Shown: piece by piece, positions 1 through 64,000 of the stretch | Numbering within the stretch: position 1 is the stretch's first letter | How the letters are laid out: each line of letters begins with the position of its first letter | NCBI GenBank assembly: GCA_002400495.2 | Contig: NVQL02000016.1 | Span: 1-64,000 of the forward strand | Source of the DNA: Alphaproteobacteria bacterium | GTDB lineage: Bacteria; Pseudomonadota; Alphaproteobacteria; Rhizobiales; OSC116 | Direction: 5' to 3' | DNA: 64,000 bases | The notes under the pieces: model-generated | The model's input: the letters and a program-made list of their open reading frames with translations, nothing else | Database searches by the model: none | What the model was told of the DNA's origin: nothing | Made by a program: the position numbers and the translations under genes

Positions 1-116
1 AAGCCGGTTTGATAATAACAGTCATGTGTTATCCTCACAGATAAAATGCCTCTCGTTGGGGAGAGGTGTCCCACCGACAGAGATATTAGAATGCCAAACC
101 AAAGTCAAGAATTTTT

Positions 117-147
117 AACAAAAAAAAACAGCGTCATCATGACGCTG
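117..147 (-). terminator. Intrinsic terminator of the outer-membrane barrel gene
   Basis: A perfect 8-bp stem (CAGCGTCA/TGACGCTG, 3-nt loop) is followed on the minus strand by an unbroken run of T. It lies about 50 bases beyond the stop of the barrel gene. Confidence 0.85.
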
Positions 148-196
148 CTTATTATTTTTAAATTTTGCTTATTTAACCAAGCCAAAACATCAAAGC

Positions 197-1165
197 CTAA
201 AACCTATACCGAATGCCTGCCCGCACTTCATGGGCAATAACATCTGCATAATCCAATGTTTCTTGATAATCGACGCCATCTCTTGTGGCGCTCTCCATGC
301 CAGATATATTGACTAGATTTACGCCAGAAGCTGCATTGATAGCCGCCCCATTGGTTTGGCCTTCATAAGTGGCACGGCCACCCAATATATTGGTGAACCG
401 ATAACCCAAATCTAAGGTAAAATTATCCGCAATATTTATCGCCACACCTGCCATAGCAGCGCCTACAAAGCTCATGCCGTTAGAAAAATTAATGCCAGCG
501 CTGGTGGTTGTGCCACCTGCCGTATAATCAATGCCAAATTGAGTGTTGGAAAGCAACAAGCCCGCGCCCAAACCTACATATGGCTGAACGGGAATACCTG
601 GAATATCAACATCATAAAAGGCTGATATAAGCGCGCCATATTGTTGGTTTTGGCCTGAATAATTTACCGATACACCACCAAGAACGGTCGCACCTGTTGA
701 TATATTATGCCGCCGATATTCACCCGCCACTTCAACCCTTAGATTATCGAATTTATAACCAGCAACGGCCGCGCCGATAATTTGTTGGCCTGATGAGGTG
801 GTGATTTGTGGGATATATTCATTAAATAAACCTGAATTGGCAATAGCAGCTTGTGAGGCCGCGCTTTCACCTGTGGCAGCAACAATGGGAACGCCTTTTG
901 TCAGTTGCCCCTCATCGGCCCAAGCATAACCGCCGTTCACGCTAAAATAAGCACCACTACAATAGCAACCAAGCCGAATCTCTTTGCGCAAATTAACGCT
1001 TGGATATAGGCTGCTTTCTTTCAAAAGACTGGCTTCATATTGAGTTTCTGGAAATATTGAGGTTTCACTCGTCATATCACTTGCTTGCGCTGATGATAAA
1101 ATTGTCAAAACCGCCAGACAAACCCCTACAGATTTGAACTTGGCTTTATTTTTACTGATAAGCAT
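197..1165 (-). CDS. Outer-membrane beta-barrel protein (Omp25/opacity-like)
   Basis: The 322-residue product has an N-terminal signal peptide (hydrophobic core near residues 15-25, likely cleavage after SSAQA). The body alternates short polar and hydrophobic strands rich in Gly, Ala, Thr and Tyr, with blocks such as GAYFSVNGGYAWAD and LDLGYRFTNI, and the chain ends in IRYRF. A C-terminal aromatic residue is the usual signal for barrel insertion by BAM. This resembles the 8-stranded surface proteins of alphaproteobacteria, but the subfamily is not certain. The ATG has a good GAGGT site 6 bases upstream. The gene is monocistronic, with its own terminator and an upstream TTAACCAT box. A structural or weak porin role is inferred. 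Confidence 0.75.
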   Translation of the reverse strand: MLISKNKAKFKSVGVCLAVLTILSSAQASDMTSETSIFPETQYEASLLKESSLYPSVNLRKEIRLGCYCSGAYFSVNGGYAWADEGQLTKGVPIVAATGESAASQAAIANSGLFNEYIPQITTSSGQQIIGAAVAGYKFDNLRVEVAGEYRRHNISTGATVLGGVSVNYSGQNQQYGALISAFYDVDIPGIPVQPYVGLGAGLLLSNTQFGIDYTAGGTTTSAGINFSNGMSFVGAAMAGVAINIADNFTLDLGYRFTNILGGRATYEGQTNGAAINAASGVNLVNISGMESATRDGVDYQETLDYADVIAHEVRAGIRYRF

Positions 1166-1253
1166 TGGATACCTCTTTAACTATGATGCCTACTATTTAC
1201 ACTGCCTCCCTGCTCTTCTTGCAGCTTGGCTATGACAGGATTAGTAAATGAGC

Positions 1254-1261
1254 ATGGTTAA
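1254..1261 (-). promoter_or_regulatory. CtrA-like box (TTAACCAT) upstream of the barrel gene
   Basis: TTAACCAT on the minus strand, about 90 bases upstream of the barrel gene start and oriented toward it. It matches the left half of the CtrA consensus TTAA-N7-TTAAC; the right half is not conserved here. Confidence 0.35.
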
Positions 1262-1292
1262 AATAACCTTACGCTGTGCAATTTTGGAGCAC

Positions 1293-1325
1293 AAAAAAAC
1301 CGCATCATTTAGATGATGCGGTTTT
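1293..1325 (-). terminator. Intrinsic terminator downstream of glmM
   Basis: A 13-bp uninterrupted stem, 9 bp of it mixed sequence (CCGCATCAT/ATGATGCGG, loop TTAG) plus an A/T extension, followed on the minus strand by seven T. It closes the transcript ending in glmM. The symmetric A/T flanks could also let it act on the plus strand. Confidence 0.85.
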
Positions 1326-1396
1326 CATAAATATTTCGTTTTGAATTAAACGTTTTTTAACTAACAGCCTTAACCAATGTCTCTAACCAAATATCT

Positions 1397-2737
1397 CTAA
1401 CCAATGGCAGAAATAATGTCATCCACCACTTGCTCGGTCAGCCGCGCATCCGCGCCTTCAGCCATCACCCTAATTAACGGCTCTGTACCAGATTTTCTAA
1501 TCAGCACCCTACCCGTATTTTTAAGTAGAGCTTTGCCATCATCTATCGCTTGTTGTACAATCTTTGTAGCCAGCGGATCTACCTTATCGGCATCATAACG
1601 AACATTTTTTAGCACCTGTGGCACGGCTTCAAAGCGTTGGCACAAATCGCTAGCACTGATATCTCGCTCAATCATAATCGAAAGGATTTGAATCGCCGCC
1701 GTTAAGCCGTCACCTGTTGTGTTATAATCAGACATGATGATATGGCCAGATTGTTCTCCGCCCATATTGTAACCATGAGCCCGCATATGCTCCAACACAT
1801 AACGATCGCCAACATCGGTACGAATAAAATCTAAGCCAATGTCTTTGATAAAATTCTCTAGCCCTAAATTAGACATAACCGTCGCCACAATACCATCTTT
1901 ACTGAGCTTATCTTTAGCCTGTAAATTTTGGGCAATCGCCGCCATTAATTGATCGCCATCAACAATTTGACCTTTTTCATCAACCACAATAATGCGATCA
2001 GCATCGCCATCAAGTGCAATCCCAATATCGGCGTTATGCTCAAGTACGGTTTTTTGTAACAATTCTGGCGCGGTTGAACCACAGCCTTCATTAATGTTAA
2101 ACCCATCTGGTTTATTGCCAATTTCAATAACCTCTGCGCCCAGCTCCCACAAAGCCAAAGCCGCCACCTTATAGGCCGCACCATTGGCACTATCGACCAC
2201 AATTTTGAGCCCATTAAAGCTAATTTTATTACTAATCGTGCGTTTGGCAAATTCTATATAACGCGCATGAGCACTATTAATACGCCGCGCACGACCCAAC
2301 CGACGAGGTTCTACCAACCCAGCATCACTAGACCCATCCATATATTTTTCAATTAATAATTCTTTTTGATCGTCTAATTTATAGCCATCTGGTCCAAATA
2401 ACTTAAGCCCATTATCATAATAGGGGTTATGTGAAGCCGAAATCATCACGCCAACATCAGCACGTAAAGACCTTGTCAACATTGCCACCGCGGGGGTTGG
2501 GGTTGGACCCAATAAAAACACATCAATGCCAACCGAGGTAAACCCCGCCACCAAAGCATATTCAATCATATAACCCGAAATTCTGGTATCTTTGCCAATC
2601 ACCACCCGATGACGATGTGAGCCTGTGGAAAACACCTGGCCTGTGGCCATGCCAAATTTTAGTGCCATTTCAGCTGTGATTGGATGCTGATTAACCAAAC
2701 CACGCATGCCATCTGTTCCAAAATATTTACGTTTCAT
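1397..2737 (-). CDS. glmM: Phosphoglucosamine mutase
   Basis: Converts glucosamine-6-phosphate to glucosamine-1-phosphate, the step before GlmU in UDP-GlcNAc synthesis for peptidoglycan and lipid A. The 446 residues match the family length of about 445-450. The phosphoserine loop is ISASHNP with the catalytic Ser near residue 102, the Mg-binding loop DGDADR is at 243-248, and the C-terminal phosphate-binding loop reads [12 protein letters not shown]. It is the last gene of the ftsH-folP-glmM run. It has its own terminator downstream and a 57-base gap to folP. Cytoplasmic. The assignment is secure. Confidence 0.97.
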
Positions 2738-2794
2738 TTCATCTACACCCCTCGATTATTCAAGAATTAATAAGTAACTAAAATTAATTTTTAA

Positions 2795-3874
2795 TTAATA
2801 TTTTCGAATAGAATTAATTATACTCATATGTTGCTGTGCAACCTTTATATCATGCATGCGATGAAATTGCACTGCCGTATTTTTAGCAACGCTCATCGCC
2901 GCTAACGAGCCAGCCTGTCGCTTGCCAACATCCTTTTCGCCCGCAACCACACCAATGAAAGATTTACGTGATGAGCCGACCAATAAAGCCACCCCCAGAG
3001 AATGAAACAAGCTGAGATTATCTAAAATGGTTAAACAATGAGCCACAGTTTTTCCAAACCCAATGCCAGGATCAATCACTATCTTGCTCCTGTCAAAACC
3101 CTGTTTGACTAAATTTTCAATCCGCGCTTGCAAATAATCATAAATCTCAAACAGGATATTCTCATAATGCGGGTCATTTTGCATGGTTTCTGGCGTGCCT
3201 TGGCTGTGCATTAAAATAATCGGGCACTGAGCTTTAAGCACAGCTTGCACACTGTCACCACTATCTTCGCCATATTGCGCCACATCGGCTCTGAATTCCA
3301 ACGCTGAAACATCATTAATCATATCAGCCCCGTGCGCCAACGCATAATCCATAACTTTGGCTTTGCGCGTATCGATCGAAACACATATATCCTTGGATTT
3401 AAGCATCGACAATATGGGCGCAATGCGCACAATCTCTTGCTCACAGCTCACATAGCTGGCTTTAGGGCGGGTCGATTCACCGCCGACATCTACAACCGAT
3501 AAGCCACATTTTATATGGTCATCAATTTGCCGCTCCAATTTTGCCACATCATCATGACTGCCGCCATCTGAAAAACTATCAGGCGTTAGATTTAAAATGC
3601 CCATTATATGCTGTTGCGACATATCTAGCCCGCAAATACGCGGTCTTAACGCGCCAATGGCTTCAAGCTGAGCAATAATTTCGACATCATCTGAAGCAAG
3701 CAATTCTGCCACCGACATAAAACCAATGTCATCGTCACAGCGGTTGATGATTTTTGCCATGCAAAAGCCAACGCTGCCACCTGCAATTGGCAATGCGAGT
3801 TGCGAAGCTATTGCAATCTTAGCCTCATCACCATAAATAAAGCCTGTGGGGATGATTAATTTTGAATGAGCCAC
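2795..3874 (-). CDS. folP: Dihydropteroate synthase with N-terminal extension
   Basis: Condenses 6-hydroxymethyl-dihydropterin pyrophosphate with p-aminobenzoate to give dihydropteroate. The TIM-barrel signatures are clear: MGILNLTPDSFSDGG near 91-105, GGESTRP near 131-137, and the later blocks VIDPGIGFGKT and LVGSSRKSFIG. At 359 residues it is about 80 longer than typical DHPS; the extra part is an N-terminal segment before the barrel that I cannot assign to a domain. No folB or folK accompanies it, unlike many Rhizobiales. Its place between ftsH and glmM matches the enterobacterial order. The ftsH terminator lies between it and ftsH, so it may have its own promoter. Confidence 0.93.
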   Translation of the reverse strand: MAHSKLIIPTGFIYGDEAKIAIASQLALPIAGGSVGFCMAKIINRCDDDIGFMSVAELLASDDVEIIAQLEAIGALRPRICGLDMSQQHIMGILNLTPDSFSDGGSHDDVAKLERQIDDHIKCGLSVVDVGGESTRPKASYVSCEQEIVRIAPILSMLKSKDICVSIDTRKAKVMDYALAHGADMINDVSALEFRADVAQYGEDSGDSVQAVLKAQCPIILMHSQGTPETMQNDPHYENILFEIYDYLQARIENLVKQGFDRSKIVIDPGIGFGKTVAHCLTILDNLSLFHSLGVALLVGSSRKSFIGVVAGEKDVGKRQAGSLAAMSVAKNTAVQFHRMHDIKVAQQHMSIINSIRKY

Positions 3875-3894
3875 AACAACACTTCCACTTAAAA

Positions 3895-3931
3895 AACCAA
3901 AACAAAAGGCGCCTGAAATTCAAGCGCCTTT
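3895..3931 (-). terminator. Intrinsic terminator downstream of ftsH
   Basis: An 8-bp stem (AAAGGCGC/GCGCCTTT) with an 11-nt loop, followed on the minus strand by a T-rich tail. It sits between the ftsH stop and the folP start, so ftsH and folP may not be fully cotranscribed. Confidence 0.75.
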
Positions 3932-3954
3932 ATAATATATATCAACCAATGAAT

Positions 3955-5889
3955 TTATGCATCATTTTTTGGTTCATCATCCGTTGGTTTTACCGGGGCT
4001 TCTGGTGTTTTAGTTGTTGGCACACTTGCTGCTGTTTCTGGCACAGTCGCGGCACCAGCTTTTTCTTGCGCCACCACATTTTCGCGGCCAATATCTTCAC
4101 CGGCAATCATTTTTTTGATCTCAGCACCCGTCAAAGTTTCATATTCAAGCAAACCATTGCCCAATAGATCCAATTGATTGGCATTTTCAGTCAAAATACG
4201 TTTAGCTTCGCTATACGCTTCTTCAATAATGCGTTTCACTTCGGCATCAATTTCTTGCAAAGTCTGTTCACTAACCATACCAGAGTTAGATGATTGACCC
4301 ATGAAATTCTGCCCCGTATTGCCAGCATAATCTACCATGCCCATTTTATCCGACATGCCCCATTGTGTCACCATGCCGCGCGCTATTTTTGTCGCCTGTT
4401 GAATGTCAGACGAAGCACCTGAGGTAATTTTATCATAACCAACCAAAATTTCTTCGGCCACACGGCCAGCCATTGCCACTGCCAAATCAGCATGGAATTT
4501 TTCACGGCTATAGGAAATCGCATCACGCTCTGGCAAACGCATCACCAAACCAAGCGCCCGACCACGCGGGATGATTGTGGCTTTATGCACAGGGTCAGAT
4601 TCTGGCTTATGCATAGCCACCAAAGCATGACCAGCTTCATGAAACGCCGTTAGGCGTCTCTCATCATCACTCATCACCAATGTACGGCGCTCAGCACCCA
4701 TCATCACTTTGTCTTTGGCATCTTCAAATTCTTGGTCTGTCACCACGCGTTTACCGCGCCGCGCCGCCAAAAGCGCCGCTTCATTACAAAGATTGGCTAA
4801 ATCGGCACCAGAAAAACCAGGTGTGCCGCGTGCAATATGCCGCGCATTAACATCATTACCTGCTTTGACTTTTTTCAAATGCACTTTCAAAATTTGCTCA
4901 CGGCCAATAATGTCTGGGTTTGCCACTTCAATCTGTCTGTCGAACCGACCAGGACGCAACAGAGCTGGATCCAATACATCAGGTCTATTGGTAGCAGCGA
5001 TGATAATCACCCCTTCATTATCCGAAAAACCATCCATTTCAACCAATAATTGATTAAGCGTTTGCTCACGCTCATCATTACCACCGCCCATGCCAGATCC
5101 ACGATGCCGACCCACTGCGTCAATCTCATCGATAAACACAATACACGGGGCATTCTTCTTAGCTTGTTCAAACATATCGCGCACGCGGCTTGCGCCGACG
5201 CCGACAAACATTTCAACAAAATCTGAACCTGAAATAGAGAAAAACGGCACATTAGCTTCGCCTGCAATGGCACGCGCCAACAAGGTTTTACCTGTACCTG
5301 GAGGGCCCACCAACAACGCACCGCGTGGAATGTGACCACCCAAAACGGTATATTTTGCTGGGTTCTTTAAAAAATCAACAATTTCACTTAAATCTTCTTT
5401 GGCTTCATCAATACCCGCCACATCTTCAAATGTAACCGTGCCACTGCCTTCGGTTAGCAATTTGGCTTTGCTTTTGCCAAAGCCCATGGCTTTACCGCCG
5501 CCGCCGCCGCCCATATTGCGCATAAAGAATATCCACACACCAACCAATAACAACATTGGGAACCAACTGATGAATACATTCATCAATGTGCTGTCTTCGG
5601 CATGTTGCACTTTCACATCCACACCTTTTTCAGTCAGAGTTTGCAACAATAGCGGGTCATTCAGCGGAATGGCTGCAGTAAAATCACCGCCATTTGCGCG
5701 TCTACCGCTCAATTGACCGTTATTAATAACCACGGATTGCACACCGCCAGAGCTGACATCAGACAGCAATTGCGAATAGCTCACCTCGTTGCCACTAGAA
5801 CGACTACCAGAAAGACCCACCATATTAAATACGGCAATTAACAACACGAGGATGATGCCCCATAGAGCAAGATTACGAAAATTATTCAC
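3955..5889 (-). CDS. ftsH: ATP-dependent zinc metalloprotease FtsH
   Basis: Membrane-anchored AAA+ protease that degrades misassembled membrane proteins and short-lived cytoplasmic regulators. There are two N-terminal membrane spans (about residues 7-27 and 103-123) around a short periplasmic domain. The AAA module has Walker A GPPGTGKT at 195-202, Walker [11 protein letters not shown] near 251-260 and the second region of homology with [18 protein letters not shown]. The zinc site HEAGH is at 417-421. The 644 residues are normal, with a Pro/Thr/Lys-rich disordered tail. It follows tilS after a 179-base gap that probably holds its promoter. Assembles as a hexamer in the inner membrane. Confidence 0.97.
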
Positions 5890-6068
5890 ATGAATTCCTT
5901 AATTTCTTCGATTCATAAAATATCTATTGTTTAAATAGGCCTTCATTGCGTAAATTCCAAGTTAAAAACACAAAAAAACTCAAAAAACACGGCCTTTTCA
6001 TAGCTTTGGACATATGAGCATATAATTTTTGCAATGTGAACCCATGTTTTGGCTCATTCACTTTATTG

Positions 6069-7295
6069 TTAACGCCGAATTTTAAGCTCTAGATCTATAT
6101 CCGATATTTCTACCTTGCCATCGGCCACTATAATGCCAATGGATTGCAAAATCACTTTCGGGCATAATTTAAGTGATTTATGCCTTTCCAGCAACGGATC
6201 ACTATATTCAGGCAGCATAGATAGGCTCTGTAATTGAACTGACTTTTGTGACAAATTAACCGCGCCAAAACGCTTGTGCCACTTGTCATCAAAACCTTGT
6301 CTATCTTCATAACCAAACCACAGGCTTTGTTGCTTTTTCACCACCAAACAATGCCCCAAACAAAACTGCCGCCCCTCACCTGCAATTTGCTGCCATAAAT
6401 ACTCGATTTTTTGCCAGCGCGGCGGATTGTCTTGCCCGCCAATTGTCCAAATCAATCTGGCCAACAAGCGCAATTGCAGCTCTTCGGGCAATGCCGCGAA
6501 ATCACTTATCCTTACATGCGCAATTCCCAAAGGCAAAAAATCGACTTTCGCCTGCCAAAATTCCTCTAAATAAAATTCCAACGCGTCATCTGCTCGCGCC
6601 AAACGGCTGGCTGATTGCGCTACATTCTCATTCTCCAACACTTCATTTTCACTTAGAAACTTACGAATTTGCACCCGCTCAAACTTTTCATTCAGATTGG
6701 AAACATCATCAAACCAAGCTTGCTCACATTGCCGTAAATACTCGCGCAAATCAGCACGTTTAAGGCTTAAAAATGGGCGAATAATTTCAATCAATTGCCC
6801 ATTAACATTACGTTGCATAATCTGCGCAATTGAACCAAGGCCACTTAAACCAGCGCCGCGTTTTAAGCGCATTAAAAAAGTTTCAGCATTGTCTTCTAAA
6901 TTATGCCCCACAAATAGCTTTTCTATATGTTGTGCAGTACAAAATTCGCCCATCAATTGATAACGCGCATCACGTGCCTTTTGCTGCACGCCACTGCTTG
7001 GCATCTGCTCAAATTTCCACTCCAAAATATGATGCTCAACACCCAATTTTTGGCACCACTTCGCCACTTGCGCAGCTTCTACCGCCGCGTCAGCACGCAA
7101 TTTATGATCAACCGTTAAGGCAACCAGCGTAACCGATAAATCTAATTTTTGAATATAATGATGCATTGCCAACAACAAAGCCATGCTATCCCCGCCACCC
7201 GAAACTGCAACCGCAATCATTTCGTCATCGGAACGGATAAAGCCAGTGAGACTATCATGGATTTTTTGATCAGCGGCAATAAGGGGCAAAGTCAT
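6069..7295 (-). CDS. tilS: tRNA(Ile)-lysidine synthetase
   Basis: Attaches lysine to C34 of tRNA-Ile(CAU) so that it reads AUA and accepts isoleucine. The N-terminal PP-loop SGGGDS (residues 32-37) binds ATP and is followed by the family blocks TVDHKLR, GHNLEDNAETFLMRLKRG and IIRPFL. The C-terminal half is weakly conserved, as usual. At 408 residues it is within the family range. It lies 25 bases downstream of cpoB on the same strand and is probably cotranscribed with the tol-pal genes, an arrangement common in alphaproteobacteria. Confidence 0.93.
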   Translation of the reverse strand: MTLPLIAADQKIHDSLTGFIRSDDEMIAVAVSGGGDSMALLLAMHHYIQKLDLSVTLVALTVDHKLRADAAVEAAQVAKWCQKLGVEHHILEWKFEQMPSSGVQQKARDARYQLMGEFCTAQHIEKLFVGHNLEDNAETFLMRLKRGAGLSGLGSIAQIMQRNVNGQLIEIIRPFLSLKRADLREYLRQCEQAWFDDVSNLNEKFERVQIRKFLSENEVLENENVAQSASRLARADDALEFYLEEFWQAKVDFLPLGIAHVRISDFAALPEELQLRLLARLIWTIGGQDNPPRWQKIEYLWQQIAGEGRQFCLGHCLVVKKQQSLWFGYEDRQGFDDKWHKRFGAVNLSQKSVQLQSLSMLPEYSDPLLERHKSLKLCPKVILQSIGIIVADGKVEISDIDLELKIRR

Positions 7296-7320
7296 ACTGA
7301 CTTATAACCTCATAAAGGCT

Positions 7321-8292
7321 TTACAAGCAAGCATGCTCTTTTTGCTTGGCTTGCGCCATGCTGGACAATTGCGGGTGCGATTCAGAATAACGCCGATCGA
7401 CCTCATAATAAGCCGCACAAGCATCAGATTTATTGCCAAGTAATAACAGGCTGGCCGCTAATTTATATAGGTTATCGGGCGCTTTAGCGCCTTTTTTATT
7501 GCTGCGATAACCTTGGTAGAAAACCCGTGCTGCCGCATTGTAATTTTTGCGTTTATAATAGCTTTCGCCCAACCAAAAATAAGCGTTAGAAATTAAAGTC
7601 GATTGACGATAATATTGAATGAATTGATTAAATTTACGCTCTGACAACATATAATAAGCATCATCATAATAACCTTTAGCCTCGTTAAACGCCATAACAT
7701 CTGGCGCTTGACTGCCCAAACGGCCTGCAAGGCTGCCAGCAGCATTCAGCTCATTCGAAGCCTCTTCAGGCAACGCGGTCGCAGCATAAGCTTGTGGTTC
7801 AGGTTTTTCTAACGGCGGTTGGCTGCGCAACGCTTCGGGCACAGTGTTTAATTCTTCTGGGCCATCAGGCAATGGGACAGCCTGTGCCATTTTTTGCTCT
7901 TGCTGAACCATAGGCAGCGGCTTAGCTGCTGGTGTCCCAGCTACAAGTGGTGAAGCAGCAGAATAAGGGTCTTCAAGCGGGCGCTGCAAAACTTGGCCAT
8001 CTGCCAATGGTTGCTGGCTAAAATCTTGGCTCAATTTGTTTTCATATTGCACCAAACGATTGCGCAGAGTGTTCAACTCAAGCTCAAGCGCCTCAATGCG
8101 GCTCAGCGCATCGACATCCTGCGTGGCAATTTGTTTCACATCGCTTTGCATGGTTTCGATATTTATGTGCATTTTCAGCACGCTTTGAGAATCGAAAGCC
8201 AATGCAATATGCGGCATAGCCACATAAGCCGCAATAATCACGACAAAAGCAGCCTTAGATAATTTACAATATGGCTTTAACAAAGATAACAT
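7321..8292 (-). CDS. cpoB: Tol-Pal system coordinator CpoB (YbgF)
   Basis: Periplasmic protein that links the Tol-Pal machine to peptidoglycan synthesis during division. A signal peptide covers about residues 1-33 (cleavage near ALAF). A short coiled-coil follows (ALELELNTLRNRLVQYENKL, about 67-86), then a Pro/Ala-rich linker. The C-terminal TPR-like region includes YDDAYYMLSERKFNQ, NAYFWLGESYYKRKNYNAA and NLYKLAASLLLLGN. At 323 residues it matches the long alphaproteobacterial form. It sits between pal and tilS on the same strand. Confidence 0.9.
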   Translation of the reverse strand: MLSLLKPYCKLSKAAFVVIIAAYVAMPHIALAFDSQSVLKMHINIETMQSDVKQIATQDVDALSRIEALELELNTLRNRLVQYENKLSQDFSQQPLADGQVLQRPLEDPYSAASPLVAGTPAAKPLPMVQQEQKMAQAVPLPDGPEELNTVPEALRSQPPLEKPEPQAYAATALPEEASNELNAAGSLAGRLGSQAPDVMAFNEAKGYYDDAYYMLSERKFNQFIQYYRQSTLISNAYFWLGESYYKRKNYNAAARVFYQGYRSNKKGAKAPDNLYKLAASLLLLGNKSDACAAYYEVDRRYSESHPQLSSMAQAKQKEHACL

Positions 8293-8401
8293 TTTTCACT
8301 CGAAATAATTCAGCCTGTAAAATCCAATAGATTTGGGGCAGAAATAGGGCAGATGTTTAACTGACCCATTTTCGCCCCATAATGTGCTAATTATACAACA
8401 C

Positions 8402-8887
8402 CTATTTGCTGACCACCGAGGTCACTGCACGTCTATTCTGGCTCCAACACGAGATATTATCACATAGTGAAATCGGCCGTTCTTTGCCATAAGACAAAGT
8501 GCCGATTGTGCCTGTAAAGCCTATAGATGTCATGTATTTTTTAATGCTTGCGGCACGTCTTGCGCCCAATGCAATATTATATTGACGTGTGCCGCGCTCA
8601 TCGGCATGGCCTTCAATTTGAATGGCAGTGACATTATATTGCACCAACCACGCATATTGTTTTCGCAACAACGCTTTACCGGACTCGTTCACCTCGGTTT
8701 GGTTGGTTTCAAACAACACGCTATCGCCGATAACTTGTTGGAATTCGGCAAGCGTACCAGGTTGGGCATTAATGCCATTGCCCACAACACCCGCCGCATC
8801 TTGGCCTAACTCACCTTTTGTGGCACAAGCTGCAAGACCCAACGCCATGCCTGCAATCATTAAATATTTTGCTAAATTCAATCTCAT
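8402..8887 (-). CDS. pal: Peptidoglycan-associated lipoprotein Pal
   Basis: Outer-membrane lipoprotein that binds peptidoglycan non-covalently and partners TolB and TolA to draw in the outer membrane at division. I start it at the internal Met (MRLNLAKYLMIAGMAL) rather than 26 codons upstream: that ATG has GGAG upstream and opens a clean lipoprotein signal ending in the lipobox LAAC. The 161-residue product has an OmpA-like domain with IEGHADERGTRQYNIALGARRA, the meso-DAP-binding core, and ends RRAVTSVVSK. It lies about 92 bases after tolB. Confidence 0.95.
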   Translation of the reverse strand: MRLNLAKYLMIAGMALGLAACATKGELGQDAAGVVGNGINAQPGTLAEFQQVIGDSVLFETNQTEVNESGKALLRKQYAWLVQYNVTAIQIEGHADERGTRQYNIALGARRAASIKKYMTSIGFTGTIGTLSYGKERPISLCDNISCWSQNRRAVTSVVSK

Positions 8888-8979
8888 GTTTTTCTCCAAC
8901 TTTTCGATTCTTACATTCTTATAACATATTTTATTACTATTTCTTTGGCTTAATAATGCGGGCAAATTTGCCTTTTAAA

Positions 8980-10296
8980 TCATTGCCCCAAAGGCGACCA
9001 TGCTGGGTCACTCGCAAACCCATTAATTTTTAACTGTCTTTCATTACGCCCCGTAATGTCCACACTCCAAATAGACGGGCCACCGTTAGCACCGCGAGTT
9101 TCGCGGAAAAACATCAACACTCGACCATTGGGCGACCATGTCGGGCCTTCATTATGATAGCCACCCGCTAAAATACGTTCACCACTGCCATCAACTTTCA
9201 TCACCCCAATTAAAAATTGCCCGCCAACCAATTTGGTAAAAGCAATTAAATCACCACGTGGCGACCAAACAGGGGTCGAATAAGAACCACCACCAAAACT
9301 CACCCGCCTGACATTGCTGCCATCAGTATTCATAATATAAAGCAGCTGTTTACCATCGCGGTCAGATTCAAACACAATCGCACGGCCATCGGGCGAAAAG
9401 GATGCCGAAGTGTCAAGCGCCGAGCCCTTGGTTAATTGTTGCATGTTTTTATTGCGTAAATCCATCAGATATAGATTGGCATTGGCACCATTTTGCAGGC
9501 TCATCACCACCTTATTGCCATCGGGCGAAAAGCGCGGCGCAAAGCTCATACCTGGGAAATTACCGACCAATTCACGCTGGCCTGTATCAACATTAATCAA
9601 CATCACACGCGGCTGACCACTGGCATAAGAAATATAAGTCACTTCTTGGCGTTTTGGGCTAAACCGCGGCGAAAGAACAATGTCATTGCCAGCCGTTAAA
9701 AATTTATTGTTAAAGCCATCCTGATCCATAACCGCCAAGCGTTTAACCCGCCTGTCTTTTGGCCCTGTTTCAGATATGTAGGCAATACGGCTGTCAAAAT
9801 AACCTTTTTCGCCCGTCAGCCGCTCATAAATGGTATCTGATATTTGATGCGCCAATTTGCGCCAATTGCGCGGCTGCGCCGAATATTGCAAGCCAACAAT
9901 CTGCTGTTCAGATAACACATCCCACAAGCGCAATTCGGCAGCAATATTGCCGTTAGATTGCATCACAATGCGGCCTGTTACCAAGGCTTTAGCACCTGTT
10001 GGCCGCCAATTGGCAAAATTAGGCTTTTGATTGGCAGGTCGGCTGGTTTCTAAAAATATATTTTGGTTAAGCGGTGCAAATAGGCCACTATTGCGCAAGT
10101 CATTAATGACAATGGCCGCTACATTTTGCCCCAACCCAGCTTCTTTGCCATTATTGCCTGAAAAATTCTCAATCGCCAACACCAACGGGTCGACATTGCC
10201 CTGATCAATCTTCACTTCAACCAGTGCCGCAGCAGCTGTGGCCATGCTCACAATAAAGGCACATAAAACCAACAATTTGCTTATACTTCTAATCAT
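8980..10296 (-). CDS. tolB: Tol-Pal translocation protein TolB
   Basis: Periplasmic beta-propeller that switches between Pal and TolA binding. A signal peptide (about residues 1-24) is followed by the N-terminal domain that interacts with TolA. The propeller repeats are marked by [37 protein letters not shown] and [12 protein letters not shown]. The 438 residues fit the family. It lies between tolA and pal on the same strand, with a 76-base gap after tolA. Confidence 0.96.
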
Positions 10297-10372
10297 AATA
10301 TACCTATTAATTTTCGCGCCACTATCTAACTATTCATCTATATAAGCTTAATTTGCTCAAAATATGGCACGT

Positions 10373-11284
10373 CTATCCATCAAACATGCTTCGCGGGTCA
10401 AATTCCATAGTAAATTCGCTCCACACTTCAAATTTTTCAGGCGGCAACATATCGTAAGGGCCGCATTCTATAATCGCCCGCACCGCGCTTTCGGCCATCA
10501 CTTGGAATGACGGATGTGATGAACGATTGAGCACCTGCGGTGTGCCAAGCACTTCGGCAAATTGGTTGAGTTTAAAGCCAACTTTAACCACCACACTGCC
10601 CGCATCTTGCGCCCCAGCAGGAATAGACCAACATTGTGCCATACGGTTTTTCACCGCATTAAATTCAAATTGACTTAATGACGCCACTTCAACATCTTCG
10701 AGCAAATCACCATCTAAGCTACCCGATTCAACATCGCCAAAATCAAGCTCAATTTCTTCCAAAGGCTTTTCTTCCAACTTATCCAACAAAGCCGCAATTT
10801 TGCTATCATCCAATGGTTCTGGCTCAGGCTTTTTCTCAGCTTTTGGCAGCTCTTTGGGTGCAGGTTTAGGCAATGCGGGGCGCTTGGCAGGCTTTGGCGC
10901 TGTGGCCACATTGATAAAAGTTTCTTCTGGTTTTTGCGATTCAGGATCACTAACGTCTTCGAACAATTTTTCAATCGAAGTAGATGGCGCAACTTTTGGT
11001 TTATCTTTAGGCGTTGGGGTCGGCTTTGGCTTATCAAGCTTTGGTTTCGGCTTAGGTACAGGTTTTTCGACAATTTTTTCGATCGGCTGTTTGGCCGCCA
11101 ACTTGGTGGTTAGGTCTTCAGTTTTTTTTGTACCAACCTGCTCAATCGGGGCGATCGAAACAATCTCCACCTCGACAGGCGCAACATTATCCAGCTCGAG
11201 CGGTGTCCCAGCGCCAAAGCTAAATATAGCCGCCACAATAATTGTGCCATGCAAAACTGATGTTATGATCCAACCAAATTTCAT
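10373..11284 (-). CDS. tolA: TolA-like energy-transducing envelope protein
   Basis: Inner-membrane protein spanning the periplasm that couples TolQR proton flow to TolB/Pal. One N-terminal membrane helix (about residues 4-24) is followed by a long Pro/Lys/Glu-rich extended region (about 60-190). A C-terminal TonB-like domain begins near LSQFEFNAVKNRMAQCWSIP and has a conserved VVVKVGFKLN strand. The sequence between the ends is low-complexity, so the call rests on the helix, the C-terminal domain and the position between tolR and tolB. Length is 303 residues. Confidence 0.92.
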   Translation of the reverse strand: MKFGWIITSVLHGTIIVAAIFSFGAGTPLELDNVAPVEVEIVSIAPIEQVGTKKTEDLTTKLAAKQPIEKIVEKPVPKPKPKLDKPKPTPTPKDKPKVAPSTSIEKLFEDVSDPESQKPEETFINVATAPKPAKRPALPKPAPKELPKAEKKPEPEPLDDSKIAALLDKLEEKPLEEIELDFGDVESGSLDGDLLEDVEVASLSQFEFNAVKNRMAQCWSIPAGAQDAGSVVVKVGFKLNQFAEVLGTPQVLNRSSHPSFQVMAESAVRAIIECGPYDMLPPEKFEVWSEFTMEFDPRSMFDG

Positions 11285-11308
11285 CTATATGCCTAAATTT
11301 ACCAATCT

Positions 11309-11767
11309 CTAATTTGCATTTGTTTCACTTGTCGAGACCAAGCCAATGCTCTTAAACCCAGCACTGTTAATATGCCCAATCACCCGCATAAATTCGCCAT
11401 ATGATACATTCTGATCACCGCGCACAAAGATTTTTTGTTTAAACCCATTTTCTGACAAAGCGGTTAATTTAACCACCAAATCATCAAATTCAACTTCGGC
11501 ATCTTGAATGAATATTTTGCCATCAACATCAATCGTCACCGACAATGGCTCTTTATCCGATTCAAGCGCTGCGGCCTGTGTTTCAGGCAGTTCAATCGGC
11601 ACACCAGCGGTAAGTAATGGAGCTGACACCATAAAGATAATCAACAATACCAACATCACATCAACCATTGGCGTCATGTTAATTTCGGCAATCGGTGAAT
11701 GGCGGTTACGGCTTCTGCGTTGCCTTTTGGGGCTGTTATAATGGCCGTTTCCAGCAGTCATACCCAT
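11309..11767 (-). CDS. tolR: Tol-Pal proton channel subunit TolR
   Basis: ExbD/TolR family protein with one membrane helix that forms the proton path with TolQ. The signature INMTPMVDVMLVLLIIFMV carries the channel Asp at the start of the helix. A periplasmic domain follows. The track ORF overlaps tolQ by 62 bases. I start at the Met 21 codons in, which is 2 bases after the tolQ stop and has AGGCGG 8 bases upstream, giving 152 residues. A second Met two codons later is also possible. An Arg/Lys-rich cytoplasmic tail precedes the helix. Confidence 0.94.
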   Translation of the reverse strand: MGMTAGNGHYNSPKRQRRSRNRHSPIAEINMTPMVDVMLVLLIIFMVSAPLLTAGVPIELPETQAAALESDKEPLSVTIDVDGKIFIQDAEVEFDDLVVKLTALSENGFKQKIFVRGDQNVSYGEFMRVIGHINSAGFKSIGLVSTSETNAN

Positions 11768-11768
11768 A

Positions 11769-12506
11769 TCATTGGCCGCCTGGTTTATTTTCGAACTGAC
11801 GCGAGAATATGGCGCTAAATTCATCGGCAAAATTTTCTAAATTCTGCCCCATACGGCCAATATCGCCCGAAAATTTATTATAAAAAATAACCGCGGGAAT
11901 TGCCGCCACCAAGCCAATCGCTGTCGCAAACAACGCCTCGGCAATGCCAGGTGCCACAACCGCCAAGCTGGTTGATTTTGATGCCGCAATGGCCGAAAAT
12001 GTATTCATAATGCCAAACACCGTGCCAAACAAACCAACAAATGGCGCCGCACTACCTGTCGTGGCTAAAAACATCAGATGGCGTTCTAACGAGCCAACTT
12101 CACGTTGAATGGCCACATCCATAACTTTCTCAATCCGCATTTGCAGCGAAATATTATTACCGACACTGCCATCAGTCGCGCCTGTCGCGGCAGTGGCATC
12201 TTGCGCCCGCTTCCATTCACGCATCGCCGATACAAATATCGCCGCCATTGGATTGTCGGGTCTATGGCCAATATTACGGTATAAATCATCAAGATTTTGG
12301 CCTGACCAAAAAGCTTTTTCAAATTCTTGTGATGATTTTTGTGATTTGCGAATGAGAAAAAACTTATCGCCGATAATCTTCCAGCTCCAAACAGAAGCCA
12401 ACATCAAACCAATCATTACCAATTTGACCACAATATGCGCTTGCCAGAATAAATCTAAAACAGAAACGCCGCCTATATCATTGGCGGCTAAAGTCGTAAC
12501 TTCCAT
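11769..12506 (-). CDS. tolQ: Tol-Pal proton channel subunit TolQ
   Basis: MotA/TolQ/ExbB family inner-membrane protein with three helices (about 22-44, 145-165 and 178-200). The conserved block TTGSAAPFVGLFGTVFGIMN opens the second helix and ALFATAIGLVAAIPAV lies in the third. The 245 residues are typical. It starts the tolQRAB-pal-cpoB-tilS run. The 163-base gap to ybgC, unlike the tight spacing elsewhere in the block, suggests a promoter directly upstream, where a TTAACCAT box lies. Confidence 0.96.
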   Translation of the reverse strand: MEVTTLAANDIGGVSVLDLFWQAHIVVKLVMIGLMLASVWSWKIIGDKFFLIRKSQKSSQEFEKAFWSGQNLDDLYRNIGHRPDNPMAAIFVSAMREWKRAQDATAATGATDGSVGNNISLQMRIEKVMDVAIQREVGSLERHLMFLATTGSAAPFVGLFGTVFGIMNTFSAIAASKSTSLAVVAPGIAEALFATAIGLVAAIPAVIFYNKFSGDIGRMGQNLENFADEFSAIFSRQFENKPGGQ

Positions 12507-12650
12507 TATATATTACCTTAATTTCTTATTCTTTAATGTGAATGTCTCGCATTAAATTTCAAAGTATAATTTCATGAGAATCTGTTTAAAATACGGCAAA
12601 CAGACATCGCACCCCTATTGGCAACGACATTAGCTTAAAACTCGTAAAAT

Positions 12651-12658
12651 ATGGTTAA
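12651..12658 (-). promoter_or_regulatory. CtrA-like box upstream of tolQ
   Basis: On the minus strand the sequence TTAACCATATTTTAC is one base from the full consensus TTAA-N7-TTAAC. It lies about 145 bases upstream of the tolQ start in the gap after ybgC. Regulation of the tol operon by CtrA is inferred. Confidence 0.4.
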
Positions 12659-12669
12659 TTTTTGGTTTA

Positions 12670-13116
12670 TTATACCAAAGCAGAAAATTTGGCCTTGGTA
12701 TCAGCATCAATGCGCGTTGGTTTGCCCGCATCATTGACAATGGCGCAGGTCACCACCGTTTTAAACAACAAATTATCTTGGCAATAAATATGCTGCTCCA
12801 GCACAAAACGCACGCCCTTGAGTAACTGTAATTTAGTATGCACTTCAATCACATCATCCATTTTAGCGGGTGCTAAAAAATCAACATCCATGTGGCGCAC
12901 CACAAAAAATAGTGGTACATCCAATTGCGCCAATACATCTTGATGAATCTGCAGCAACCGCAAAAAATCAGTGCGACCTCTTTCGCAAAATTTTAAATAA
13001 TTAGCGTGATAAACCCTGCCAGAAAAATCAGTATCTTCATAATAGATGCGAATCGGCAATTTATGCGTCACGCCTTCCATTTTGCCGCTTAGATCTATCA
13101 TTGGTTTAAGGCTCAT
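12670..13116 (-). CDS. ybgC: Tol-Pal-associated acyl-CoA thioesterase YbgC
   Basis: Hotdog-fold thioesterase of the 4-hydroxybenzoyl-CoA thioesterase family, acting on short or medium acyl-CoA or acyl-ACP. The active-site block [19 protein letters not shown] includes the catalytic Asp near residue 30. The 148 residues are typical. Its start overlaps the ruvB stop by 4 bases (ATGA), so it is translationally coupled to ruvB. Position between ruvB and tolQ is conserved in proteobacteria. Cytoplasmic, probably membrane-associated in a phospholipid role. Confidence 0.93.
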
Positions 13117-14180
13117 CGCTCGAAATTTCGGTCTTCAAACAAATTGCCTTGCACCAGCGCAGGATTATTAGGCACGGACATGCCCAAATGCGCAAAAGCT
13201 TGCGGCGTCAATGTACGGCCGCGCGGGGTGCGCGCCACAAAACCCAGCTGTATCAAATAAGGCTCAATCACCTCTTCAATACTATCGCGCCCTTCGCTCA
13301 TCGCCGCCGCAATGGTATCCGCGCCAACAGGCCCACCATGGTAATTTTTAGCAATGATGTTGAGATATTTATGATCCATTTTATCCAACCCGATATGATC
13401 AACCTCAAGCCGCGTTAAAGACGCATCAGCAATCTGCTTATCAATCATCCCTTGTTTGGCGACAATGGCAAAATCGCGCACACGGCGCAACAAACGCCCC
13501 GCCACCCTTGGTGTGCCGCGGGCACGGCGGGCAATTTCCAGCGCACCATCTTTATTCATATTCACACCCAAAACCCGCGCCCCGCGCTCAACAATCAAGC
13601 ATAATTCTTCGGTAGAATAATATTCTAGCCGAATTGGAATGCCAAACCGATCGCGCAACGGCGTTGTAAGCAGACCTGTGCGGGTGGTCGCTGCCACCAA
13701 AGTAAACGGCGCAAGCTCGATACGCACACTGCGTGCAGCAGGGCCTTCACCAATGATTAAATCCAGCTGAAAATCTTCCATCGCGGGGTATAAAATTTCT
13801 TCAACCGCAGGGCTAAGGCGATGAATTTCGTCAATGAATAACACATCACCTTCATCCAAATTAGTCAACAAAGCCGCAAGATCGCCCGATTTGGCAATCA
13901 CTGGCCCAGAGGTCGCCTTAAAATTAACCCCCAACTCACGTGCCACAATCTGTGCCAAGGTGGTTTTACCCAAGCCTGGCGGGCCTGCAAATAATACATG
14001 GTCCAAAACATCTGAGCGCGATTTCGCCGCTTCAATAAAGATCGACAGGTTTTCGCAAGCAACTTTCTGACCCGTAAAATCCGACAGTTCAAGTGGGCGA
14101 AAACTGCCGTCACTTTCAGCTGTTGCATCTTCAGATTTTTGCTCGCCGTCAATCATGCGATCTTCGCTATATTCACTCAT
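13113..14180 (-). CDS. ruvB: Holliday junction branch-migration helicase RuvB
   Basis: AAA+ motor that drives branch migration with RuvA during recombinational repair. Walker A GPPGLGKT is at 66-73, Walker [10 protein letters not shown] near 113-121, and the arginine-finger region RDRFGI and the C-terminal winged helix ([17 protein letters not shown]) are present. The 355 residues are normal with a short acidic N-terminal tail. It begins immediately after ruvA on the same strand and overlaps ybgC by 4 bases. Confidence 0.98.
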
Positions 14181-14798
14181 CTAATTAGCAAGCTCCTTAA
14201 GCGCCAAACGGATAATTTTTTCGGTCTTGGCATCCGTGCCAATGTTATTGACCACTTTAGCCACCGCACCCGCCGCTTGGCCGCTGCCATAACCCAGATT
14301 GGTCAATGCCGATACAGCATCAGCCGCCGCGCTATTTTCTTCGACAATTTCTGCGCCTTTTAGTATAGCTGACAAAGCCCCAACTTCGCCCGTAAAGGCA
14401 GGTATTTTATCTTTTAATTCTGTCACAATGCGCTGCGCCACTTTTGGCCCAACTCCAGGGGTGCGTGCCACCATCGCCTTATCTTGCAAACTAATCGCCG
14501 TCACCAATTCATTAGATGACAAGGTAGAAAGTATCGCCAACGCCACTTTAGCCCCAACCCCCTGCACACTTTGCACCAAGGTAAACCATTCTTTTTCGGC
14601 CGCCGTCGCAAACCCAAACAAACGTAACTGGTCTTCGCGCACGAAGGTTTCAATCAGCAGGCTAATTTCTTGCCCAATGGCGGGCAAAGCGGCAATCGTA
14701 CGGGTCGAGGCGCTGACCAAATAGCCCACGCCATTGACATCCAATATCAATGTTGAATCGGTAAAACCATCCACTTTGCCAGTTAATTTGCCTATCAT
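14181..14798 (-). CDS. ruvA: Holliday junction DNA-binding protein RuvA
   Basis: Tetrameric junction-binding partner of RuvB. The N-terminal OB fold starts [10 protein letters not shown]. Two helix-hairpin-helix motifs are visible ([15 protein letters not shown] and [15 protein letters not shown]), and the C-terminal RuvB-binding domain has [11 protein letters not shown]. Length 205 residues. It overlaps ruvC by 4 bases and abuts ruvB directly. Confidence 0.97.
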
Positions 14799-15322
14799 TT
14801 ACCATACCTCACAACTTTCAATTCACGCGCGCCTCTATACTGCGCATGTGTAATGGCAATTGCAAGCGCATCCGCCGCATCGGCATTTTTTGGGTTCGCA
14901 TTGGGCAGCAATATTTTAAGCATATGTAAAATTTGGTTTTTATCTGCATGGCCTGCACCGACCACAGTTTTCTTGACTTTATTGGGTGCATATTCTGCCA
15001 CCAACAAACCAAACCGTGCAGGCACAACCAGCGCAATGCCGCGAGCTTGGCCAAGCTTTAGCGCCCCTGCAGGGTCCTTATTAACAAAAGTATTCTCGAC
15101 CGCCGACTCGTGCGGTTTAAATTCTTCGATAATTTCATAAAGTTGGTCATGTAGCTGGCACAAGCGGGTGGCTAAATCTAACTTACCGTCAGATTTTATC
15201 ACCCCATTTGCCACATGTTTAAGGCTGTTGCCTTGGCTATCAACGATGCCCCAGCCCATATTGCGCAAGCCTGGGTCAATGCCGATAATTCTAACGTTGC
15301 TGGGTCTGCTTATCGCCATCAT
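14795..15322 (-). CDS. ruvC: Holliday junction resolvase RuvC
   Basis: Cuts four-way junctions as a dimer. The acidic catalytic site is recognisable in [13 protein letters not shown] (first Asp), [10 protein letters not shown] (Glu) and [13 protein letters not shown] (last Asp pair). The 175 residues fit the family. It is the first gene of the ruvCAB-ybgC cluster and begins right after the yebC stop on the same strand. Confidence 0.97.
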
Positions 15323-16072
15323 TTAACCCGCTGCAATGCGTTCCATAAGAGAATCTGTCAGTTCAAGATTAGAATAAACTTCCTGCACATCATCATCATC
15401 TTCAAGTGATGAAATCAGGTTATAAACTTTTTCGCCAGATTCATCATCAAGATCAATCATAATCTGAGCTTTCCAAATCATGTTGGCCGATTTTGGCTCG
15501 CCAAATTGGCCTTCTAAAGCTTTTGCAACTGTGTGTAAATCGCCTGTATCACAATAAATATCATGGCCATCATCACTGCTTTCACAATCATCAGCGCCAG
15601 ATTCAATCACCGCTTCCATCATGGTGTCTTCATCGGCCACATCGGCAGCATAAGAAATACAGCCAACACGATCAAACCCAAATGACACACTGCCGTCAGC
15701 ACCCATATTACAGCCAGCTTTGGTAAAAATAGACCGTACAGATGAGGCAGTGCGGTTTCTATTGTCAGTCAAGGCTTCAACAATAATGCCCACGCCACCA
15801 GCCGCAAAGCCTTCATAACGCATTTCATCATAGCTAGCTGTATCCGCATCAGATGACTTTTTAATCGCTCTGGTGATCACATCCTTCGGCAAACTATTTT
15901 GTTTGGCAGTGTTAACCGCAAGGCGCAAACGCGGGTTCATATCCACATCAGGTGCGCCCATTTTAGCAGCAACCGTAATTTCTTTGGCTAATTTTGAAAA
16001 TAATTTAGAGCGTTTTTTATCCTGCGCACCCTTACGATGCTGAATATTTGCCCATTTTGAATGTCCTGCCAT
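15323..16072 (-). CDS. yebC: YebC/PmpR family protein
   Basis: Conserved 249-residue protein, annotated either as a DNA-binding regulator or, from more recent work on the family, as a translation factor easing ribosome stalling at proline stretches. The diagnostic start MAGHSKWANIQHRKGAQD is 15 codons inside the track ORF and has AAGG upstream, so I use it. The acidic C-terminal region (EDDDDVQEVYSNLE) is typical. Adjacent to ruvC as in most proteobacteria. Which biochemical role applies here is not shown by the sequence. Confidence 0.95.
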   Translation of the reverse strand: MAGHSKWANIQHRKGAQDKKRSKLFSKLAKEITVAAKMGAPDVDMNPRLRLAVNTAKQNSLPKDVITRAIKKSSDADTASYDEMRYEGFAAGGVGIIVEALTDNRNRTASSVRSIFTKAGCNMGADGSVSFGFDRVGCISYAADVADEDTMMEAVIESGADDCESSDDGHDIYCDTGDLHTVAKALEGQFGEPKSANMIWKAQIMIDLDDESGEKVYNLISSLEDDDDVQEVYSNLELTDSLMERIAAG

Positions 16073-16154
16073 GTGAGTACCCTTAACTTGTTTCCTGCAA
16101 ACTGATTCGCATATCATTGAATTGCAGCTGTTATACTTTGAAATACGAGAAGTT

Positions 16155-16988
16155 TCAATGCCAAAAGTCTGGCACTTGATCCTGCAACATGCCGCCTAAC
16201 CTTAGCGGTGCGCAATGTTTAGCCAATCCAGTTTTGGCGTCAATTTCGACACAAAAGCCTGATAATGTTGCAGCACCCTCGGCCGGGGTAAAACTACCCA
16301 TGCGGCGGCCATAGATAAAACGGTTGAGCGGCTCTTCGGCCTCGCTACCGATCACACTATTATAATCACCGCACATGCCCGCATCAGTCATATAAGCTGT
16401 GCCGCCTGTCATAATATGCGCATCACCTGTCGGCACATGAGTATGCGTGCCAACCACCACACTCACTTTACCGTCTAAAAACTGCCCCATGGCCATTTTT
16501 TCCGATGTGGCTTCGGCATGAAAATCCACAAATATCACATCTGCCACTTGGCCAAGGGGTGACATTTCGACCTGTTTTTCAATCGCCATAAACGGGCAAT
16601 CGCGCGGCGGCATAAACACCCGCCCCAACGCATGAATAACCAACACCATAGCGCCATTTTTGGCCAGATACATGCCCGTACCGCGCCCTGGCGTGCCATC
16701 AACAAAATTTATGGGCCGCACCAAATAATCATATTTCTCAACAAATATCAGCGCTTCTTTTTTATCCCAGCAATGATCACCCATGGTAATCACATCAGCG
16801 CCCGCATCATAAAGGTCGAGCGAAATCTCTTCGGTAATGCCAAAACCGCCAGCGGCGTTCTCGCCATTCACAATCACAAAGTCTAATTTGTATAATTCAC
16901 GCAATTTGGGCAATTGATCATAAACCAATTCCCGCCCCGCACGACCCATCACATCACCTAAAAACAACAATCGCAAATTAACTACCAA
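16155..16988 (-). CDS. YmdB-family metallophosphoesterase
   Basis: TIGR00282-type calcineurin-like phosphoesterase; members hydrolyse 2',3'-cyclic nucleotides. Metal-binding blocks are visible: FLGDVMGRAG, IVNGENAAGG, GDHCWDKKEA, VDFHAEATSEK and VVGTHTHVPTGD. The 277 residues are slightly longer than usual because I keep the first Met; the fold really begins at LRLLFLGD, so a start at the nearby TTG codon cannot be excluded. The start overlaps the end of the 5-FCL gene by 11 bases. Its cellular role in alphaproteobacteria is not established. Confidence 0.9.
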   Translation of the reverse strand: MVVNLRLLFLGDVMGRAGRELVYDQLPKLRELYKLDFVIVNGENAAGGFGITEEISLDLYDAGADVITMGDHCWDKKEALIFVEKYDYLVRPINFVDGTPGRGTGMYLAKNGAMVLVIHALGRVFMPPRDCPFMAIEKQVEMSPLGQVADVIFVDFHAEATSEKMAMGQFLDGKVSVVVGTHTHVPTGDAHIMTGGTAYMTDAGMCGDYNSVIGSEAEEPLNRFIYGRRMGSFTPAEGAATLSGFCVEIDAKTGLAKHCAPLRLGGMLQDQVPDFWH

Positions 16989-17571
16989 TCTCTATAAGTT
17001 CTTTTTCAGTCAGAATATAATCAACCGCGCTGTCAAATTCACCCGTTGGCACTTTGTGCATTTCTTGCCCCGCAAAACCCACACCAATGCTAACAATTTC
17101 ATCGCCCAATTGCGCCAATGTGCGGTCGTAAAAGCCGCCGCCATACCCCAAGCGAAACCCTTTACGGTCAAACGCCAATAACGGCACAAAAACAATGTCG
17201 GGGTCAACTTGCTCATTGGCATCAGATGGCGATAGAATGTGAAACAAATCTTCAACCATTTCGCTATCTTCCTGCCACTCTCTAAAAATAAGCGGTCCGC
17301 CAATTTCAACCACCACAGGCATGCAGAGACTAACATTTTTACGGCGCAAAGCTGCAGCAAGTTCAGTTAAATCAAACTCGGCACCAATGGCGTTATATAA
17401 AGAAATAAGTGGGGTATCTTTGGGCGATTTAGCGGTAATTTCATCAATATATTTACATATATCGCCAAATGCAGAACCTGCATCAGCCGCAAGTTTTTTG
17501 CGAATGCCCGATTGTGTTTTACGCGCTTCGAGCTTAGAAATTGTCACTTTTAAATCATCGGCCATAAACAC
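16978..17571 (-). CDS. ygfA: 5-formyltetrahydrofolate cyclo-ligase
   Basis: Converts 5-formyl-THF to 5,10-methenyl-THF using ATP. Family blocks: ARKTQSGIRKKLA near the start, REWQEDSEMVEDLFHI in the middle and the nucleotide-binding GFRLGYGGGFYDRTLAQL. Length 197 residues; a second Met two codons in is an equally plausible start. It sits directly downstream of the 6S RNA, the same zapA-ssrS-ygfA order seen in many proteobacteria, so its mRNA may derive from 6S readthrough. Confidence 0.92.
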   Translation of the reverse strand: MFMADDLKVTISKLEARKTQSGIRKKLAADAGSAFGDICKYIDEITAKSPKDTPLISLYNAIGAEFDLTELAAALRRKNVSLCMPVVVEIGGPLIFREWQEDSEMVEDLFHILSPSDANEQVDPDIVFVPLLAFDRKGFRLGYGGGFYDRTLAQLGDEIVSIGVGFAGQEMHKVPTGEFDSAVDYILTEKELIEIGS

Positions 17572-17581
17572 CCTCTATATT

Positions 17582-17730
17582 ATGGTACCGCGCTGGCCGT
17601 GAGTTGATCAAGATCTCGGGATACCTAAAGTAAGGTGGGCGCCAAATAAACTAGACCACGATCTAATCAGGGTCAGCTCCCTCGAGAAAAGTAAGGCCCC
17701 GGAGAAATATCACCACACCAACCGCGCAGC
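17582..17730 (-). ncRNA. ssrS: 6S RNA
   Basis: About 150 bases between zapA and the 5-FCL gene, the conserved 6S position. Read on the minus strand, the ends pair into a closing stem (CTGCGC near the 5' end with GCGCGG near the 3' end). The centre carries the GGGGCCTTAC and CTCGAGGGAGC elements typical of the 6S open-complex mimic. A TATAAA box lies just upstream of the 5' end. 6S RNA sequesters the housekeeping RNA polymerase in stationary phase. The exact ends are approximate. Confidence 0.88.
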
Positions 17731-17845
17731 CATTTATATGTAAGGCAAAACACTAGATAATGAAAGCTATTTTTCAATCAAGTTCAGCATCACCATCTAC
17801 CCCACAATTCCACAATTCCACAATAACTTTACCGCATCACTCCCA

Positions 17846-17873
17846 GTTCAAAAAACTCATGTGTTTTTTGAAC
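17846..17873. repeat. A/T-tract hairpin at the edge of repeat locus 1
   Basis: Perfect 11-bp inverted repeat GTTCAAAAAAC/GTTTTTTGAAC with a 6-base loop. The T tract lies inside the stem, so it is not a standard terminator. It marks the left edge of the repeat locus. Confidence 0.6.
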
Positions 17874-18250
17874 CAGCCGGACTGGAGGCCGCCACTTATG
17901 TGGCGCACCCGCGTAGGCCTGAGCAAAGCGAAGAATAGCCGCGAGCGAAATAAATGCAGCACCCGAGCATAGGCAGGACTGCTAACTTTCTTATGTCTTT
18001 GCAGTGGGAAATGCAGGTTCACCCGATGCGACTCCTGCACAAACCATCAACGCCACAACTTTTCAGCTATCACTGGGCAGCGTCCTGCCTAAGCTCTGGA
18101 AGTTTGCATTTTTACGTTCGCTGCGCTCACTAGTAGGCCCCTGCGGGCGCTTGCCTCCGCAAGCTTGCAACGCGCTAACCGCGCGACGGCCAGTCGGCCT
18201 TGCCTCAGCCTGTCGGCTTCGGACTCTTTTACCATGATAGGCAGCGCTCA
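17874..18250. repeat. Dispersed modular repeat, locus 1
   Basis: GC-rich non-coding stretch between 6S RNA and zapA. The shared module CTCTGGAAGTTTGCATTTTT begins at 18094, followed by palindromic cassettes (CCCCTGCGGGCGCTTGCC, CGACGGCCAGTCGG) and GGCTTCGGACTCTTTT. A second module, reading CCCGAGCATAGGCAGGA on plus, is an inverted match to the one near 38018. Related sequence occurs at the other three loci. ORFs called here are repeat artefacts. Confidence 0.85.
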
Positions 18251-18320
18251 CTGAAATGTGGGAGAGTTTTAGAAAAAAAGGGTAAATAGAAACACTGGAT
18301 TTGCAGTTAGCCTGCACCGC

Positions 18321-18710
18321 TCAAGATGAACGCTTCGCCTTCGGGTTCGTACTTGCCTCAACCTGCTCGGTCAACTTCCGCACCCGCTCAGCCACTTTAT
18401 CCAGCACCTGCGCGATATTAGCCTCAGCGGCCAACTTCTCTCTACTAGTCATATCGTAAAAACGTTTAAGACTTTGCACTTCTTGCTCAAGCGCCTCAAG
18501 CCGCCCAACCGCTTCAAACAATTCATCTGCGGCAGTTAAACCCGCCAGCAAAAATAATTTTGAATCGCCATGCACCGTGCCAGTGTCTCTAAATTGCCGC
18601 ACGCGCACGTCTAAATATTCAGCCAATTCATCAATATGCTGTTCTTCACCCGGATTACATGAAATAGGAAAAGCCCGACCATTGACTGTCACAATCACTT
18701 CAGCCATCAC
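18321..18710 (-). CDS. zapA: Cell division protein ZapA
   Basis: FtsZ-bundling protein that stabilises the Z ring. The N-terminal domain reads EVIVTVNGRAFPISCNPGEEQHIDELAEYLD, then a predicted long coiled coil (about residues 75-120) mediates tetramerisation. The 129 residues fit the alphaproteobacterial form; the first two codons are both Met. It overlaps the upstream coiled-coil gene by 4 bases and lies upstream of 6S RNA, the conserved order. The end lies next to repeat locus 1. Confidence 0.88.
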   Translation of the reverse strand: MMAEVIVTVNGRAFPISCNPGEEQHIDELAEYLDVRVRQFRDTGTVHGDSKLFLLAGLTAADELFEAVGRLEALEQEVQSLKRFYDMTSREKLAAEANIAQVLDKVAERVRKLTEQVEASTNPKAKRSS

Positions 18711-18991
18711 CGATCACCATCTTCAATGAGCAATGAAGACAATTGCTGCATAGCCGTATCAACTCGGTTCTCTATCTGTTGGTTAACCGTCTCAAACATC
18801 CTTATTTTAGCCTTAGCTTTATCCAATTGCGCGGCCAAATGGTTCTTATCTTCATTCAACATATTCAGTTCATCGGCCATACCGTCATTACCAGTCGCAC
18901 TGTTGCCTTGCTTCATCAGTGCGTTATCCAACGCATCAAATGATTTTTCTAAGTTTAGCAGGCTTTGCTTTAAAGTGTAATCTAGTTCCAT
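18707..18991 (-). CDS. DUF4164-like small coiled-coil protein upstream of zapA
   Basis: I start this at the Met 69 codons into the track ORF (MELDYTLKQSLLNLEKSFDAL); the upstream part is low-complexity and lies in the intergenic promoter region. The 94-residue product is almost entirely heptad-like (LNMLNEDKNHLAAQLDKAKAKIRMFETVNQQIENRV), as in the DUF4164 proteins that precede zapA in Rhizobiales. Overlap of 4 bases with zapA suggests coupled expression and perhaps a joint role at the division site. No biochemical function is known to me. Confidence 0.75.
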   Translation of the reverse strand: MELDYTLKQSLLNLEKSFDALDNALMKQGNSATGNDGMADELNMLNEDKNHLAAQLDKAKAKIRMFETVNQQIENRVDTAMQQLSSLLIEDGDR

Positions 18992-19290
18992 ATTTGCGAA
19001 TATATCTAAACAAAATGAATATGCAAACTTTAAAAGACAATATTGAAAAGAGATGCTTTTTTCGCGATTTACCCACAAAAAACCAGTATTTCCACAAAAA
19101 ATCCTGTAAAATCGCAAAATCAACCACTTCAATGGTCTATAACCACCCAAATCTGAATTTAGTTCAAATAAGGCGAAAAAAAGGCACAATATTGTCACTT
19201 TTCATTGACTTTAACCTTCAAATGCTATTTTGATAGCCCCAAATTTCAAAGTCTTTAAACCGATAAAGACATAGAATAGGGTTTTAAAAA
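18992..19290. promoter_or_regulatory. Divergent intergenic region between DUF4164-zapA and tkt
   Basis: About 300 AT-rich bases separating divergent transcription units, so promoters for both must lie here. A weak tkt promoter candidate has TTGACT at 19205 and TATTTT at 19226 (15-base spacing, short). AGGG precedes the tkt ATG. I see no gene in it. Confidence 0.4.
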
Positions 19291-21294
19291 ATGACTATCT
19301 CCGAAACCGAAAAGCTAACCAACATGGCCACCGCCATTAGGGCTTTGGCTATGGATGCCATCCAAAATTGTGGCAATGGCCACCCGGGCTTGCCAATGGG
19401 CTGCGCCGACATCGCCACAGTGTTATTCACTAAATTTTTAAATGTCGACCCTAAAGACCCAAATTGGGCCGATAGAGACCGTTTTGTGCTTTCTGCTGGT
19501 CATGGTTCTATGCTGCAATATGCCGTACATCACTTGCTCGGTTATGAAGACATGACCATTGAGCAGCTTAAGAACCTACGTCAAATGGGTTCTATCACCG
19601 CTGGCCACCCTGAATATGGCCATGTGCAAGGCGTTGAAGCCACAACGGGCCCTCTAGGTCAAGGCATTTCAATGGCAGTTGGCATGGCAATGGGCGAACG
19701 CATGATGAATGCCCGCTTTGGCGATGAACTCATAGACCATTATACATATGTACTCGCAGGTGATGGTTGTCTGATGGAAGGCATCAGCCAAGAAGCCATT
19801 GCATTGGCTGGCCATATGAAATTAAACAAAATGATTGTACTTTGGGATGACAATAGCATCACCATTGATGGCAGTGTAAGCCTATCTGACAGCACCAACC
19901 AAAAAATGCGCTTTAAAGCCAGTGGTTGGAATGTGCTAAGCTGCGATGGTCATAATTTTGAAGAAATTGAAGCTGCCCTCACCGCCGCCAAAGACAGCGA
20001 CAAGCCAACCATGATTGCTTGCAAAACCATTATTGGTTTTGGCGCACCAAACAAACAAGGCACATCTGGTGCCCATGGTGCTGCATTGGGTGATGACGAA
20101 GTCGCCGCCGCCCGTGAATTTTTAAACTGGCCACATGCGCCATTTGAAATCCCGTGCGAAATACGTGATTCTTGGCGTTTGGCTGGCCTTAAAGCTTGCC
20201 AAGCTCATAAAAGTTGGAGAAAACGCCATGAAGCGTTAGATGCTGAAACCAAAGGCGAATTCGACCGTTTGATGCGTGGCGATTTACCAGTTGGTGTCAA
20301 CAAAGCCATTGCCGCTTATAAGCAAGAGCTTGCTAAAGATCAGCCAAAAGTGGCGACACGTAAAGCCTCGCAAATGGCTTTAGAAGTGATTAACGCCGTG
20401 ATCCCTGAAACCATCGGCGGTTCTGCCGACCTCACAGGCTCTAACCTCACCAAAACTTCACAAACCGAAAACATCACTGCTGATGATTTTTCTGGCCGTT
20501 TCATCAATTATGGCGTCAGAGAACATGTGATGGGCGCCGTGATGAACGGTTTGGCCTTACATGGTGGTTTCATTCCTTATTCTGGTACATTCTTCGTATT
20601 TACCGATTATCTACGCCCTGCCCTACGCTTGGGTGCGATTATGGGTTTGCACAATATATATGTCATGACTCATGACAGCATTGGCGTTGGCGAAGATGGC
20701 CCAACCCATCAACCTGTCGAGCATTTAGCCTCTGTACGCTGCATGCCAAATGTCAATGTTTTCCGCCCTTGCGATGCGACCGAAACTGCCGAATGCTGGC
20801 AGCTGGCCATTCAAGACAAAAGCAAACCTTCTATCATTTGCCTCACCCGCCAAGGCTTGCCTGCGGTGCGCACTGAATATAGTGAAAAGAACCTATCTTC
20901 GTACGGTGCATATGAAGTTTCAGGCCATGATGATGCCGATGTAGCAATTTTTGCCACAGGCTCAGAAGTTGAGATTGCGCTTGCAGCCAAACAACAGCTA
21001 ACCCGCCAAGGCATTAGCTCTCGTGTGGTTTCTGTCCCAAGCTTTAGCGCTTTTGAAGCGCAATCAGACGCTTATAAAGCTGAAATTTTGGGCAATGCCA
21101 AGGTGAATGTGGCTGTAGAAGCTGCTGTGCGCATGGGCTGGGATCAATTCATTGGTCGTGATGGTATATTCATCGGTATGAATAGCTTTGGCGCTTCTGC
21201 ACCCATGCAAGAGCTTTACAAACATTTTGGCATCACTGCTGAAAATTTGGTCAGCCAAGTGGTCGCAAAGTTAGAAAACAACGCTAACAACTAA
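19291..21294 (+). CDS. tkt: Transketolase
   Basis: Thiamine-diphosphate enzyme moving two-carbon units in the pentose phosphate and, where present, Calvin pathways. The N-terminal block [20 protein letters not shown] and the cofactor loop [19 protein letters not shown] are clear, as are the pyrimidine-domain blocks [21 protein letters not shown] and [21 protein letters not shown]-like sequence near residue 470. The 667 residues are standard. It opens the tkt-gap-pgk cluster that Rhizobiales use for lower glycolysis and gluconeogenesis. Confidence 0.97.
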   Translation: [667 protein letters not shown]

Positions 21295-21406
21295 AATATT
21301 GGGCAATTAGACTTAAAGCATAAAGAAAATTGACATTATCTTGCTGTTTAGGCGCGACAAATGCCAAAAAAATGTTTAAAGTCTGGGTATAAGTTGGGCA
21401 CTCAAA

Positions 21407-21435
21407 GTTTGGGTTTTCGTTAAGAAAACTCAAAC
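21407..21435. promoter_or_regulatory. Long hairpin in the tkt-gap gap
   Basis: A 12-bp stem GTTTGGGTTTTC/GAAAACTCAAAC with one G-T pair and loop GTTAA, 38 bases before the gap start codon. There is no T run on either side, so it is not a typical terminator. It may be a 5'-UTR structure for gap or an mRNA processing or stabilising stem. Confidence 0.45.
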
Positions 21436-21473
21436 CATTTAAAAACTGTCATTTCTCATAAGGAATTAAATAT

Positions 21474-22481
21474 ATGACAATTCGTGTTGCTATTAACGGC
21501 TTTGGCCGTATCGGACGTAATATCTTACGTGCCATCGCCGAACAAGGCCGTACAGATGTACAAATTGTGGCGATTAATGACCTTGGTTCAAACGAAACCA
21601 ATGCATTATTATTCAAACGCGATAGCGTACATGGCCCTTTCCCAGGAACTGTCACTCAAAATGATGACATTTTGAACGTTGGTTTTGGTGACATTAAAAT
21701 GACCGCCATCCGCAACCCAGAAGAATTACCCTGGAAAGAGCTTAACATTGACATCGTTTTTGAATGTACAGGCTTTTTTGTCTCACATGAAGCGGCATCT
21801 TTGCACCTTAAAGCTGGCGCCAAGCGCGTGCTTATCTCTGCACCGGGTAAAAATTCTGACGCCACCATCGTTTATGGCGTCAATGACAGCGTGCTAACCG
21901 CAACAGACATCATCGTATCTAACGCATCATGCACAACCAATTGCTTGGCACCTGTTGCCTCTGTATTGCAAGAGCTTTGTGGCATTGACGCGGCATTTAT
22001 GACCACCATTCATGCTTACACTGGCGATCAACGCATTCTAGATACCGATCATAGCGACCCACGCCGCGCCCGCGCTGCTGCATTGTCAATGATCCCAACA
22101 TCTACAGGCGCTGCCAAAGCCATTGGCTTGGTAATCCCTGAGCTGAACGGTAAATTTGAAGGCACATCAGTGCGTGTACCAACACCTAACGTGTCTTGCG
22201 TTGATTTGGTCATCACTATGAACAAGCCTGTTTCGGCCGAAGCGGTAAACGCTGCGATGATTGAAGCATCAAATGGCCGCCTTAAAGGTGTGCTGGGTGT
22301 GAATGATGAGCCTTTGGTATCCATCGATTTTAATCACAACCCAATGAGCTCTACATTTGATCTAACGCAAACCCAAACTGTTGGCAAAAACATGCTGCGT
22401 ATCCTAAGCTGGTATGACAATGAATGGGGCTTCTCTAGCCGTATGCCTGACACAGCAATGGCAATGGCAAAATTCCTATAA
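21474..22481 (+). CDS. gap: Glyceraldehyde-3-phosphate dehydrogenase, type I
   Basis: Oxidises glyceraldehyde-3-phosphate to 1,3-bisphosphoglycerate with NAD. The Rossmann start RVAINGFGRIGRNILRA and the catalytic SNASCTTNCLAP (Cys near 153) are intact, and the C-terminal SWYDNEWGFSSRM is typical. The acidic residue in AINDLGS after the second strand fits NAD preference. Length 335 residues. A clear ribosome site (AAGGAATT) precedes the ATG. A terminator follows, separating it from pgk. Confidence 0.97.
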   Translation: MTIRVAINGFGRIGRNILRAIAEQGRTDVQIVAINDLGSNETNALLFKRDSVHGPFPGTVTQNDDILNVGFGDIKMTAIRNPEELPWKELNIDIVFECTGFFVSHEAASLHLKAGAKRVLISAPGKNSDATIVYGVNDSVLTATDIIVSNASCTTNCLAPVASVLQELCGIDAAFMTTIHAYTGDQRILDTDHSDPRRARAAALSMIPTSTGAAKAIGLVIPELNGKFEGTSVRVPTPNVSCVDLVITMNKPVSAEAVNAAMIEASNGRLKGVLGVNDEPLVSIDFNHNPMSSTFDLTQTQTVGKNMLRILSWYDNEWGFSSRMPDTAMAMAKFL

Positions 22482-22527
22482 TTTTACCATTTAGGCTTAT
22501 TTAGCCCTAGTGGCTTATATAACAAAG

Positions 22528-22567
22528 AGCCTCGTTATTCTATTGGATAGCGAGGCTTTTTTATTAA
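22528..22567 (+). terminator. Intrinsic terminator after gap
   Basis: Stem AGCCTCG/CGAGGCT with further imperfect pairing toward the loop, followed by six T. It lies between gap and pgk, so pgk levels depend on readthrough or its own promoter. Confidence 0.8.
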
Positions 22568-22591
22568 AAATTCGAATTTAAGGACAGACAA

Positions 22592-23788
22592 ATGTCAAAA
22601 TTCCACACATTAGATGATTATGACCTAAACGAAAAACGCGTATTATTACGGGTTGATTTAAACCTGCCATTCATCGATGGCAAAGTATCCGACACCACCC
22701 GCATTGACCGTGTCGCCGCAACCATTAAAGAATTATCAGACAAAGGCGCAATCGTGCTTTTGCTCGCCCATTTTGGCCGCCCCAATGGCGCAGTTGTTGC
22801 CGATATGAGCCTTAAAAATGTCGCCCCTATTGTGGCAAACATTGTTGGTAAGCAGGTAACCTTTGTTGCCACCGATTGGATTGACGACAAAGCCGCACAA
22901 GGCACAAAAGACGCCAAGGCTGGCGATATATTCTTGCTCGAAAACACCCGCTTCCACGCTGGCGAAACTAAAAACGACCCCGAATTGGCCAAAAAAATGG
23001 CCGCTTTGGGCGACATTTATGTCAATGACGCATTCAGCGCCGCGCATCGCGCCCATGTATCAACCGTTGGCATTGCCAAACTTTTACCATCAGCCGCAGG
23101 CCGCGCGATGGAAGAAGAATTAAACGCCTTGAACAGCGCTTTAGGTGAGCCTCAACATCCCGTTATTGCGGTTGTTGGCGGTGCAAAAGTTTCATCTAAG
23201 CTTGAACTATTGGGCAATTTGGTCGAAAAAGTCGATGCCTTGGTCATTGGCGGTGGCATGGCCAATACATTCCTAGCAGCCCTTAACCAACCCGTTGGCA
23301 AAAGTCTATGTGAGCATGATTTAACCGGCACAGCGCTCGAAATTATGGGCAAAGCTGATGCTGCAAATTGCAAAATTTTACTGCCTGTTGATGTGGCTTG
23401 TGCCAAAGAGTTTAAACAACATGCCGATAGCGCCAACCTGCCCGTGCAAGATGTCGCCGATGATGACATGATTTTAGACATTGGCTCACGCGCCATTGCC
23501 GCACTTAAACTGCAATTCGACAATGCCAAAACCGTAGTGTGGAACGGCCCCATGGGCGCATTTGAAATTGAACCCTTTGACATTGGCACCAATGAGGTGG
23601 CTAAGCATGTGGCGAAACTCACCCGCGAGGGCAAATTAATCTCAGTTGCGGGTGGCGGTGACACTGTGGCCGCGCTCAATAAATCTGGCGCAGCTAAAGA
23701 TTTTACCTATATCTCCACCGCTGGTGGTGCATTTTTAGAATGGCTTGAAGGCAAGCTTCTGCCTGGCGTTGACGCGCTGAATAAATAA
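22592..23788 (+). CDS. pgk: Phosphoglycerate kinase
   Basis: Transfers phosphate from 1,3-bisphosphoglycerate to ADP. N-terminal substrate blocks [13 protein letters not shown] and [11 protein letters not shown], the middle [16 protein letters not shown]-type block (residues about 190-205), and C-terminal nucleotide site [11 protein letters not shown] and [12 protein letters not shown] are all present. The 398 residues match the family. The ATG follows AAGGACAG. It closes the tkt-gap-pgk cluster with a strong downstream terminator. Confidence 0.97.
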
Positions 23789-23795
23789 TAAATCC

Positions 23796-23830
23796 AATAA
23801 GCGTGCCTTTAAGGCACGCTTATTTTTTAC
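23796..23830 (+). terminator. Bidirectional terminator between pgk and the methyltransferase gene
   Basis: Perfect 12-bp stem AATAAGCGTGCC/GGCACGCTTATT with a 5-base loop, followed by TTTT on plus. It overlaps the stop codon of the convergent methyltransferase gene and can serve both. Confidence 0.88.
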
Positions 23831-24431
23831 CGATTATAAACGTCGTGCTGCTCCCCTTAGGGTTCCAACTATAATCAATCTTAAAACCCGCATTTTCTAG
23901 GCTCTGCTTAAGGCCTTTTTGGGTCAACGGTTTTAATATCAGGCCAATTAGACGCCCAATTGGGGCAATATATTTAGCAATCTTGCTATCATCTTCCAAA
24001 CAAACCGTACTGCTGATAAATACTCCGTCTGGTTTTAGCATTTTATAAATTTTATAAATCACTTCGTCTTGATTCTTAATCAAGTGCATTACGCTCAATG
24101 CCAACACAGCATCTAGGCTTTCGTCTTCAATGTTTAAATCATCGATAGAAGATAGCTTAAAAACCACATTATTAATGTCACTATTCACCAATTTTGCATT
24201 GGATATAGCGATCATTTTTTCGGATATATCTGTGGCCAGTACACTTTTAACAAATGGTGCATGCCAAATTGCCGTAGAACCAGTGCCACTGCCAATTTCA
24301 AGAATTTCAGACTCATGAGTAAAATATTCCCGACTTTTGGCCAATTTATGCTGATAAGACGCTTCGTCAACAACCGGGTCTCTGGCATATTTATCAGCCA
24401 AAAAATTCCAAAAACTTGCAGGTCTAATCAT
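23820..24431 (-). CDS. Class I SAM-dependent methyltransferase
   Basis: Rossmann-type methyltransferase of unknown substrate. Motif I is ILEIGSGTGSTAIWHA, motif II ends VLATDISEKMI, and later blocks are LDAVLALSVMHLI and MLKPDGVFISSTV, as in the UbiE/SmtA-like small-molecule group. I start at the third of three clustered Met codons (MIRPASFWNFLADKYA), giving about 203 residues; starts 3-5 codons upstream are possible. It is convergent to pgk and not in an evident operon. Base composition is slightly more AT-rich than its neighbours, so acquisition by transfer is possible but unproven. Confidence 0.75.
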   Translation of the reverse strand: MIRPASFWNFLADKYARDPVVDEASYQHKLAKSREYFTHESEILEIGSGTGSTAIWHAPFVKSVLATDISEKMIAISNAKLVNSDINNVVFKLSSIDDLNIEDESLDAVLALSVMHLIKNQDEVIYKIYKMLKPDGVFISSTVCLEDDSKIAKYIAPIGRLIGLILKPLTQKGLKQSLENAGFKIDYSWNPKGSSTTFIIGKK

Positions 24432-24725
24432 ATTTCCCATCTCCATCTTATTGTTATCATCACGCCAAAAACAAGTAATAAACCGTGAAACTATCCACAC
24501 TGATAAAAATTATACATGCAATTGATATAAGCACTTCCACAAAATTTACAATTCTGTTGGCTTTGTGATTTAAATTACGTAAAAATATAATTGTAATTGA
24601 AACCATTCATAGCTATCTCCATACATGTTAAGCATAGTTTCATATTTTTTGACCTATTGTTGCATTCAAAACATAAGCTGATTAGTATCAGCACCAGAAA
24701 AGCTATTTGATTCGGAAAGAGAAAA

Positions 24726-25307
24726 ATGACGAAAAAAGATGAAGCCAAAAAAGACGACAACATGTCTAACATTGTTAATGACAATATGCATAAGTCGCGT
24801 ACAATTATGATTGTCGGTGAAATTAACTTAGACATGGCGCAACCTATATGTGCCAAATTATTAGCCATGGCTTTTGAAAATGATGATCCCATCACTGTCA
24901 TCATCAACTCAAATGGTGGCCATGTTGAAGCTGGTGATATGATTCACGATATGATTAAATTCATTACGCCCAAAGTGCGCATTATTGCCACTGGTTATGC
25001 CGCATCCGCTGGTGCACTTATTTTTGTAGCGGCCGATAAAGCTGATCGCTATTCCCTGCCCAACACCCGCTTTTTATTGCATCAACCAGCTGGCGGCATT
25101 GGTGGCACAGCATCGGACATTAAAATCCAACGTGATGAAATTGTAAAAATGCGTACGCGTTTAAACCAAATTTTTGTAGAAGCCACTGGCCAAAACATAA
25201 AACAAATCGAAAAAGATACAGATCGCGATTTCTGGTTGACCAATGAACAAGCTGTTAAATATGGTTTGGTTAGCAAAATCATCACCAACATAAGTGAAAT
25301 TAAATAA
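24726..25307 (+). CDS. ClpP-like serine protease paralog
   Basis: ClpP/crotonase-fold protease. The triad is traceable: Ser94 in GYAASAGALIF, His119 in RFLLHQPAGG, Asp168 in DTDRDFWL. The 193-residue length suits ClpP, and GLVSKII near the end is typical. The oligomer interface sequence diverges from housekeeping ClpP, and no clpX is next to it, so this is probably a second ClpP isoform. The Lys/Asp-rich first 20 residues may be a propeptide or tail. GGAAAGAG precedes the ATG. Confidence 0.85.
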   Translation: MTKKDEAKKDDNMSNIVNDNMHKSRTIMIVGEINLDMAQPICAKLLAMAFENDDPITVIINSNGGHVEAGDMIHDMIKFITPKVRIIATGYAASAGALIFVAADKADRYSLPNTRFLLHQPAGGIGGTASDIKIQRDEIVKMRTRLNQIFVEATGQNIKQIEKDTDRDFWLTNEQAVKYGLVSKIITNISEIK

Positions 25308-25383
25308 AAGCACCAACTACGTAAATTATAGTGCTTCATTTAAGGTACTTGATTTATGGCGCTTAATTTATGGTAGATAGTTT

Positions 25384-26004
25384 ATGATGGACAGCCGATT
25401 TTATTTTTCTAGCCCTGCTCAGGAATTAACTGACGACGACATAGAACATGTGATCAACACCATCAGCTCTGTCGACACGGCTGCCTTTTTAATCAGCACT
25501 GAGTGTATTGAAAAAAATGAGCCTCGCCAATTGAAGAGATTGGTCGAGGCCGTGCAACACCAAAACATCGCCGTGATTGTATCTAAAGACATCGCCACCA
25601 TGAATATATTGCTGGCTGACGGCATACAAATTGGCTCCGAAATTTCTCATTTCAAAAGCGTACGCCAAGCTTTGGGTGAGAATTTCATCATCGGCGCATA
25701 TATTGGCGCATCTAAACATGATGCCATGTCATTTGGTGAGTTAAATGCTGATTATGTGGCATTTGGCCCCAATTATGACGACCAAGCCGAACCTAAAACC
25801 AATCAAAACATCATCGACTTGGTGATCTGGTGGCAAGAAATGTTCTCCATCCCCGCCATTGCGTATCTAGACGCGGAACAAGACATTAAAGAAATCAACT
25901 TTTCTAATGAATATCCAGAATTTGTCGCATTATTGCCTAATTTCTGGAGCATAAAAAGCCCAGAACAATGGCTGAGCCAATTGCGCGCAAAACCGCTCAA
26001 TTAG
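25384..26004 (+). CDS. Thiamine-phosphate-synthase-like protein (degenerate)
   Basis: TIM-barrel protein of the ThiE/TenI superfamily. The blocks ADGIQIGSE, IGAYIGASKHDAM and ADYVAFGPNYDD match the ThiE strands carrying the pyrimidine and phosphate sites, but several catalytic positions appear altered and the C-terminal GIAVIGGI-type block is not visible, so TMP synthesis is doubtful. The 206 residues fit. In Rhizobiales a gene like this precedes a Sel1 protein and efp, as here. The ORF begins with two Met codons. Its true function is unknown. Confidence 0.65.
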   Translation: MMDSRFYFSSPAQELTDDDIEHVINTISSVDTAAFLISTECIEKNEPRQLKRLVEAVQHQNIAVIVSKDIATMNILLADGIQIGSEISHFKSVRQALGENFIIGAYIGASKHDAMSFGELNADYVAFGPNYDDQAEPKTNQNIIDLVIWWQEMFSIPAIAYLDAEQDIKEINFSNEYPEFVALLPNFWSIKSPEQWLSQLRAKPLN

Positions 26005-26038
26005 CCAGTTTGACCTAAATACTGCTAAAACCTAAATA

Positions 26039-27121
26039 ATGGCGAATTTTATGCGCAAAATCTTCATATCTAGCCTAAGCCTTTTATGCCTATTGATTGC
26101 CACGACTGCCCACGCAGCCGAAAAGCCTGCCACCCTACCGGAGATTGAGCAAGAGCTCAGCCTACAAGCCCCAAACCCTGAGGAAATTGTTAAACAATCA
26201 GCTGATCAACTGCCCGATGCCCAGCCAACCAAACCACCCATTATAAAAACAACAACCAAACCCAACTTAATCACCGCGCATAACGCCTTTAACAAAGGTC
26301 TATATAAGACGGCTGCCAAACTAGCCAAACGCGAATCCAAAGCAGGCAGTGCTGACGCTGCTTTTTTATTGGGCGAGATTTACCGCAAAGGCTTTGGCAC
26401 TCAAGTTGATATCAAGCAAGCTTTATCATGGTACCGCAAAGCCGCCAATATGGATCATAGTGAGGCGGCTTTTACTTTTGGTTACGCCCTCTCCCAAGGC
26501 ATTGGTTTGGATAAAAACATTTCCGAAGCCAAGCTTTATTTTCAAAAAGCCGCCAAAGCTGACCATCTGATTGCCCAATATAATCTAGCCATAATCTATG
26601 CTGGTTTGGCGGGCCAATCCGCCGATTATACCAAGGCGTTTAAATGGTTTGAGCGTGCGGCTGACCAAGGCCACCATCAAAGCCAAGTGGATGTTTCAAC
26701 CCTTTATAGCCTTGGCAAAGGCACCAAACAAAACCACACAATGGCCGCACGCTATATGCAAAAGGCGGCGCAAAATGGCCGCTCGGATGCCATGGTGCGC
26801 TATGCCATTATGGCGTTTAACGGCAAAGGCATTGACCGCAATCTAGATCAAGCGGTATTTTGGCTCAAAAAGGCCGCGAATTTAGGCCAAGCCGTGGCAC
26901 AAACACGCCTATCAAGGCTTTATTATAAAGGCGTTGGGGTTAAAAAAGATGAGTCAATTGCCGTAATGTTGTACCGTTTAGCGCTAAAATCTGGCGCCGA
27001 AGACAGTTGGCTTGAGCAAGAATTTAATAAATTGCCTGAAGAATTTCTAGAAAAGGGCCAAAAAATGGCCAATATTTGGACAAAAGCCACCGCCGAACAA
27101 TTTATTCGTCTGCAAAATTAA
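26039..27121 (+). CDS. Secreted Sel1-repeat protein
   Basis: The signal peptide spans about residues 1-26 (LLIATTAHAA). After a Pro-rich linker there are at least six Sel1-type helical repeats, marked by AAFLLGEIYRKGFGT, AAFTFGYALSQGIGL, SQVDVSTLYSLGKGT, AMVRYAIMAFNGKGI and AQTRLSRLYYKGVGV. Such solenoids scaffold protein contacts, often in the periplasm. The 360-residue product lies 35 bases after the ThiE-like gene and may be cotranscribed with it. MRKIF four codons in is an alternative start. Confidence 0.85.
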   Translation: MANFMRKIFISSLSLLCLLIATTAHAAEKPATLPEIEQELSLQAPNPEEIVKQSADQLPDAQPTKPPIIKTTTKPNLITAHNAFNKGLYKTAAKLAKRESKAGSADAAFLLGEIYRKGFGTQVDIKQALSWYRKAANMDHSEAAFTFGYALSQGIGLDKNISEAKLYFQKAAKADHLIAQYNLAIIYAGLAGQSADYTKAFKWFERAADQGHHQSQVDVSTLYSLGKGTKQNHTMAARYMQKAAQNGRSDAMVRYAIMAFNGKGIDRNLDQAVFWLKKAANLGQAVAQTRLSRLYYKGVGVKKDESIAVMLYRLALKSGAEDSWLEQEFNKLPEEFLEKGQKMANIWTKATAEQFIRLQN

Positions 27122-27242
27122 CAATAACCGCTATAATTTGAAAATAACTGCAAATATAGCGTGCAATATATAGCGACTGTGTTAGTTTCGCGCTAATTTA
27201 AAGCAGAACCATTTCTGCATATATGATTAAAGGCTTAGCAAA

Positions 27243-27809
27243 ATGAAAATCAATGGCAATGAAATTCGCGTCGGCAACATCATTGAATATAAAAATGACC
27301 TATTCATTGCTGTCAAAACCCAAGCCGTAAAGCCTGGCAAAGGCGGTGCATTTGCGCAAGTGGAGCTTAAAAGCATCACCTGCGGCACCAAATTAAACGA
27401 ACGTTTTCGCTCAAGCGAAACCGTTGAACGGGTGCGTTTAGAACAAGATGATTATACTTTTCTTTATGCCGAAGGCGACATGCTGGTATTTATGCATGTT
27501 GAAAGCTATGAACAGATTGAGCTTGAAGCAGAATTTGTTGGCGACCGTGCTAAATTTTTGCAAGATGGCATGAAGGTTGTGGTTGAATCATATGACGAAA
27601 AACCGATTGGCATTAAATTGCCCGATCAAGTGACCTTGCGCATTGCCGACACTGAGCCTGTGGTCAAAGGCCAAACTGCCGCCAATAGCTTTAAACCTGC
27701 CACGCTAGAAAATGGCGTGCGGGTGACAGTACCACCTTTCATTAAAATTGATGAAATGATTGTGGTTGATACCAATGAACTGACTTATCTGCGCCGCGCA
27801 GATAAGTAA
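27243..27809 (+). CDS. efp: Translation elongation factor P
   Basis: Relieves ribosome stalling at consecutive prolines. The KOW-like N-terminal domain contains [20 protein letters not shown]; the Lys in KPGKGGA is the site modified in organisms with EpmA. Two OB domains follow, ending TYLRRADK. The 188 residues are standard. The ATG follows about 120 bases of AT-rich upstream sequence that likely holds its promoter. Cytoplasmic. Confidence 0.97.
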
Positions 27810-27827
27810 TAATTTTAAGGATAAAAT

Positions 27828-28616
27828 ATGGCACGTACAGCCCTATTAAACGTAATGGTCAACGCCGTGCGCAAAGTGGCACGTAGTTTAGTGCGCGATT
27901 TTGGCGAAGTAGAAAAGCTACAAATCTCGCGCAAAGGCCCCCAAGATTTTGTCACATCTGCTGACCTGCGCATCGAAGAAAGATTGATTGAAGAATTAGT
28001 CGAAGCCCGCCCAGGCTATGGCATTTTAAGCGAAGAAGCTGGTGAAACCATCGGCACTGACAAAACCCATCGCTGGATCATCGACCCCATTGATGGCACG
28101 ATGAATTTTATGCATGCCAACCCTAATTTCTGTATTTCTTTGGCACTTGAGCGTGAAGGCAAAATTCACGCAGGGGTGATTTACAACCCAATTACTGATG
28201 AATTATATGAAGCCGAGCTAAACCGTGGCTCATTTTTAAATGATATGAAAATGAACATGACCGCCCGCCAACACATTGCAGATTCATTGGTGGCCTCTGG
28301 CAGCGGTGGTTTGCGCGAGGATGCTGGCATTTATTATCGCCGCTTAGCCCGCGCTCAAAACCGCACCCATGGCCTGCGTATGACAGGTAGCGCCGCTTTA
28401 GATTTGGCACAACTTGCCGCTGGCCGTACCGATTGCTTTTATGAATCTGGCCTTAAAATATGGGACATCGCAGCCGGTGTATTAATGGTAACAGAAGCTG
28501 GTGGCTTAGTTGCAGACTTAAATGGTGATGAATTTGATTTTAATTCAGGCCGCATTGCCGCCACTAACAAAGATTTAATGCCGCAATTTATCGAATTGCT
28601 GCGGGTTGAAACATAA
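27828..28616 (+). CDS. suhB: Inositol-monophosphatase family protein
   Basis: Mg-dependent phosphatase of the IMPase/SuhB family. Metal site blocks are ILSEEAGE, WIIDPIDGTMNFMH (residues about 81-94) and GLKIWDIAAGVLMVTEAGG. The 262 residues are typical. It is 18 bases after efp with AAGGATAAA as ribosome site, so the two are probably one operon. In E. coli SuhB also joins rRNA antitermination complexes; whether this holds here cannot be read from sequence. A terminator follows. Confidence 0.9.
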   Translation: MARTALLNVMVNAVRKVARSLVRDFGEVEKLQISRKGPQDFVTSADLRIEERLIEELVEARPGYGILSEEAGETIGTDKTHRWIIDPIDGTMNFMHANPNFCISLALEREGKIHAGVIYNPITDELYEAELNRGSFLNDMKMNMTARQHIADSLVASGSGGLREDAGIYYRRLARAQNRTHGLRMTGSAALDLAQLAAGRTDCFYESGLKIWDIAAGVLMVTEAGGLVADLNGDEFDFNSGRIAATNKDLMPQFIELLRVET

Positions 28617-28644
28617 CGCCCTATAAAACCCATATTTAGCGTTT

Positions 28645-28677
28645 AAAAAATGGTCATTCGCTTGACCATTTTTTTTT
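28645..28677 (+). terminator. Intrinsic terminator after suhB
   Basis: Stem AATGGTCA/TGACCATT, loop TTCGCT, followed by seven or more T on the plus strand. It closes the efp-suhB unit. Confidence 0.88.
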
Positions 28678-28761
28678 GCCGTGTAGATTATAGTTAACAA
28701 AACCTAAATAGCATGTAATATCGACGAAAATAACGGCCACTATCTAAAGAAATGAATAATA

Positions 28762-29832
28762 ATGCAATATGAAGCTAGAAAAATAACCAAACCTAGAATG
28801 TTCATTTTGCGTATGCTGATATTTCTGGCATTTGTATCCATTGCCGTGACCATTCTTTACAAAGATTTAATTGATGCTTTTATGTCCAACCCGTTTTTAA
28901 ACGGCTTGATATTTTTCACCATATTGTTTGGCATTCTCTTCACCATTCGCCAAATCATGCGGCTTTACCCCGAAATCAGGTGGCTTAACAATCTACGCAT
29001 TGCCGACCCCACCATTCAAAGTGGCCGCCAGCCTAAATTGCTCGCACCGATGGCCACCATGTTGGGCAACCAAACTGGCGAAGTGACCTTAAGCACCAAT
29101 TCAATGCGCACCTTGCTTGATTCGATTGGCGCACGGCTCGATGAAGCGCATGAAATTTCGCGCTATATCACTGGTTTGCTGGTGTTTCTAGGTTTGTTGG
29201 GTACATTTTGGGGCCTACTCGGCACCCTCAACTCCATTGCAGGCACCATCAGCGGCTTAGATGCCGGCGCTGGTGAGGCTTCGGCAGTGTTTGAGGAGCT
29301 AAAAGCGGGGCTAGAAGCGCCGTTACAAGGCATGGCGACGGCTTTTTCATCTTCATTATTTGGTCTTGCTGGCTCATTGGTCATCGGTTTTATGGACATT
29401 CAAGCCAACCAAGCTCAAAACCGCTTTTATTTAGAATTAGAAGACTGGCTCTCTACCGTGACCGACATCACCGATGGCTCGCATGAAGCGCCTTATGGCG
29501 GCTCGGCGGCAACCCCGCAAATTAATTTCGCCATTCAAGATATGCAAAAATCTATTGCCAAAATGGACAACCGCATGGATGAACATGTATTCAATACAAT
29601 GGCTGGCAATGAAGCCATTAACAGCATTGCCGAAGGCGTACAACACATTGCCGAACAAGTGCGCCAAGAAGGCGAAAATGTGCGGGAATTGGTTGACCAT
29701 CAAAACCAACAAAATGCCGAAATGAGCAGCCTTCTGCAGCGTTTGCAAGCTCAGAACCCCGAAAATGCCGAATATTATCAAGAACAGCAAAATGACCAAG
29801 ATTACCCCCCAAATGATAACGAAAGGGATTAA
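28762..29832 (+). CDS. MotA/TolQ/ExbB-type proton channel protein
   Basis: Polytopic membrane protein with predicted helices near residues 13-33, 42-62, 133-155 and 188-212. The block GLLVFLGLLGTFWGLLGTLN and the Ala/Gly-rich GMATAFSSSLFGLAGSLVIG match the two channel-lining helices of MotA/TolQ/ExbB. The C-terminal cytoplasmic third is a predicted coiled coil with Gln-rich end. It lies 5 bases before an OmpA-type partner. Flagellar genes are absent here, so a non-flagellar motor or envelope role is likelier than MotA itself; the role is not known to me. Confidence 0.82.
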   Translation: MQYEARKITKPRMFILRMLIFLAFVSIAVTILYKDLIDAFMSNPFLNGLIFFTILFGILFTIRQIMRLYPEIRWLNNLRIADPTIQSGRQPKLLAPMATMLGNQTGEVTLSTNSMRTLLDSIGARLDEAHEISRYITGLLVFLGLLGTFWGLLGTLNSIAGTISGLDAGAGEASAVFEELKAGLEAPLQGMATAFSSSLFGLAGSLVIGFMDIQANQAQNRFYLELEDWLSTVTDITDGSHEAPYGGSAATPQINFAIQDMQKSIAKMDNRMDEHVFNTMAGNEAINSIAEGVQHIAEQVRQEGENVRELVDHQNQQNAEMSSLLQRLQAQNPENAEYYQEQQNDQDYPPNDNERD

Positions 29833-29837
29833 TCTTT

Positions 29838-30866
29838 ATGGCTTTCTCTCGCCGCTCATCACGCCGTGAAAACGTTAATTTTTGGCCTGGCTTTATTGAT
29901 GCCTTGTCAACAATTTTGCTTGTGTTTATTTTTCTACTCACCGTGTTTATGTTTGCCCAATTTTTCTTGAGCCAAGAAATCTCAGGCCGTGACAGTGTAC
30001 TAGATCGCCTCAAAGGTCAATTGTCTGAACTGACCCAAATGTTGGCGCTCGAAAAAGGCAACAGTGCCTCGCTAACCGACACCATAGCCTCATTAAGCCA
30101 AAACCTAGCCGATTCTGAATCAGAAAAAAGCCGATTATCTGGCCTATTATCCGCCTATGATGCCGAAAAAAACCAAGCTGGCAGCGCCATTACAGTTTTA
30201 AACGATAAATTAGCCGCCGAAACCCGCATAAGATCCGAAGCCTTGGCACAAGTCGAATTGCTCAATCTACAAATCGCTTCCTTACGCCGCCAAATTGCCT
30301 CGGTCAGTGCTGTGCTTGATACGGCCGAAGCCAAAGACCAACAAAATCAGGTGCAAATTGCCAATTTAGGCCGCCGCCTCAACCTCGCTTTGGCTCAAAA
30401 AGTGCAACAATTGTCTAAATACCGCTCCAACTTTTTTGGCCGCCTACGCGAAATTTTGGCCAAACGCTCAGACGTAAAAATTGTTGGCGACCGTTTTGTA
30501 TTCCAGTCCGAAGTGTTATTTCTCAAAGGTCAAGTTGAGATTAATGAATTGGGCGTTGTTGAATTGCAGAAAATTGCCGAAGCCATATTAGAAATATCAA
30601 CCGAAATACCCGATGATATCAATTGGGTGCTTAGAGTTGATGGGCATACCGACAGCACGCCAATTAAATCATCAGCTTATGCCTCTAACTGGGAATTATC
30701 CGCCGCACGCGCCATATCCGTTGTGCGCACCTTAATTGAAGCAGGCGTGCCCCCGCGCAGGCTTATGGCGGCAGGATTTGGCGAGCATCACCCATTGGCC
30801 GAAGGCGAAAGCGATGAAGCCAAAGAAATCAACCGCCGCATTGAGTTAAAACTCACAGAAAAATAA
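29838..30866 (+). CDS. MotB/OmpA-type peptidoglycan-binding partner
   Basis: A single N-terminal helix (about residues 18-45) has Asp21 in FWPGFIDALSTILLVF, where MotB carries its proton-binding Asp. A coiled coil spans about residues 50-180. The C-terminal OmpA-like domain contains VDGHTDSTPIKS and NWELSAARAISVVRTLIEAG, the peptidoglycan-binding core. At 342 residues it has the MotB plan with a longer periplasmic rod. Together with the preceding gene it forms a stator-like pair. No other motor gene is nearby. Confidence 0.85.
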   Translation: MAFSRRSSRRENVNFWPGFIDALSTILLVFIFLLTVFMFAQFFLSQEISGRDSVLDRLKGQLSELTQMLALEKGNSASLTDTIASLSQNLADSESEKSRLSGLLSAYDAEKNQAGSAITVLNDKLAAETRIRSEALAQVELLNLQIASLRRQIASVSAVLDTAEAKDQQNQVQIANLGRRLNLALAQKVQQLSKYRSNFFGRLREILAKRSDVKIVGDRFVFQSEVLFLKGQVEINELGVVELQKIAEAILEISTEIPDDINWVLRVDGHTDSTPIKSSAYASNWELSAARAISVVRTLIEAGVPPRRLMAAGFGEHHPLAEGESDEAKEINRRIELKLTEK

Positions 30867-30869
30867 TCA

Positions 30870-31928
30870 CTAGTTTTTGGTACAGCTTAGAATGCGGTTT
30901 TCGTTTATGGTCGCAACATACATTTTGTCACCATATTTAACCGCGCCTGATGCACCAGAAAATTGTGTGCCATCATCTAAATAGACAACCCGCAACTCGC
31001 CACCTTGGCCATTTTTAGGCGGTACAGCATGAAAGACCACGCTTGGTGCCAGCTCACTTAGCCCCAATTGATAAAATAATGTGCTGAACATTTGGGGATG
31101 GCCGCCAATCAAGAATGAACCATCTGGATTGCGCCTGATATTATCAACACCCGCATCCATATAAAGGTCGCCGGTTTTAACCAGGGCATTAGTCTCCACA
31201 TCACGATCAAAAAATTCCAAAGTGCGGTTGAGCATATCAGTCACATATAATTGTTGACCATCTTCTGACAATTCAATGCCATTGGCATAGACAAACCCAT
31301 CTGCCGCAATGTTCAGTTTTTGGCCATCATAATAGATAATTTCGGCTTGCTCTAAACCAAACACCCCGTTAAGGATCGATAAAACACCCTGACCACTGCC
31401 ATCTTGTGTGGCATAAAAGCGTGTCTCATCAATCGCCACAATAGAATTATAATTGCCTTCAAGACCATTTACAATTTTCACATGTTGCAATTGCCCCGCC
31501 ACCAGATCAAACACTTCAACCGTGCTTTGATTTTCAGCAGGATGGTTGACAACGAATAGGCGTTTTGTGCCATCATCAAGCTTGAATAAGCTGATACCAT
31601 GCGGACGGAATCTTTGGTTCAAATCCATCATCATTGGCGTAATTTTATCATCGCTTGCATTCATATCCAGCACATAAATACCACCATCTGTAGCAAAACG
31701 TGTTTTCGCATCATGCCGCGGTGAGGCAGAAATATACAGCAGGCCACTGTCATAATCGGCAAACATATCTTCAGGCCCATAAGGCGCTTCGATGGCTTTG
31801 CAAGCATATTCGCTTTGCGACTTAATGGTTTGAAACTGCCCTTGTTGGATGAATAAACGCACGCTAAAAAATGATATTAAAATCAGCACTGCCAGCATTA
31901 ACCAGCCAATATTTTTCTTTTTAAACAA
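30870..31928 (-). CDS. Paraoxonase/arylesterase-like beta-propeller protein
   Basis: The 352-residue product has one N-terminal membrane helix or uncleaved signal (about residues 8-27) and then a six-bladed propeller of the PON type. Matching blocks are GPEDMFADYDSGLLYISAS, FRPHGISLF, VVNHP, EGNYNSIVAIDETRFYATQDG and ADGFVYANGIELS, which in PON1 carry the calcium-binding residues. PON-family enzymes hydrolyse lactones or aryl esters; the substrate here is unknown. It is convergent with the OmpA-type gene (3-base gap) and lies 23 bases after the ABC exporter gene, so the two minus-strand genes may be cotranscribed. Confidence 0.8.
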   Translation of the reverse strand: MFKKKNIGWLMLAVLILISFFSVRLFIQQGQFQTIKSQSEYACKAIEAPYGPEDMFADYDSGLLYISASPRHDAKTRFATDGGIYVLDMNASDDKITPMMMDLNQRFRPHGISLFKLDDGTKRLFVVNHPAENQSTVEVFDLVAGQLQHVKIVNGLEGNYNSIVAIDETRFYATQDGSGQGVLSILNGVFGLEQAEIIYYDGQKLNIAADGFVYANGIELSEDGQQLYVTDMLNRTLEFFDRDVETNALVKTGDLYMDAGVDNIRRNPDGSFLIGGHPQMFSTLFYQLGLSELAPSVVFHAVPPKNGQGGELRVVYLDDGTQFSGASGAVKYGDKMYVATINENRILSCTKN

Positions 31929-31951
31929 AATCCGCCCCGTTTAATCTCTAA

Positions 31952-33757
31952 TTAAGCCACAATATCCTGTGTTTGCAGCTGCACAAGTTTCGCATAAGTG
32001 CCTTTTTGTGCCATCAATTTTTGATGATCGCCCTGCTCCACAATCTCGCCATCATCAATCACCAAAATACGATCCGCATCTCTGATGGTTGACAACCTAT
32101 GCGCCACAATAAGCGTGGTGCGGCCTTTTGCCAAATTCTCAAGTGCTTTTTGCACCTTTTTCTCAGACTGGCTATCCAAAGCACTGGTCGCCTCATCCAA
32201 CAATAAAACAGGTGCATCGCGCAAAATAGCCCGCGCAATGGCAATACGTTGGCGCTGCCCGCCACTCAATGCCATGCCACGCTCGCCCAATGCAGTGTTA
32301 TAACCATTAGAAGTGCGCATGATAAAATCATGGGCTTCAGCAGCTTTAGCGGCTTCAATCACTTCTTCATCAGTGGCTTCGATGCGACCAAAGCGAATAT
32401 TTTCCATCGCGCTGGTGGCAAAAATCATCACTTCTTGCGGCACAGTGGCAAATTGATTGCGCAAAATTTTCGGGTCTAGCTCGCTAATTTTATGGCCATC
32501 AATGCTAATTTTACCGCTATTAATGTCATAAAACCGCATCAATAAGTTAAATATAGTCGATTTACCCGCACCTGAGGGGCCCACAAATGCCACCATCTCG
32601 CCAGGATTGACCTTAAAACTCAAATCTTTGAACAATTGCAAATCTTTTTCACTATAAGCAAATTCAACATTTTCAAATTCAACAATACCACTAATTTTTT
32701 CGGTCAATTCAATAGGGTTTTTCGGCACATCAATGCCCGGTGTCATATCCAATAGCTGCATGATGCGGTCAGACGCACCTGCCATTTGCTGAATCTCACC
32801 CCACACTTGGCTAATCGCTGCCAAAGAGCTGGCTGCTAACACCGCATAAATCACAAATTCTGATAGATCTGCAACGCCCAACGAGCCATCAAGCACCGCA
32901 TTGGCACCCATCCATAATATGCCGACAATCGACGCAAACACCATGAAAATACTGATCGAAATTAACCGTGACTGCGCCATAATGCGCGTCGTGGCTACGG
33001 TTAAAGCCGTATCAACGCTCGCGCGAAAATTCTTTGCCGCTTGTTTTTCATAGGTGAATGATTGCACAGTATGAATGCCCGACAAAGTTTCGCCCGCATA
33101 GGCCGTGGTGTCAGCAAATGTGGTTTGCGCATCCTTAGCCAAAACCCGCACTTTACCGCCCATTAACACCAATGGAATGACCATAAGTGGAATGGCCGCC
33201 ACCACCATAAGGCTTAAATACCATGAAGTGGTGAACATCATAATCACCGCACCAACCATAATAAAGCCGTTACGCAACACCATAGACACACTCACCCCAA
33301 CTGCCGATTTAATAGAGGTGGTATCAGATGACAGACGCGACAATAAATCGCCAGTTAAGTTTTCCTGATAGAATTTTTGATCGAGCCTTAAAAGCTGCTC
33401 ATAAAATTTTGCCCGCAAATCGGCCACCACACGCTCGCCAATTGACATCACAAAATAGTAACGAACCGCGCTTGATAAGGCCATAACGGTAGCCAAAGCA
33501 ATGAAGGCAAGAAACCGCACATTTATAGTTTCAATAACCTCGGCACTAAAGCCACTTTCAATTAAATCACCAACTAATTTTGGCAAAACCAATGTGGAGC
33601 CAGCTGCAATGGTCAGCGAAATCACCGCACCCAATACATAGTTTTTATGCACCCATACAAAAGGTAGTAATTTTACAATGGGGCCTAAATCCCCAAACAT
33701 TGATTTTTTTTGCGGTTTATCGGAAGGTTTTTCATCAATTGCTGTTTGATCGCTCAT
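31952..33757 (-). CDS. ABC exporter, fused permease and ATPase (MsbA-like)
   Basis: Half-transporter of 601 residues with six predicted helices (residues about 30-300) and a C-terminal ATPase. Walker A is GPSGAGKST, the signature LSGGQRQRIAIARA, Walker B VLLLDEATSALD and the switch His lies in IVAHRLSTI. I start at the internal Met (MSDQTAIDEKPSDK), with GGGA upstream, rather than 21 codons earlier. It resembles lipid or multidrug exporters; substrate unknown. Located upstream of rpmE in opposite orientation, as in other Rhizobiales. Confidence 0.88.
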   Translation of the reverse strand: MSDQTAIDEKPSDKPQKKSMFGDLGPIVKLLPFVWVHKNYVLGAVISLTIAAGSTLVLPKLVGDLIESGFSAEVIETINVRFLAFIALATVMALSSAVRYYFVMSIGERVVADLRAKFYEQLLRLDQKFYQENLTGDLLSRLSSDTTSIKSAVGVSVSMVLRNGFIMVGAVIMMFTTSWYLSLMVVAAIPLMVIPLVLMGGKVRVLAKDAQTTFADTTAYAGETLSGIHTVQSFTYEKQAAKNFRASVDTALTVATTRIMAQSRLISISIFMVFASIVGILWMGANAVLDGSLGVADLSEFVIYAVLAASSLAAISQVWGEIQQMAGASDRIMQLLDMTPGIDVPKNPIELTEKISGIVEFENVEFAYSEKDLQLFKDLSFKVNPGEMVAFVGPSGAGKSTIFNLLMRFYDINSGKISIDGHKISELDPKILRNQFATVPQEVMIFATSAMENIRFGRIEATDEEVIEAAKAAEAHDFIMRTSNGYNTALGERGMALSGGQRQRIAIARAILRDAPVLLLDEATSALDSQSEKKVQKALENLAKGRTTLIVAHRLSTIRDADRILVIDDGEIVEQGDHQKLMAQKGTYAKLVQLQTQDIVA

Positions 33758-34004
33758 ATGATCCCGTTTCTTCAATAGCTGTATGAAATAGATATATAGG
33801 TTCAGCTGCCCAAAAAACAATGGCTATTTATTATAATCAGTATAACCAGCAAAATAGCCACATATATATCGGCGCAATCGCCTAAAACCGCTTGTCTTAT
33901 AGGCCATTCTAGTCTATATCAGCTGCAAACAGATTCATTAAAGGCTAGTTGGCTGCGGTTCTCGTCAGTTTTCATAGTTTTTCTATAAATGTAAGGTTAT
34001 AAAA

Positions 34005-34226
34005 ATGAAAAATGACATTCACCCAGATTATCATATGATTAAACTTCAAATGCTAGATGGCAGCATCCGCGAAACCCGCTCAACTTGGGGCAAAGAAGGC
34101 GATACAATGGTATTAGACGTTGACCCTTCAACTCATCCAGCTTGGACTGGCGGCGGCGCTCAACTGACTGGCCGTGGCGGACGTCTTGATAAATTTAACA
34201 AACGTTTCGAAGGTATGTTGGGTTAA
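34005..34226 (+). CDS. rpmE: 50S ribosomal protein L31
   Basis: 73 residues beginning [20 protein letters not shown], with [26 protein letters not shown], the alphaproteobacterial L31 pattern. The zinc-binding Cys residues of the CxxC-type L31 are absent, so it is the zinc-free form common in this class. A good AAGG site precedes the ATG. The 247-base upstream region probably contains its promoter. Terminators follow. Confidence 0.97.
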
Positions 34227-34253
34227 TACAACCAAATATTTCTTATATGTTTT

Positions 34254-34283
34254 AAAAGCCTTCCAATTTTTGGGAGGCTTTTA
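34254..34283 (+). terminator. Intrinsic terminator after rpmE
   Basis: Stem AAAAGCCTTCC/GGGAGGCTTTT with one G-T pair and a T-rich loop, ending in TTTT. Confidence 0.8.
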
Positions 34284-34297
34284 ATTTACCTAAATTC

Positions 34298-34334
34298 CAA
34301 ACAAAAATAAGCCAGACAAATAGTCTGGCTTATT
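34298..34334 (-). terminator. Intrinsic terminator after rcdA
   Basis: Perfect 12-bp stem AATAAGCCAGAC/GTCTGGCTTATT, loop of 5, followed on the minus strand by TTTTTG and further T. It belongs to the rcdA transcript; the rpmE hairpin lies just beyond it. Confidence 0.85.
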
Positions 34335-34393
34335 AAATAAAATATTTTGAATACAATGTTTTAATACAATGCTTAAGGTGTATTTCAATTCAT

Positions 34394-34921
34394 TTAATTG
34401 ATACGACCAAATGCCGCTTCCAATTTATTAAAATGATTACGTACACCAATTTCTTGATTTGATGTTTGCTCAAACTTTGCCCAAAATTGTCTATCAATTT
34501 TTTGCAATCTTACCTGTAAATCAAAGCTTTTGTGAATAAGATCAATAAGCTTTACGGGCAATTCCTCAATCAACGTTGTCACATCATCAACCCGACGCTT
34601 TGACAATTTAATGCGGTTGCTATCACGCTTAATTTCATCAATACCAAGCTCGCCATTTTTAAGCGCCCGCTGCAACAATAACCATGAAGCAATTTGCATT
34701 AACCGCGTGGTTAGTCGCATGCTTTCAGAGGCATATGCCAAAGCTTGTGGGCGGCTTAATTCGCGTGATTGAACGCGGCCATCTCCGTCCAAATAATTGG
34801 CTGTCTCCTCAACCAATGCCATGCCTTCATTAAACAGAGACTGGAATTGGTTTGAAGCTGCAAAAAATTCAGCAAAATTTATGGTTTCAGATAACTTATT
34901 CTTATCATTAGATAATTTCAT
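34394..34921 (-). CDS. rcdA: RcdA, regulator of CtrA degradation (DUF1465)
   Basis: Cell-cycle adaptor that in Caulobacter helps deliver CtrA and other substrates to ClpXP at the pole. The diagnostic stretch LFNEGMALVEETANYLDGDG, then YASESMRLTTRLMQIASWLLLQRAL, matches the RcdA/DUF1465 family. The 175 residues form the expected helical bundle with a variable C-terminal tail. It is monocistronic, convergent to rpmE. A perfect CtrA site lies 72-87 bases upstream, which suggests CtrA controls the gene for its own adaptor, as reported in Caulobacter. Confidence 0.9.
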   Translation of the reverse strand: MKLSNDKNKLSETINFAEFFAASNQFQSLFNEGMALVEETANYLDGDGRVQSRELSRPQALAYASESMRLTTRLMQIASWLLLQRALKNGELGIDEIKRDSNRIKLSKRRVDDVTTLIEELPVKLIDLIHKSFDLQVRLQKIDRQFWAKFEQTSNQEIGVRNHFNKLEAAFGRIN

Positions 34922-34992
34922 TTTTATAACGCCCTAACTCAATACTTGTATAGTTAATATATACTTTTGCTTATGGCGAGTCTTTAAGAAGT

Positions 34993-35008
34993 TTAACAAA
35001 TGGTTAAC
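34993..35008 (-). promoter_or_regulatory. Full CtrA-binding site upstream of rcdA
   Basis: TTAACAAATGGTTAAC fits the consensus TTAA-N7-TTAAC exactly on plus. On minus it also reads TTAACCAT followed by a second TTAA at the same spacing. It lies about 72 bases upstream of the rcdA start. Confidence 0.6.
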
Positions 35009-35309
35009 GCCTCAGTTGATAACTGAAGACGTAAAAATTTGCTCCCTCTTACCCCGTATCCTTGCTCATTTACAATCGCACCTTAGTCGCTAAACATTGG
35101 CATATCATTGCAAAAAAGCAATGGATTTTAATTAAATTTATCATTTGTATAAATGTGGGAAAACTTAAAAAAAGCCATTTAGCCTTTCGCAAACAAAAAA
35201 AGCCAAACCTAACAACAATATAAGTTAAGACTCCCTTGTAAAAAGGCGCTCAGCTTTTGCACAAGCAAAAAAATAATGCTAAAAAATATTAAATTTTGTT
35301 GTTTTTTGT
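35009..35309. other. AT-rich intergenic stretch with no recognisable gene
   Basis: Very AT-rich sequence between rcdA's promoter region and the orphan terminator. It holds poly-A tracts and a small TTTTGC-ACAA-GCAAAA hairpin near 35256. I find no ORF with a ribosome site and no RNA family I recognise. Confidence 0.5.
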
Positions 35310-35490
35310 AAAAAAAAGAGCCGTAAAAATACGGCTCATAAAGTTTAATAGGGAGACGTAAAAGAGAATATCAATGAAAAAATATTCAACAGCTATCAAC
35401 CGAAGTCTATAACCGCATTACGCAAGTTAACTATACATAAATACAGATTAAAAATTAGTTAATATTCAACTTATTTACCAAAATTTAGAC
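35310..35490 (-). ncRNA. Candidate small RNA ended by an orphan terminator
   Basis: A strong minus-strand terminator (stem GAGCCGTA/TACGGCTC, then eight T) at 35318-35339 has no annotated minus-strand gene upstream of it. Just before the hairpin the RNA would read TCTCCC in an unstructured stretch, the anti-Shine-Dalgarno motif common in Hfq-dependent rhizobial sRNAs. A promoter-like TTGTTG, 18 bases, TATTAT lies near 35500-35530. No ORF of useful size is present. The 5' end is a guess. Confidence 0.5.
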
Positions 35491-35636
35491 TAAAGGATAA
35501 TATAGAATCAAATATCAAGCCAACAATAGCGATGAATTCTTAGTAATTACCTACAATTATATGTTTCATTCTGGCCATTTATCAATGCGAACGAATCACT
35601 TAATATCTATATTTATTAAATTTTATCTGGATCATC

Positions 35637-36641
35637 ATGCCAAATCATCACATACCCAAAACCATGCAGGCAATTCGCATCAACAGCTTTGGCAGTTGGC
35701 AAGAGCTAGAACTTGCCACTCATAATGTACCGCACATTCAACAAGCCGAGTTGCTCATAAAAGTTGAAGCCGCAGGTGTCAACCGACCCGATATATTACA
35801 ACGCAGAGGCCATTACCCACCGCCCAAAGGCGCATCACCAATTTTGGGGTTAGAAATAGCGGGCATTGTGGTCGATAAATCGGCCACCGCAGATAAATAT
35901 CAAATTGGCGATAAAGTTTGCGGGTTAGTTGCAGGTGGTGGCTATGCTCAATATGCCACCATTCATCAAGACACCGCCCTACCCATACCCAAAGACCTGA
36001 ACTTTATTGAAGCCGCCAGCCTGCCCGAAACTTATTTTACCGTGTGGAATAATGTGCTTGACCGCGCCGCTTTGCAAGATGGTGAAAGCCTGCTTATTCA
36101 TGGCGGCAGCAGCGGCATTGGTGTCGCCGCCATACAGATAGCCCGCCAATTTAAATTTGCCAAAATATTTGCCACCGCCGCCAGCGATGCCAAATGCGCA
36201 ACCATTAAAAGTTTGGGCGCGGTTCCGATCAATTATCTAAAGGAAGATTATGTTGCCATCATAAAAGCAGAAACAGGCGGCAAAGGTGTAGATGTAATTT
36301 TAGACATGGTTGGCGGCGATTATATCAATCGCAATGTACAGGTGGCGGCAAATGATGGCCGCATTGTCAACATTGCCTATTTAAATGGCGCCATTGCCGA
36401 AGTTGATTTTTTGCCCGTTATGCTCAAACGCCTCACCTTAACAGGCTCAACCTTGCGCAACCGCCCATTGGCCGAAAAAGCAAAAATAGCCGCTGCATTA
36501 CATAAGCATATTTGGCCACTTATAGAAGAAGGTAAAATCAAGCCAATTATCGATAAGATATTTGCCTTAAAAGACGCAGGTTTAGCCCATAAATATATGG
36601 AAGATGGCCGACATATCGGCAAACTAATGCTAGAAATATAA
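35637..36641 (+). CDS. NAD(P)H:quinone oxidoreductase, PIG3 type
   Basis: Zinc-free medium-chain dehydrogenase of 334 residues. Blocks typical of the PIG3/quinone reductase group are KVEAAGVNRPDILQRRGHYPPP, GLEIAGIVVD and the NADPH-binding LLIHGGSSGIGVAAIQIA, followed by GGKGVDVILDMVGGDY. It reduces quinones or related electrophiles with NADPH. GGATC precedes the first ATG; a second Met at codon 10 is possible. It sits directly upstream of trcR, a conserved pair in Rhizobiales. Confidence 0.9.
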   Translation: MPNHHIPKTMQAIRINSFGSWQELELATHNVPHIQQAELLIKVEAAGVNRPDILQRRGHYPPPKGASPILGLEIAGIVVDKSATADKYQIGDKVCGLVAGGGYAQYATIHQDTALPIPKDLNFIEAASLPETYFTVWNNVLDRAALQDGESLLIHGGSSGIGVAAIQIARQFKFAKIFATAASDAKCATIKSLGAVPINYLKEDYVAIIKAETGGKGVDVILDMVGGDYINRNVQVAANDGRIVNIAYLNGAIAEVDFLPVMLKRLTLTGSTLRNRPLAEKAKIAAALHKHIWPLIEEGKIKPIIDKIFALKDAGLAHKYMEDGRHIGKLMLEI

Positions 36642-36741
36642 ACTACTTTTAATTTGTGGAAAATTAGGTTATACAAAGCCATTCCTAATAATTGACGAGA
36701 CTTAGCTTTTGCAGCGATTGCAAAAGACAGGAGAGAAGCAT

Positions 36742-37518
36742 ATGAGTAACGGACCTTTAATGCCCAAAGCTACTGCCGTATGGTTGGTAGACAATACAGC
36801 GCTTACATTCGACCAAATTGCCGACTTTTGCAGCCTTCACCCGCTTGAAGTGAGAGCCATTGCTGATGGCGATGTGGCACAAGGCGTACGCGGCCAAGAC
36901 CCCATACAATCTGGCGAATTAACCCGCGAATCAATTGAAGAAGCACAGAATGATGACAGCATCAAACTGGTTTTAGCCAAACGCAAATTGGTCATTCCAG
37001 AAGCCAAGACCCGCAAAGGCCCACGTTATACACCGCTTTCACGCCGTCAAGACAAGCCATCTTCTATTCTATGGTTGGTGAAATTTCACCCAGAATTGGT
37101 TGATAGCCAAGTGATGAAATTGGTCGGCACCACCAAGCCAACCATTAAAGCCATCCGCGAGCGCAGCCATTGGAACATTCAAAACATCAAACCGATTGAC
37201 CCTGTCGCCCTTGGCCTCTGCAAACAAATCGAGTTAGATGCTGCTGTTGCCAAAGCCGCAGCACGTGTCGCCAAAGAGCGCGATAAAGCCATCGCAGCTG
37301 GCACATTATTGCCAACCGAAGAAACCACAGCTCCAGCCTATAAAAAAGACAATGAACATTTTGCCGAAATCGTCGGCCATGTTGATGATGTGGTGGAAAC
37401 CGAAGAAGCCACAGCCGATAACTTGTTTGACTTGGATGAAGCCAAACAAGCCGAAGCCGAAGCCGAAGAAAAAGCCCCATCCGCCGCTGACGTATTTGCA
37501 AATTTTGGCAACGATTAA
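36742..37518 (+). CDS. trcR: Cell-cycle transcriptional regulator TrcR (DUF1013)
   Basis: Conserved alphaproteobacterial DNA-associated protein. I start at MSNGPLMPKATAVWLVDNT, with AGGAGAG upstream, rather than 11 codons earlier, giving 258 residues. The conserved core FDQIADFCSLHPLEVRAIADGDVAQGVRG contains a predicted helix-turn-helix, and a second block reads KFHPELVDSQVMKLVGTTKPTIKAI. The C-terminal part is Ala/Glu-rich and probably disordered. Family members are linked to cell-cycle transcription; exact targets are not inferable from this window. Confidence 0.88.
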   Translation: MSNGPLMPKATAVWLVDNTALTFDQIADFCSLHPLEVRAIADGDVAQGVRGQDPIQSGELTRESIEEAQNDDSIKLVLAKRKLVIPEAKTRKGPRYTPLSRRQDKPSSILWLVKFHPELVDSQVMKLVGTTKPTIKAIRERSHWNIQNIKPIDPVALGLCKQIELDAAVAKAAARVAKERDKAIAAGTLLPTEETTAPAYKKDNEHFAEIVGHVDDVVETEEATADNLFDLDEAKQAEAEAEEKAPSAADVFANFGND

Positions 37519-37547
37519 GCTGAGCCAAAACAGAATTTAGACATTCC

Positions 37548-37588
37548 AACCCCGTAGAGACAGACACATCTCTACGGGGTTTATTTTT
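37548..37588 (+). terminator. Intrinsic terminator after trcR
   Basis: Thirteen-bp stem AACCCCGTAGAGA/TCTCTACGGGGTT, 8-base loop, followed by TATTTTT. Repeat locus 2 begins immediately after it. Confidence 0.9.
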
Positions 37589-37590
37589 GC

Positions 37591-37790
37591 ACCAAAACTC
37601 GGAGCTTCGCCAAACTCTAGCCCACTAAGCTTAATGAGCTAACGTTGGGTGGTGAACAAGCGTCCCATCAGCGGCTGAGTGGCTTAGCTAGAGAGCGGAG
37701 CGAACGCACGCAGTGCCAAACATAATGCAAGCTTCCAGAGCATCAAAAACCAGCCAACTGTCTTTATACAGCATATTCCGACGAACAGCA
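37591..37790. repeat. Dispersed modular repeat, locus 2, first tandem copy
   Basis: Begins ACCAAAACTCGGAGCTTCGC, contains the shared CAGCGGCTGAGTGGCTTAGC at about 37674, then the cassette GAGAGCGGAGCGAACGCACG and a tail CTTCCAGAGCATCAAAAACC. The next copy starts 204 bases later with the same opening sequence. Confidence 0.88.
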
Positions 37791-37794
37791 TGCC

Positions 37795-38000
37795 ACCAAA
37801 ACTCGGAGCTTCGCCAAACTCTAGCTCACTAAACATAATGTAGTTAGGTTGGGTGGTGAACCAGCACCCGACCAGCGGCTGAGTGGCTTAGCAAGCACGC
37901 GGAGGCGTGCGCCCGCAGGGGCCACTAGCCCGCCGAAAGGTGGGCGTAAAAATGCAAACTTCCAGAGCCTCAAAAACCAGCTAACTTTCTTTCAACAGCC
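37795..38000. repeat. Dispersed modular repeat, locus 2, second tandem copy
   Basis: Same opening and CAGCGGCTGAGTGGCTTAGC as the first copy, but the cassette is replaced by CACGCGGAGGCGTGCGCCCG plus a second palindrome (CCCGCCGAAAGGTGGGC). The tail CTTCCAGAGCCTCAAAAACC is the reverse complement of the module that opens loci 1 and 4. Confidence 0.88.
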
Positions 38001-38165
38001 TATACTGGGCAGCACTCCTGCCTATACTCGGGTACTTCATTTATACGTTCGCTTAAGCTCACTGTTGACACTTGCGTGCGTTCGCTGCGCTCCCTTGCCT
38101 ACCTCGCGTCCTACGGCAGCGGCTTCGAACGGCCGCTGTCGCGCTCACTGGATAGCACGTTGAAT
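38001..38165. repeat. Dispersed modular repeat, locus 2, right arm
   Basis: TCCTGCCTATACTCGGGTAC is an inverted match to locus 1 (near 17960), followed by GTGCGTTCGCTGCGCTCCC and palindromic stretches such as CGGCTTCGAACGGCCG. This part diverges most from loci 3 and 4. It runs up to the 3' end of the propionyl-CoA synthetase gene, whose last codons match repeat sequence from locus 3. Confidence 0.75.
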
Positions 38166-38188
38166 GGATGCGAGGGGCAGACGGATAT

Positions 38189-40102
38189 TCAGAGTTTATT
38201 GGACGCAATCAATCCCGCCTCACCAAACCGCGCCGTCAGTTCAACCAATATCTCAGGGTCATCAATCGTCGCAGGCACTTTATATTCTTCACCATCAATA
38301 ATTTTACGCATTGTAGCACGTAATATCTTACCACTGCGGGTTTTGGGCAAACGCTCCACCACAATTGATGTGCGATAAGCCGCCACGGGGCCGATCACCT
38401 CGCGCACCATTTGCCGACATTCCGCCTCTATTTCTTCATCTGGCCGATTGACCCCATCGTTTAAAATCAGCAAACCAATCGGCATTTGACCTTTTAATTT
38501 ATCAGCAATGCCAATCACCGCACATTCGGCAACATCTTTATGGCCCGCGATAATCTCTTCCATCGCACCTGTTGACAAGCGATGCCCTGCCACATTAATA
38601 ATATCATCAGTCCGCGCCATGATGAACAAATAACCATCTTCATCTAAATATCCCGCATCCGACGTTTCATAATAACCTTCAAAATTGCTATAATATTTTT
38701 CGTTCAGCACATCATCAGCTTGCCATAAGGTGGGCAAACAACCTGGCGGCATGGGGCGTTTAATGAGAATATTACCTGTTGCATTTGCAGCAACTGGAAC
38801 ACCTTCATCATCAACCACCACAATTTCATAACCTGGCATCGGCTTAGCTGAAGAGCCGTATTTTACAGGCAATCGCTCAATGCCCATCGGGTTGGCCGCA
38901 ATTGGCCAGCCTGTTTCTGTTTGCCACCAATGGTCAATCACTGGCACCTTCAAATGTTGCTCTGCCCATTTTATAGTATCAGGGTCAGCCCGCTCACCCG
39001 CCAAATATAGCACTTCAAACGCTGACAAGTCATAATCAGCCATCAATTTACCTTCGGGATCTTGCTTTTTTATCGCCCGCAAAGCCGTTGGCGCGGTAAA
39101 TAAGCTTTTGACTTTATATTCTTCAATCACCCGCCAAAACGCCCCAGCATCTGGTGTGCCGATCGGCTTGCCTTCATACATAAGCGCAGTTGCGCCTTGC
39201 AGCAATGGCCCGTAGACAATATAGCTATGGCCAACCACCCAACCGACATCCGAGGCCGCCCAGAACACATCACCAGCATCAATGTCATATATCGCCTTCA
39301 TTGACCAATTCAGCGCCACCATATAGCCGCCATTGTCACGCACCACACCTTTTGGCGTGCCAGTCGTGCCCGATGTATAAAGCACATAAAGCGGATCAGT
39401 TGCCAACACAGCCACGCGCGCACATTGCTGATCTGCGGCCTTAACCGCATCAACCAATTCCTGCCAATCAGCATCAACGCCTTCATTCATATTGGCTATA
39501 TGTTGTTGGCGCTGTAAAATAATCGTTTGCGCCACCTTATGCGCCGCAATGTCAATCGCTTCATCCAATAAAGGTTTATATTCAACAATGCGGTTGGGTT
39601 CTATGCCGCAAGATGCGGCAACAATTAATTTGGGTGTACAATCATCAATGCGCACCGCCAATTCGGGTGCGGCAAACCCGCCAAACACCACGCTATGTAT
39701 CGCCCCAATGCGCGCACATGCCAACATGGCAATCGCCGCCTCAGGCACCATCGGCATATATATAATCACCCGATCGCCTTTGGCAATTTGCGCATTTTGT
39801 AACACACAGGCAAAAGCATTAACTTCAACCAATAATTCTGCGTATGTATATTGTTGTTTTTTACCCGTAACAGGGCTGTCATAAATCAGCGCCACTTGGT
39901 CGGCAAGCCCAGCATTTACATGTCGGTCAAGACAATTATGCGCCATATTGCATTGCCCACCAATATACCAGCGCTCTAACCCGTTTAACTCGCCTTGTAT
40001 TTTATCAAAAGGTTTAACCCACTCAATCAATTTCGCAGCGTCTACCCAAAACGCCTCTGGTCGTTGCTGCCATGATTGATATATTTCGCTATAATTGCCC
40101 AT
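38189..40102 (-). CDS. prpE: Propionyl-CoA synthetase (AMP-forming)
   Basis: Acyl-adenylate enzyme activating propionate, closely related to acetyl-CoA synthetase. The nucleotide loop YTSGTTGTPKGVVRDNGGY (about 247-265) has the RDNGG extension typical of PrpE. Further blocks are WWQTETGWPIAANPMG, YETSDAGYLDEDGYLFIMARTDDIINVAGHRLS and the catalytic Lys in TRSGKILRATMRK. Length 637 residues. It is alone on its strand between repeat locus 2 and the DUF465 genes. Its final residues (ASNKL) and stop are encoded in sequence resembling repeat locus 3. Confidence 0.93.
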   Translation of the reverse strand: MGNYSEIYQSWQQRPEAFWVDAAKLIEWVKPFDKIQGELNGLERWYIGGQCNMAHNCLDRHVNAGLADQVALIYDSPVTGKKQQYTYAELLVEVNAFACVLQNAQIAKGDRVIIYMPMVPEAAIAMLACARIGAIHSVVFGGFAAPELAVRIDDCTPKLIVAASCGIEPNRIVEYKPLLDEAIDIAAHKVAQTIILQRQQHIANMNEGVDADWQELVDAVKAADQQCARVAVLATDPLYVLYTSGTTGTPKGVVRDNGGYMVALNWSMKAIYDIDAGDVFWAASDVGWVVGHSYIVYGPLLQGATALMYEGKPIGTPDAGAFWRVIEEYKVKSLFTAPTALRAIKKQDPEGKLMADYDLSAFEVLYLAGERADPDTIKWAEQHLKVPVIDHWWQTETGWPIAANPMGIERLPVKYGSSAKPMPGYEIVVVDDEGVPVAANATGNILIKRPMPPGCLPTLWQADDVLNEKYYSNFEGYYETSDAGYLDEDGYLFIMARTDDIINVAGHRLSTGAMEEIIAGHKDVAECAVIGIADKLKGQMPIGLLILNDGVNRPDEEIEAECRQMVREVIGPVAAYRTSIVVERLPKTRSGKILRATMRKIIDGEEYKVPATIDDPEILVELTARFGEAGLIASNKL

Positions 40103-40195
40103 TCGTCACCCCCTCCATTCGCTACCGTATGGTATTATTTAACAATTATATTTGTCAAATAATATGAGACATATGTCTGAAATTCATCATACTTA

Positions 40196-40233
40196 AAACA
40201 AAAATGCCCCGCTTCATTTTCATGAAACAAGGC
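40196..40233 (-). terminator. Intrinsic terminator of the minus-strand DUF465 gene
   Basis: Twelve-bp stem with several G-T pairs (GCCTTGTTTCAT/ATGAAGCGGGGC, loop GAAA), followed on minus by ATTTTTGTTTT. Confidence 0.75.
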
Positions 40234-40258
40234 GTAAATTTTTAAAATGGAAAGCTAG

Positions 40259-40435
40259 CTAACTGGCAGCTCTTGCCTCTATGCTCAATATTTCCTCTTT
40301 TATGCGCATTTTCTGTCGTTTCAAATAATTGACCTTAGCTTCATCCACCGATGGGAATTTATTTTCACTCGATATTTGAGTTTTCATATGTTTATGCTTT
40401 AATTTCAATTCATTCAAATGCGCTTCCAGAGCCAT
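40259..40435 (-). CDS. YdcH-like DUF465 small protein (not in ORF track)
   Basis: A 58-residue ORF below the track's length limit. It starts MALEAHLNELKLKHKHMKTQ and continues with VNYLKRQKMRIKEEILSIE, the Lys/Glu-rich helical hairpin of the DUF465/YdcH family. A near-perfect ribosome site AAGGAGGT lies 7 bases upstream, and a terminator follows 26 bases after the stop. A second family member is divergent on the plus strand. Function unknown; in Rhizobiales such a pair sits upstream of purEK, as here. Confidence 0.85.
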   Translation of the reverse strand: MALEAHLNELKLKHKHMKTQISSENKFPSVDEAKVNYLKRQKMRIKEEILSIEARAAS

Positions 40436-40451
40436 TTTTATACCTCCTTAT

Positions 40452-40459
40452 ATGGTTAA
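40452..40459 (-). promoter_or_regulatory. CtrA-like box next to the DUF465 start
   Basis: TTAACCAT on minus, only 17 bases upstream of the ATG and abutting the ribosome site. The close position would suit repression better than activation, if it is functional. Confidence 0.3.
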
Positions 40460-40587
40460 CATATGAATCTTTGCACATAAATTTCAATAAATCAAATATT
40501 TCACTTGAAATCTTTTATCAAATTTTAAACAAATATAGATAGACTAGTTCTATATAACTATGTTTTGAGTATTTTTTGGGCTTTACA

Positions 40588-40794
40588 ATGAATGAAATTG
40601 AAAAAAATCATTTGGTAAAAATTATTTCTCGGCTGTGCCATGAGCACCGAGATTTAAAAATGACCATCAAGTCGATGCGCCAAACCGACCAGCATCAGGA
40701 CATTCAAATGCAAAAACTCATCAATCGCCGCGATCAAATTAAAGCCGTGATCAAAACCCTCAATGAAAAATTGATCCCAGACATAATCGCATAA
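40588..40794 (+). CDS. YdcH-like DUF465 small protein
   Basis: A 68-residue product from MNEIEKNHLVKIISRLC, four codons inside the track ORF. The middle reads EHRDLKMTIKSMRQTDQHQDIQMQKLINRRDQIKAVIKTL, again a charged helical hairpin of the DUF465 type. It is divergent from the shorter family member and lies 64 bases before purE. Function unknown. A GGGC about 10 bases upstream is a weak ribosome site. Confidence 0.78.
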   Translation: MNEIEKNHLVKIISRLCHEHRDLKMTIKSMRQTDQHQDIQMQKLINRRDQIKAVIKTLNEKLIPDIIA

Positions 40795-40858
40795 ACTCAA
40801 TTAACAATTGCATCCTTAGCCACAAACTCATAAAAAGAAACAAAAGAATTATTGAGGA

Positions 40859-41356
40859 ATGGCAATGGCTGAAAATTCTGCAAAAATAAGCATCATTATG
40901 GGCAGTCAATCTGACTGGCCGATTATGAAATATGCTGCCGATATTCTAGACGAATTAAACATCGCCTATGAGTCTAAAATCATCTCTGCGCATCGCACGC
41001 CCGACCGTATGTATGAATATGCCAAAAATGTCAAAGATAATGGCCTTAATGTCATCATTGCAGGCGCTGGTGGCGCGGCACATTTACCTGGCATGGTCGC
41101 ATCAATGACCCCCCTACCCGTATTTGGCGTGCCGATTGAAACCAAAGCTTTAGGCGGCCAAGATAGTCTATTATCCATCGTGCAAATGCCAGGCGGCATA
41201 CCCGTTGGCACTTTGGCCATTGGCAAAGCAGGCGCAATGAACGCAGCCCTTTTGGCCGCAGCTGTCATCGCCTTACACGATAAAGCCATTGCCACGCGCT
41301 TAGCCACCTATCGCCAAACCATCACTGACAGCATCGCCTTAACTCCAACAGATTGA
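40859..41356 (+). CDS. purE: N5-carboxyaminoimidazole ribonucleotide mutase
   Basis: Class I PurE, converting N5-CAIR to CAIR in purine synthesis. The signature [19 protein letters not shown] carries the substrate Ser and Asp, and SAHRTPDRM the catalytic His; [14 protein letters not shown] and [20 protein letters not shown] complete the site. At 165 residues it is normal. ATTGAGGAAT precedes the start, and MAEN two codons in is an alternative. purK follows after 7 bases, so the two are cotranscribed. Confidence 0.97.
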
Positions 41357-41363
41357 AACTGAC

Positions 41364-42473
41364 ATGGCACACCAACAAGCTTTACCCACAAATAGCACCA
41401 TCGGCATTTTGGGCGGTGGGCAATTGGCGCGCATGTTAAGCTTGGCGGCCACACCATTGGGTTATAAAACTTGTATTTATTGCCCCGAAGACAACGGCCC
41501 TGCGCTCGATGTCTGCCACAGCAACATTGTTGGCGCTTATGACGATGAGCAGAAACTCAGAGCCTTCGCCAATAAAGTCGATGTCATCACTTATGAATTT
41601 GAAAACATTCCCGCTGCCACCATTGCTTATTTAGATGGCTTGGTAAATGTCCACCCCAATTTAATATCCCTGCAAACCGCGCAAGACCGTTTGGTTGAAA
41701 AAGATTATCTCAACAAAGTCGGCACCCAAACCGCACCTTACGCCAATGTCGCCAATAAAGCCGATTTAGACGCCGCCATTATACAGCTCGGCCTACCCGC
41801 CATACTAAAAACCCGCACCATGGGCTATGATGGCAAAGGCCAAGTGGTGATTAAAACCCCAAATGATGTGGCTGAAGCTTATAAGCTGATTGAAGACAAT
41901 ATATTCGCAGATTGCATTCTCGAAGGCTTTATCGATTTTGATCTTGAAATCTCGGTCATCATCGCGCGTGATGTTAATGACAATGTGGCCATTTATGAAC
42001 CATCCGAAAATGACCATAAAAACCATATATTAGACATTTCGACCATTCCCGCCAATGTCGCGCCTTTCATTAAAGACCAGGCCGCAGCCTTGGCAACCAA
42101 CATCATCAAAGGTTTAGATTATGTCGGCATAATGGGCGTTGAATTATTTGTATCATCGATCGCCAACAACCCGTTAATTGTTAACGAAATTGCCCCACGT
42201 GTGCACAATAGTGGCCATTGGACGCAAGATGCCTGTTATATTTCGCAATTTGAGCAACACATTCGTGCCATCACCAATATGCCGCTCGGCACAACCAAGC
42301 GCCACAGCGATGTGGTGATGAAAAACCTAATTGGCGATGATGTGAATAAAGCCGCAGACTATGCCAGCCAAGAAAATGCCCACATTCACCTTTATGGTAA
42401 GGCTGATATTAAACCAGGTCGCAAAATGGGGCATATCAACCTTTTATACCCTTTCGGCCAGCCCAAGGGCTAA
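41364..42473 (+). CDS. purK: N5-carboxyaminoimidazole ribonucleotide synthase
   Basis: ATP-grasp enzyme making N5-CAIR from AIR, bicarbonate and ATP, feeding PurE. The N-terminal block IGILGGGQLARMLSLAA, the ATP-grasp segments LKTRTMGYDGKGQVVIK and ILEGFIDFDLEISVI, and the metal site VNEIAPRVHNSGHWT are present. The 369 residues are typical. Seven bases separate it from purE. No typical terminator follows; a long-loop inverted repeat lies after the stop. Confidence 0.96.
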   Translation: MAHQQALPTNSTIGILGGGQLARMLSLAATPLGYKTCIYCPEDNGPALDVCHSNIVGAYDDEQKLRAFANKVDVITYEFENIPAATIAYLDGLVNVHPNLISLQTAQDRLVEKDYLNKVGTQTAPYANVANKADLDAAIIQLGLPAILKTRTMGYDGKGQVVIKTPNDVAEAYKLIEDNIFADCILEGFIDFDLEISVIIARDVNDNVAIYEPSENDHKNHILDISTIPANVAPFIKDQAAALATNIIKGLDYVGIMGVELFVSSIANNPLIVNEIAPRVHNSGHWTQDACYISQFEQHIRAITNMPLGTTKRHSDVVMKNLIGDDVNKAADYASQENAHIHLYGKADIKPGRKMGHINLLYPFGQPKG

Positions 42474-42477
42474 ATTC

Positions 42478-42521
42478 AGGCGTAAATCCTTTAATATTTG
42501 TATTATTATGAGTTTACGCCT
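42478..42521. repeat. Long-loop inverted repeat between purK and rpsU
   Basis: Perfect 9-bp arms AGGCGTAAA/TTTACGCCT separated by 26 AT-rich bases. There is no T run, so if it functions it may be an mRNA end stem or part of the rpsU leader. Confidence 0.4.
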
Positions 42522-42629
42522 AGACAAATGACCAAATATTTGATATTTGAGTGACAATTAATTTACTGCAAAATTAGCAGTGCGAAATTTCGTCTTTATC
42601 AAGACGCATATGAAACAGGAAAATACATA

Positions 42630-42857
42630 GTGCAAGTACTCGTTCGTGATAATAATGTTGACCAAGCCCTACGTGCTTTGAAAAAGAAAATGCAACGTGA
42701 AGGTATTTTCCGTGAAATGAAATTACGCGGACATTTTGAAAAACCATCTGAGAAAAAAGCCCGTGAAAAAGCCGAAGCCATTCGCCGCACACGCAAATTG
42801 GCTCGTAAAAAAGCCCAACGCGAAGGTATGATTATGGGCAAAGGTCGCATGTATTAA
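42630..42857 (+). CDS. rpsU: 30S ribosomal protein S21
   Basis: 75 residues with the S21 pattern [38 protein letters not shown] and a Lys/Arg-rich tail. The start codon is GTG with AGGA 9 bases upstream; no in-frame ATG gives a complete N-terminus. Its position after purEK is usual in Rhizobiales. A strong terminator follows. Confidence 0.97.
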
Positions 42858-42892
42858 GCGACATATTTTAGCCACATAGCTTATATAGTTTC

Positions 42893-42924
42893 AAAGGTCA
42901 CCACTAGGTGGCCTTTTTATTTAT
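42893..42924 (+). terminator. Intrinsic terminator after rpsU
   Basis: Ten-bp stem AAAGGTCACC/GGTGGCCTTT with one G-T pair, loop ACTA, then TTATTT. Confidence 0.85.
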
Positions 42925-43042
42925 CAAAATGATGTTGTTTTGTTTGTTCAGTGTTTTTGTGCGATTTTTGCAACATTATTTACCAAATAAAAAATATTTA
43001 CTTTTATTACATGATTTGAGTAGAAAATAATTTATACACTCA

Positions 43043-43050
43043 TTAACCAT
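43043..43050 (+). promoter_or_regulatory. CtrA-like box upstream of the TPR lipoprotein
   Basis: TTAACCAT, 24 bases upstream of the start codon and oriented toward the gene; the extension TTAACCATAAATTTT partly matches the second half-site. Confidence 0.35.
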
Positions 43051-43073
43051 AAATTTTTGAAGTTGGAAATATT

Positions 43074-43886
43074 TTGAAATTCAAAACCATAGTGAAAACG
43101 AGCCTAGTTGCCACCAGCCTATTCGCTTTGGTCGCTTGCCAAACCATCGATTCTCCAGTGAATACCGATTTAACATCGCTTTCATCAGCGGTCGAGCGCA
43201 ACCCAGAATTTGGCCGTTCACATAATAATTTAGGCGCGGGCCTGGCTAGTTATGAGCGCTATAATGAAGCCTATAATAGCTTTACCGCTGCCATTAAAGT
43301 TGCGCCAAATGCGCCACAACCATACTACAACCGTGGTTTGGCCTTGATTAAACTCGAAAAATATAACGATGCGATCACTGACTTTAACCAAGCCGTTAAG
43401 CTCAACCCAAATTATGACAAAGCCTATGTAGCCAAAGGCAATGCGTTGCGCTTATTAAGGCGCTACAGCGCTGCACTGACCGCATATAACCAAGCCATAG
43501 GCGTTAACAGCTATAACCCGCAGGCCTACTTCCAAGTCGGCGCCATTCATCAAAAACGTGGCAACCACACAGGAGCCATTGCAAGCTTTAACCAAGCCAT
43601 GAATTTCAGCTCCAACGTCGCGCAGATATTCTACGCCCGTGGGGTGTCTAATTATGCATTGCGTAATTATGTCGCTGCCAAAGGTGATTTTGAAACCGCA
43701 TCACGCATCATGCCAAAATCATATGATGCCTATATCAATCTAGCGCGCGCTTCAGCCAAGTTAAATGATTGGCAAGATGCTTATAACGCCTATAACAACG
43801 CAGCTCGCCGTGTACCAGACTCTAAAGAGGCTGTCCGTGGCCGCGCCACTGCCCGCGTGCAATTGACCAGGCTGGCCAAGGCATAA
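43074..43886 (+). CDS. TPR lipoprotein (NlpI-like)
   Basis: Predicted 270-residue lipoprotein: signal KTSLVATSLFALVAC ending in a lipobox with the lipidated Cys at residue 22, followed by at least six tetratricopeptide repeats (for example PQPYYNRGLALIKLEKYNDAI, DKAYVAKGNALRLLRRYSAAL, AQIFYARGVSNYALRNYVAA). The start codon is TTG with GGAAA upstream; no ATG precedes the signal sequence in frame. NlpI-type TPR lipoproteins scaffold peptidoglycan hydrolases and their proteases, which is a plausible but inferred role. Followed by a strong terminator. Confidence 0.85.
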   Translation: MKFKTIVKTSLVATSLFALVACQTIDSPVNTDLTSLSSAVERNPEFGRSHNNLGAGLASYERYNEAYNSFTAAIKVAPNAPQPYYNRGLALIKLEKYNDAITDFNQAVKLNPNYDKAYVAKGNALRLLRRYSAALTAYNQAIGVNSYNPQAYFQVGAIHQKRGNHTGAIASFNQAMNFSSNVAQIFYARGVSNYALRNYVAAKGDFETASRIMPKSYDAYINLARASAKLNDWQDAYNAYNNAARRVPDSKEAVRGRATARVQLTRLAKA

Positions 43887-43914
43887 AGCCTCATTATAAA
43901 TCTAGAAGCAAAAT

Positions 43915-43946
43915 AAAAGGCGGGATGTAAAAACATCCCGCCTTTT
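43915..43946. terminator. Bidirectional terminator between the TPR lipoprotein and pntB
   Basis: Perfect 14-bp stem AAAAGGCGGGATGT/ACATCCCGCCTTTT with a 4-base loop and A/T tracts on both sides. It can end both convergent transcripts. Confidence 0.9.
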
Positions 43947-43985
43947 ATTTTGATTAAATTTTAAAGCTCTACAGCGCCTTAATCC

Positions 43986-45386
43986 TTACAATGCCTTAAT
44001 AATGTCTTCGACCATTTTCTTAGCGTCAGAGAATAACATCATAGTGTTATCACGGAAAAACACTTCGTTCTGCACGCCCGCATAACCTTTGCCCATACCA
44101 CGCTTAACAAACAACACAGTACCCGCTTTTTCAACATCCAAAATCGGCATGCCGTAAATCGGGCTTTGAGGGTCAGTTTTAGCTGAGGGGTTGGTCACAT
44201 CATTAGCGCCAATCACAAATGCCACGTCTGCTTGCGCAAAGTCATTATTAATGTCTTCAAGTTCAAACACTTCATCATATGGCACATTGGCTTCGGCAAG
44301 CAGCACATTCATATGGCCTGGCATACGGCCAGCCACAGGATGAATGGCATAAGCCACTTTCACGCCATGTCCTTTAAGCACATCAGCCATTTCACGCAAT
44401 GCATGTTGAGCTTGCGCCACCGCCATACCATAACCTGGTACGATGATCACTTTATTGGCGTTTTTCATGATAAACGCCGCGTCATCGGCACTGCCTAGTT
44501 TGACAGGACGGGTTTCCTCTTCTTGATCGCCACCACCTGTACCAACATCACCAAAACCGCCTAGGATAACGCTGATGAATGATCTATTCATCGCTTTACA
44601 CATGATATAGGAAAGAATCGCACCTGATGAGCCGACCAAAGCCCCTGTTACGATGAGCGCTGTATTGCCCAAGGTAAAACCAATACCAGCCGCGGCCCAA
44701 CCTGAATATGAATTCAGCATAGAAACAACCACAGGCATATCTGCTCCACCAATAGGAATGATGATCAAGAAACCAAGCAAGCCAGAGACAACCACAATCG
44801 CCCAGAACAAGTCAGTATTTTCAGTCATCGCAAAATAGATAACCAAGCCAACCATCGTCGCGGCCAAAACAATGTTAATCAAATGCCGTGCAGGCAAAAT
44901 AATCGGCGTGCCAGACATTAAGCCTTGTAATTTAGCAAACGCAATCAACGAACCCGTAAAGGTAATCGCACCAATCGCCACGCCCAATGACATTTCAACC
45001 AAGCTCACCATATGAATATGACCAACCTCGCCAATGCCAAATGACGCAGGCGCATAAAGTGCGCTCGCTGCCACAAACACCGCAGCCAAACCAACCAAGC
45101 TATGAAAAGCCGCCACAAGTTGTGGCATATTAGTCATCGAGATTTTGCGGGCGATAACCCCGCCAATAATACCACCAACGGCCAAGCCGCCAACCAGCAT
45201 TGCCCAACCTTCCATGGTTGATGGCCCTGCCATAATCAATGTGGTGACAATGGCGATGGCCATACCCGCCATGCCCATATAGTTGCCGCGTCTCGCGGTT
45301 TCAGGTGAACTCAGACCATGCAATGACAGAATGAATAACACACCAGATATAAGATATAATAACGCAATTAAATTAGCACTCATCAT
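43986..45386 (-). CDS. pntB: Proton-translocating transhydrogenase, beta subunit
   Basis: Membrane and NADP(H)-binding subunit that, with PntAA/PntAB, uses the proton gradient to make NADPH from NADH. About nine membrane helices occupy residues 1-265. The soluble C-terminal dIII domain contains VPGYGMAVAQAQHALREMA and FVIGANDVTNPSAKTDPQSPI, the NADP site. The 466 residues are typical. It lies 6 bases after pntAB on the same strand. Confidence 0.96.
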   Translation of the reverse strand: MMSANLIALLYLISGVLFILSLHGLSSPETARRGNYMGMAGMAIAIVTTLIMAGPSTMEGWAMLVGGLAVGGIIGGVIARKISMTNMPQLVAAFHSLVGLAAVFVAASALYAPASFGIGEVGHIHMVSLVEMSLGVAIGAITFTGSLIAFAKLQGLMSGTPIILPARHLINIVLAATMVGLVIYFAMTENTDLFWAIVVVSGLLGFLIIIPIGGADMPVVVSMLNSYSGWAAAGIGFTLGNTALIVTGALVGSSGAILSYIMCKAMNRSFISVILGGFGDVGTGGGDQEEETRPVKLGSADDAAFIMKNANKVIIVPGYGMAVAQAQHALREMADVLKGHGVKVAYAIHPVAGRMPGHMNVLLAEANVPYDEVFELEDINNDFAQADVAFVIGANDVTNPSAKTDPQSPIYGMPILDVEKAGTVLFVKRGMGKGYAGVQNEVFFRDNTMMLFSDAKKMVEDIIKAL

Positions 45387-45392
45387 CTTCTC

Positions 45393-45836
45393 CTAATTTT
45401 TCTTACGATACATGGCAAGCATGCGTTGGGTGACTAAAAAGCCGCCAAAAATATTGACCGATGCCAATACCAAGCCAACCAAACCAAATGTACTTGCAAT
45501 GCCCGAAGCATCTGCAGCCACGCCAACCAAGGCGCCAACCACAATCACCGAGCTAATCGCATTGGTCACTGCCATAAGCGGCGTGTGCAATGCAGGCGTA
45601 ACGCTCCACACCACAAAATAACCAATAAAGATAGACAATACAAAAATCGCCAATCTAAACATAAACGGGTCAATGCCTGTGCTGCTGCCAGCCATTTGCA
45701 TGGCGGCTTCAGAGCCTGCGGCAATTGTATCGGCAATGCCATCAGCATAGCCTTGCGCGGCAACGGCTGCATCTTGCGCGGCCTCCGCTGCGGCTTGTGC
45801 GCGTTCCAGCGCTTGTGCGGGTGATAAATCAGCCAT
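45393..45836 (-). CDS. pntAB: Transhydrogenase alpha subunit, membrane part
   Basis: The 147-residue product begins with an Ala-rich amphipathic segment (residues 1-45) and has three to four membrane helices after it, including WSVTPALHTPLMAVTNAISSVIVVGAL, the dII signature split off from PntA in alphaproteobacteria. The start codon shares a base with the pntAA stop, indicating coupled translation. Together the three genes give the Rhodospirillum-type three-chain enzyme. Confidence 0.94.
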   Translation of the reverse strand: MADLSPAQALERAQAAAEAAQDAAVAAQGYADGIADTIAAGSEAAMQMAGSSTGIDPFMFRLAIFVLSIFIGYFVVWSVTPALHTPLMAVTNAISSVIVVGALVGVAADASGIASTFGLVGLVLASVNIFGGFLVTQRMLAMYRKKN

Positions 45837-46975
45837 TAGGCATCTCCCTTATTGTAAAATTCATGCACCAATTTGCCGCCCTTGGTCAGCAATGTGCCCG
45901 TAATGATATCATCTTCCCAATCAATTTCTAACTTGCTCTTATCTTCATTCAGCAAAGAGCTTATAAAATTCAGCAAGTTACGGGAATAAAGGTTAGAAGC
46001 ATCTTGCGCCAAACGGCCTGCAAGATTGGCATAACCAATTATTTTTACGCCTTTATGAATGATCACTTTGTCTTTTTTAGACAATGGCGTATTGCCACCG
46101 CGTGATGTCGCAAGGTCAACAATGACAGACCCCTGCCCCATGCTTTCAATCATCGCTTTGCTAATCAGTTCAGGTGCAGGACGGCCAGGAATAAGCGCCG
46201 TGGTAATCACAATATCCTGCTTCTTAATATGACCAGCCACCAATTCAGCTTGGCGTTTTTTATAATCGTCACTCATCTCTTTGGCATAACCGCCAGATGT
46301 TTCGCCTTCATCATCAGCATCAGGCGCAACCATCACAAATTCAGCACCAAGGCTTTCAACTTGCTCTTTGGTTGCCATACGCACATCAGTCGCCGTTACA
46401 ATCGCGCCCAAACGTCTTGCGGTCGCAATGGCTTGCAAGCCAGCAACACCCACACCCATAATAAACACCCGCGCTGGAGCAATGGTGCCCGCTGCCGTCA
46501 TCATCATCGGAAAGGTACGGCCAAATTCAGAGGCCGCTTCCAGCACCGATTTATAACCCGCTAAGTTAGATTGCGAGGATAATACATCCATGCTTTGCGC
46601 ACGTGATATACGTGGCATTAATTCCATCGCAAAGCTGGTTTTGCCGCTTTTGGTCAGTTCAGTTAATTCTTTTTTACCCTCATAAGGGTCGAGCATCGCC
46701 ACAACGATTGCTGTATCTGGCAAATCTGCAAGCTCTTCAGCCGTAGGGCGCAATACTGATAATAAAACATCAGCATCTTTAACTAATTTTTTGAGGTTTT
46801 TTTCAATTGAAGCACCTGCATCAATATAAGCCTGATCGGTAAAATCAGCCTTTAAACCCGCATCTTTTTCGATGACCACATCAAAACCCAAACCGACATA
46901 TTTTTGCACGGTCATTGGTGATATAGCCACACGCGTTTCATCTGCTGAGCGTTCAGCAGTTATGACAATCTTCAT
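45836..46975 (-). CDS. pntAA: Transhydrogenase alpha subunit, NAD-binding part
   Basis: Soluble NAD(H)-binding dI subunit of 379 residues, related to alanine dehydrogenase. The start KIVITAERSADETRVAISPMTVQKY, the RMSR-type block MPRISRAQSMDVLSSQSNLAGY and the Rossmann FIMGVGVAGLQAIATARRLGAIVTATDVR are clear. It is the first gene of the pnt operon; a short oxidase-subunit gene lies 46 bases upstream on the same strand. Cytoplasmic, bound to the PntAB/PntB membrane part. Confidence 0.96.
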   Translation of the reverse strand: MKIVITAERSADETRVAISPMTVQKYVGLGFDVVIEKDAGLKADFTDQAYIDAGASIEKNLKKLVKDADVLLSVLRPTAEELADLPDTAIVVAMLDPYEGKKELTELTKSGKTSFAMELMPRISRAQSMDVLSSQSNLAGYKSVLEAASEFGRTFPMMMTAAGTIAPARVFIMGVGVAGLQAIATARRLGAIVTATDVRMATKEQVESLGAEFVMVAPDADDEGETSGGYAKEMSDDYKKRQAELVAGHIKKQDIVITTALIPGRPAPELISKAMIESMGQGSVIVDLATSRGGNTPLSKKDKVIIHKGVKIIGYANLAGRLAQDASNLYSRNLLNFISSLLNEDKSKLEIDWEDDIITGTLLTKGGKLVHEFYNKGDA

Positions 46976-47021
46976 AGAAAGTCTCCCTAAAAGCCAAGAA
47001 CATCATTTTAAATGACATTGA

Positions 47022-47159
47022 TTAAGTGGCGATGGCAATCACTGCCCAAATGGTAAGCACAATACAAAAAATGCCCGTATATATCGAACCTTTAATAAAG
47101 GTCGCATACATTTCATTATGCATTTTATAATCCATTGCTGGATGTTGTTCTTTGGTCAT
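47022..47159 (-). CDS. aa3-type cytochrome c oxidase subunit IV (not in ORF track)
   Basis: A 45-residue ORF below the track limit. It reads MTKEQHPAMDYKMHNEMYAT, then one membrane helix (about residues 24-43). This matches the small COX4-type subunit of alphaproteobacterial aa3 oxidases, whose N-terminus carries the H-P-x-M-D-Y pattern. AAAGG precedes the ATG. Main oxidase genes are not in the window; the same separation, next to pnt genes, is usual in Rhizobiales. Confidence 0.82.
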   Translation of the reverse strand: MTKEQHPAMDYKMHNEMYATFIKGSIYTGIFCIVLTIWAVIAIAT

Positions 47160-47275
47160 GATTAGCCTTTCTAAAATTCTTATCTCATACATTTAGACTA
47201 GGTCAGTTAAATTGTCTAAGATAATTTGGTTTTTTTATCCAATGGTAGCAGTAATTTTACAGCTATTTCTTGTAT

Positions 47276-49171
47276 TTATTGGCCTTCTAAAGCCTCTAAT
47301 TCATCAATCAATGCCCCGATGGCATCAAGCCCCATATCCCAAAACGTCTCGTCACTGGCATCAAGCCCAAACGGCGCCAGCAGCTCGCTATGATGTTGAG
47401 AGCCGCCCGCTTTGAGCAAGTCAAAATATTTATCAGCAAAGCCTTCTGGTTCGGCCAAATAACGCGCATAAAGCGAGTTGACCAAACAATCGCCAAATGC
47501 ATAAGCATAAACATAAAACGCACTATGGATAAAATGCGGAATGTAAGACCAATAATGCTCGTAACCTGGGTTAAGCTTTACCGATGGCCCTAGACTTTCA
47601 GCCGAAACCTCTAACCAAAATTCGGCCAATTGCTCTGTGGTAAGCTCGCCATCTTTACGCGCAATATGCACTTTGCGCTCAAAACTATAAAAACTAATTT
47701 GCCGCACCACGGTGTTAAGCATATCTTCAACCTTAGAAGCCAACATAGAGCGTTTTTCTTCAACCGTTTTTACATTTTTAAGCATCGATCTAAAGGTCAG
47801 CATTTCGCCAAACACACTCGCCGTTTCGGCCAATGTCAATGGTGTTGGTGCCATTAAAGCCCCTTGTCCATTGGCTAAATATTGATGCACCCCATGGCCT
47901 AACTCATGCGCCAAAGTCATCACATCGCGCTTGCGGCCTAAATAATTTATCATCACATAAGGATGATTGCTCGGCACAGTTGGATGCGCAAACGCCCCCG
48001 GCGCTTTGCCATCGCGTGATTTGGCATCAATCCAACCATTGTCAAAAAACTTTTGGGTGATTTCGGCCATTTCTGGCGAAAACTCTTGATAAGCTTCTAA
48101 TATAATGTCTTTGGCATCATCCCAGCTTGTGTCTTCACTTGGCACATTTGGCAAAGGCGCATTGCGATCCCACTGATTAAGCTGCTCCACCCCAAACCAC
48201 TTAGATTTAAGCGCATAATATCTATGCGATAATTTCGGATAAGCTTTGCGCACTGAGTTTTCCAGCGCATTGACCACTTCAGGCTCGACCCGATTGGCCA
48301 AATGCCGCGAGGCCGCAACATCGTCAAAGCCGCGCCATTTGTCGGAAATGGCTTTGTCTTTGGCCAACACATTGGTCACATGCGTAAAAAATCGGCCATT
48401 ATCTTCAAGCGTTTTAGATAGGGCTTTGGCAGCTTTTTCGCGCATCGCAGCGTCGGGAGAGGTGATTAAGTTAAGCACTTTCTCAACGCTCATCTCTTCG
48501 CCATCCACAGTAAAACGTAGCCCCGCCATGGTTTCATCAAACAAGCGATTCCACGCTTGCCCACCTGTCACTGATTTTTCGGCAAATAATTGCTCTAATT
48601 CATCAGACAATTGATAAGGTTTTTCGCGTCTTATATCTTTAAGCCACGGCGCATAATGGCTTATCGAATCAAATTCTAGTAAAGCATCGATTTTATCACT
48701 ATCAATGCGGTTAAGCTCCAACTCAAAAAACAAGGTTTGCGTGCCAAGCTCAGTCAATCTCTCCTGCACATCACCCAAAAATTTTATCCGTTTGGGGTCT
48801 GTCGCCAATTGGGCATAGAGCAAATAAGCATAAGAAATAATCCCGCCCAACAGATCAGACATGCTCTCATATTGTTTAACCGCATCTGCCAAAATATCAG
48901 CGCGTTGCTCTGGGTTAGATTGGCTCGATGTCAACAATCCCTCTAACTGACCTTTAAAACTTTGCTCAAATGTCGCGATGTCCGCCTTGGCTTTGGCAAA
49001 ATCTTGCTCAACCTTCGCATCATCCATACCGCTATAAAGCGAGCTGAAATTCCATTCAGGTAGGCCACTGGCGTCAAACGCCCCGCCACTCGCGCCGCCG
49101 CTGGCATTATCCGCATCATATGCCGCCAAGTCTAACAATCTATTCATGCCAAATTTCATTTTGCGCCCCAT
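47276..49171 (-). CDS. M3 family oligoendopeptidase (PepF-like)
   Basis: Cytoplasmic zinc peptidase of 631 residues that cuts short peptides. The zinc motif HELGHGVHQYL is at 422-432, with the downstream third ligand in the region LAETASVFGEML near 455. The chain begins with a Gly/Ala-rich disordered stretch (residues 15-35). Three Met codons cluster at the start (1, 5 and 9); the one at 5 has the best ribosome site (GGGGCG), so the start could be 12 bases later. Located upstream of the pnt operon on the same strand but well separated. Confidence 0.9.
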   Translation of the reverse strand: MGRKMKFGMNRLLDLAAYDADNASGGASGGAFDASGLPEWNFSSLYSGMDDAKVEQDFAKAKADIATFEQSFKGQLEGLLTSSQSNPEQRADILADAVKQYESMSDLLGGIISYAYLLYAQLATDPKRIKFLGDVQERLTELGTQTLFFELELNRIDSDKIDALLEFDSISHYAPWLKDIRREKPYQLSDELEQLFAEKSVTGGQAWNRLFDETMAGLRFTVDGEEMSVEKVLNLITSPDAAMREKAAKALSKTLEDNGRFFTHVTNVLAKDKAISDKWRGFDDVAASRHLANRVEPEVVNALENSVRKAYPKLSHRYYALKSKWFGVEQLNQWDRNAPLPNVPSEDTSWDDAKDIILEAYQEFSPEMAEITQKFFDNGWIDAKSRDGKAPGAFAHPTVPSNHPYVMINYLGRKRDVMTLAHELGHGVHQYLANGQGALMAPTPLTLAETASVFGEMLTFRSMLKNVKTVEEKRSMLASKVEDMLNTVVRQISFYSFERKVHIARKDGELTTEQLAEFWLEVSAESLGPSVKLNPGYEHYWSYIPHFIHSAFYVYAYAFGDCLVNSLYARYLAEPEGFADKYFDLLKAGGSQHHSELLAPFGLDASDETFWDMGLDAIGALIDELEALEGQ

Positions 49172-49425
49172 TTATTTTAATTGAGCGGTGAGTTTATCGC
49201 ACCTGACCAAAACTACAAGCCTGTAAATATATTAACTCTTTATAAACCAACATAGTAGTTTTTAGCGGGCAACTCGTTAATGATAATAAACCAATTACCT
49301 ATATTTTAACCTCGTAAAATCAGGTATATAGCTAAAGTAATCGTATAGTAATGATTAATATTAGGCTTAAACGGTCTCAATTGGAAACACAGCCTTCACA
49401 CTCTGTTAATATGTTATGTCCAAAA

Positions 49426-49441
49426 TGGCACGATATTTGGC
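49426..49441 (+). promoter_or_regulatory. Sigma-54-like promoter upstream of the sigma-54 activator
   Basis: TGGCACGATATTTGGC differs from the consensus TGGCAC-N5-TTGC at the last -12 base. Spacing between the GG and GC elements is right, and the activator's start codon is 33 bases downstream. Autoregulation is inferred only. Confidence 0.3.
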
Positions 49442-49473
49442 CAAAAGCCGCAATTATACTGAGTAGATTATAT

Positions 49474-51063
49474 ATGGCAAACACAATTTTTATTGTAGAC
49501 GATGACCCGACCCAAAGACGCATATTACAACAAGTAATCGGTCGTGAAAATTATAACATAACATTAGCAGAAGGTGGCCCAGAAGCATGGGCCATGTTAC
49601 AGCAGCCTGATTTTAAACCCGATGTAATGGTGTTAGATTTAATGATGCCTGAATTGGATGGCTTTGCTTTGCTTGACAGAATGTCGAGCGCTGGCATGAA
49701 CATTCCAACCATTGTGCAAACCGCTCAAGGTGGCATTGATACCATTGTCAAAGCCATGCAAAAAGGCGCCAAGGACTTTATGGTCAAGCCCGCCAGCACC
49801 GAGCGAATTTTAATTTCCATTAAAAATGCGCTAGAAACCAAGCAGCTGCACAAAGAGATTAACCGCATCAATAAAAAATCTCTAGGACGCTTTACATTTA
49901 ATGATTTGATAGCCTCAAGCCCCGCTATGGATCGGGTCAAAGCCCTCGGCCTAAAAGGCGCACAAAGCAACATTCCCATTCTCATTGAAGGCGAAAGCGG
50001 TGTTGGTAAAGAGGTGATTGCCCGCGCCATTCAAGGCTCTTCTACCCGTTCTGGCAAACCTTTCATCACCGTCAATTGCGGCGCGATACCTGAAAATCTG
50101 GTAGAATCTATCCTATTTGGTCATGAAAAAGGTTCTTTTACAGGTGCAACCAGCAAACAAATCGGTAAATTTGTCGAGGCCGATCAAGGCACATTATTTT
50201 TAGATGAAGTGGGCGAGTTGCCACTAAATGTACAAGTAAAATTACTCCGCGCCATTCAAGAAGGCGAGGTTGAACCCGTTGGTTCCAACCACCCTGTAAA
50301 GGTTGATATAAGGCTAATTTCTGCCACCAATAAAGACATGATCACCGCCGTCACCCAAGGCGAATTTCGTGAAGACTTATATTATCGCTTAAATGTTTTC
50401 CCCATTCACATTCCGCCACTGCGCGAACGATTGGAAGACATTGCCGATCTAGCCCAGCATTTCATCACCCGTTTCGCGGTCGAAGAAGGCAAGAATATTT
50501 CGGGCATCACCGCCCAAGCACTAGATATGATGACGCATTACACATGGCCTGGCAATGTAAGACAGCTCGAGAATGCCATTTTCCGCGCCATTATTTTATG
50601 CGATCAAAATCAGCTTGATATATCTGACTTCCCGCAAATTGCCGCGCATGTAGATGGCTATGAAAATCAAGTGCCAGCTGCCCCTTCCCCGCATATGACG
50701 GGTACAATTTATCATCAGGGCCCCGCCATGATCGGCGAGTCCCCGCATGGTTATAGCAGCAATAGCCATCACAAAAATCGCATTCCAGACCTATTATCGC
50801 AACACACGCCCGACTATGGCCATGCGTTAGGTCAGCAAATCCCCGATCTAATGCCCAATAACCTGCAGGCACCACAAAACGCCATATCAGGCATTCCTGC
50901 AATAGAACAAAATGGCGAAATGCGCCGTTTAGAGGATGTTGAAGCCGATATGATCCGCATGGCAATGGCTCGCTATCGCGGCCACATGTCCGAAGTGGCA
51001 CGCAAGCTCGGCATTGGTCGCTCGACTTTATACAGAAAAGTTAATGATTTAGACCTACAATAA
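49474..51063 (+). CDS. Sigma-54-dependent response regulator (NtrC family)
   Basis: The 529-residue product has three parts. The receiver domain (residues 1-125) has Asp55 in VMVLDLMMPELDG. The AAA+ domain has Walker A EGESGVGKE near 172-180 and Walker B TLFLDEVGELPL. A C-terminal Fis-type HTH ends MSEVARKLGIGRSTLYRKV. The sigma-54 contact loop reads GSFTGA, not GAFTGA. A His/Pro/Asn-rich linker of about 90 residues precedes the HTH. I start at MANTIFIVDDDPTQ, 41 codons inside the track ORF, because the receiver begins there. No histidine kinase is adjacent. The neighbouring peptidoglycan genes are possible targets. Confidence 0.9.
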   Translation: MANTIFIVDDDPTQRRILQQVIGRENYNITLAEGGPEAWAMLQQPDFKPDVMVLDLMMPELDGFALLDRMSSAGMNIPTIVQTAQGGIDTIVKAMQKGAKDFMVKPASTERILISIKNALETKQLHKEINRINKKSLGRFTFNDLIASSPAMDRVKALGLKGAQSNIPILIEGESGVGKEVIARAIQGSSTRSGKPFITVNCGAIPENLVESILFGHEKGSFTGATSKQIGKFVEADQGTLFLDEVGELPLNVQVKLLRAIQEGEVEPVGSNHPVKVDIRLISATNKDMITAVTQGEFREDLYYRLNVFPIHIPPLRERLEDIADLAQHFITRFAVEEGKNISGITAQALDMMTHYTWPGNVRQLENAIFRAIILCDQNQLDISDFPQIAAHVDGYENQVPAAPSPHMTGTIYHQGPAMIGESPHGYSSNSHHKNRIPDLLSQHTPDYGHALGQQIPDLMPNNLQAPQNAISGIPAIEQNGEMRRLEDVEADMIRMAMARYRGHMSEVARKLGIGRSTLYRKVNDLDLQ

Positions 51064-51204
51064 GTTGGAGAATGATTAGTTTTTTCAAATAGATAAGCAA
51101 ATCACAAAAAAGTTACAGTTGGTGGACAAATAAACCATTAACAATCAGGAAAACTAAGCTATAAATCCGCATTGGCTATCTGATCTAACCATACAACTTT
51201 AATA

Positions 51205-51212
51205 TTAACCAT
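51205..51212 (+). promoter_or_regulatory. CtrA-like box upstream of the L,D-transpeptidase gene
   Basis: TTAACCAT, about 73 bases upstream of the ATG and oriented toward it. The same 8-mer also occurs inside this gene at 51510. Confidence 0.35.
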
Positions 51213-51284
51213 AAAGTTTTGCGAAAAATTAAATTATTTAGATTATCACTAGCCGATATAGTTCTTTAGGTATGTGAGGGTAAA

Positions 51285-53405
51285 ATGAGTAAAACAAATA
51301 AATTCATCTTAGGCAGTACTATCATTGCCACATCATTAATTATAAGTCACGCAGCCTATGCCGCTGGCGATGCAAATACCCCCGCAACACCTCAGGCAGT
51401 AACTGCTGTAACCGCTATAGTTGGCACTCAACCCCAAGACATTAAGACCAAAAAAGCCCAAGCTGAAGCCGAGAAAATAGCGGCGCAAAAATTTGCCCAA
51501 GCAAGGGCCTTAACCATTGCCTTGAAAGCTGTTGAGCTAGCCAAAATAGAAGCCGCCAAAGCCGCGGATAAAACCCAAGCCCTCATCAACCCATTAGGCG
51601 CTGCCACCAGCGTCCAACCTAACTTTATGGCCTATGCCGATTTTCCAAAAATCGCCTTTAACCCCATAAAGCCCAATAAAAACCCGCTAACGGTTTATAA
51701 ATTGCGCAACATTGTGCATACTTTGCCTGCATTAGATGGCCTCACCCGCCAAAACTTGAAAAAGCTTGCCAAAAGCGCCTCAGTTATAAACGGTGTTAAA
51801 ATCTGGAAAGCCGAGCGCAAAACTCTAGAACGCAAGCTCATTCTCAATAATTATAAGTCATTCTGGTTTACTGACAGTGTATTGGATATATCCAAAGCCC
51901 AAGAAATTGTAGCCACTGTTGAAAATGCCGAAAATTTTGGCTTGCGCCCTGCCCGTTATAAATTAGCTGAGTTAAAGCAACTCATTGCTGCGGCATCGAC
52001 TAAAATTGACCCTGCATGGATGCAAATTCCTGGCTCAACTGAAAAACTTAAACAATTGGCCGAAGACCAAGCCTTAAGCCAATTAGCCTTAAACCATGCC
52101 AAATTAGAAATAGCGCTCAGCCATGTGGCTTTTGCTTACAGCCGCCACGCCAGTGCTGGCCAAACCATTCCATCTTCTGTAGATCGTAACAATGATGTAC
52201 ACCCAGAAGCCACGCCTGCGACCATAATTTTAAGCAATATTAAAATGCTATCCAAAAAAGGTGAATTGCAAAATTGGCTCGAAGCCCAGAACCCACAAAG
52301 CCCACAATTTAAAGCTTTATTGGCCGAATTTAAAAAACAAAGCAACATTTCACCTGAAGATATTGAACAGGCCATCACTGTCTCAGCTGGCAGATCACTC
52401 AAAGCTGGCATTAAATCCAAACGGGTGATTAAACTAGCCATGCGCCTCGAACAATTAGGTTTTTACAAAAAAACCACTGATGCAACCTATCCTGAAGTTG
52501 CAAATGACGACATCATCGCCAGCGTTAAAGCTTATCAACAAGACAATGATTTATTTGTTGATGGCATTGCGGGTGTCAACACCCTTAACGCAATGAATTA
52601 CCAGAAACCAAATTATCTAAAAACCTTGCTCGTCAATCTAGAGCGCCAACGCTGGATGCCGCACGATCGTGGTTATAAACATGTATTGGTCAACCAAGCC
52701 GAGTTCCGCGTGCGGGTTTATGAAGACACTAAAATAACCCATAGCGCACGGGTGGTCATTGGCAAAAACCAACATCAAACGCCAATTTTCTATAATAAAA
52801 TTCGCACCGTGGTGGTCAATCCTTATTGGAACATTCCCGCTTCGATCATTTATAATGAAATGCGCAATAAAATTAACACTGACCCTACTTATTTGGCGCG
52901 CAATAATTACCAAGTGTCAGGCAATATAAATTGGAGCAAAGCCAACAGACGCTATGTGCCGTTTAGCATTCGCCAAAAACCTGGTGCAAGCAACGCTTTG
53001 GGACGGGTTAAATTCCTCTTCCCTAACCGTCATGCTATCTATATGCATGACACGCCATCAAAAAGCTTATTTGCCCGTGACAGCCGCGCCTTTAGCCATG
53101 GTTGCGTCAGGGTACAAAACCCCGAATTATTGGCATTAAACCTTATGGGCTGGAGCCAAGAAAAATATGATGGTTTGATAAGCGCCGGTAAAAACCGACA
53201 TTTTGCCCTGAAAACCAAAATTCCAGTTTATATGACATATATGACTGCGAATATGAATGAAGAAGGCGAAATAAGCTATTTCCGCGATATTTATAACCGT
53301 GATGCAGCTGTGGCACGCGCCCTTGGTGTTGAAGACATATTGCTACGAATTGCCGAAAAGCATAAAACCAGTAGTATAGAAACTGTAGTGATTAGTTCAA
53401 AATAA
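51285..53405 (+). CDS. Large L,D-transpeptidase (YcbB type)
   Basis: Periplasmic enzyme that makes 3-3 cross-links in peptidoglycan or attaches proteins to it. A signal peptide covers about residues 1-27 (ISHAAYAA). An Ala/Lys-rich segment follows, then a scaffold region, a peptidoglycan-binding domain (RLEQLGFYKKTT to GVNTLNAMN, about 385-445) and a YkuD catalytic domain with SHGCVRVQNPELLALNL, Cys607. The 706 residues are long but fit the YcbB/LdtD group. It follows the sigma-54 regulator by 221 bases and precedes a murein peptidase-like gene. Confidence 0.9.
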   Translation: MSKTNKFILGSTIIATSLIISHAAYAAGDANTPATPQAVTAVTAIVGTQPQDIKTKKAQAEAEKIAAQKFAQARALTIALKAVELAKIEAAKAADKTQALINPLGAATSVQPNFMAYADFPKIAFNPIKPNKNPLTVYKLRNIVHTLPALDGLTRQNLKKLAKSASVINGVKIWKAERKTLERKLILNNYKSFWFTDSVLDISKAQEIVATVENAENFGLRPARYKLAELKQLIAAASTKIDPAWMQIPGSTEKLKQLAEDQALSQLALNHAKLEIALSHVAFAYSRHASAGQTIPSSVDRNNDVHPEATPATIILSNIKMLSKKGELQNWLEAQNPQSPQFKALLAEFKKQSNISPEDIEQAITVSAGRSLKAGIKSKRVIKLAMRLEQLGFYKKTTDATYPEVANDDIIASVKAYQQDNDLFVDGIAGVNTLNAMNYQKPNYLKTLLVNLERQRWMPHDRGYKHVLVNQAEFRVRVYEDTKITHSARVVIGKNQHQTPIFYNKIRTVVVNPYWNIPASIIYNEMRNKINTDPTYLARNNYQVSGNINWSKANRRYVPFSIRQKPGASNALGRVKFLFPNRHAIYMHDTPSKSLFARDSRAFSHGCVRVQNPELLALNLMGWSQEKYDGLISAGKNRHFALKTKIPVYMTYMTANMNEEGEISYFRDIYNRDAAVARALGVEDILLRIAEKHKTSSIETVVISSK

Positions 53406-53464
53406 ACTCTATTATTCAGCTCGCCATAAAAAAGCCAAACCCTCAACCTATAAACGCCAATCGG

Positions 53465-53501
53465 TGGTTAACAAACGACTGTAAAGTTGATTTGTTAACC
53501 A
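53465..53501. promoter_or_regulatory. Inverted CtrA-like half-sites upstream of the M15 peptidase gene
   Basis: Perfect 11-bp inverted repeat TGGTTAACAAA/TTTGTTAACCA around a 15-base centre. The right arm extends to TTAACCAT (53495-53502), 61 bases upstream of the start. The two arms face each other, which would suit a dimeric regulator. Confidence 0.45.
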
Positions 53502-53562
53502 TTATGCAAACCCTTTCGCTTACCTTTAGCGCGAAGGCTTTGAATCAGGCAGTTATAAAGTT

Positions 53563-54663
53563 ATGAGTTATTTGCAGCTAAAATCAAAATGGATAGCCAT
53601 ATCTATACTGGCATTGGCAATATTCGGCCAGATGAGTTTAGGCCAAGCACAGGCCGAAACCCGCACCATCAGCCTGCTAATGATCAATACCAACCAAAAA
53701 ATCACCGTCACCTATAAAATTGATGGCCGCTATGTGCCTGCTGCCCTACAAAAAATCAACCGCGTCGTGTGGGATTGGCGCGCTAAAGAATCAACCCGTA
53801 TGAGCCCCAAACTGATCGATGTTTTATGGGAATTACATCGAGATCTCGGCTCAAAACGTGAAATCAGAGTCATTTCGGGCTATCGCTCGCCCAAGACCAA
53901 CGCCGCATTGCGGCGTAAATCCACAAGTGTCGCAAAAAATTCCAATCATATGCGCGGCTTGGCGATGGATGTGCGTTTCCCCGATGTTTCGGTACGCACA
54001 TTGCGCGAGGCCGGTATACTAAAACGCACTGGCGGCGTCGGCTATTATCCGCGCTCGCGCATCCCTTTTGTGCATATCGATGTCGGCACCGAGCGCCATT
54101 GGCCACGCATGAAGCAAAGCGAGTTAACCGCCCTATTTAAGCGCGGCAAACCCAGTGGCGGCTATCAAACCATCCTAGCCAGCGCCACCCTCGCCTCAAA
54201 ATCTAACATTAAAAAAACCATCCCCACCGCACCAAAACGCATAGTGGTGGCCAGTGCGCCTAGGCCACAAAATAGACCCAGTTTCGAGCCCTTTACACCG
54301 TCCAAGCCAATCACCTCACCTGGCGCGCCGCGGTTAAAACCATCTATAAGCGATCCTGATTTACTGACCGAACAAATCTTACTGGCTTCTATATTCGCCG
54401 ACGAAGAAGATGGCGATATATTGTCATTAGAAGAATTTCTCTTGCCTGATGATGTCAACAGCAAATTATCCACCAAGCAAGACCTATCATTCTTCCCAAC
54501 CCGCGATTTTCCAAAATTAGAATTTTTCGAAGCGCCCATATCCATCGGCCTATCTGAAACCGATGCCTATAGATTGCTCAACCAAAAAACCAACCGCTTC
54601 ATCGGCAGCTTCCAAAAAATCGCCTATCCCGACATGAATATTCAGCCTTTTCTAAAAGGCTGA
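53563..54663 (+). CDS. DUF882/M15-family murein peptidase-like protein (YcbK type)
   Basis: Exported protein of 366 residues with a signal peptide at about 1-31 (LGQAQAE). The zinc-site residues of the LAS/M15A fold are visible: His129 and Asp136 in SNHMRGLAMDVRF and His171 in PFVHIDVG. The region after residue 190 is Pro/Ser/Thr-rich and low-complexity. Probable role is trimming peptidoglycan peptides. In E. coli ycbB and ycbK are neighbours, and the same pair of families is adjacent here. The last codons lie inside a long terminator hairpin. Confidence 0.85.
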   Translation: MSYLQLKSKWIAISILALAIFGQMSLGQAQAETRTISLLMINTNQKITVTYKIDGRYVPAALQKINRVVWDWRAKESTRMSPKLIDVLWELHRDLGSKREIRVISGYRSPKTNAALRRKSTSVAKNSNHMRGLAMDVRFPDVSVRTLREAGILKRTGGVGYYPRSRIPFVHIDVGTERHWPRMKQSELTALFKRGKPSGGYQTILASATLASKSNIKKTIPTAPKRIVVASAPRPQNRPSFEPFTPSKPITSPGAPRLKPSISDPDLLTEQILLASIFADEEDGDILSLEEFLLPDDVNSKLSTKQDLSFFPTRDFPKLEFFEAPISIGLSETDAYRLLNQKTNRFIGSFQKIAYPDMNIQPFLKG

Positions 54664-54683
54664 ATATTCATGTCTAGTTTTTT
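54631..54683 (+). terminator. Stop-codon-spanning terminator of the M15 peptidase gene
   Basis: Perfect 21-bp inverted repeat at 54631-54651 and 54654-54674 with a 2-base centre, followed by TAGTTTTTT. It includes the last ten codons and the TGA. Repeat locus 3 begins in its T tract. Confidence 0.88.
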
Positions 54684-54900
54684 CGTTCGGCGCGGCCTCT
54701 CTTTTATCGTTCGCTTTGCTCTCTATAAGCACTAGCACCCCAAGGGCACTTTGTCGCTTCGCTCGGGCGCGCTCGTTCGCTCCGCTCTCTTGCCACGCCT
54801 AACGGCGACGCGCAGTCGCGCTTGCCTCAGCCAAAGGCTTCGGACCCTTTTCCCACGATATGCAGTATAATACCAGGCAGCAAATTCAGAATTTGTTGGG
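54675..54900. repeat. Dispersed modular repeat, locus 3, left module
   Basis: Begins at TTTTTTCGTTCGGCG and runs through CTCTCTTTTATCGTTCGC, CGCTCCGCTCTCTTGCCACG, CGGCGACGCGCAGTCGCGC and GGCTTCGGACCCTTTTCCCA. It is close to locus 4 (61540-61680) over the same span, with an extra GC-rich cassette around 54750. Confidence 0.88.
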
Positions 54901-54904
54901 ACGC

Positions 54905-55040
54905 ACCAAAATGCGGAGTGTCACCAGCCTCTAGCTCACTAAGCGTAATGTAGTTGATTGGGGTGCCGAATTCACATCCGACCAGCGGCTGAGTGGCTTA
55001 GCTAGAGAGCGGAGCGAACGCACGCAGTGCCAAACATAAA
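54905..55040. repeat. Dispersed modular repeat, locus 3, right module
   Basis: ACCAAAATGCGGAGTG, CTCTAGCTCACTAAGCGTAA and CAGCGGCTGAGTGGCTTAGC, then the cassette GAGAGCGGAGCGAACGCACG as in locus 2 copy 1. It ends within 2 bases of the bolA stop codon. Confidence 0.88.
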
Positions 55041-55063
55041 ATCAATTCACTACGTGAATTGAT
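55041..55063 (-). terminator. Stop-codon-spanning hairpin at the 3' end of bolA
   Basis: Perfect 10-bp stem ATCAATTCAC/GTGAATTGAT with a 3-base loop covering the last codons and stop of bolA; the minus strand continues TTTATGTTTGG. A moderately strong terminator candidate. Confidence 0.55.
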
Positions 55064-55293
55064 AACGCATGCAGCGTTCCCGCAAATTCATCCTTCAACT
55101 CCGACATAATCATCTTATGCTGCATCACGCGGCTTTTGCCATCTAGGGCTGCGGCTTTGATTTTTACGTTGAAATGCGTATTGCCGCCTTCGCGCCAACC
55201 ACCATGCCCTGCATGTTGGTCAGATTCGTCAATAACTTCCAAAATCTCGGGTGAAAGTGCTAATTTTAGCTTCTGTTCAATAATATTTTTCAT
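55042..55293 (-). CDS. BolA-family protein
   Basis: 83 residues with the BolA fold: KLKLALSPEILEVIDESDQHAGHGG near the start, then THFNVKIKAAALDGKSRVMQHKMIM and LHALSIHV. The His in ESDQHAGH and the C-terminal His are the usual iron-sulfur ligands shared with a monothiol glutaredoxin. Divergent from a J-domain gene, as in other Rhizobiales. It could serve iron-sulfur trafficking or transcriptional control; sequence cannot distinguish. Confidence 0.9.
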   Translation of the reverse strand: MKNIIEQKLKLALSPEILEVIDESDQHAGHGGWREGGNTHFNVKIKAAALDGKSRVMQHKMIMSELKDEFAGTLHALSIHVVN

Positions 55294-55397
55294 AAAGCAT
55301 ATATAATGCCTTCCAAAATCACTTGCAATGGGTTAATAATATTGCCTCAAACAATTTTAATAATTTGACCATTTAAATTCAACATTCGGACAGTAAT

Positions 55398-56015
55398 TTG
55401 AGCGATAATAACGATTTTTTCTCCAGTTTACGAGTCAAACCCAAAGATGATTTGACCCGCAAAAAGCACCAATTGCCTTGCGACCACCCGCAATGCGATA
55501 AAGCTGGTGAGCATAAAGCCCCCAAAGGCGGCAATGAGCCCAACCAATATTATAACTTTTGTTTAACTCATGTGCGCGAATATAATAAAGGCTTTAATTT
55601 CTTCAAAGAAATGAAAGACGCCGAAGTGAAGGCCTATATTGCCGAAGCCCGCACTGGCCATCGCCCCACTTGGAAACGCGGCACGGGCGGCTCTTTAAAT
55701 GCTGCACAAGAAGCCAACCTAGACAATGGCCTCAATGGCCGCTCACGCTTAAAAGACCCATTTGAATTTTTTGGTGGCGATGTGCCTGTCGGTGCATCTG
55801 GCCGCCCACGCAAACAATTGCGCAATGCCGAACGCAAGGCTTTGGCCAAATTAGGCCTTGATGAAAGCGCCAAACCCGCAGAAATTAAAAAACAATTTAA
55901 AATGCTCGCCAAGCGACATCACCCCGATTTAAACCGTGGTGACAAAGCCAGCGAAGCCATCCTGTCCGAAATAATCTCGGCGTATAATCATTTAAAATCA
56001 GTAGATTACGTATAA
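55398..56015 (+). CDS. J-domain co-chaperone-like protein
   Basis: The 205-residue product ends in a J domain (about residues 145-203): LAKLGLDESAKPAEIKKQFKMLAKRHHPDLNRGD, where the catalytic tripeptide is HHPD-like, containing HPD. The N-terminal half has a CDHPQCDKAGEHKAPKGG segment with two Cys that may bind metal. The start codon is TTG with GGACAG upstream; no earlier ATG fits. It lies 24 bases before cobS and is divergent from bolA. Likely recruits DnaK; its client is unknown. Confidence 0.88.
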   Translation: MSDNNDFFSSLRVKPKDDLTRKKHQLPCDHPQCDKAGEHKAPKGGNEPNQYYNFCLTHVREYNKGFNFFKEMKDAEVKAYIAEARTGHRPTWKRGTGGSLNAAQEANLDNGLNGRSRLKDPFEFFGGDVPVGASGRPRKQLRNAERKALAKLGLDESAKPAEIKKQFKMLAKRHHPDLNRGDKASEAILSEIISAYNHLKSVDYV

Positions 56016-56039
56016 TATCATTAGAAAATTGGAAATAAT

Positions 56040-57011
56040 ATGACTGCACCGACACCTGATACCAAAATCTCGGTTCGCAAAGCTTTTGGAATTGATTCTG
56101 ACCTAGAAGTGCCTGCTTTTTCAAAACGCAGCGAGCATGTGCCTGAAGTTGACCCCGATTACCTATTTAACCACGACATCACTATGGCCATTTTAGCAGG
56201 CTTTGCCTATAACCGCCGCGTGATGATTCAAGGCTATCATGGCACAGGCAAATCCACCCATATTGAGCAAGTTGCCAGCCGCTTAAACTGGCCGTGCATT
56301 CGGGTGAATTTGGACAGCCACATCAGCCGTATTGATCTTGTTGGCAAAGACGCCATTGTGCTGAAAGATGGCAAACAAATCACGGAATTTAAAGAAGGCA
56401 TTTTGCCTTACGCTTTGCAAAGTAACACTGCGCTTGTGTTTGATGAATATGATGCTGGCCGTGCCGATGTGATGTTTGTGATCCAACGTATTTTGGAAGC
56501 CAATGGTAAATTAACTTTGCTTGACCAAAGCCGCGTGATTTCTCCGCATGAAAGTTTTAGATTATTTGCCACTGCCAATACCATTGGTTTGGGCGATACA
56601 TCTGGCCTTTATCATGGCACGCAGCAGATTAACCAAGGCCAAATGGACAGATGGAACATTGTAGCTGTGCTTAACTATCTGCCGCATGATGATGAAGCAG
56701 CGATTGTGGCGGCTAAAGTTAAATCTCTGGCTGATGCCAAAGATGGCAAGCAAATTATCGGCAATATGGTGCGCGTCGCCGACTTAACCCGCCAAGCGTT
56801 TATCAATGGTGATTTATCGACTGTGATGAGCCCGCGGACGGTGATTACATGGGCCGAGAATATGCAAATATTTAGCGACATGGCTTTCTCATTCCGCGTG
56901 ACATTCTTAAACAAATGTGACGAGTTGGAACGTGGTTTAGTGGCTGAGTTTTATCAACGGGTGTTTGATCATGAATTGCCAGAATCAACAGCTCACTTGG
57001 CGCTCAGTTAG
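56040..57011 (+). CDS. cobS: Cobaltochelatase CobS-type AAA+ subunit
   Basis: AAA+ ATPase of 323 residues which, with CobT and CobN, inserts cobalt into hydrogenobyrinate diamide. Walker A is [10 protein letters not shown] near 64-73, Walker [13 protein letters not shown], and the sensor region [19 protein letters not shown] is the CobS signature. cobT follows after 8 bases. No cobN or other cobalamin gene is in the window, so cobalamin synthesis cannot be concluded from this pair alone. Confidence 0.93.
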
Positions 57012-57019
57012 GCTTTTAT

Positions 57020-58888
57020 ATGTCAAAGACCGACAGTTACAAACATAAAAAACGTGCCGAAAAGGTCGCGCCGTTTAAAAAGGCGCTATCTTTAGCCATG
57101 CGGGCCATTTCTGAAGATAATGAATTGACCGTCATTTATGGCGTTGACCGCCCCAGCGTCAGCGGCCAAAAAGCCCGACTGCCTGACCCGAGTTTTATTT
57201 CTAAAGCCGAAGAAATTACGCTGATACGTGGTTCTGCCGATATGTTGGCACTGACCCATGTTTTGCACAATGAAACCATGCACAGTAAGTTAGCCCCGCT
57301 TAACCCCGATGCCAAAGCGGTATTTAACATGGCCGAGCAAGCACGAATTGCCGCCGTGGGTGCAGCGCAAATGAAGGGTATGGGGCGTAATTTAAACGCC
57401 GATTTTGCCCAAAAATTGCAAAAACGCGGCGTGCGAAAACCTGACAATGCCGAAGAGGCACCAATGGACATCGCCTTGGCTTTATTGCTGCGCGAAAAAA
57501 TTGCTGGTCTGACTCCACCTAAAAAATATGCCGAAAATCTCAACCTGTGGCGCGAATATTTTGACGACAAAGCCCATGACCTTTTGGACAACATCGCCGC
57601 CAACAAAGATGACCAATATGAGTTTGCCAAAGATCTTTATAACCTATTACGCGCCTTTGACATGGGCGATGAATTGGGCGATTTGGACAACCCACAAGAT
57701 GATGGCGAAAATGATGACGCCGCACAAGGCGATGCTGAACAAGGTATGGATGATGCAGAGCAAGAGGCTGCTGATGGCGAAGAACAAAGTGATGAAGAAT
57801 TAAAAGGCGAAACTTCCGAAGATTCTGAACAGATGATGGAAGAGGATTCCGACAAGGTTGGCGACATAGAAGAAACTGACGGCGAAGAAAGCACCGAGGG
57901 AGAAAACAGCGACACCGACCCGATGAGTGATAGCTTCGACCCAGAAAAAGCCCCCTATAGTGCCTTTACCACCGAGTATGATGAAATTATCCACGCGCAA
58001 GATATATGTGATGATGCTGAACTGGCCAAATTGCGCGAGCATTTAGACGGCCAAATGCAACATTTACAAGGCGCCGTTTCGCGCCTTGCCAATAAATTAA
58101 TGCGCTTGCTGTTGGCTCAGCAAAATAGAAGCTGGGAATTTGATTTAGAAGAAGGACTGCTTGACGCCGCAAAATTAGCCCGCGTGATTGCTGACCCGCT
58201 GCTGCCTCTTTCGTTCAAGCAAGAAAAAGACACTGATTTCAAAGACACAATCGTGACTTTATTGATTGACAATTCAGGCTCGATGCGCGGCCGCCCAATC
58301 ACCATTGCTGCCATATGCGGCGATGTTTTGGCCAGAACTTTAGAGCGTTGCAAAGTCAAAGTCGAGATTTTAGGTTTCACCACCCGCGCTTGGAAAGGCG
58401 GCCAATCACGCGAGAATTGGATGGAAGCCGGAAAACCCAAATATCCTGGTCGCTTGAATGATTTGCGCCACATTATATATAAACGTGCCGACACGCCTTA
58501 TCGCCGCTCAAAAAATAATCTAGGCTTGATGATGCGCGAAGGCTTGCTCAAAGAAAACATTGATGGCGAAGCTTTGGCTTGGGCACATAACCGTTTATTG
58601 GGTCGGCCTGAACATCGCCGCATTTTGATGGTAATTTCTGATGGTGCCCCCGTTGACGACAGCACGTTGAGCGCCAATATTGGCAATTACTTGGAGAAAC
58701 ATTTGCGCGAAACCATTGATTATATTGAAAATAAATCACCCGTTGAGTTAGTCGCCATTGGCATTGGCCATGATGTAACCCGCTATTATGAGCGTGCCAT
58801 CACCATTAATGATGCCGAAGAATTAGGCGGCGCGATCACCAATCAATTGGCCGACCTTTTTGCGCAAGACATCAAAAGAAAAAAATAG
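57020..58888 (+). CDS. cobT: Cobaltochelatase CobT-type VWA subunit
   Basis: 622-residue partner of CobS. A conserved N-terminal half ([16 protein letters not shown]-like, [13 protein letters not shown]) is followed by a highly acidic linker (about residues 220-310, runs of Glu/Asp). The C-terminal von Willebrand A domain has the MIDAS motif DNSGSMRG at 417-424. The design matches Mg/Co-chelatase D-type subunits. It starts 8 bases after cobS and is followed after 3 bases by the phytase-like gene, so the three are probably one transcript. Confidence 0.92.
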
Positions 58889-58891
58889 CCT

Positions 58892-59947
58892 ATGAAAAAC
58901 ACCCGACTATTGAAACTTTTCACTTCAAAACAAATGAAATTTTGCTTATCCCTTTTGGCGATAGCCTCTATTTCAACCCACATACCCTTCATCGCCAACG
59001 CGGCTGAAAAACTAACCATCACCAGCAAACTTATTGATTTTTCGGCAGTCAACCCAACCCAAGAAATATTTGATGAATTATTATGGCGTGGCGGTTTGGT
59101 ATTGGAATCCACTCATTCGCAATTTGGGGGGTTATCAGGCATTGAACTCAGTGCAAATGGTGAAAAAATGCTGGCCATTTCTGACCGTGGTTTTTGGGTG
59201 AAAGCCGATGTGATCTACAAAAATGGCCGAATAAGCGGCCTTGCCAACAGCCTGATTGCTCCAATTTTAAATGCCAATGGCAAAAAATTTGTCAGGTGGA
59301 AAGCCGATAGTGAAGGCTTAACCAAACGCAATGACAGCTTAAGTGATGTGGTGATATCGGTCGAAAGCGACCAAGCCATTTATCGTTTTAAACTCGGCAA
59401 TGATGATTTAAACGCCCGCGCTATGGACTGGGGCACAATCAAAGACGCTAAAAAAATAGCTGCCAATCGGGGGCTTGAAGCCATCACGGCTTTGCCCAAA
59501 AACCACAAATATCGCGGGTGGATGCTGGTGGCTGCTGAACATAAGCTTGATAAGAACAAAAACCACACCGCTTGGTTGGTCAATGGCAAACAAAGCCATG
59601 AGCTACACATCACCCGCCAAGGCGGATATGACATAACCGATTTAAATTATTTGCCCAATGGTGACATTTTATTGTTGGAGCGGGCGATTAGTATATTTGG
59701 TGGCCCACAAATGCAGATAAGACAAATATGTGGCAAAGACGTAAAGCCAGGTGCCTTGATGAGTGGCAAATCGCTGCTGCGCGCCAGCGGCATACAGGCG
59801 GTTGATAATATGGAAGGCATAGGCGTGCACATAGCCGCCAATGGGGAGGTTATATTGACCGTTATTTCGGATGATAATTTCCACTTTTTGCAGCGCAATT
59901 TAATGCTGCAATTCACCTTGCGTAACCCAGCTTCTATCTGCGAATAA
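58892..59947 (+). CDS. Secreted esterase-like protein of the phytase family (pfam13449 type)
   Basis: 351 residues. A signal peptide lies after a basic start, the best hydrophobic core being residues 17-34 and cleavage near ANAAE; Met15 is an alternative start. The propeller-like body has GGLSGIELSANGEKMLAISDRGFWVK, GLEAITALPKNHKYRGWMLVAAE and NMEGIGVHIAANGEVILTVISDDNF, typical of the phytase-like/esterase-like beta-propeller family. Substrate unknown. Conserved position between cobT and rpmB in Rhizobiales. Confidence 0.82.
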   Translation: MKNTRLLKLFTSKQMKFCLSLLAIASISTHIPFIANAAEKLTITSKLIDFSAVNPTQEIFDELLWRGGLVLESTHSQFGGLSGIELSANGEKMLAISDRGFWVKADVIYKNGRISGLANSLIAPILNANGKKFVRWKADSEGLTKRNDSLSDVVISVESDQAIYRFKLGNDDLNARAMDWGTIKDAKKIAANRGLEAITALPKNHKYRGWMLVAAEHKLDKNKNHTAWLVNGKQSHELHITRQGGYDITDLNYLPNGDILLLERAISIFGGPQMQIRQICGKDVKPGALMSGKSLLRASGIQAVDNMEGIGVHIAANGEVILTVISDDNFHFLQRNLMLQFTLRNPASICE

Positions 59948-59960
59948 CATTTCAAGACAT

Positions 59961-59997
59961 AAAAAAACCGACCTCATATATTTATGAGATCGGTTTT
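59961..59997. terminator. Bidirectional terminator between the phytase-like gene and rpmB
   Basis: Fifteen-position stem with one C-A mismatch (AAAACCGA...CTCATA and TATGAG...TCGGTTTT), 4-base loop, A/T tracts on both sides. It ends both convergent transcripts. Confidence 0.85.
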
Positions 59998-60019
59998 AAA
60001 TTTTAATAATCTATGCAGA

Positions 60020-60307
60020 TTAAGCAGCAACAACCGCTTTTTGCAAACGCTTTTTAATGCGCAGAGCGCGGGCTGAAAGTGTTGCGTCTTTGGCTTTGAT
60101 TAAATAAGCATCAAGACCACCGCGATGTTCTACAGAGCGAAGGGCATGAGCTGAAATGCGCAATGAAACGCTTTCACCCAATGTATCGCTTAGCAAGCTA
60201 ACATTACATAGGTTCGGCAAGAAACGGCGACGCGAACGGTTTTTCGCATGGCTTACATTATTACCAGTTTGTACGCCTTTACCAGATAATTCACAACGAC
60301 GAGCCAT
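60020..60307 (-). CDS. rpmB: 50S ribosomal protein L28
   Basis: 95 residues from [32 protein letters not shown], the L28 signature. The start is five codons inside the track ORF and has AGGAG 6 bases upstream. No zinc-ligand Cys pairs. Monocistronic, divergent from DUF3108, with a terminator downstream. Position beside DUF3108 is conserved in Rhizobiales. Confidence 0.97.
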
Positions 60308-60527
60308 GTGGCTTCTCCTCATTTAAATATGTTTATCGGCGGTATTTTTTTTGCCAAATCTAACATATATATAATATTACAAATTTTAAGTTGGGTTCAT
60401 ATAATCTGATAAATGCATAAGGTCAAGATAAACTGCATTTGTTTTCAGATTATAACCAGAAAACACCGCTTCACACAGCTTATTCACAAAACTAAATAAA
60501 AAATAGCCCCGCTAACATAACATATAA

Positions 60528-60535
60528 TTAACCAT
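60528..60535 (+). promoter_or_regulatory. CtrA-like box upstream of the DUF3108 gene
   Basis: TTAACCAT, 60 bases upstream of the ATG and oriented toward it. Confidence 0.35.
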
Positions 60536-60594
60536 GACCATTTATATTCAGGCCATATATAAAGGCGCATGTAGTGTCGTTATGAGGAAAAGTT

Positions 60595-61425
60595 ATGCGT
60601 ATCAAAAGCCTTACAGCACCATTAAAAATTACATCAATCATCACCAGCCTTATCTACTCCGCTTATTTTGTCAGCCCCGCTTATGCTGCAGATAGAGTGA
60701 ATGTAAATGTAAATTACAGCTTAAACATCGCGGGCTTTAAATTGGGCTCTGTTGGTTTAGCCGCGCGGTTGAAAGAAAACAGCTACGCCATTTCGATCCG
60801 CGCATTCACCACAGGTGGTTTGGACAGCTTGATGCGCTTCACTGTCGAAACCCGCGCCCGTGGTGAATATAATGGCCATCACGTCAATTCCACTGAATAT
60901 ATGACCGCCTATTCTAACCAGCGCGTGAAACGCCATGTGGTGGTTAAATACCCCAATGCCAGCCGCGCCACCGTAGATGCCAACCCCGCTTATCTCGCCT
61001 TTAAGGACAGTGTGCCTTTGCGCGCCGAACATTTGCATAATGTGGTTGACCCACTGGGCGCTATGCTACTGCCTTTTAATAAAAAATATGCCATCAATGC
61101 CGATCAACAATGTAACCGTGTGCAACAGATTTTTGACGGTGTGACCCGCTATAAATTGCAAATGCAAGCGGTTGAAAATACGGATACAAATTTGACCAAT
61201 GCGATTGCTTGCCAAGTGGGCTACACACCCATTGCAGGGCATCGCAAAAGCCAAGCTGATAAAACCATCATCGATAATTATGCCATGGCCAAGGTGTGGC
61301 TAATGCCGATTGAAAAAGCCGGCGTATTATTGCCCGTAAAAGTCGAAATCCCCACCCAATTCGGCACATTCAGCATTATTTCTAGCAGCATAGATGTTGG
61401 CGGTAATAAGATTGCCGTGAAGTAA
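60595..61425 (+). CDS. DUF3108 periplasmic protein
   Basis: 276 residues with a signal peptide (about residues 1-31, SPAYAAD). The body shows the DUF3108 pattern: YSLNIAGFKLGSVGLAARL near the start, FTTGGLDSLMRFTVETRARG, and VWLMPIEKAGVLLPVKVEIPTQFGTFSI near the end, which suggests a large beta-sheet fold. Four Cys may form disulfides. A GAGGAAAAG site precedes the ATG. Function unknown; an envelope role is inferred from export and the CtrA-like box. Confidence 0.82.
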   Translation: MRIKSLTAPLKITSIITSLIYSAYFVSPAYAADRVNVNVNYSLNIAGFKLGSVGLAARLKENSYAISIRAFTTGGLDSLMRFTVETRARGEYNGHHVNSTEYMTAYSNQRVKRHVVVKYPNASRATVDANPAYLAFKDSVPLRAEHLHNVVDPLGAMLLPFNKKYAINADQQCNRVQQIFDGVTRYKLQMQAVENTDTNLTNAIACQVGYTPIAGHRKSQADKTIIDNYAMAKVWLMPIEKAGVLLPVKVEIPTQFGTFSIISSSIDVGGNKIAVK

Positions 61426-61464
61426 GGCAAATTCTGAATATCTAGCTGCCTCCCTATCCAAACA

Positions 61465-61496
61465 ACGTGCCTTATATAAAACGTGCCTTATATAAA
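61465..61496 (+). repeat. Tandem duplication of 16 bases
   Basis: ACGTGCCTTATATAAA occurs twice in direct succession between the DUF3108 gene and repeat locus 4. Probably a slippage product. Confidence 0.9.
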
Positions 61497-61516
61497 AAGA
61501 CAGTTAGCTGTTAGCT

Positions 61517-61690
61517 AATGCTCTGGAAGTTTGCTTTTTTTCGTTCGGCTTCGCCTCTCTTTTATCGTTCGCGTTGCTCTCTATTAGCACTAGCGTGCGT
61601 TCGCTCCGCTCTCTTGCCACGCCTAACGGCGACGCGCAGTCGCGCTTGCCTCAGCCAAAGGCTTCGGACTCTTTTCCCAAGCAAGGCACA
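61517..61690. repeat. Dispersed modular repeat, locus 4, left module
   Basis: Opens with CTCTGGAAGTTTGC as in locus 1, then TTTTTTCGTTCGGCTTCGCC, CTCTCTTTTATCGTTCGC, GTGCGTTCGCTCCGCTCTC, CGGCGACGCGCAGTCGCGC and GGCTTCGGACTCTTTTCCCA. It is nearly identical to locus 3 over the last 70 bases. Confidence 0.9.
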
Positions 61691-61709
61691 ATGAGTAAAT
61701 AATTTGGCA

Positions 61710-61875
61710 CCTATATGCAGAGCTTCACCAAACTCTAGCTCACTAAGCGTAATGTAGTTGATTGGAGTGGTGAATTTGCCTCCGACCAGCGGCTGAGTGG
61801 CTTAGCTAGCTTGCGGAGGCAAGCGCCCGCAGGGGCTAAACATAAAGCAAGCACCCCTGTATTGGCAGGAGTGTT
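61710..61875. repeat. Dispersed modular repeat, locus 4, right module
   Basis: CTCTAGCTCACTAAGCGTAA and CAGCGGCTGAGTGGCTTAGC as in loci 2 and 3, then the cassette CTTGCGGAGGCAAGCGCCCG, which is the reverse complement of a cassette in locus 1. It ends CACCCCTGTATTGGCAGGAG, overlapping the stop of the next ORF. Confidence 0.88.
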
Positions 61876-62410
61876 AGTTCTTTATGCTGCATTCAACTTC
61901 TTCAAATAAAACACCAAATGTTTGGCTATTAACTAGGTTGTCGGTTGTTTGTCCTGCAGTGGGAAGACCAATAAGAAACCCACATTCCCAATTTAATTCC
62001 GTATTTATGTTTTTGAGGTCAAAAAAATGGTGACTATATTTTTGGGCGATTGAGTTATCTAATACGAAAATAATGATATCAGATAATTCTTCATCGATTA
62101 GTTTATTTACTTTAATACCGTTCGGATATATCACTTCGGTAAATGGGAATGCTTCTTTTGGACCTGATGGGGCTTTCAATGATACTGGTAAGCGGATGTT
62201 TTCTGGTTTCCAGTTATGGAGCTGATTTTCATTTAAGACCACGTGTTTAGCACTAACAATAAAGTGACTATTTTTATATTTAACTTTTATTGCTGTACCT
62301 TTATTTGTCGAATATAGTACACCATCAACAAATTGTTCATTAAATACGGTTGAAATGAATTTAGTGAGGTTTTCTGCATGTAAATTTGGATTATTGAGAT
62401 TAGTATTCAT
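61874..62410 (-). CDS. Hypothetical protein, possible truncated trypsin-like protease
   Basis: 178 residues, no signal peptide. GTAIKVKYKNSHFIVSAKHVV resembles the strand-and-His block of trypsin-like proteases, and SDIIIFVLDN could hold the Asp. No GxSG-type Ser block is present; the C-terminus ends at FEEVECSIKN, and the stop lies in repeat locus 4. The gene may therefore be the remnant of a longer protein whose 3' part was replaced by the repeat. It is more AT-rich than its neighbours. I do not recognise a named family. Confidence 0.5.
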   Translation of the reverse strand: MNTNLNNPNLHAENLTKFISTVFNEQFVDGVLYSTNKGTAIKVKYKNSHFIVSAKHVVLNENQLHNWKPENIRLPVSLKAPSGPKEAFPFTEVIYPNGIKVNKLIDEELSDIIIFVLDNSIAQKYSHHFFDLKNINTELNWECGFLIGLPTAGQTTDNLVNSQTFGVLFEEVECSIKN

Positions 62411-62443
62411 TTTTCAAATTTATAACCCTACAAAGTTAATTAT

Positions 62444-62479
62444 AAAAGGGTCAGGCAAATGTCTGACCCTAATTTTTTA
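62444..62479 (-). terminator. Hairpin terminator downstream of fadJ
   Basis: Perfect 8-bp stem AGGGTCAG/CTGACCCT with an 8-base loop; minus strand continues TTTATAATT, plus strand AATTTTTT. It overlaps the end of the fadJ-like gene. Confidence 0.65.
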
Positions 62480-64000
62480 CTCATAAAACATCCCACCAAC
62501 CTTAGCCATCTCATTCAACCCTTTAGTCGGCTTAAACCGATCACCATAATCCTTAGCAAAACCTGTAATCCGCTTCACAAAATCAGCCGACCCAACCATA
62601 TCAATATAAGACAGCGGCCCCCCCGTAAACGGCGCAAACCCAAAGCCCAATATCCCGCCAACATCCGCTTCACGCACATCAGTCAGCACATTCTCTTCAT
62701 AACATCGAGCCGTTTCAAGCGCCTGTATCGCCAAGAAACGCTGCCCCAAAACCTCCATATCCACCTCAGATGGATCAAGATGTTTATCCTGCAAATCCAG
62801 CAAACCAGCCCAAATATGTTTCCGACCCTTTTCAGGATAATCAAACAGCCCTTTGCCATTCTTGCGCCCATGTCGTCCTTGCTTAATCACAATCTCCTCA
62901 AGCAACCGATCAATCGGCCCCTCAACATATTTATCGCCCATAGCCGCCTTACCAGCCGCCGCGATTTTATACGATACATCCAAACCAACTTCATCAGCCA
63001 ACACCAGCGGCCCAACAGGCATCCCAGCCGCACGCCCAGCATTTTCAATCATAATCGGCGGCACGCCTTCTTCAAGCATATGCAAGGCTTCGGCCACATA
63101 AGTGCCCACCACGCGCGAAGTATAAAAACCGCGTGAATCATTAACCACAATCGGCGTCTTCTTAATTGCCGCCACATAATCCAACGCCCGCGCAATGGCT
63201 TCATCACCCGTTTTATCGCCTTTAATCACTTCAACCAACATCATCTTATCGACAGGCGAAAAGAAATGAATGCCCACAAAATTCTCAGGCTTAGCACTGG
63301 CTTCAGCCAGTCCCGTAATCGGCAGGGTCGACGTATTCGAGCCAAAAATCGTACCCTCAGGCATCACAGCTTCACAAGCTTGAACCACATCGGCTTTAAT
63401 TTTCGGGTCTTCAAACACCGCCTCAATCACCAGATCAACATCTTTCAAACCGTCATAACCATCAGCAGGCACAATATGCGCTAAAATCGCATCCCGTGCG
63501 GCGCCCTTCATGCGGCCTTTCGATACCAATTTACCCAATATATTAGCGCTATATTCCTTACCTTTTTCAGCCGCCGCCATATCACGATCAATCAAAATCA
63601 CGTCAATACCAGCTTTGGCAGAAACATAAGTAATGCCCGCGCCCATCAACCCAGCACCAATCACCGCAATTTTTTTAATATCAGATTTTGCCACACCTTC
63701 AGGGCGGCGCAAACCTTTGTTCAGCTCTTGCATAGAAATAAAGATTGAGCGGATCATATGCTTAGCTTCTTTGGTGCGCAACAGGTTGGTAAAATACCGC
63801 GCCTCAATGCGCAAACCCGTGTCAATATCCACCATCAAACCTTCATACACACATTTCATAATGTTGCGCGCACCGGGGTAATTATCATGAGTCGACTTGC
63901 GATACAAAGCATTAGCAGGCGGAAACACCATCATCCCCCCTTTAGAATAAACCTGACCACCCGGAATGCGATAACCCTTCTGATCCCAAGGCGCAGGCAA
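62477..64000 (-). CDS. fadJ: 3-hydroxyacyl-CoA dehydrogenase/enoyl-CoA hydratase (partial, FadJ/FadB type)
   Basis: The C-terminal 507 or so residues of a fatty-acid beta-oxidation multienzyme; the gene runs off the right edge, so the N-terminal enoyl-CoA hydratase domain and the true start are missing. The NAD-binding block IAVIGAGLMGAGITYVSAKAG is at about 110-130 of the visible part, followed by GSNTSTLPITGLA, GIHFFSPVDKMMLVEVI and the second dehydrogenase domain with GGILGFGFAPFTGGPLSYID. The first residue in the track is only the first Met in the window. Confidence 0.92.
   Translation of the reverse strand: MPAPWDQKGYRIPGGQVYSKGGMMVFPPANALYRKSTHDNYPGARNIMKCVYEGLMVDIDTGLRIEARYFTNLLRTKEAKHMIRSIFISMQELNKGLRRPEGVAKSDIKKIAVIGAGLMGAGITYVSAKAGIDVILIDRDMAAAEKGKEYSANILGKLVSKGRMKGAARDAILAHIVPADGYDGLKDVDLVIEAVFEDPKIKADVVQACEAVMPEGTIFGSNTSTLPITGLAEASAKPENFVGIHFFSPVDKMMLVEVIKGDKTGDEAIARALDYVAAIKKTPIVVNDSRGFYTSRVVGTYVAEALHMLEEGVPPIMIENAGRAAGMPVGPLVLADEVGLDVSYKIAAAGKAAMGDKYVEGPIDRLLEEIVIKQGRHGRKNGKGLFDYPEKGRKHIWAGLLDLQDKHLDPSEVDMEVLGQRFLAIQALETARCYEENVLTDVREADVGGILGFGFAPFTGGPLSYIDMVGSADFVKRITGFAKDYGDRFKPTKGLNEMAKVGGMFYE

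Follow-up and report, generated by a model that had tools for sequence, protein, structure and literature searches.

Does a palindromic repeat diversify by stepwise compensatory mutation of its hairpins, or are whole hairpins exchanged inside a frame that stays the same? The window analysed here, a stretch of 64,000 nt at the start of contig NVQL02000016.1 from a bacterium of the Alphaproteobacteria (Rhizobiales, OSC116), raises this question, as a first-pass annotation described inverted-repeat cassettes that are swapped at a fixed position between conserved flanks. Mosaic palindromic repeats are common, and their diversification has mostly been inferred from consensus sequences. Since sister species can be compared at the same site, where the frame is unchanged but the hairpin is not, exchange can here be tested directly against stepwise compensatory mutation.

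Structure and distribution of the repeat

The invariant frame CAGCGGCTGAGTGGCTTAGC is present in four exact copies in the window (37669-37688, 37873-37892, 54983-55002 and 61787-61806), where dinucleotide-preserving shuffles give an expectation of 0. The genome to which the window belongs (G000, 3.96 Mb in 122 contigs) contains about 85 matches with up to three mismatches, and the frame read backwards gave 0 matches in this whole genome. Among the sister genomes, G001 has 83 matches, G003 has 41 and G002 has 3, the latter being genuine but diverged copies, and the single match in G004 lies in unrelated sequence without the flanking core. All these data are fragments of draft genomes, with a completeness of 92% for G000, 94% for G001 and 71% for G003. 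The frame pattern was absent outside the genus from the 292 sampled genomes of the order (298 genomes searched overall). The element is an intergenic repeat family of about 100 copies, specific to this genus.

Alignment of 73 copies defined a right module composed of an 80-nt core starting at GCACC, the 20-nt frame, a hairpin slot hp1 (loop GGA), a second slot hp2 (loop GCA) and the tail AATGCAAACTTCCAGAGCAT. Upstream of many copies there is a left module, in which inverted hp2 and hp1 are followed by three further hairpin slots, hpA (loop TAAC), hpB (loop AGTC) and hpC; its pattern matches 65 times in G000, 78 in G001, 23 in G003 and once in G002. Left modules are also found alone, as occurs at locus 1 of the window (18137-18218, plus strand), where five consecutive hairpins without a right module read GCCCCTGCGGGC, GCTTGC-CTCC-GCAAGC, CGCGC-TAACC-GCGCG, GGCC-AGTC-GGCC and AGCC-TGTC-GGCT. 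A 6S RNA (RF00013, 17581-17735) adjoins the ZapA gene, and this lone left module lies in the gap between them. Also, a serC leader (RF00517) is located on the minus strand at 24-76.

Locus 2 carries two right modules, both on the plus strand. The first comprises the core (GCACC...TAATG...CCCAT, 37589-37668, delimited by the 73-copy alignment and its column entropies), the frame (37669-37688, located by frame search in window and genome), an hp1 of the GAGAG type (AGAGAGCGGAGCGAACG, 37690-37706, assigned by sequence and slot typing), the hp2 GCAC-GCA-GTGC (37706-37716) and a tail, AATGCAAGCTTCCAGAGCAT (37724-37743, repeat D2), that is common to both modules. In the second, the core (37793-37872, repeat D1 and alignment) and the frame (37873-37892, frame search) precede the perfect hp1 hairpin GCACGC-GGAG-GCGTGC (37895-37910), the hp2 GCCC-GCA-GGGGC (37911-37922) and an optional extra hairpin, GCCCGCC-GAAA-GGTGGGC (37928-37945), also seen in other copies. 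Beyond this second module, another repeat module (CACTTGCGTGCG...GGCAGCGGCTTCGAACGGCCGCTGTCGCGCTCACTG) lies at 38060-38190 and recurs near L043, L044, L045 and L053.

Loci 3 and 4 are composite, again on the plus strand. The left module of locus 3 (54774-54839) consists of a reversed GAGAG-type hp1, hpA CGCC-TAAC-GGCG, hpB GCGC-AGTC-GCGC and hpC AGCC-AAA-GGCT, and its right module (54903-55030) of core (54903-54982), frame (54983-55002), a GAGAG-type hp1 (55004-55020) and hp2 (55020-55030). The left hp2 slot holds a nested insert of about 40 nt on the minus strand (54735-54773; reverse complement GAGCGCGCCCGAGCGAAGCGACAAAGTGCCC...GGGGTGC) that is missing from the G001 ortholog. Some copies (54735-54773 of the window, L198, L204, L031 and L037) have a nested unit, GAGCGCGCCCGAGCGAAGCGACAAAGTGCCCTTGGGGTGC, inserted in hp2, and its presence varies between orthologous sites. 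At locus 4, a left module with reversed GAGAG-type hp1, hpA, hpB and hpC (61598-61663) accompanies a right module (61707-61836) with core (61707-61786), frame (61787-61806), hp1 GCTTGC-GGAG-GCAAGC (61809-61824) and hp2 GCCC-GCA-GGGGC (61825-61836).

The first-pass annotation had placed the cassettes directly after the frame; its three strings are correct, but a spacer of 2-3 nt (TA, AAG or TAG) intervenes. Its statement that their reverse complements appear in left modules holds at locus 1 (18149-18164, CTTGC type), locus 3 (54774-54790, GAGAG) and locus 4 (61598-61614, GAGAG). As locus 4 has the GAGAG type on the left and GCTTGC on the right, its two ends differ in type; more generally, an element may carry unlike types on the left and on the right. 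When the types do agree, the right hp1-hp2 reappears on the left as its reverse complement, hp2-hp1, so that terminal inverted repeats are present.

A small pool of hairpins fills the slots

We found that hairpins are indeed swapped in a conserved frame, as had been claimed from the four window copies: across the genome the types are discrete, with few point variants and chimeras, and the count of cassettes per slot over the copies of three species gave a small discrete set and no gradient. The type GAGAGC-GGA-GCGAACG fills 111 of the 161 right-hand hp1 slots in the three species and pairs over 2 bp only. The remaining right-hand types are mostly perfect hairpins of 6-7 bp, plus a few hybrids, with stems such as GCACGC/GCGTGC, GCTTGC/GCAAGC, GCGAAC/GTTCGC, CGATGC/GCATCG, CGATAC/GTATCG and CAACAC/GTGTTG. 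In this sense, the earlier description of the cassettes as palindromic is right for CACGCGGAGGCGTG and CTTGCGGAGGCAAG, which are perfect hairpins, but not for the commonest one, GAGAGCGGAGCGAACG, with its 2-bp stem. The GAGAG type itself belongs to a broader unit, CGTTCG-(micro-hairpin)-CTCTCT, counted 216 times in G000, 182 in G001 and once in the control. An example of these units lies at 61542-61582 of the window, and their inner parts include CTCCG, CGTTG, CTACG, GCTTCGC and GCTTAAGC.

The two arms of hp1 covary, the mean stem being 3.15 bp vs 1.62 ± 0.17 bp for reshuffled arms (33 distinct arm pairs, p 0.0005), and arm covariation was also detected in hpA, hpB and the left hp1. One explanation may be that the hairpins are selected as RNA, either as 3' structures or as small RNAs, and that their stems drift by independent compensatory mutation under pairing constraint. 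Covarying arms and conserved loops agree with it, as do the location of copies after genes and in the gaps of convergent pairs and some point-variant stems, which are few (GCGATAC/GTATCAC, and GTGATACAGAGTATCGC at L033/L214). We nevertheless regard it as unlikely, considering that the stem of the most frequent hp1 type is just 2 bp long, that no Rfam family matches and that the core of the right module lacks long-range pairing covariation. Moreover, identical stems occur at unrelated loci in three species together with chimeric unpaired arms, which fits exchange better.

The same stems recur from locus to locus, on the left as well as on the right of the element, and in all three genomes G000, G001 and G003. 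The GCTTGC stem was found 11 times on the left and 6 on the right (in these three genomes), GCGATAC 7 and 3 times and GCACGC 4 and 7 times, respectively. One-arm chimeras, whose two arms come from different types, also exist, such as GCACGC-GGA-GGCAAGC and, in a left module, GCACGC-CTCC-GCTCTC at L014. Such chimeras would be natural substrates for local self-templated repair, in which, through template switching, one arm of an imperfect hairpin serves as the template for the other and new perfect stems arise without a donor, and the nearly always perfect minority stems are consistent with it. Yet what is observed is a small recurrent pool of stems across loci and species with no cloud of novel stems, and as the main explanation we find it highly improbable; it could be an addition to exchange between copies, not a replacement for it.

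Hairpins differ at the same site in sister species

Orthologous copies were paired by unique flanks of a few hundred bases, which gave 22 pairs between G000 and G001. In at least 4 of these 22 sites (L028/L224, L021/L206, L053/L201 and L018/L204) the hairpins differ inside the retained frame and flanks, so the cassette switching between related genomes that the first-pass annotation had proposed to look for does occur, although the number of swaps is small. The clearest description comes from L028/L224, where hp1 is GCGATAC-GGA-GTATCGC vs GCAACAC-GGA-TGTGTTG and hp2 is GCAC-GCA-GTGGC vs GCCC-GCA-GGGGC; both species keep the loops, the invariant frame but for one change, and over 60 nt of downstream sequence, and 7 of the 80 core positions are different. 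In L021/L206 hp1 alone differs. In L053/L201 and L018/L204 the difference in type is accompanied by differences in the core or in one of the two flanks, and a larger event is possible for both.

No switching was found at locus 2, for which the swap had been described: both copies (37669 and 37873) keep their hairpin types between G000 and G001 while their cores differ at 22/80 and 18/80 positions. Thus, an exact frame is joined to a core that can vary, and hairpins switch in a minority of cases. At locus 3 (54983-55100 of the window vs L183 and L188) G000 and G001 are homologous only as far as the hairpins, and the downstream neighbour is another one, common to G001 and G003, which suggests that the element has also acted as a rearrangement breakpoint.

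The first-pass annotation left the choice between recombination among copies and cassette insertion. The former is favoured, and insertion was seen once only: the one true insertion is at L047/L198, where hp2 contains a nested 34-nt unit in one species but not in the other. This unit would suit an enzyme that inserts and removes cassettes, be it a Y1 transposase of the REP-associated type or some other single-strand recombinase that acts on hairpins in folded form, and the conserved-loop hairpins at the two ends do resemble substrates of single-strand transposases. However, Y1_Tnp (PF01797) gave no match in the G000, G001 and G003 drafts, when the same search was positive in 5 of 14 control genomes. 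In addition, the sequences read have no GTAG/CGTC tag beside hp1 or hp2, and the swapped cassettes substitute for sequence and do not add to it. Altogether, we hold such an enzyme to be very unlikely. A Y1_Tnp match does occur in G005, where the repeat is absent.

Probable exchange between dispersed copies

In the core of the right module, linkage falls from r2 0.070 at 1-5 nt to 0.011 at 50-99 nt (p 0.0005), a decay over about 30 nt, and four gametes were found in 1126 of 1176 site pairs. Recurrent mutation could account for part of the four-gamete signal, but not for its decay with distance. The hp1 type is linked to the adjacent hp2 and weakly to the core. The one-arm chimeras, the linkage decay and the single pool at both ends favour recombination between copies over active cassette insertion.

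The overall explanation that we consider probable is a non-coding repeat, mosaic in the manner of REP, BIME and RIME, whose stems are exchanged between dispersed copies. The repeat consists of a right module, with core, invariant frame and the slots hp1 and hp2, to which a left module may be added, each slot having a fixed loop and flanks and one of a few alternative stems. Stems may be swapped by homologous recombination or short-tract gene conversion among dispersed copies, with the fixed frame and loops offering the homology, and perfect stems may be maintained by selection or by palindrome-correcting repair. Copies would otherwise be passive beyond gene ends, and at times breakpoints for larger rearrangement. 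We infer from sequence patterns the step to homologous recombination or gene conversion, and likewise any function that goes beyond the mosaic-repeat likeness. A stronger version, in which the frame is a dedicated exchange platform and its loops and flanks are recombination joints that continually reassort a genome-wide stem pool over about 100 intergenic sites, seems to us quite unlikely.

Genomic setting and rejected identities

By a simple longest-ORF rule, which is heuristic, the genes on either side are convergent for 60 of 116 copies, co-directional for 53 and divergent for 3. On a circular chromosome, convergent and divergent gene pairs are equal in number; therefore, 60 vs 3 constitutes a strong bias, and the repeat is nearly absent from promoter-promoter gaps. 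A terminator-like hairpin was found within 120 nt upstream of 5 of 81 right-only copies vs 0.5 in shuffles.

Several other identities were rejected. A RAYT-driven REP was discarded because the carrier drafts gave no Y1 transposase; integron attC arrays, because copies are scattered over dozens of contigs without paired attC core motifs; a structured RNA of Rfam, because no score exceeded the gathering cut-off of any family; and a phage or plasmid origin, because viral contigs, plasmids and phages gave no match. Long-range pairing in the core of the right module is unsupported by mutual information. The frame GGEFASDQRLSGLA made a coding core suggestive, yet it is statistically weak (best 8-codon windows p ~0.02-0.06, uncorrected) and stops appear farther upstream, upstream frames being interrupted in 27-28 of 120 copies. 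The open frame GGEQASHQRLSGLARERSERTQC (37644-37717) spans core, frame and cassette, with third-position-like variation and a weak coding test. No target-site duplication was identified at the copies, and the search for an empty site at the trcR locus of G002, G004 and G005 did not find the anchor or recover a clean empty site.

Relation to known repeats and significance

An identical element was not found in the literature, only related classes. REP elements are described mainly between convergent and unidirectional genes, and REP/BIME are short hairpin units with alternative complementary stems in opposite orientation, with hundreds per genome (PMC3733652). Our repeat shares these traits, and both they and our repeat are intergenic, prefer convergent or co-directional over divergent gaps and are biased to the 3' ends of genes. 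In contrast, our units sit within a fixed frame of 100-250 nt whose two ends use one stem pool. We do not file the repeat as REP because no RAYT-type Y1 transposase was found in the carriers and the evidence on the GTAG/CGTC tag is mixed: none was seen beside hp1/hp2 in the sequences read, and CGT(C) stands before hpA when this is read in reverse, perhaps by chance. The RIME, Sm-repeat and A/B/C palindromes of Rhizobiales are described as intergenic mosaic palindromic repeats with dozens of copies and no known function (PMC2573895). The likeness, by description only, is that of alphaproteobacterial repeats sharing sequence and secondary structure, whereas that description does not include discrete stem exchange at orthologous sites (PMC2573895). 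Mitochondrial double-hairpin and hairpin repeats are, in their account, similarly mobile-looking, intergenic and discussed as recombination sites, but in sponges stems are conserved and loops vary, and here loops are conserved and stems vary (PMC2800124). Composite copies with inverted end repeats and no internal gene also recall MITEs; however, the ends often differ in hairpin, modules occur singly, and neither target duplication nor matching transposase was identified, Y1 transposases being those searched.

The repeat works in the manner of the mosaic palindromic repeats of the BIME or RIME type. The mechanism itself is not new; what is added is that stem exchange was caught at orthologous sites of sister species. 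These sites form a natural series of matched intergenic positions that differ in one hairpin, useful for studying the effects of hairpins on expression at gene ends. Furthermore, if the frame were an exchange platform, sister species would come to differ in the local structure of DNA or RNA at the ends of genes.
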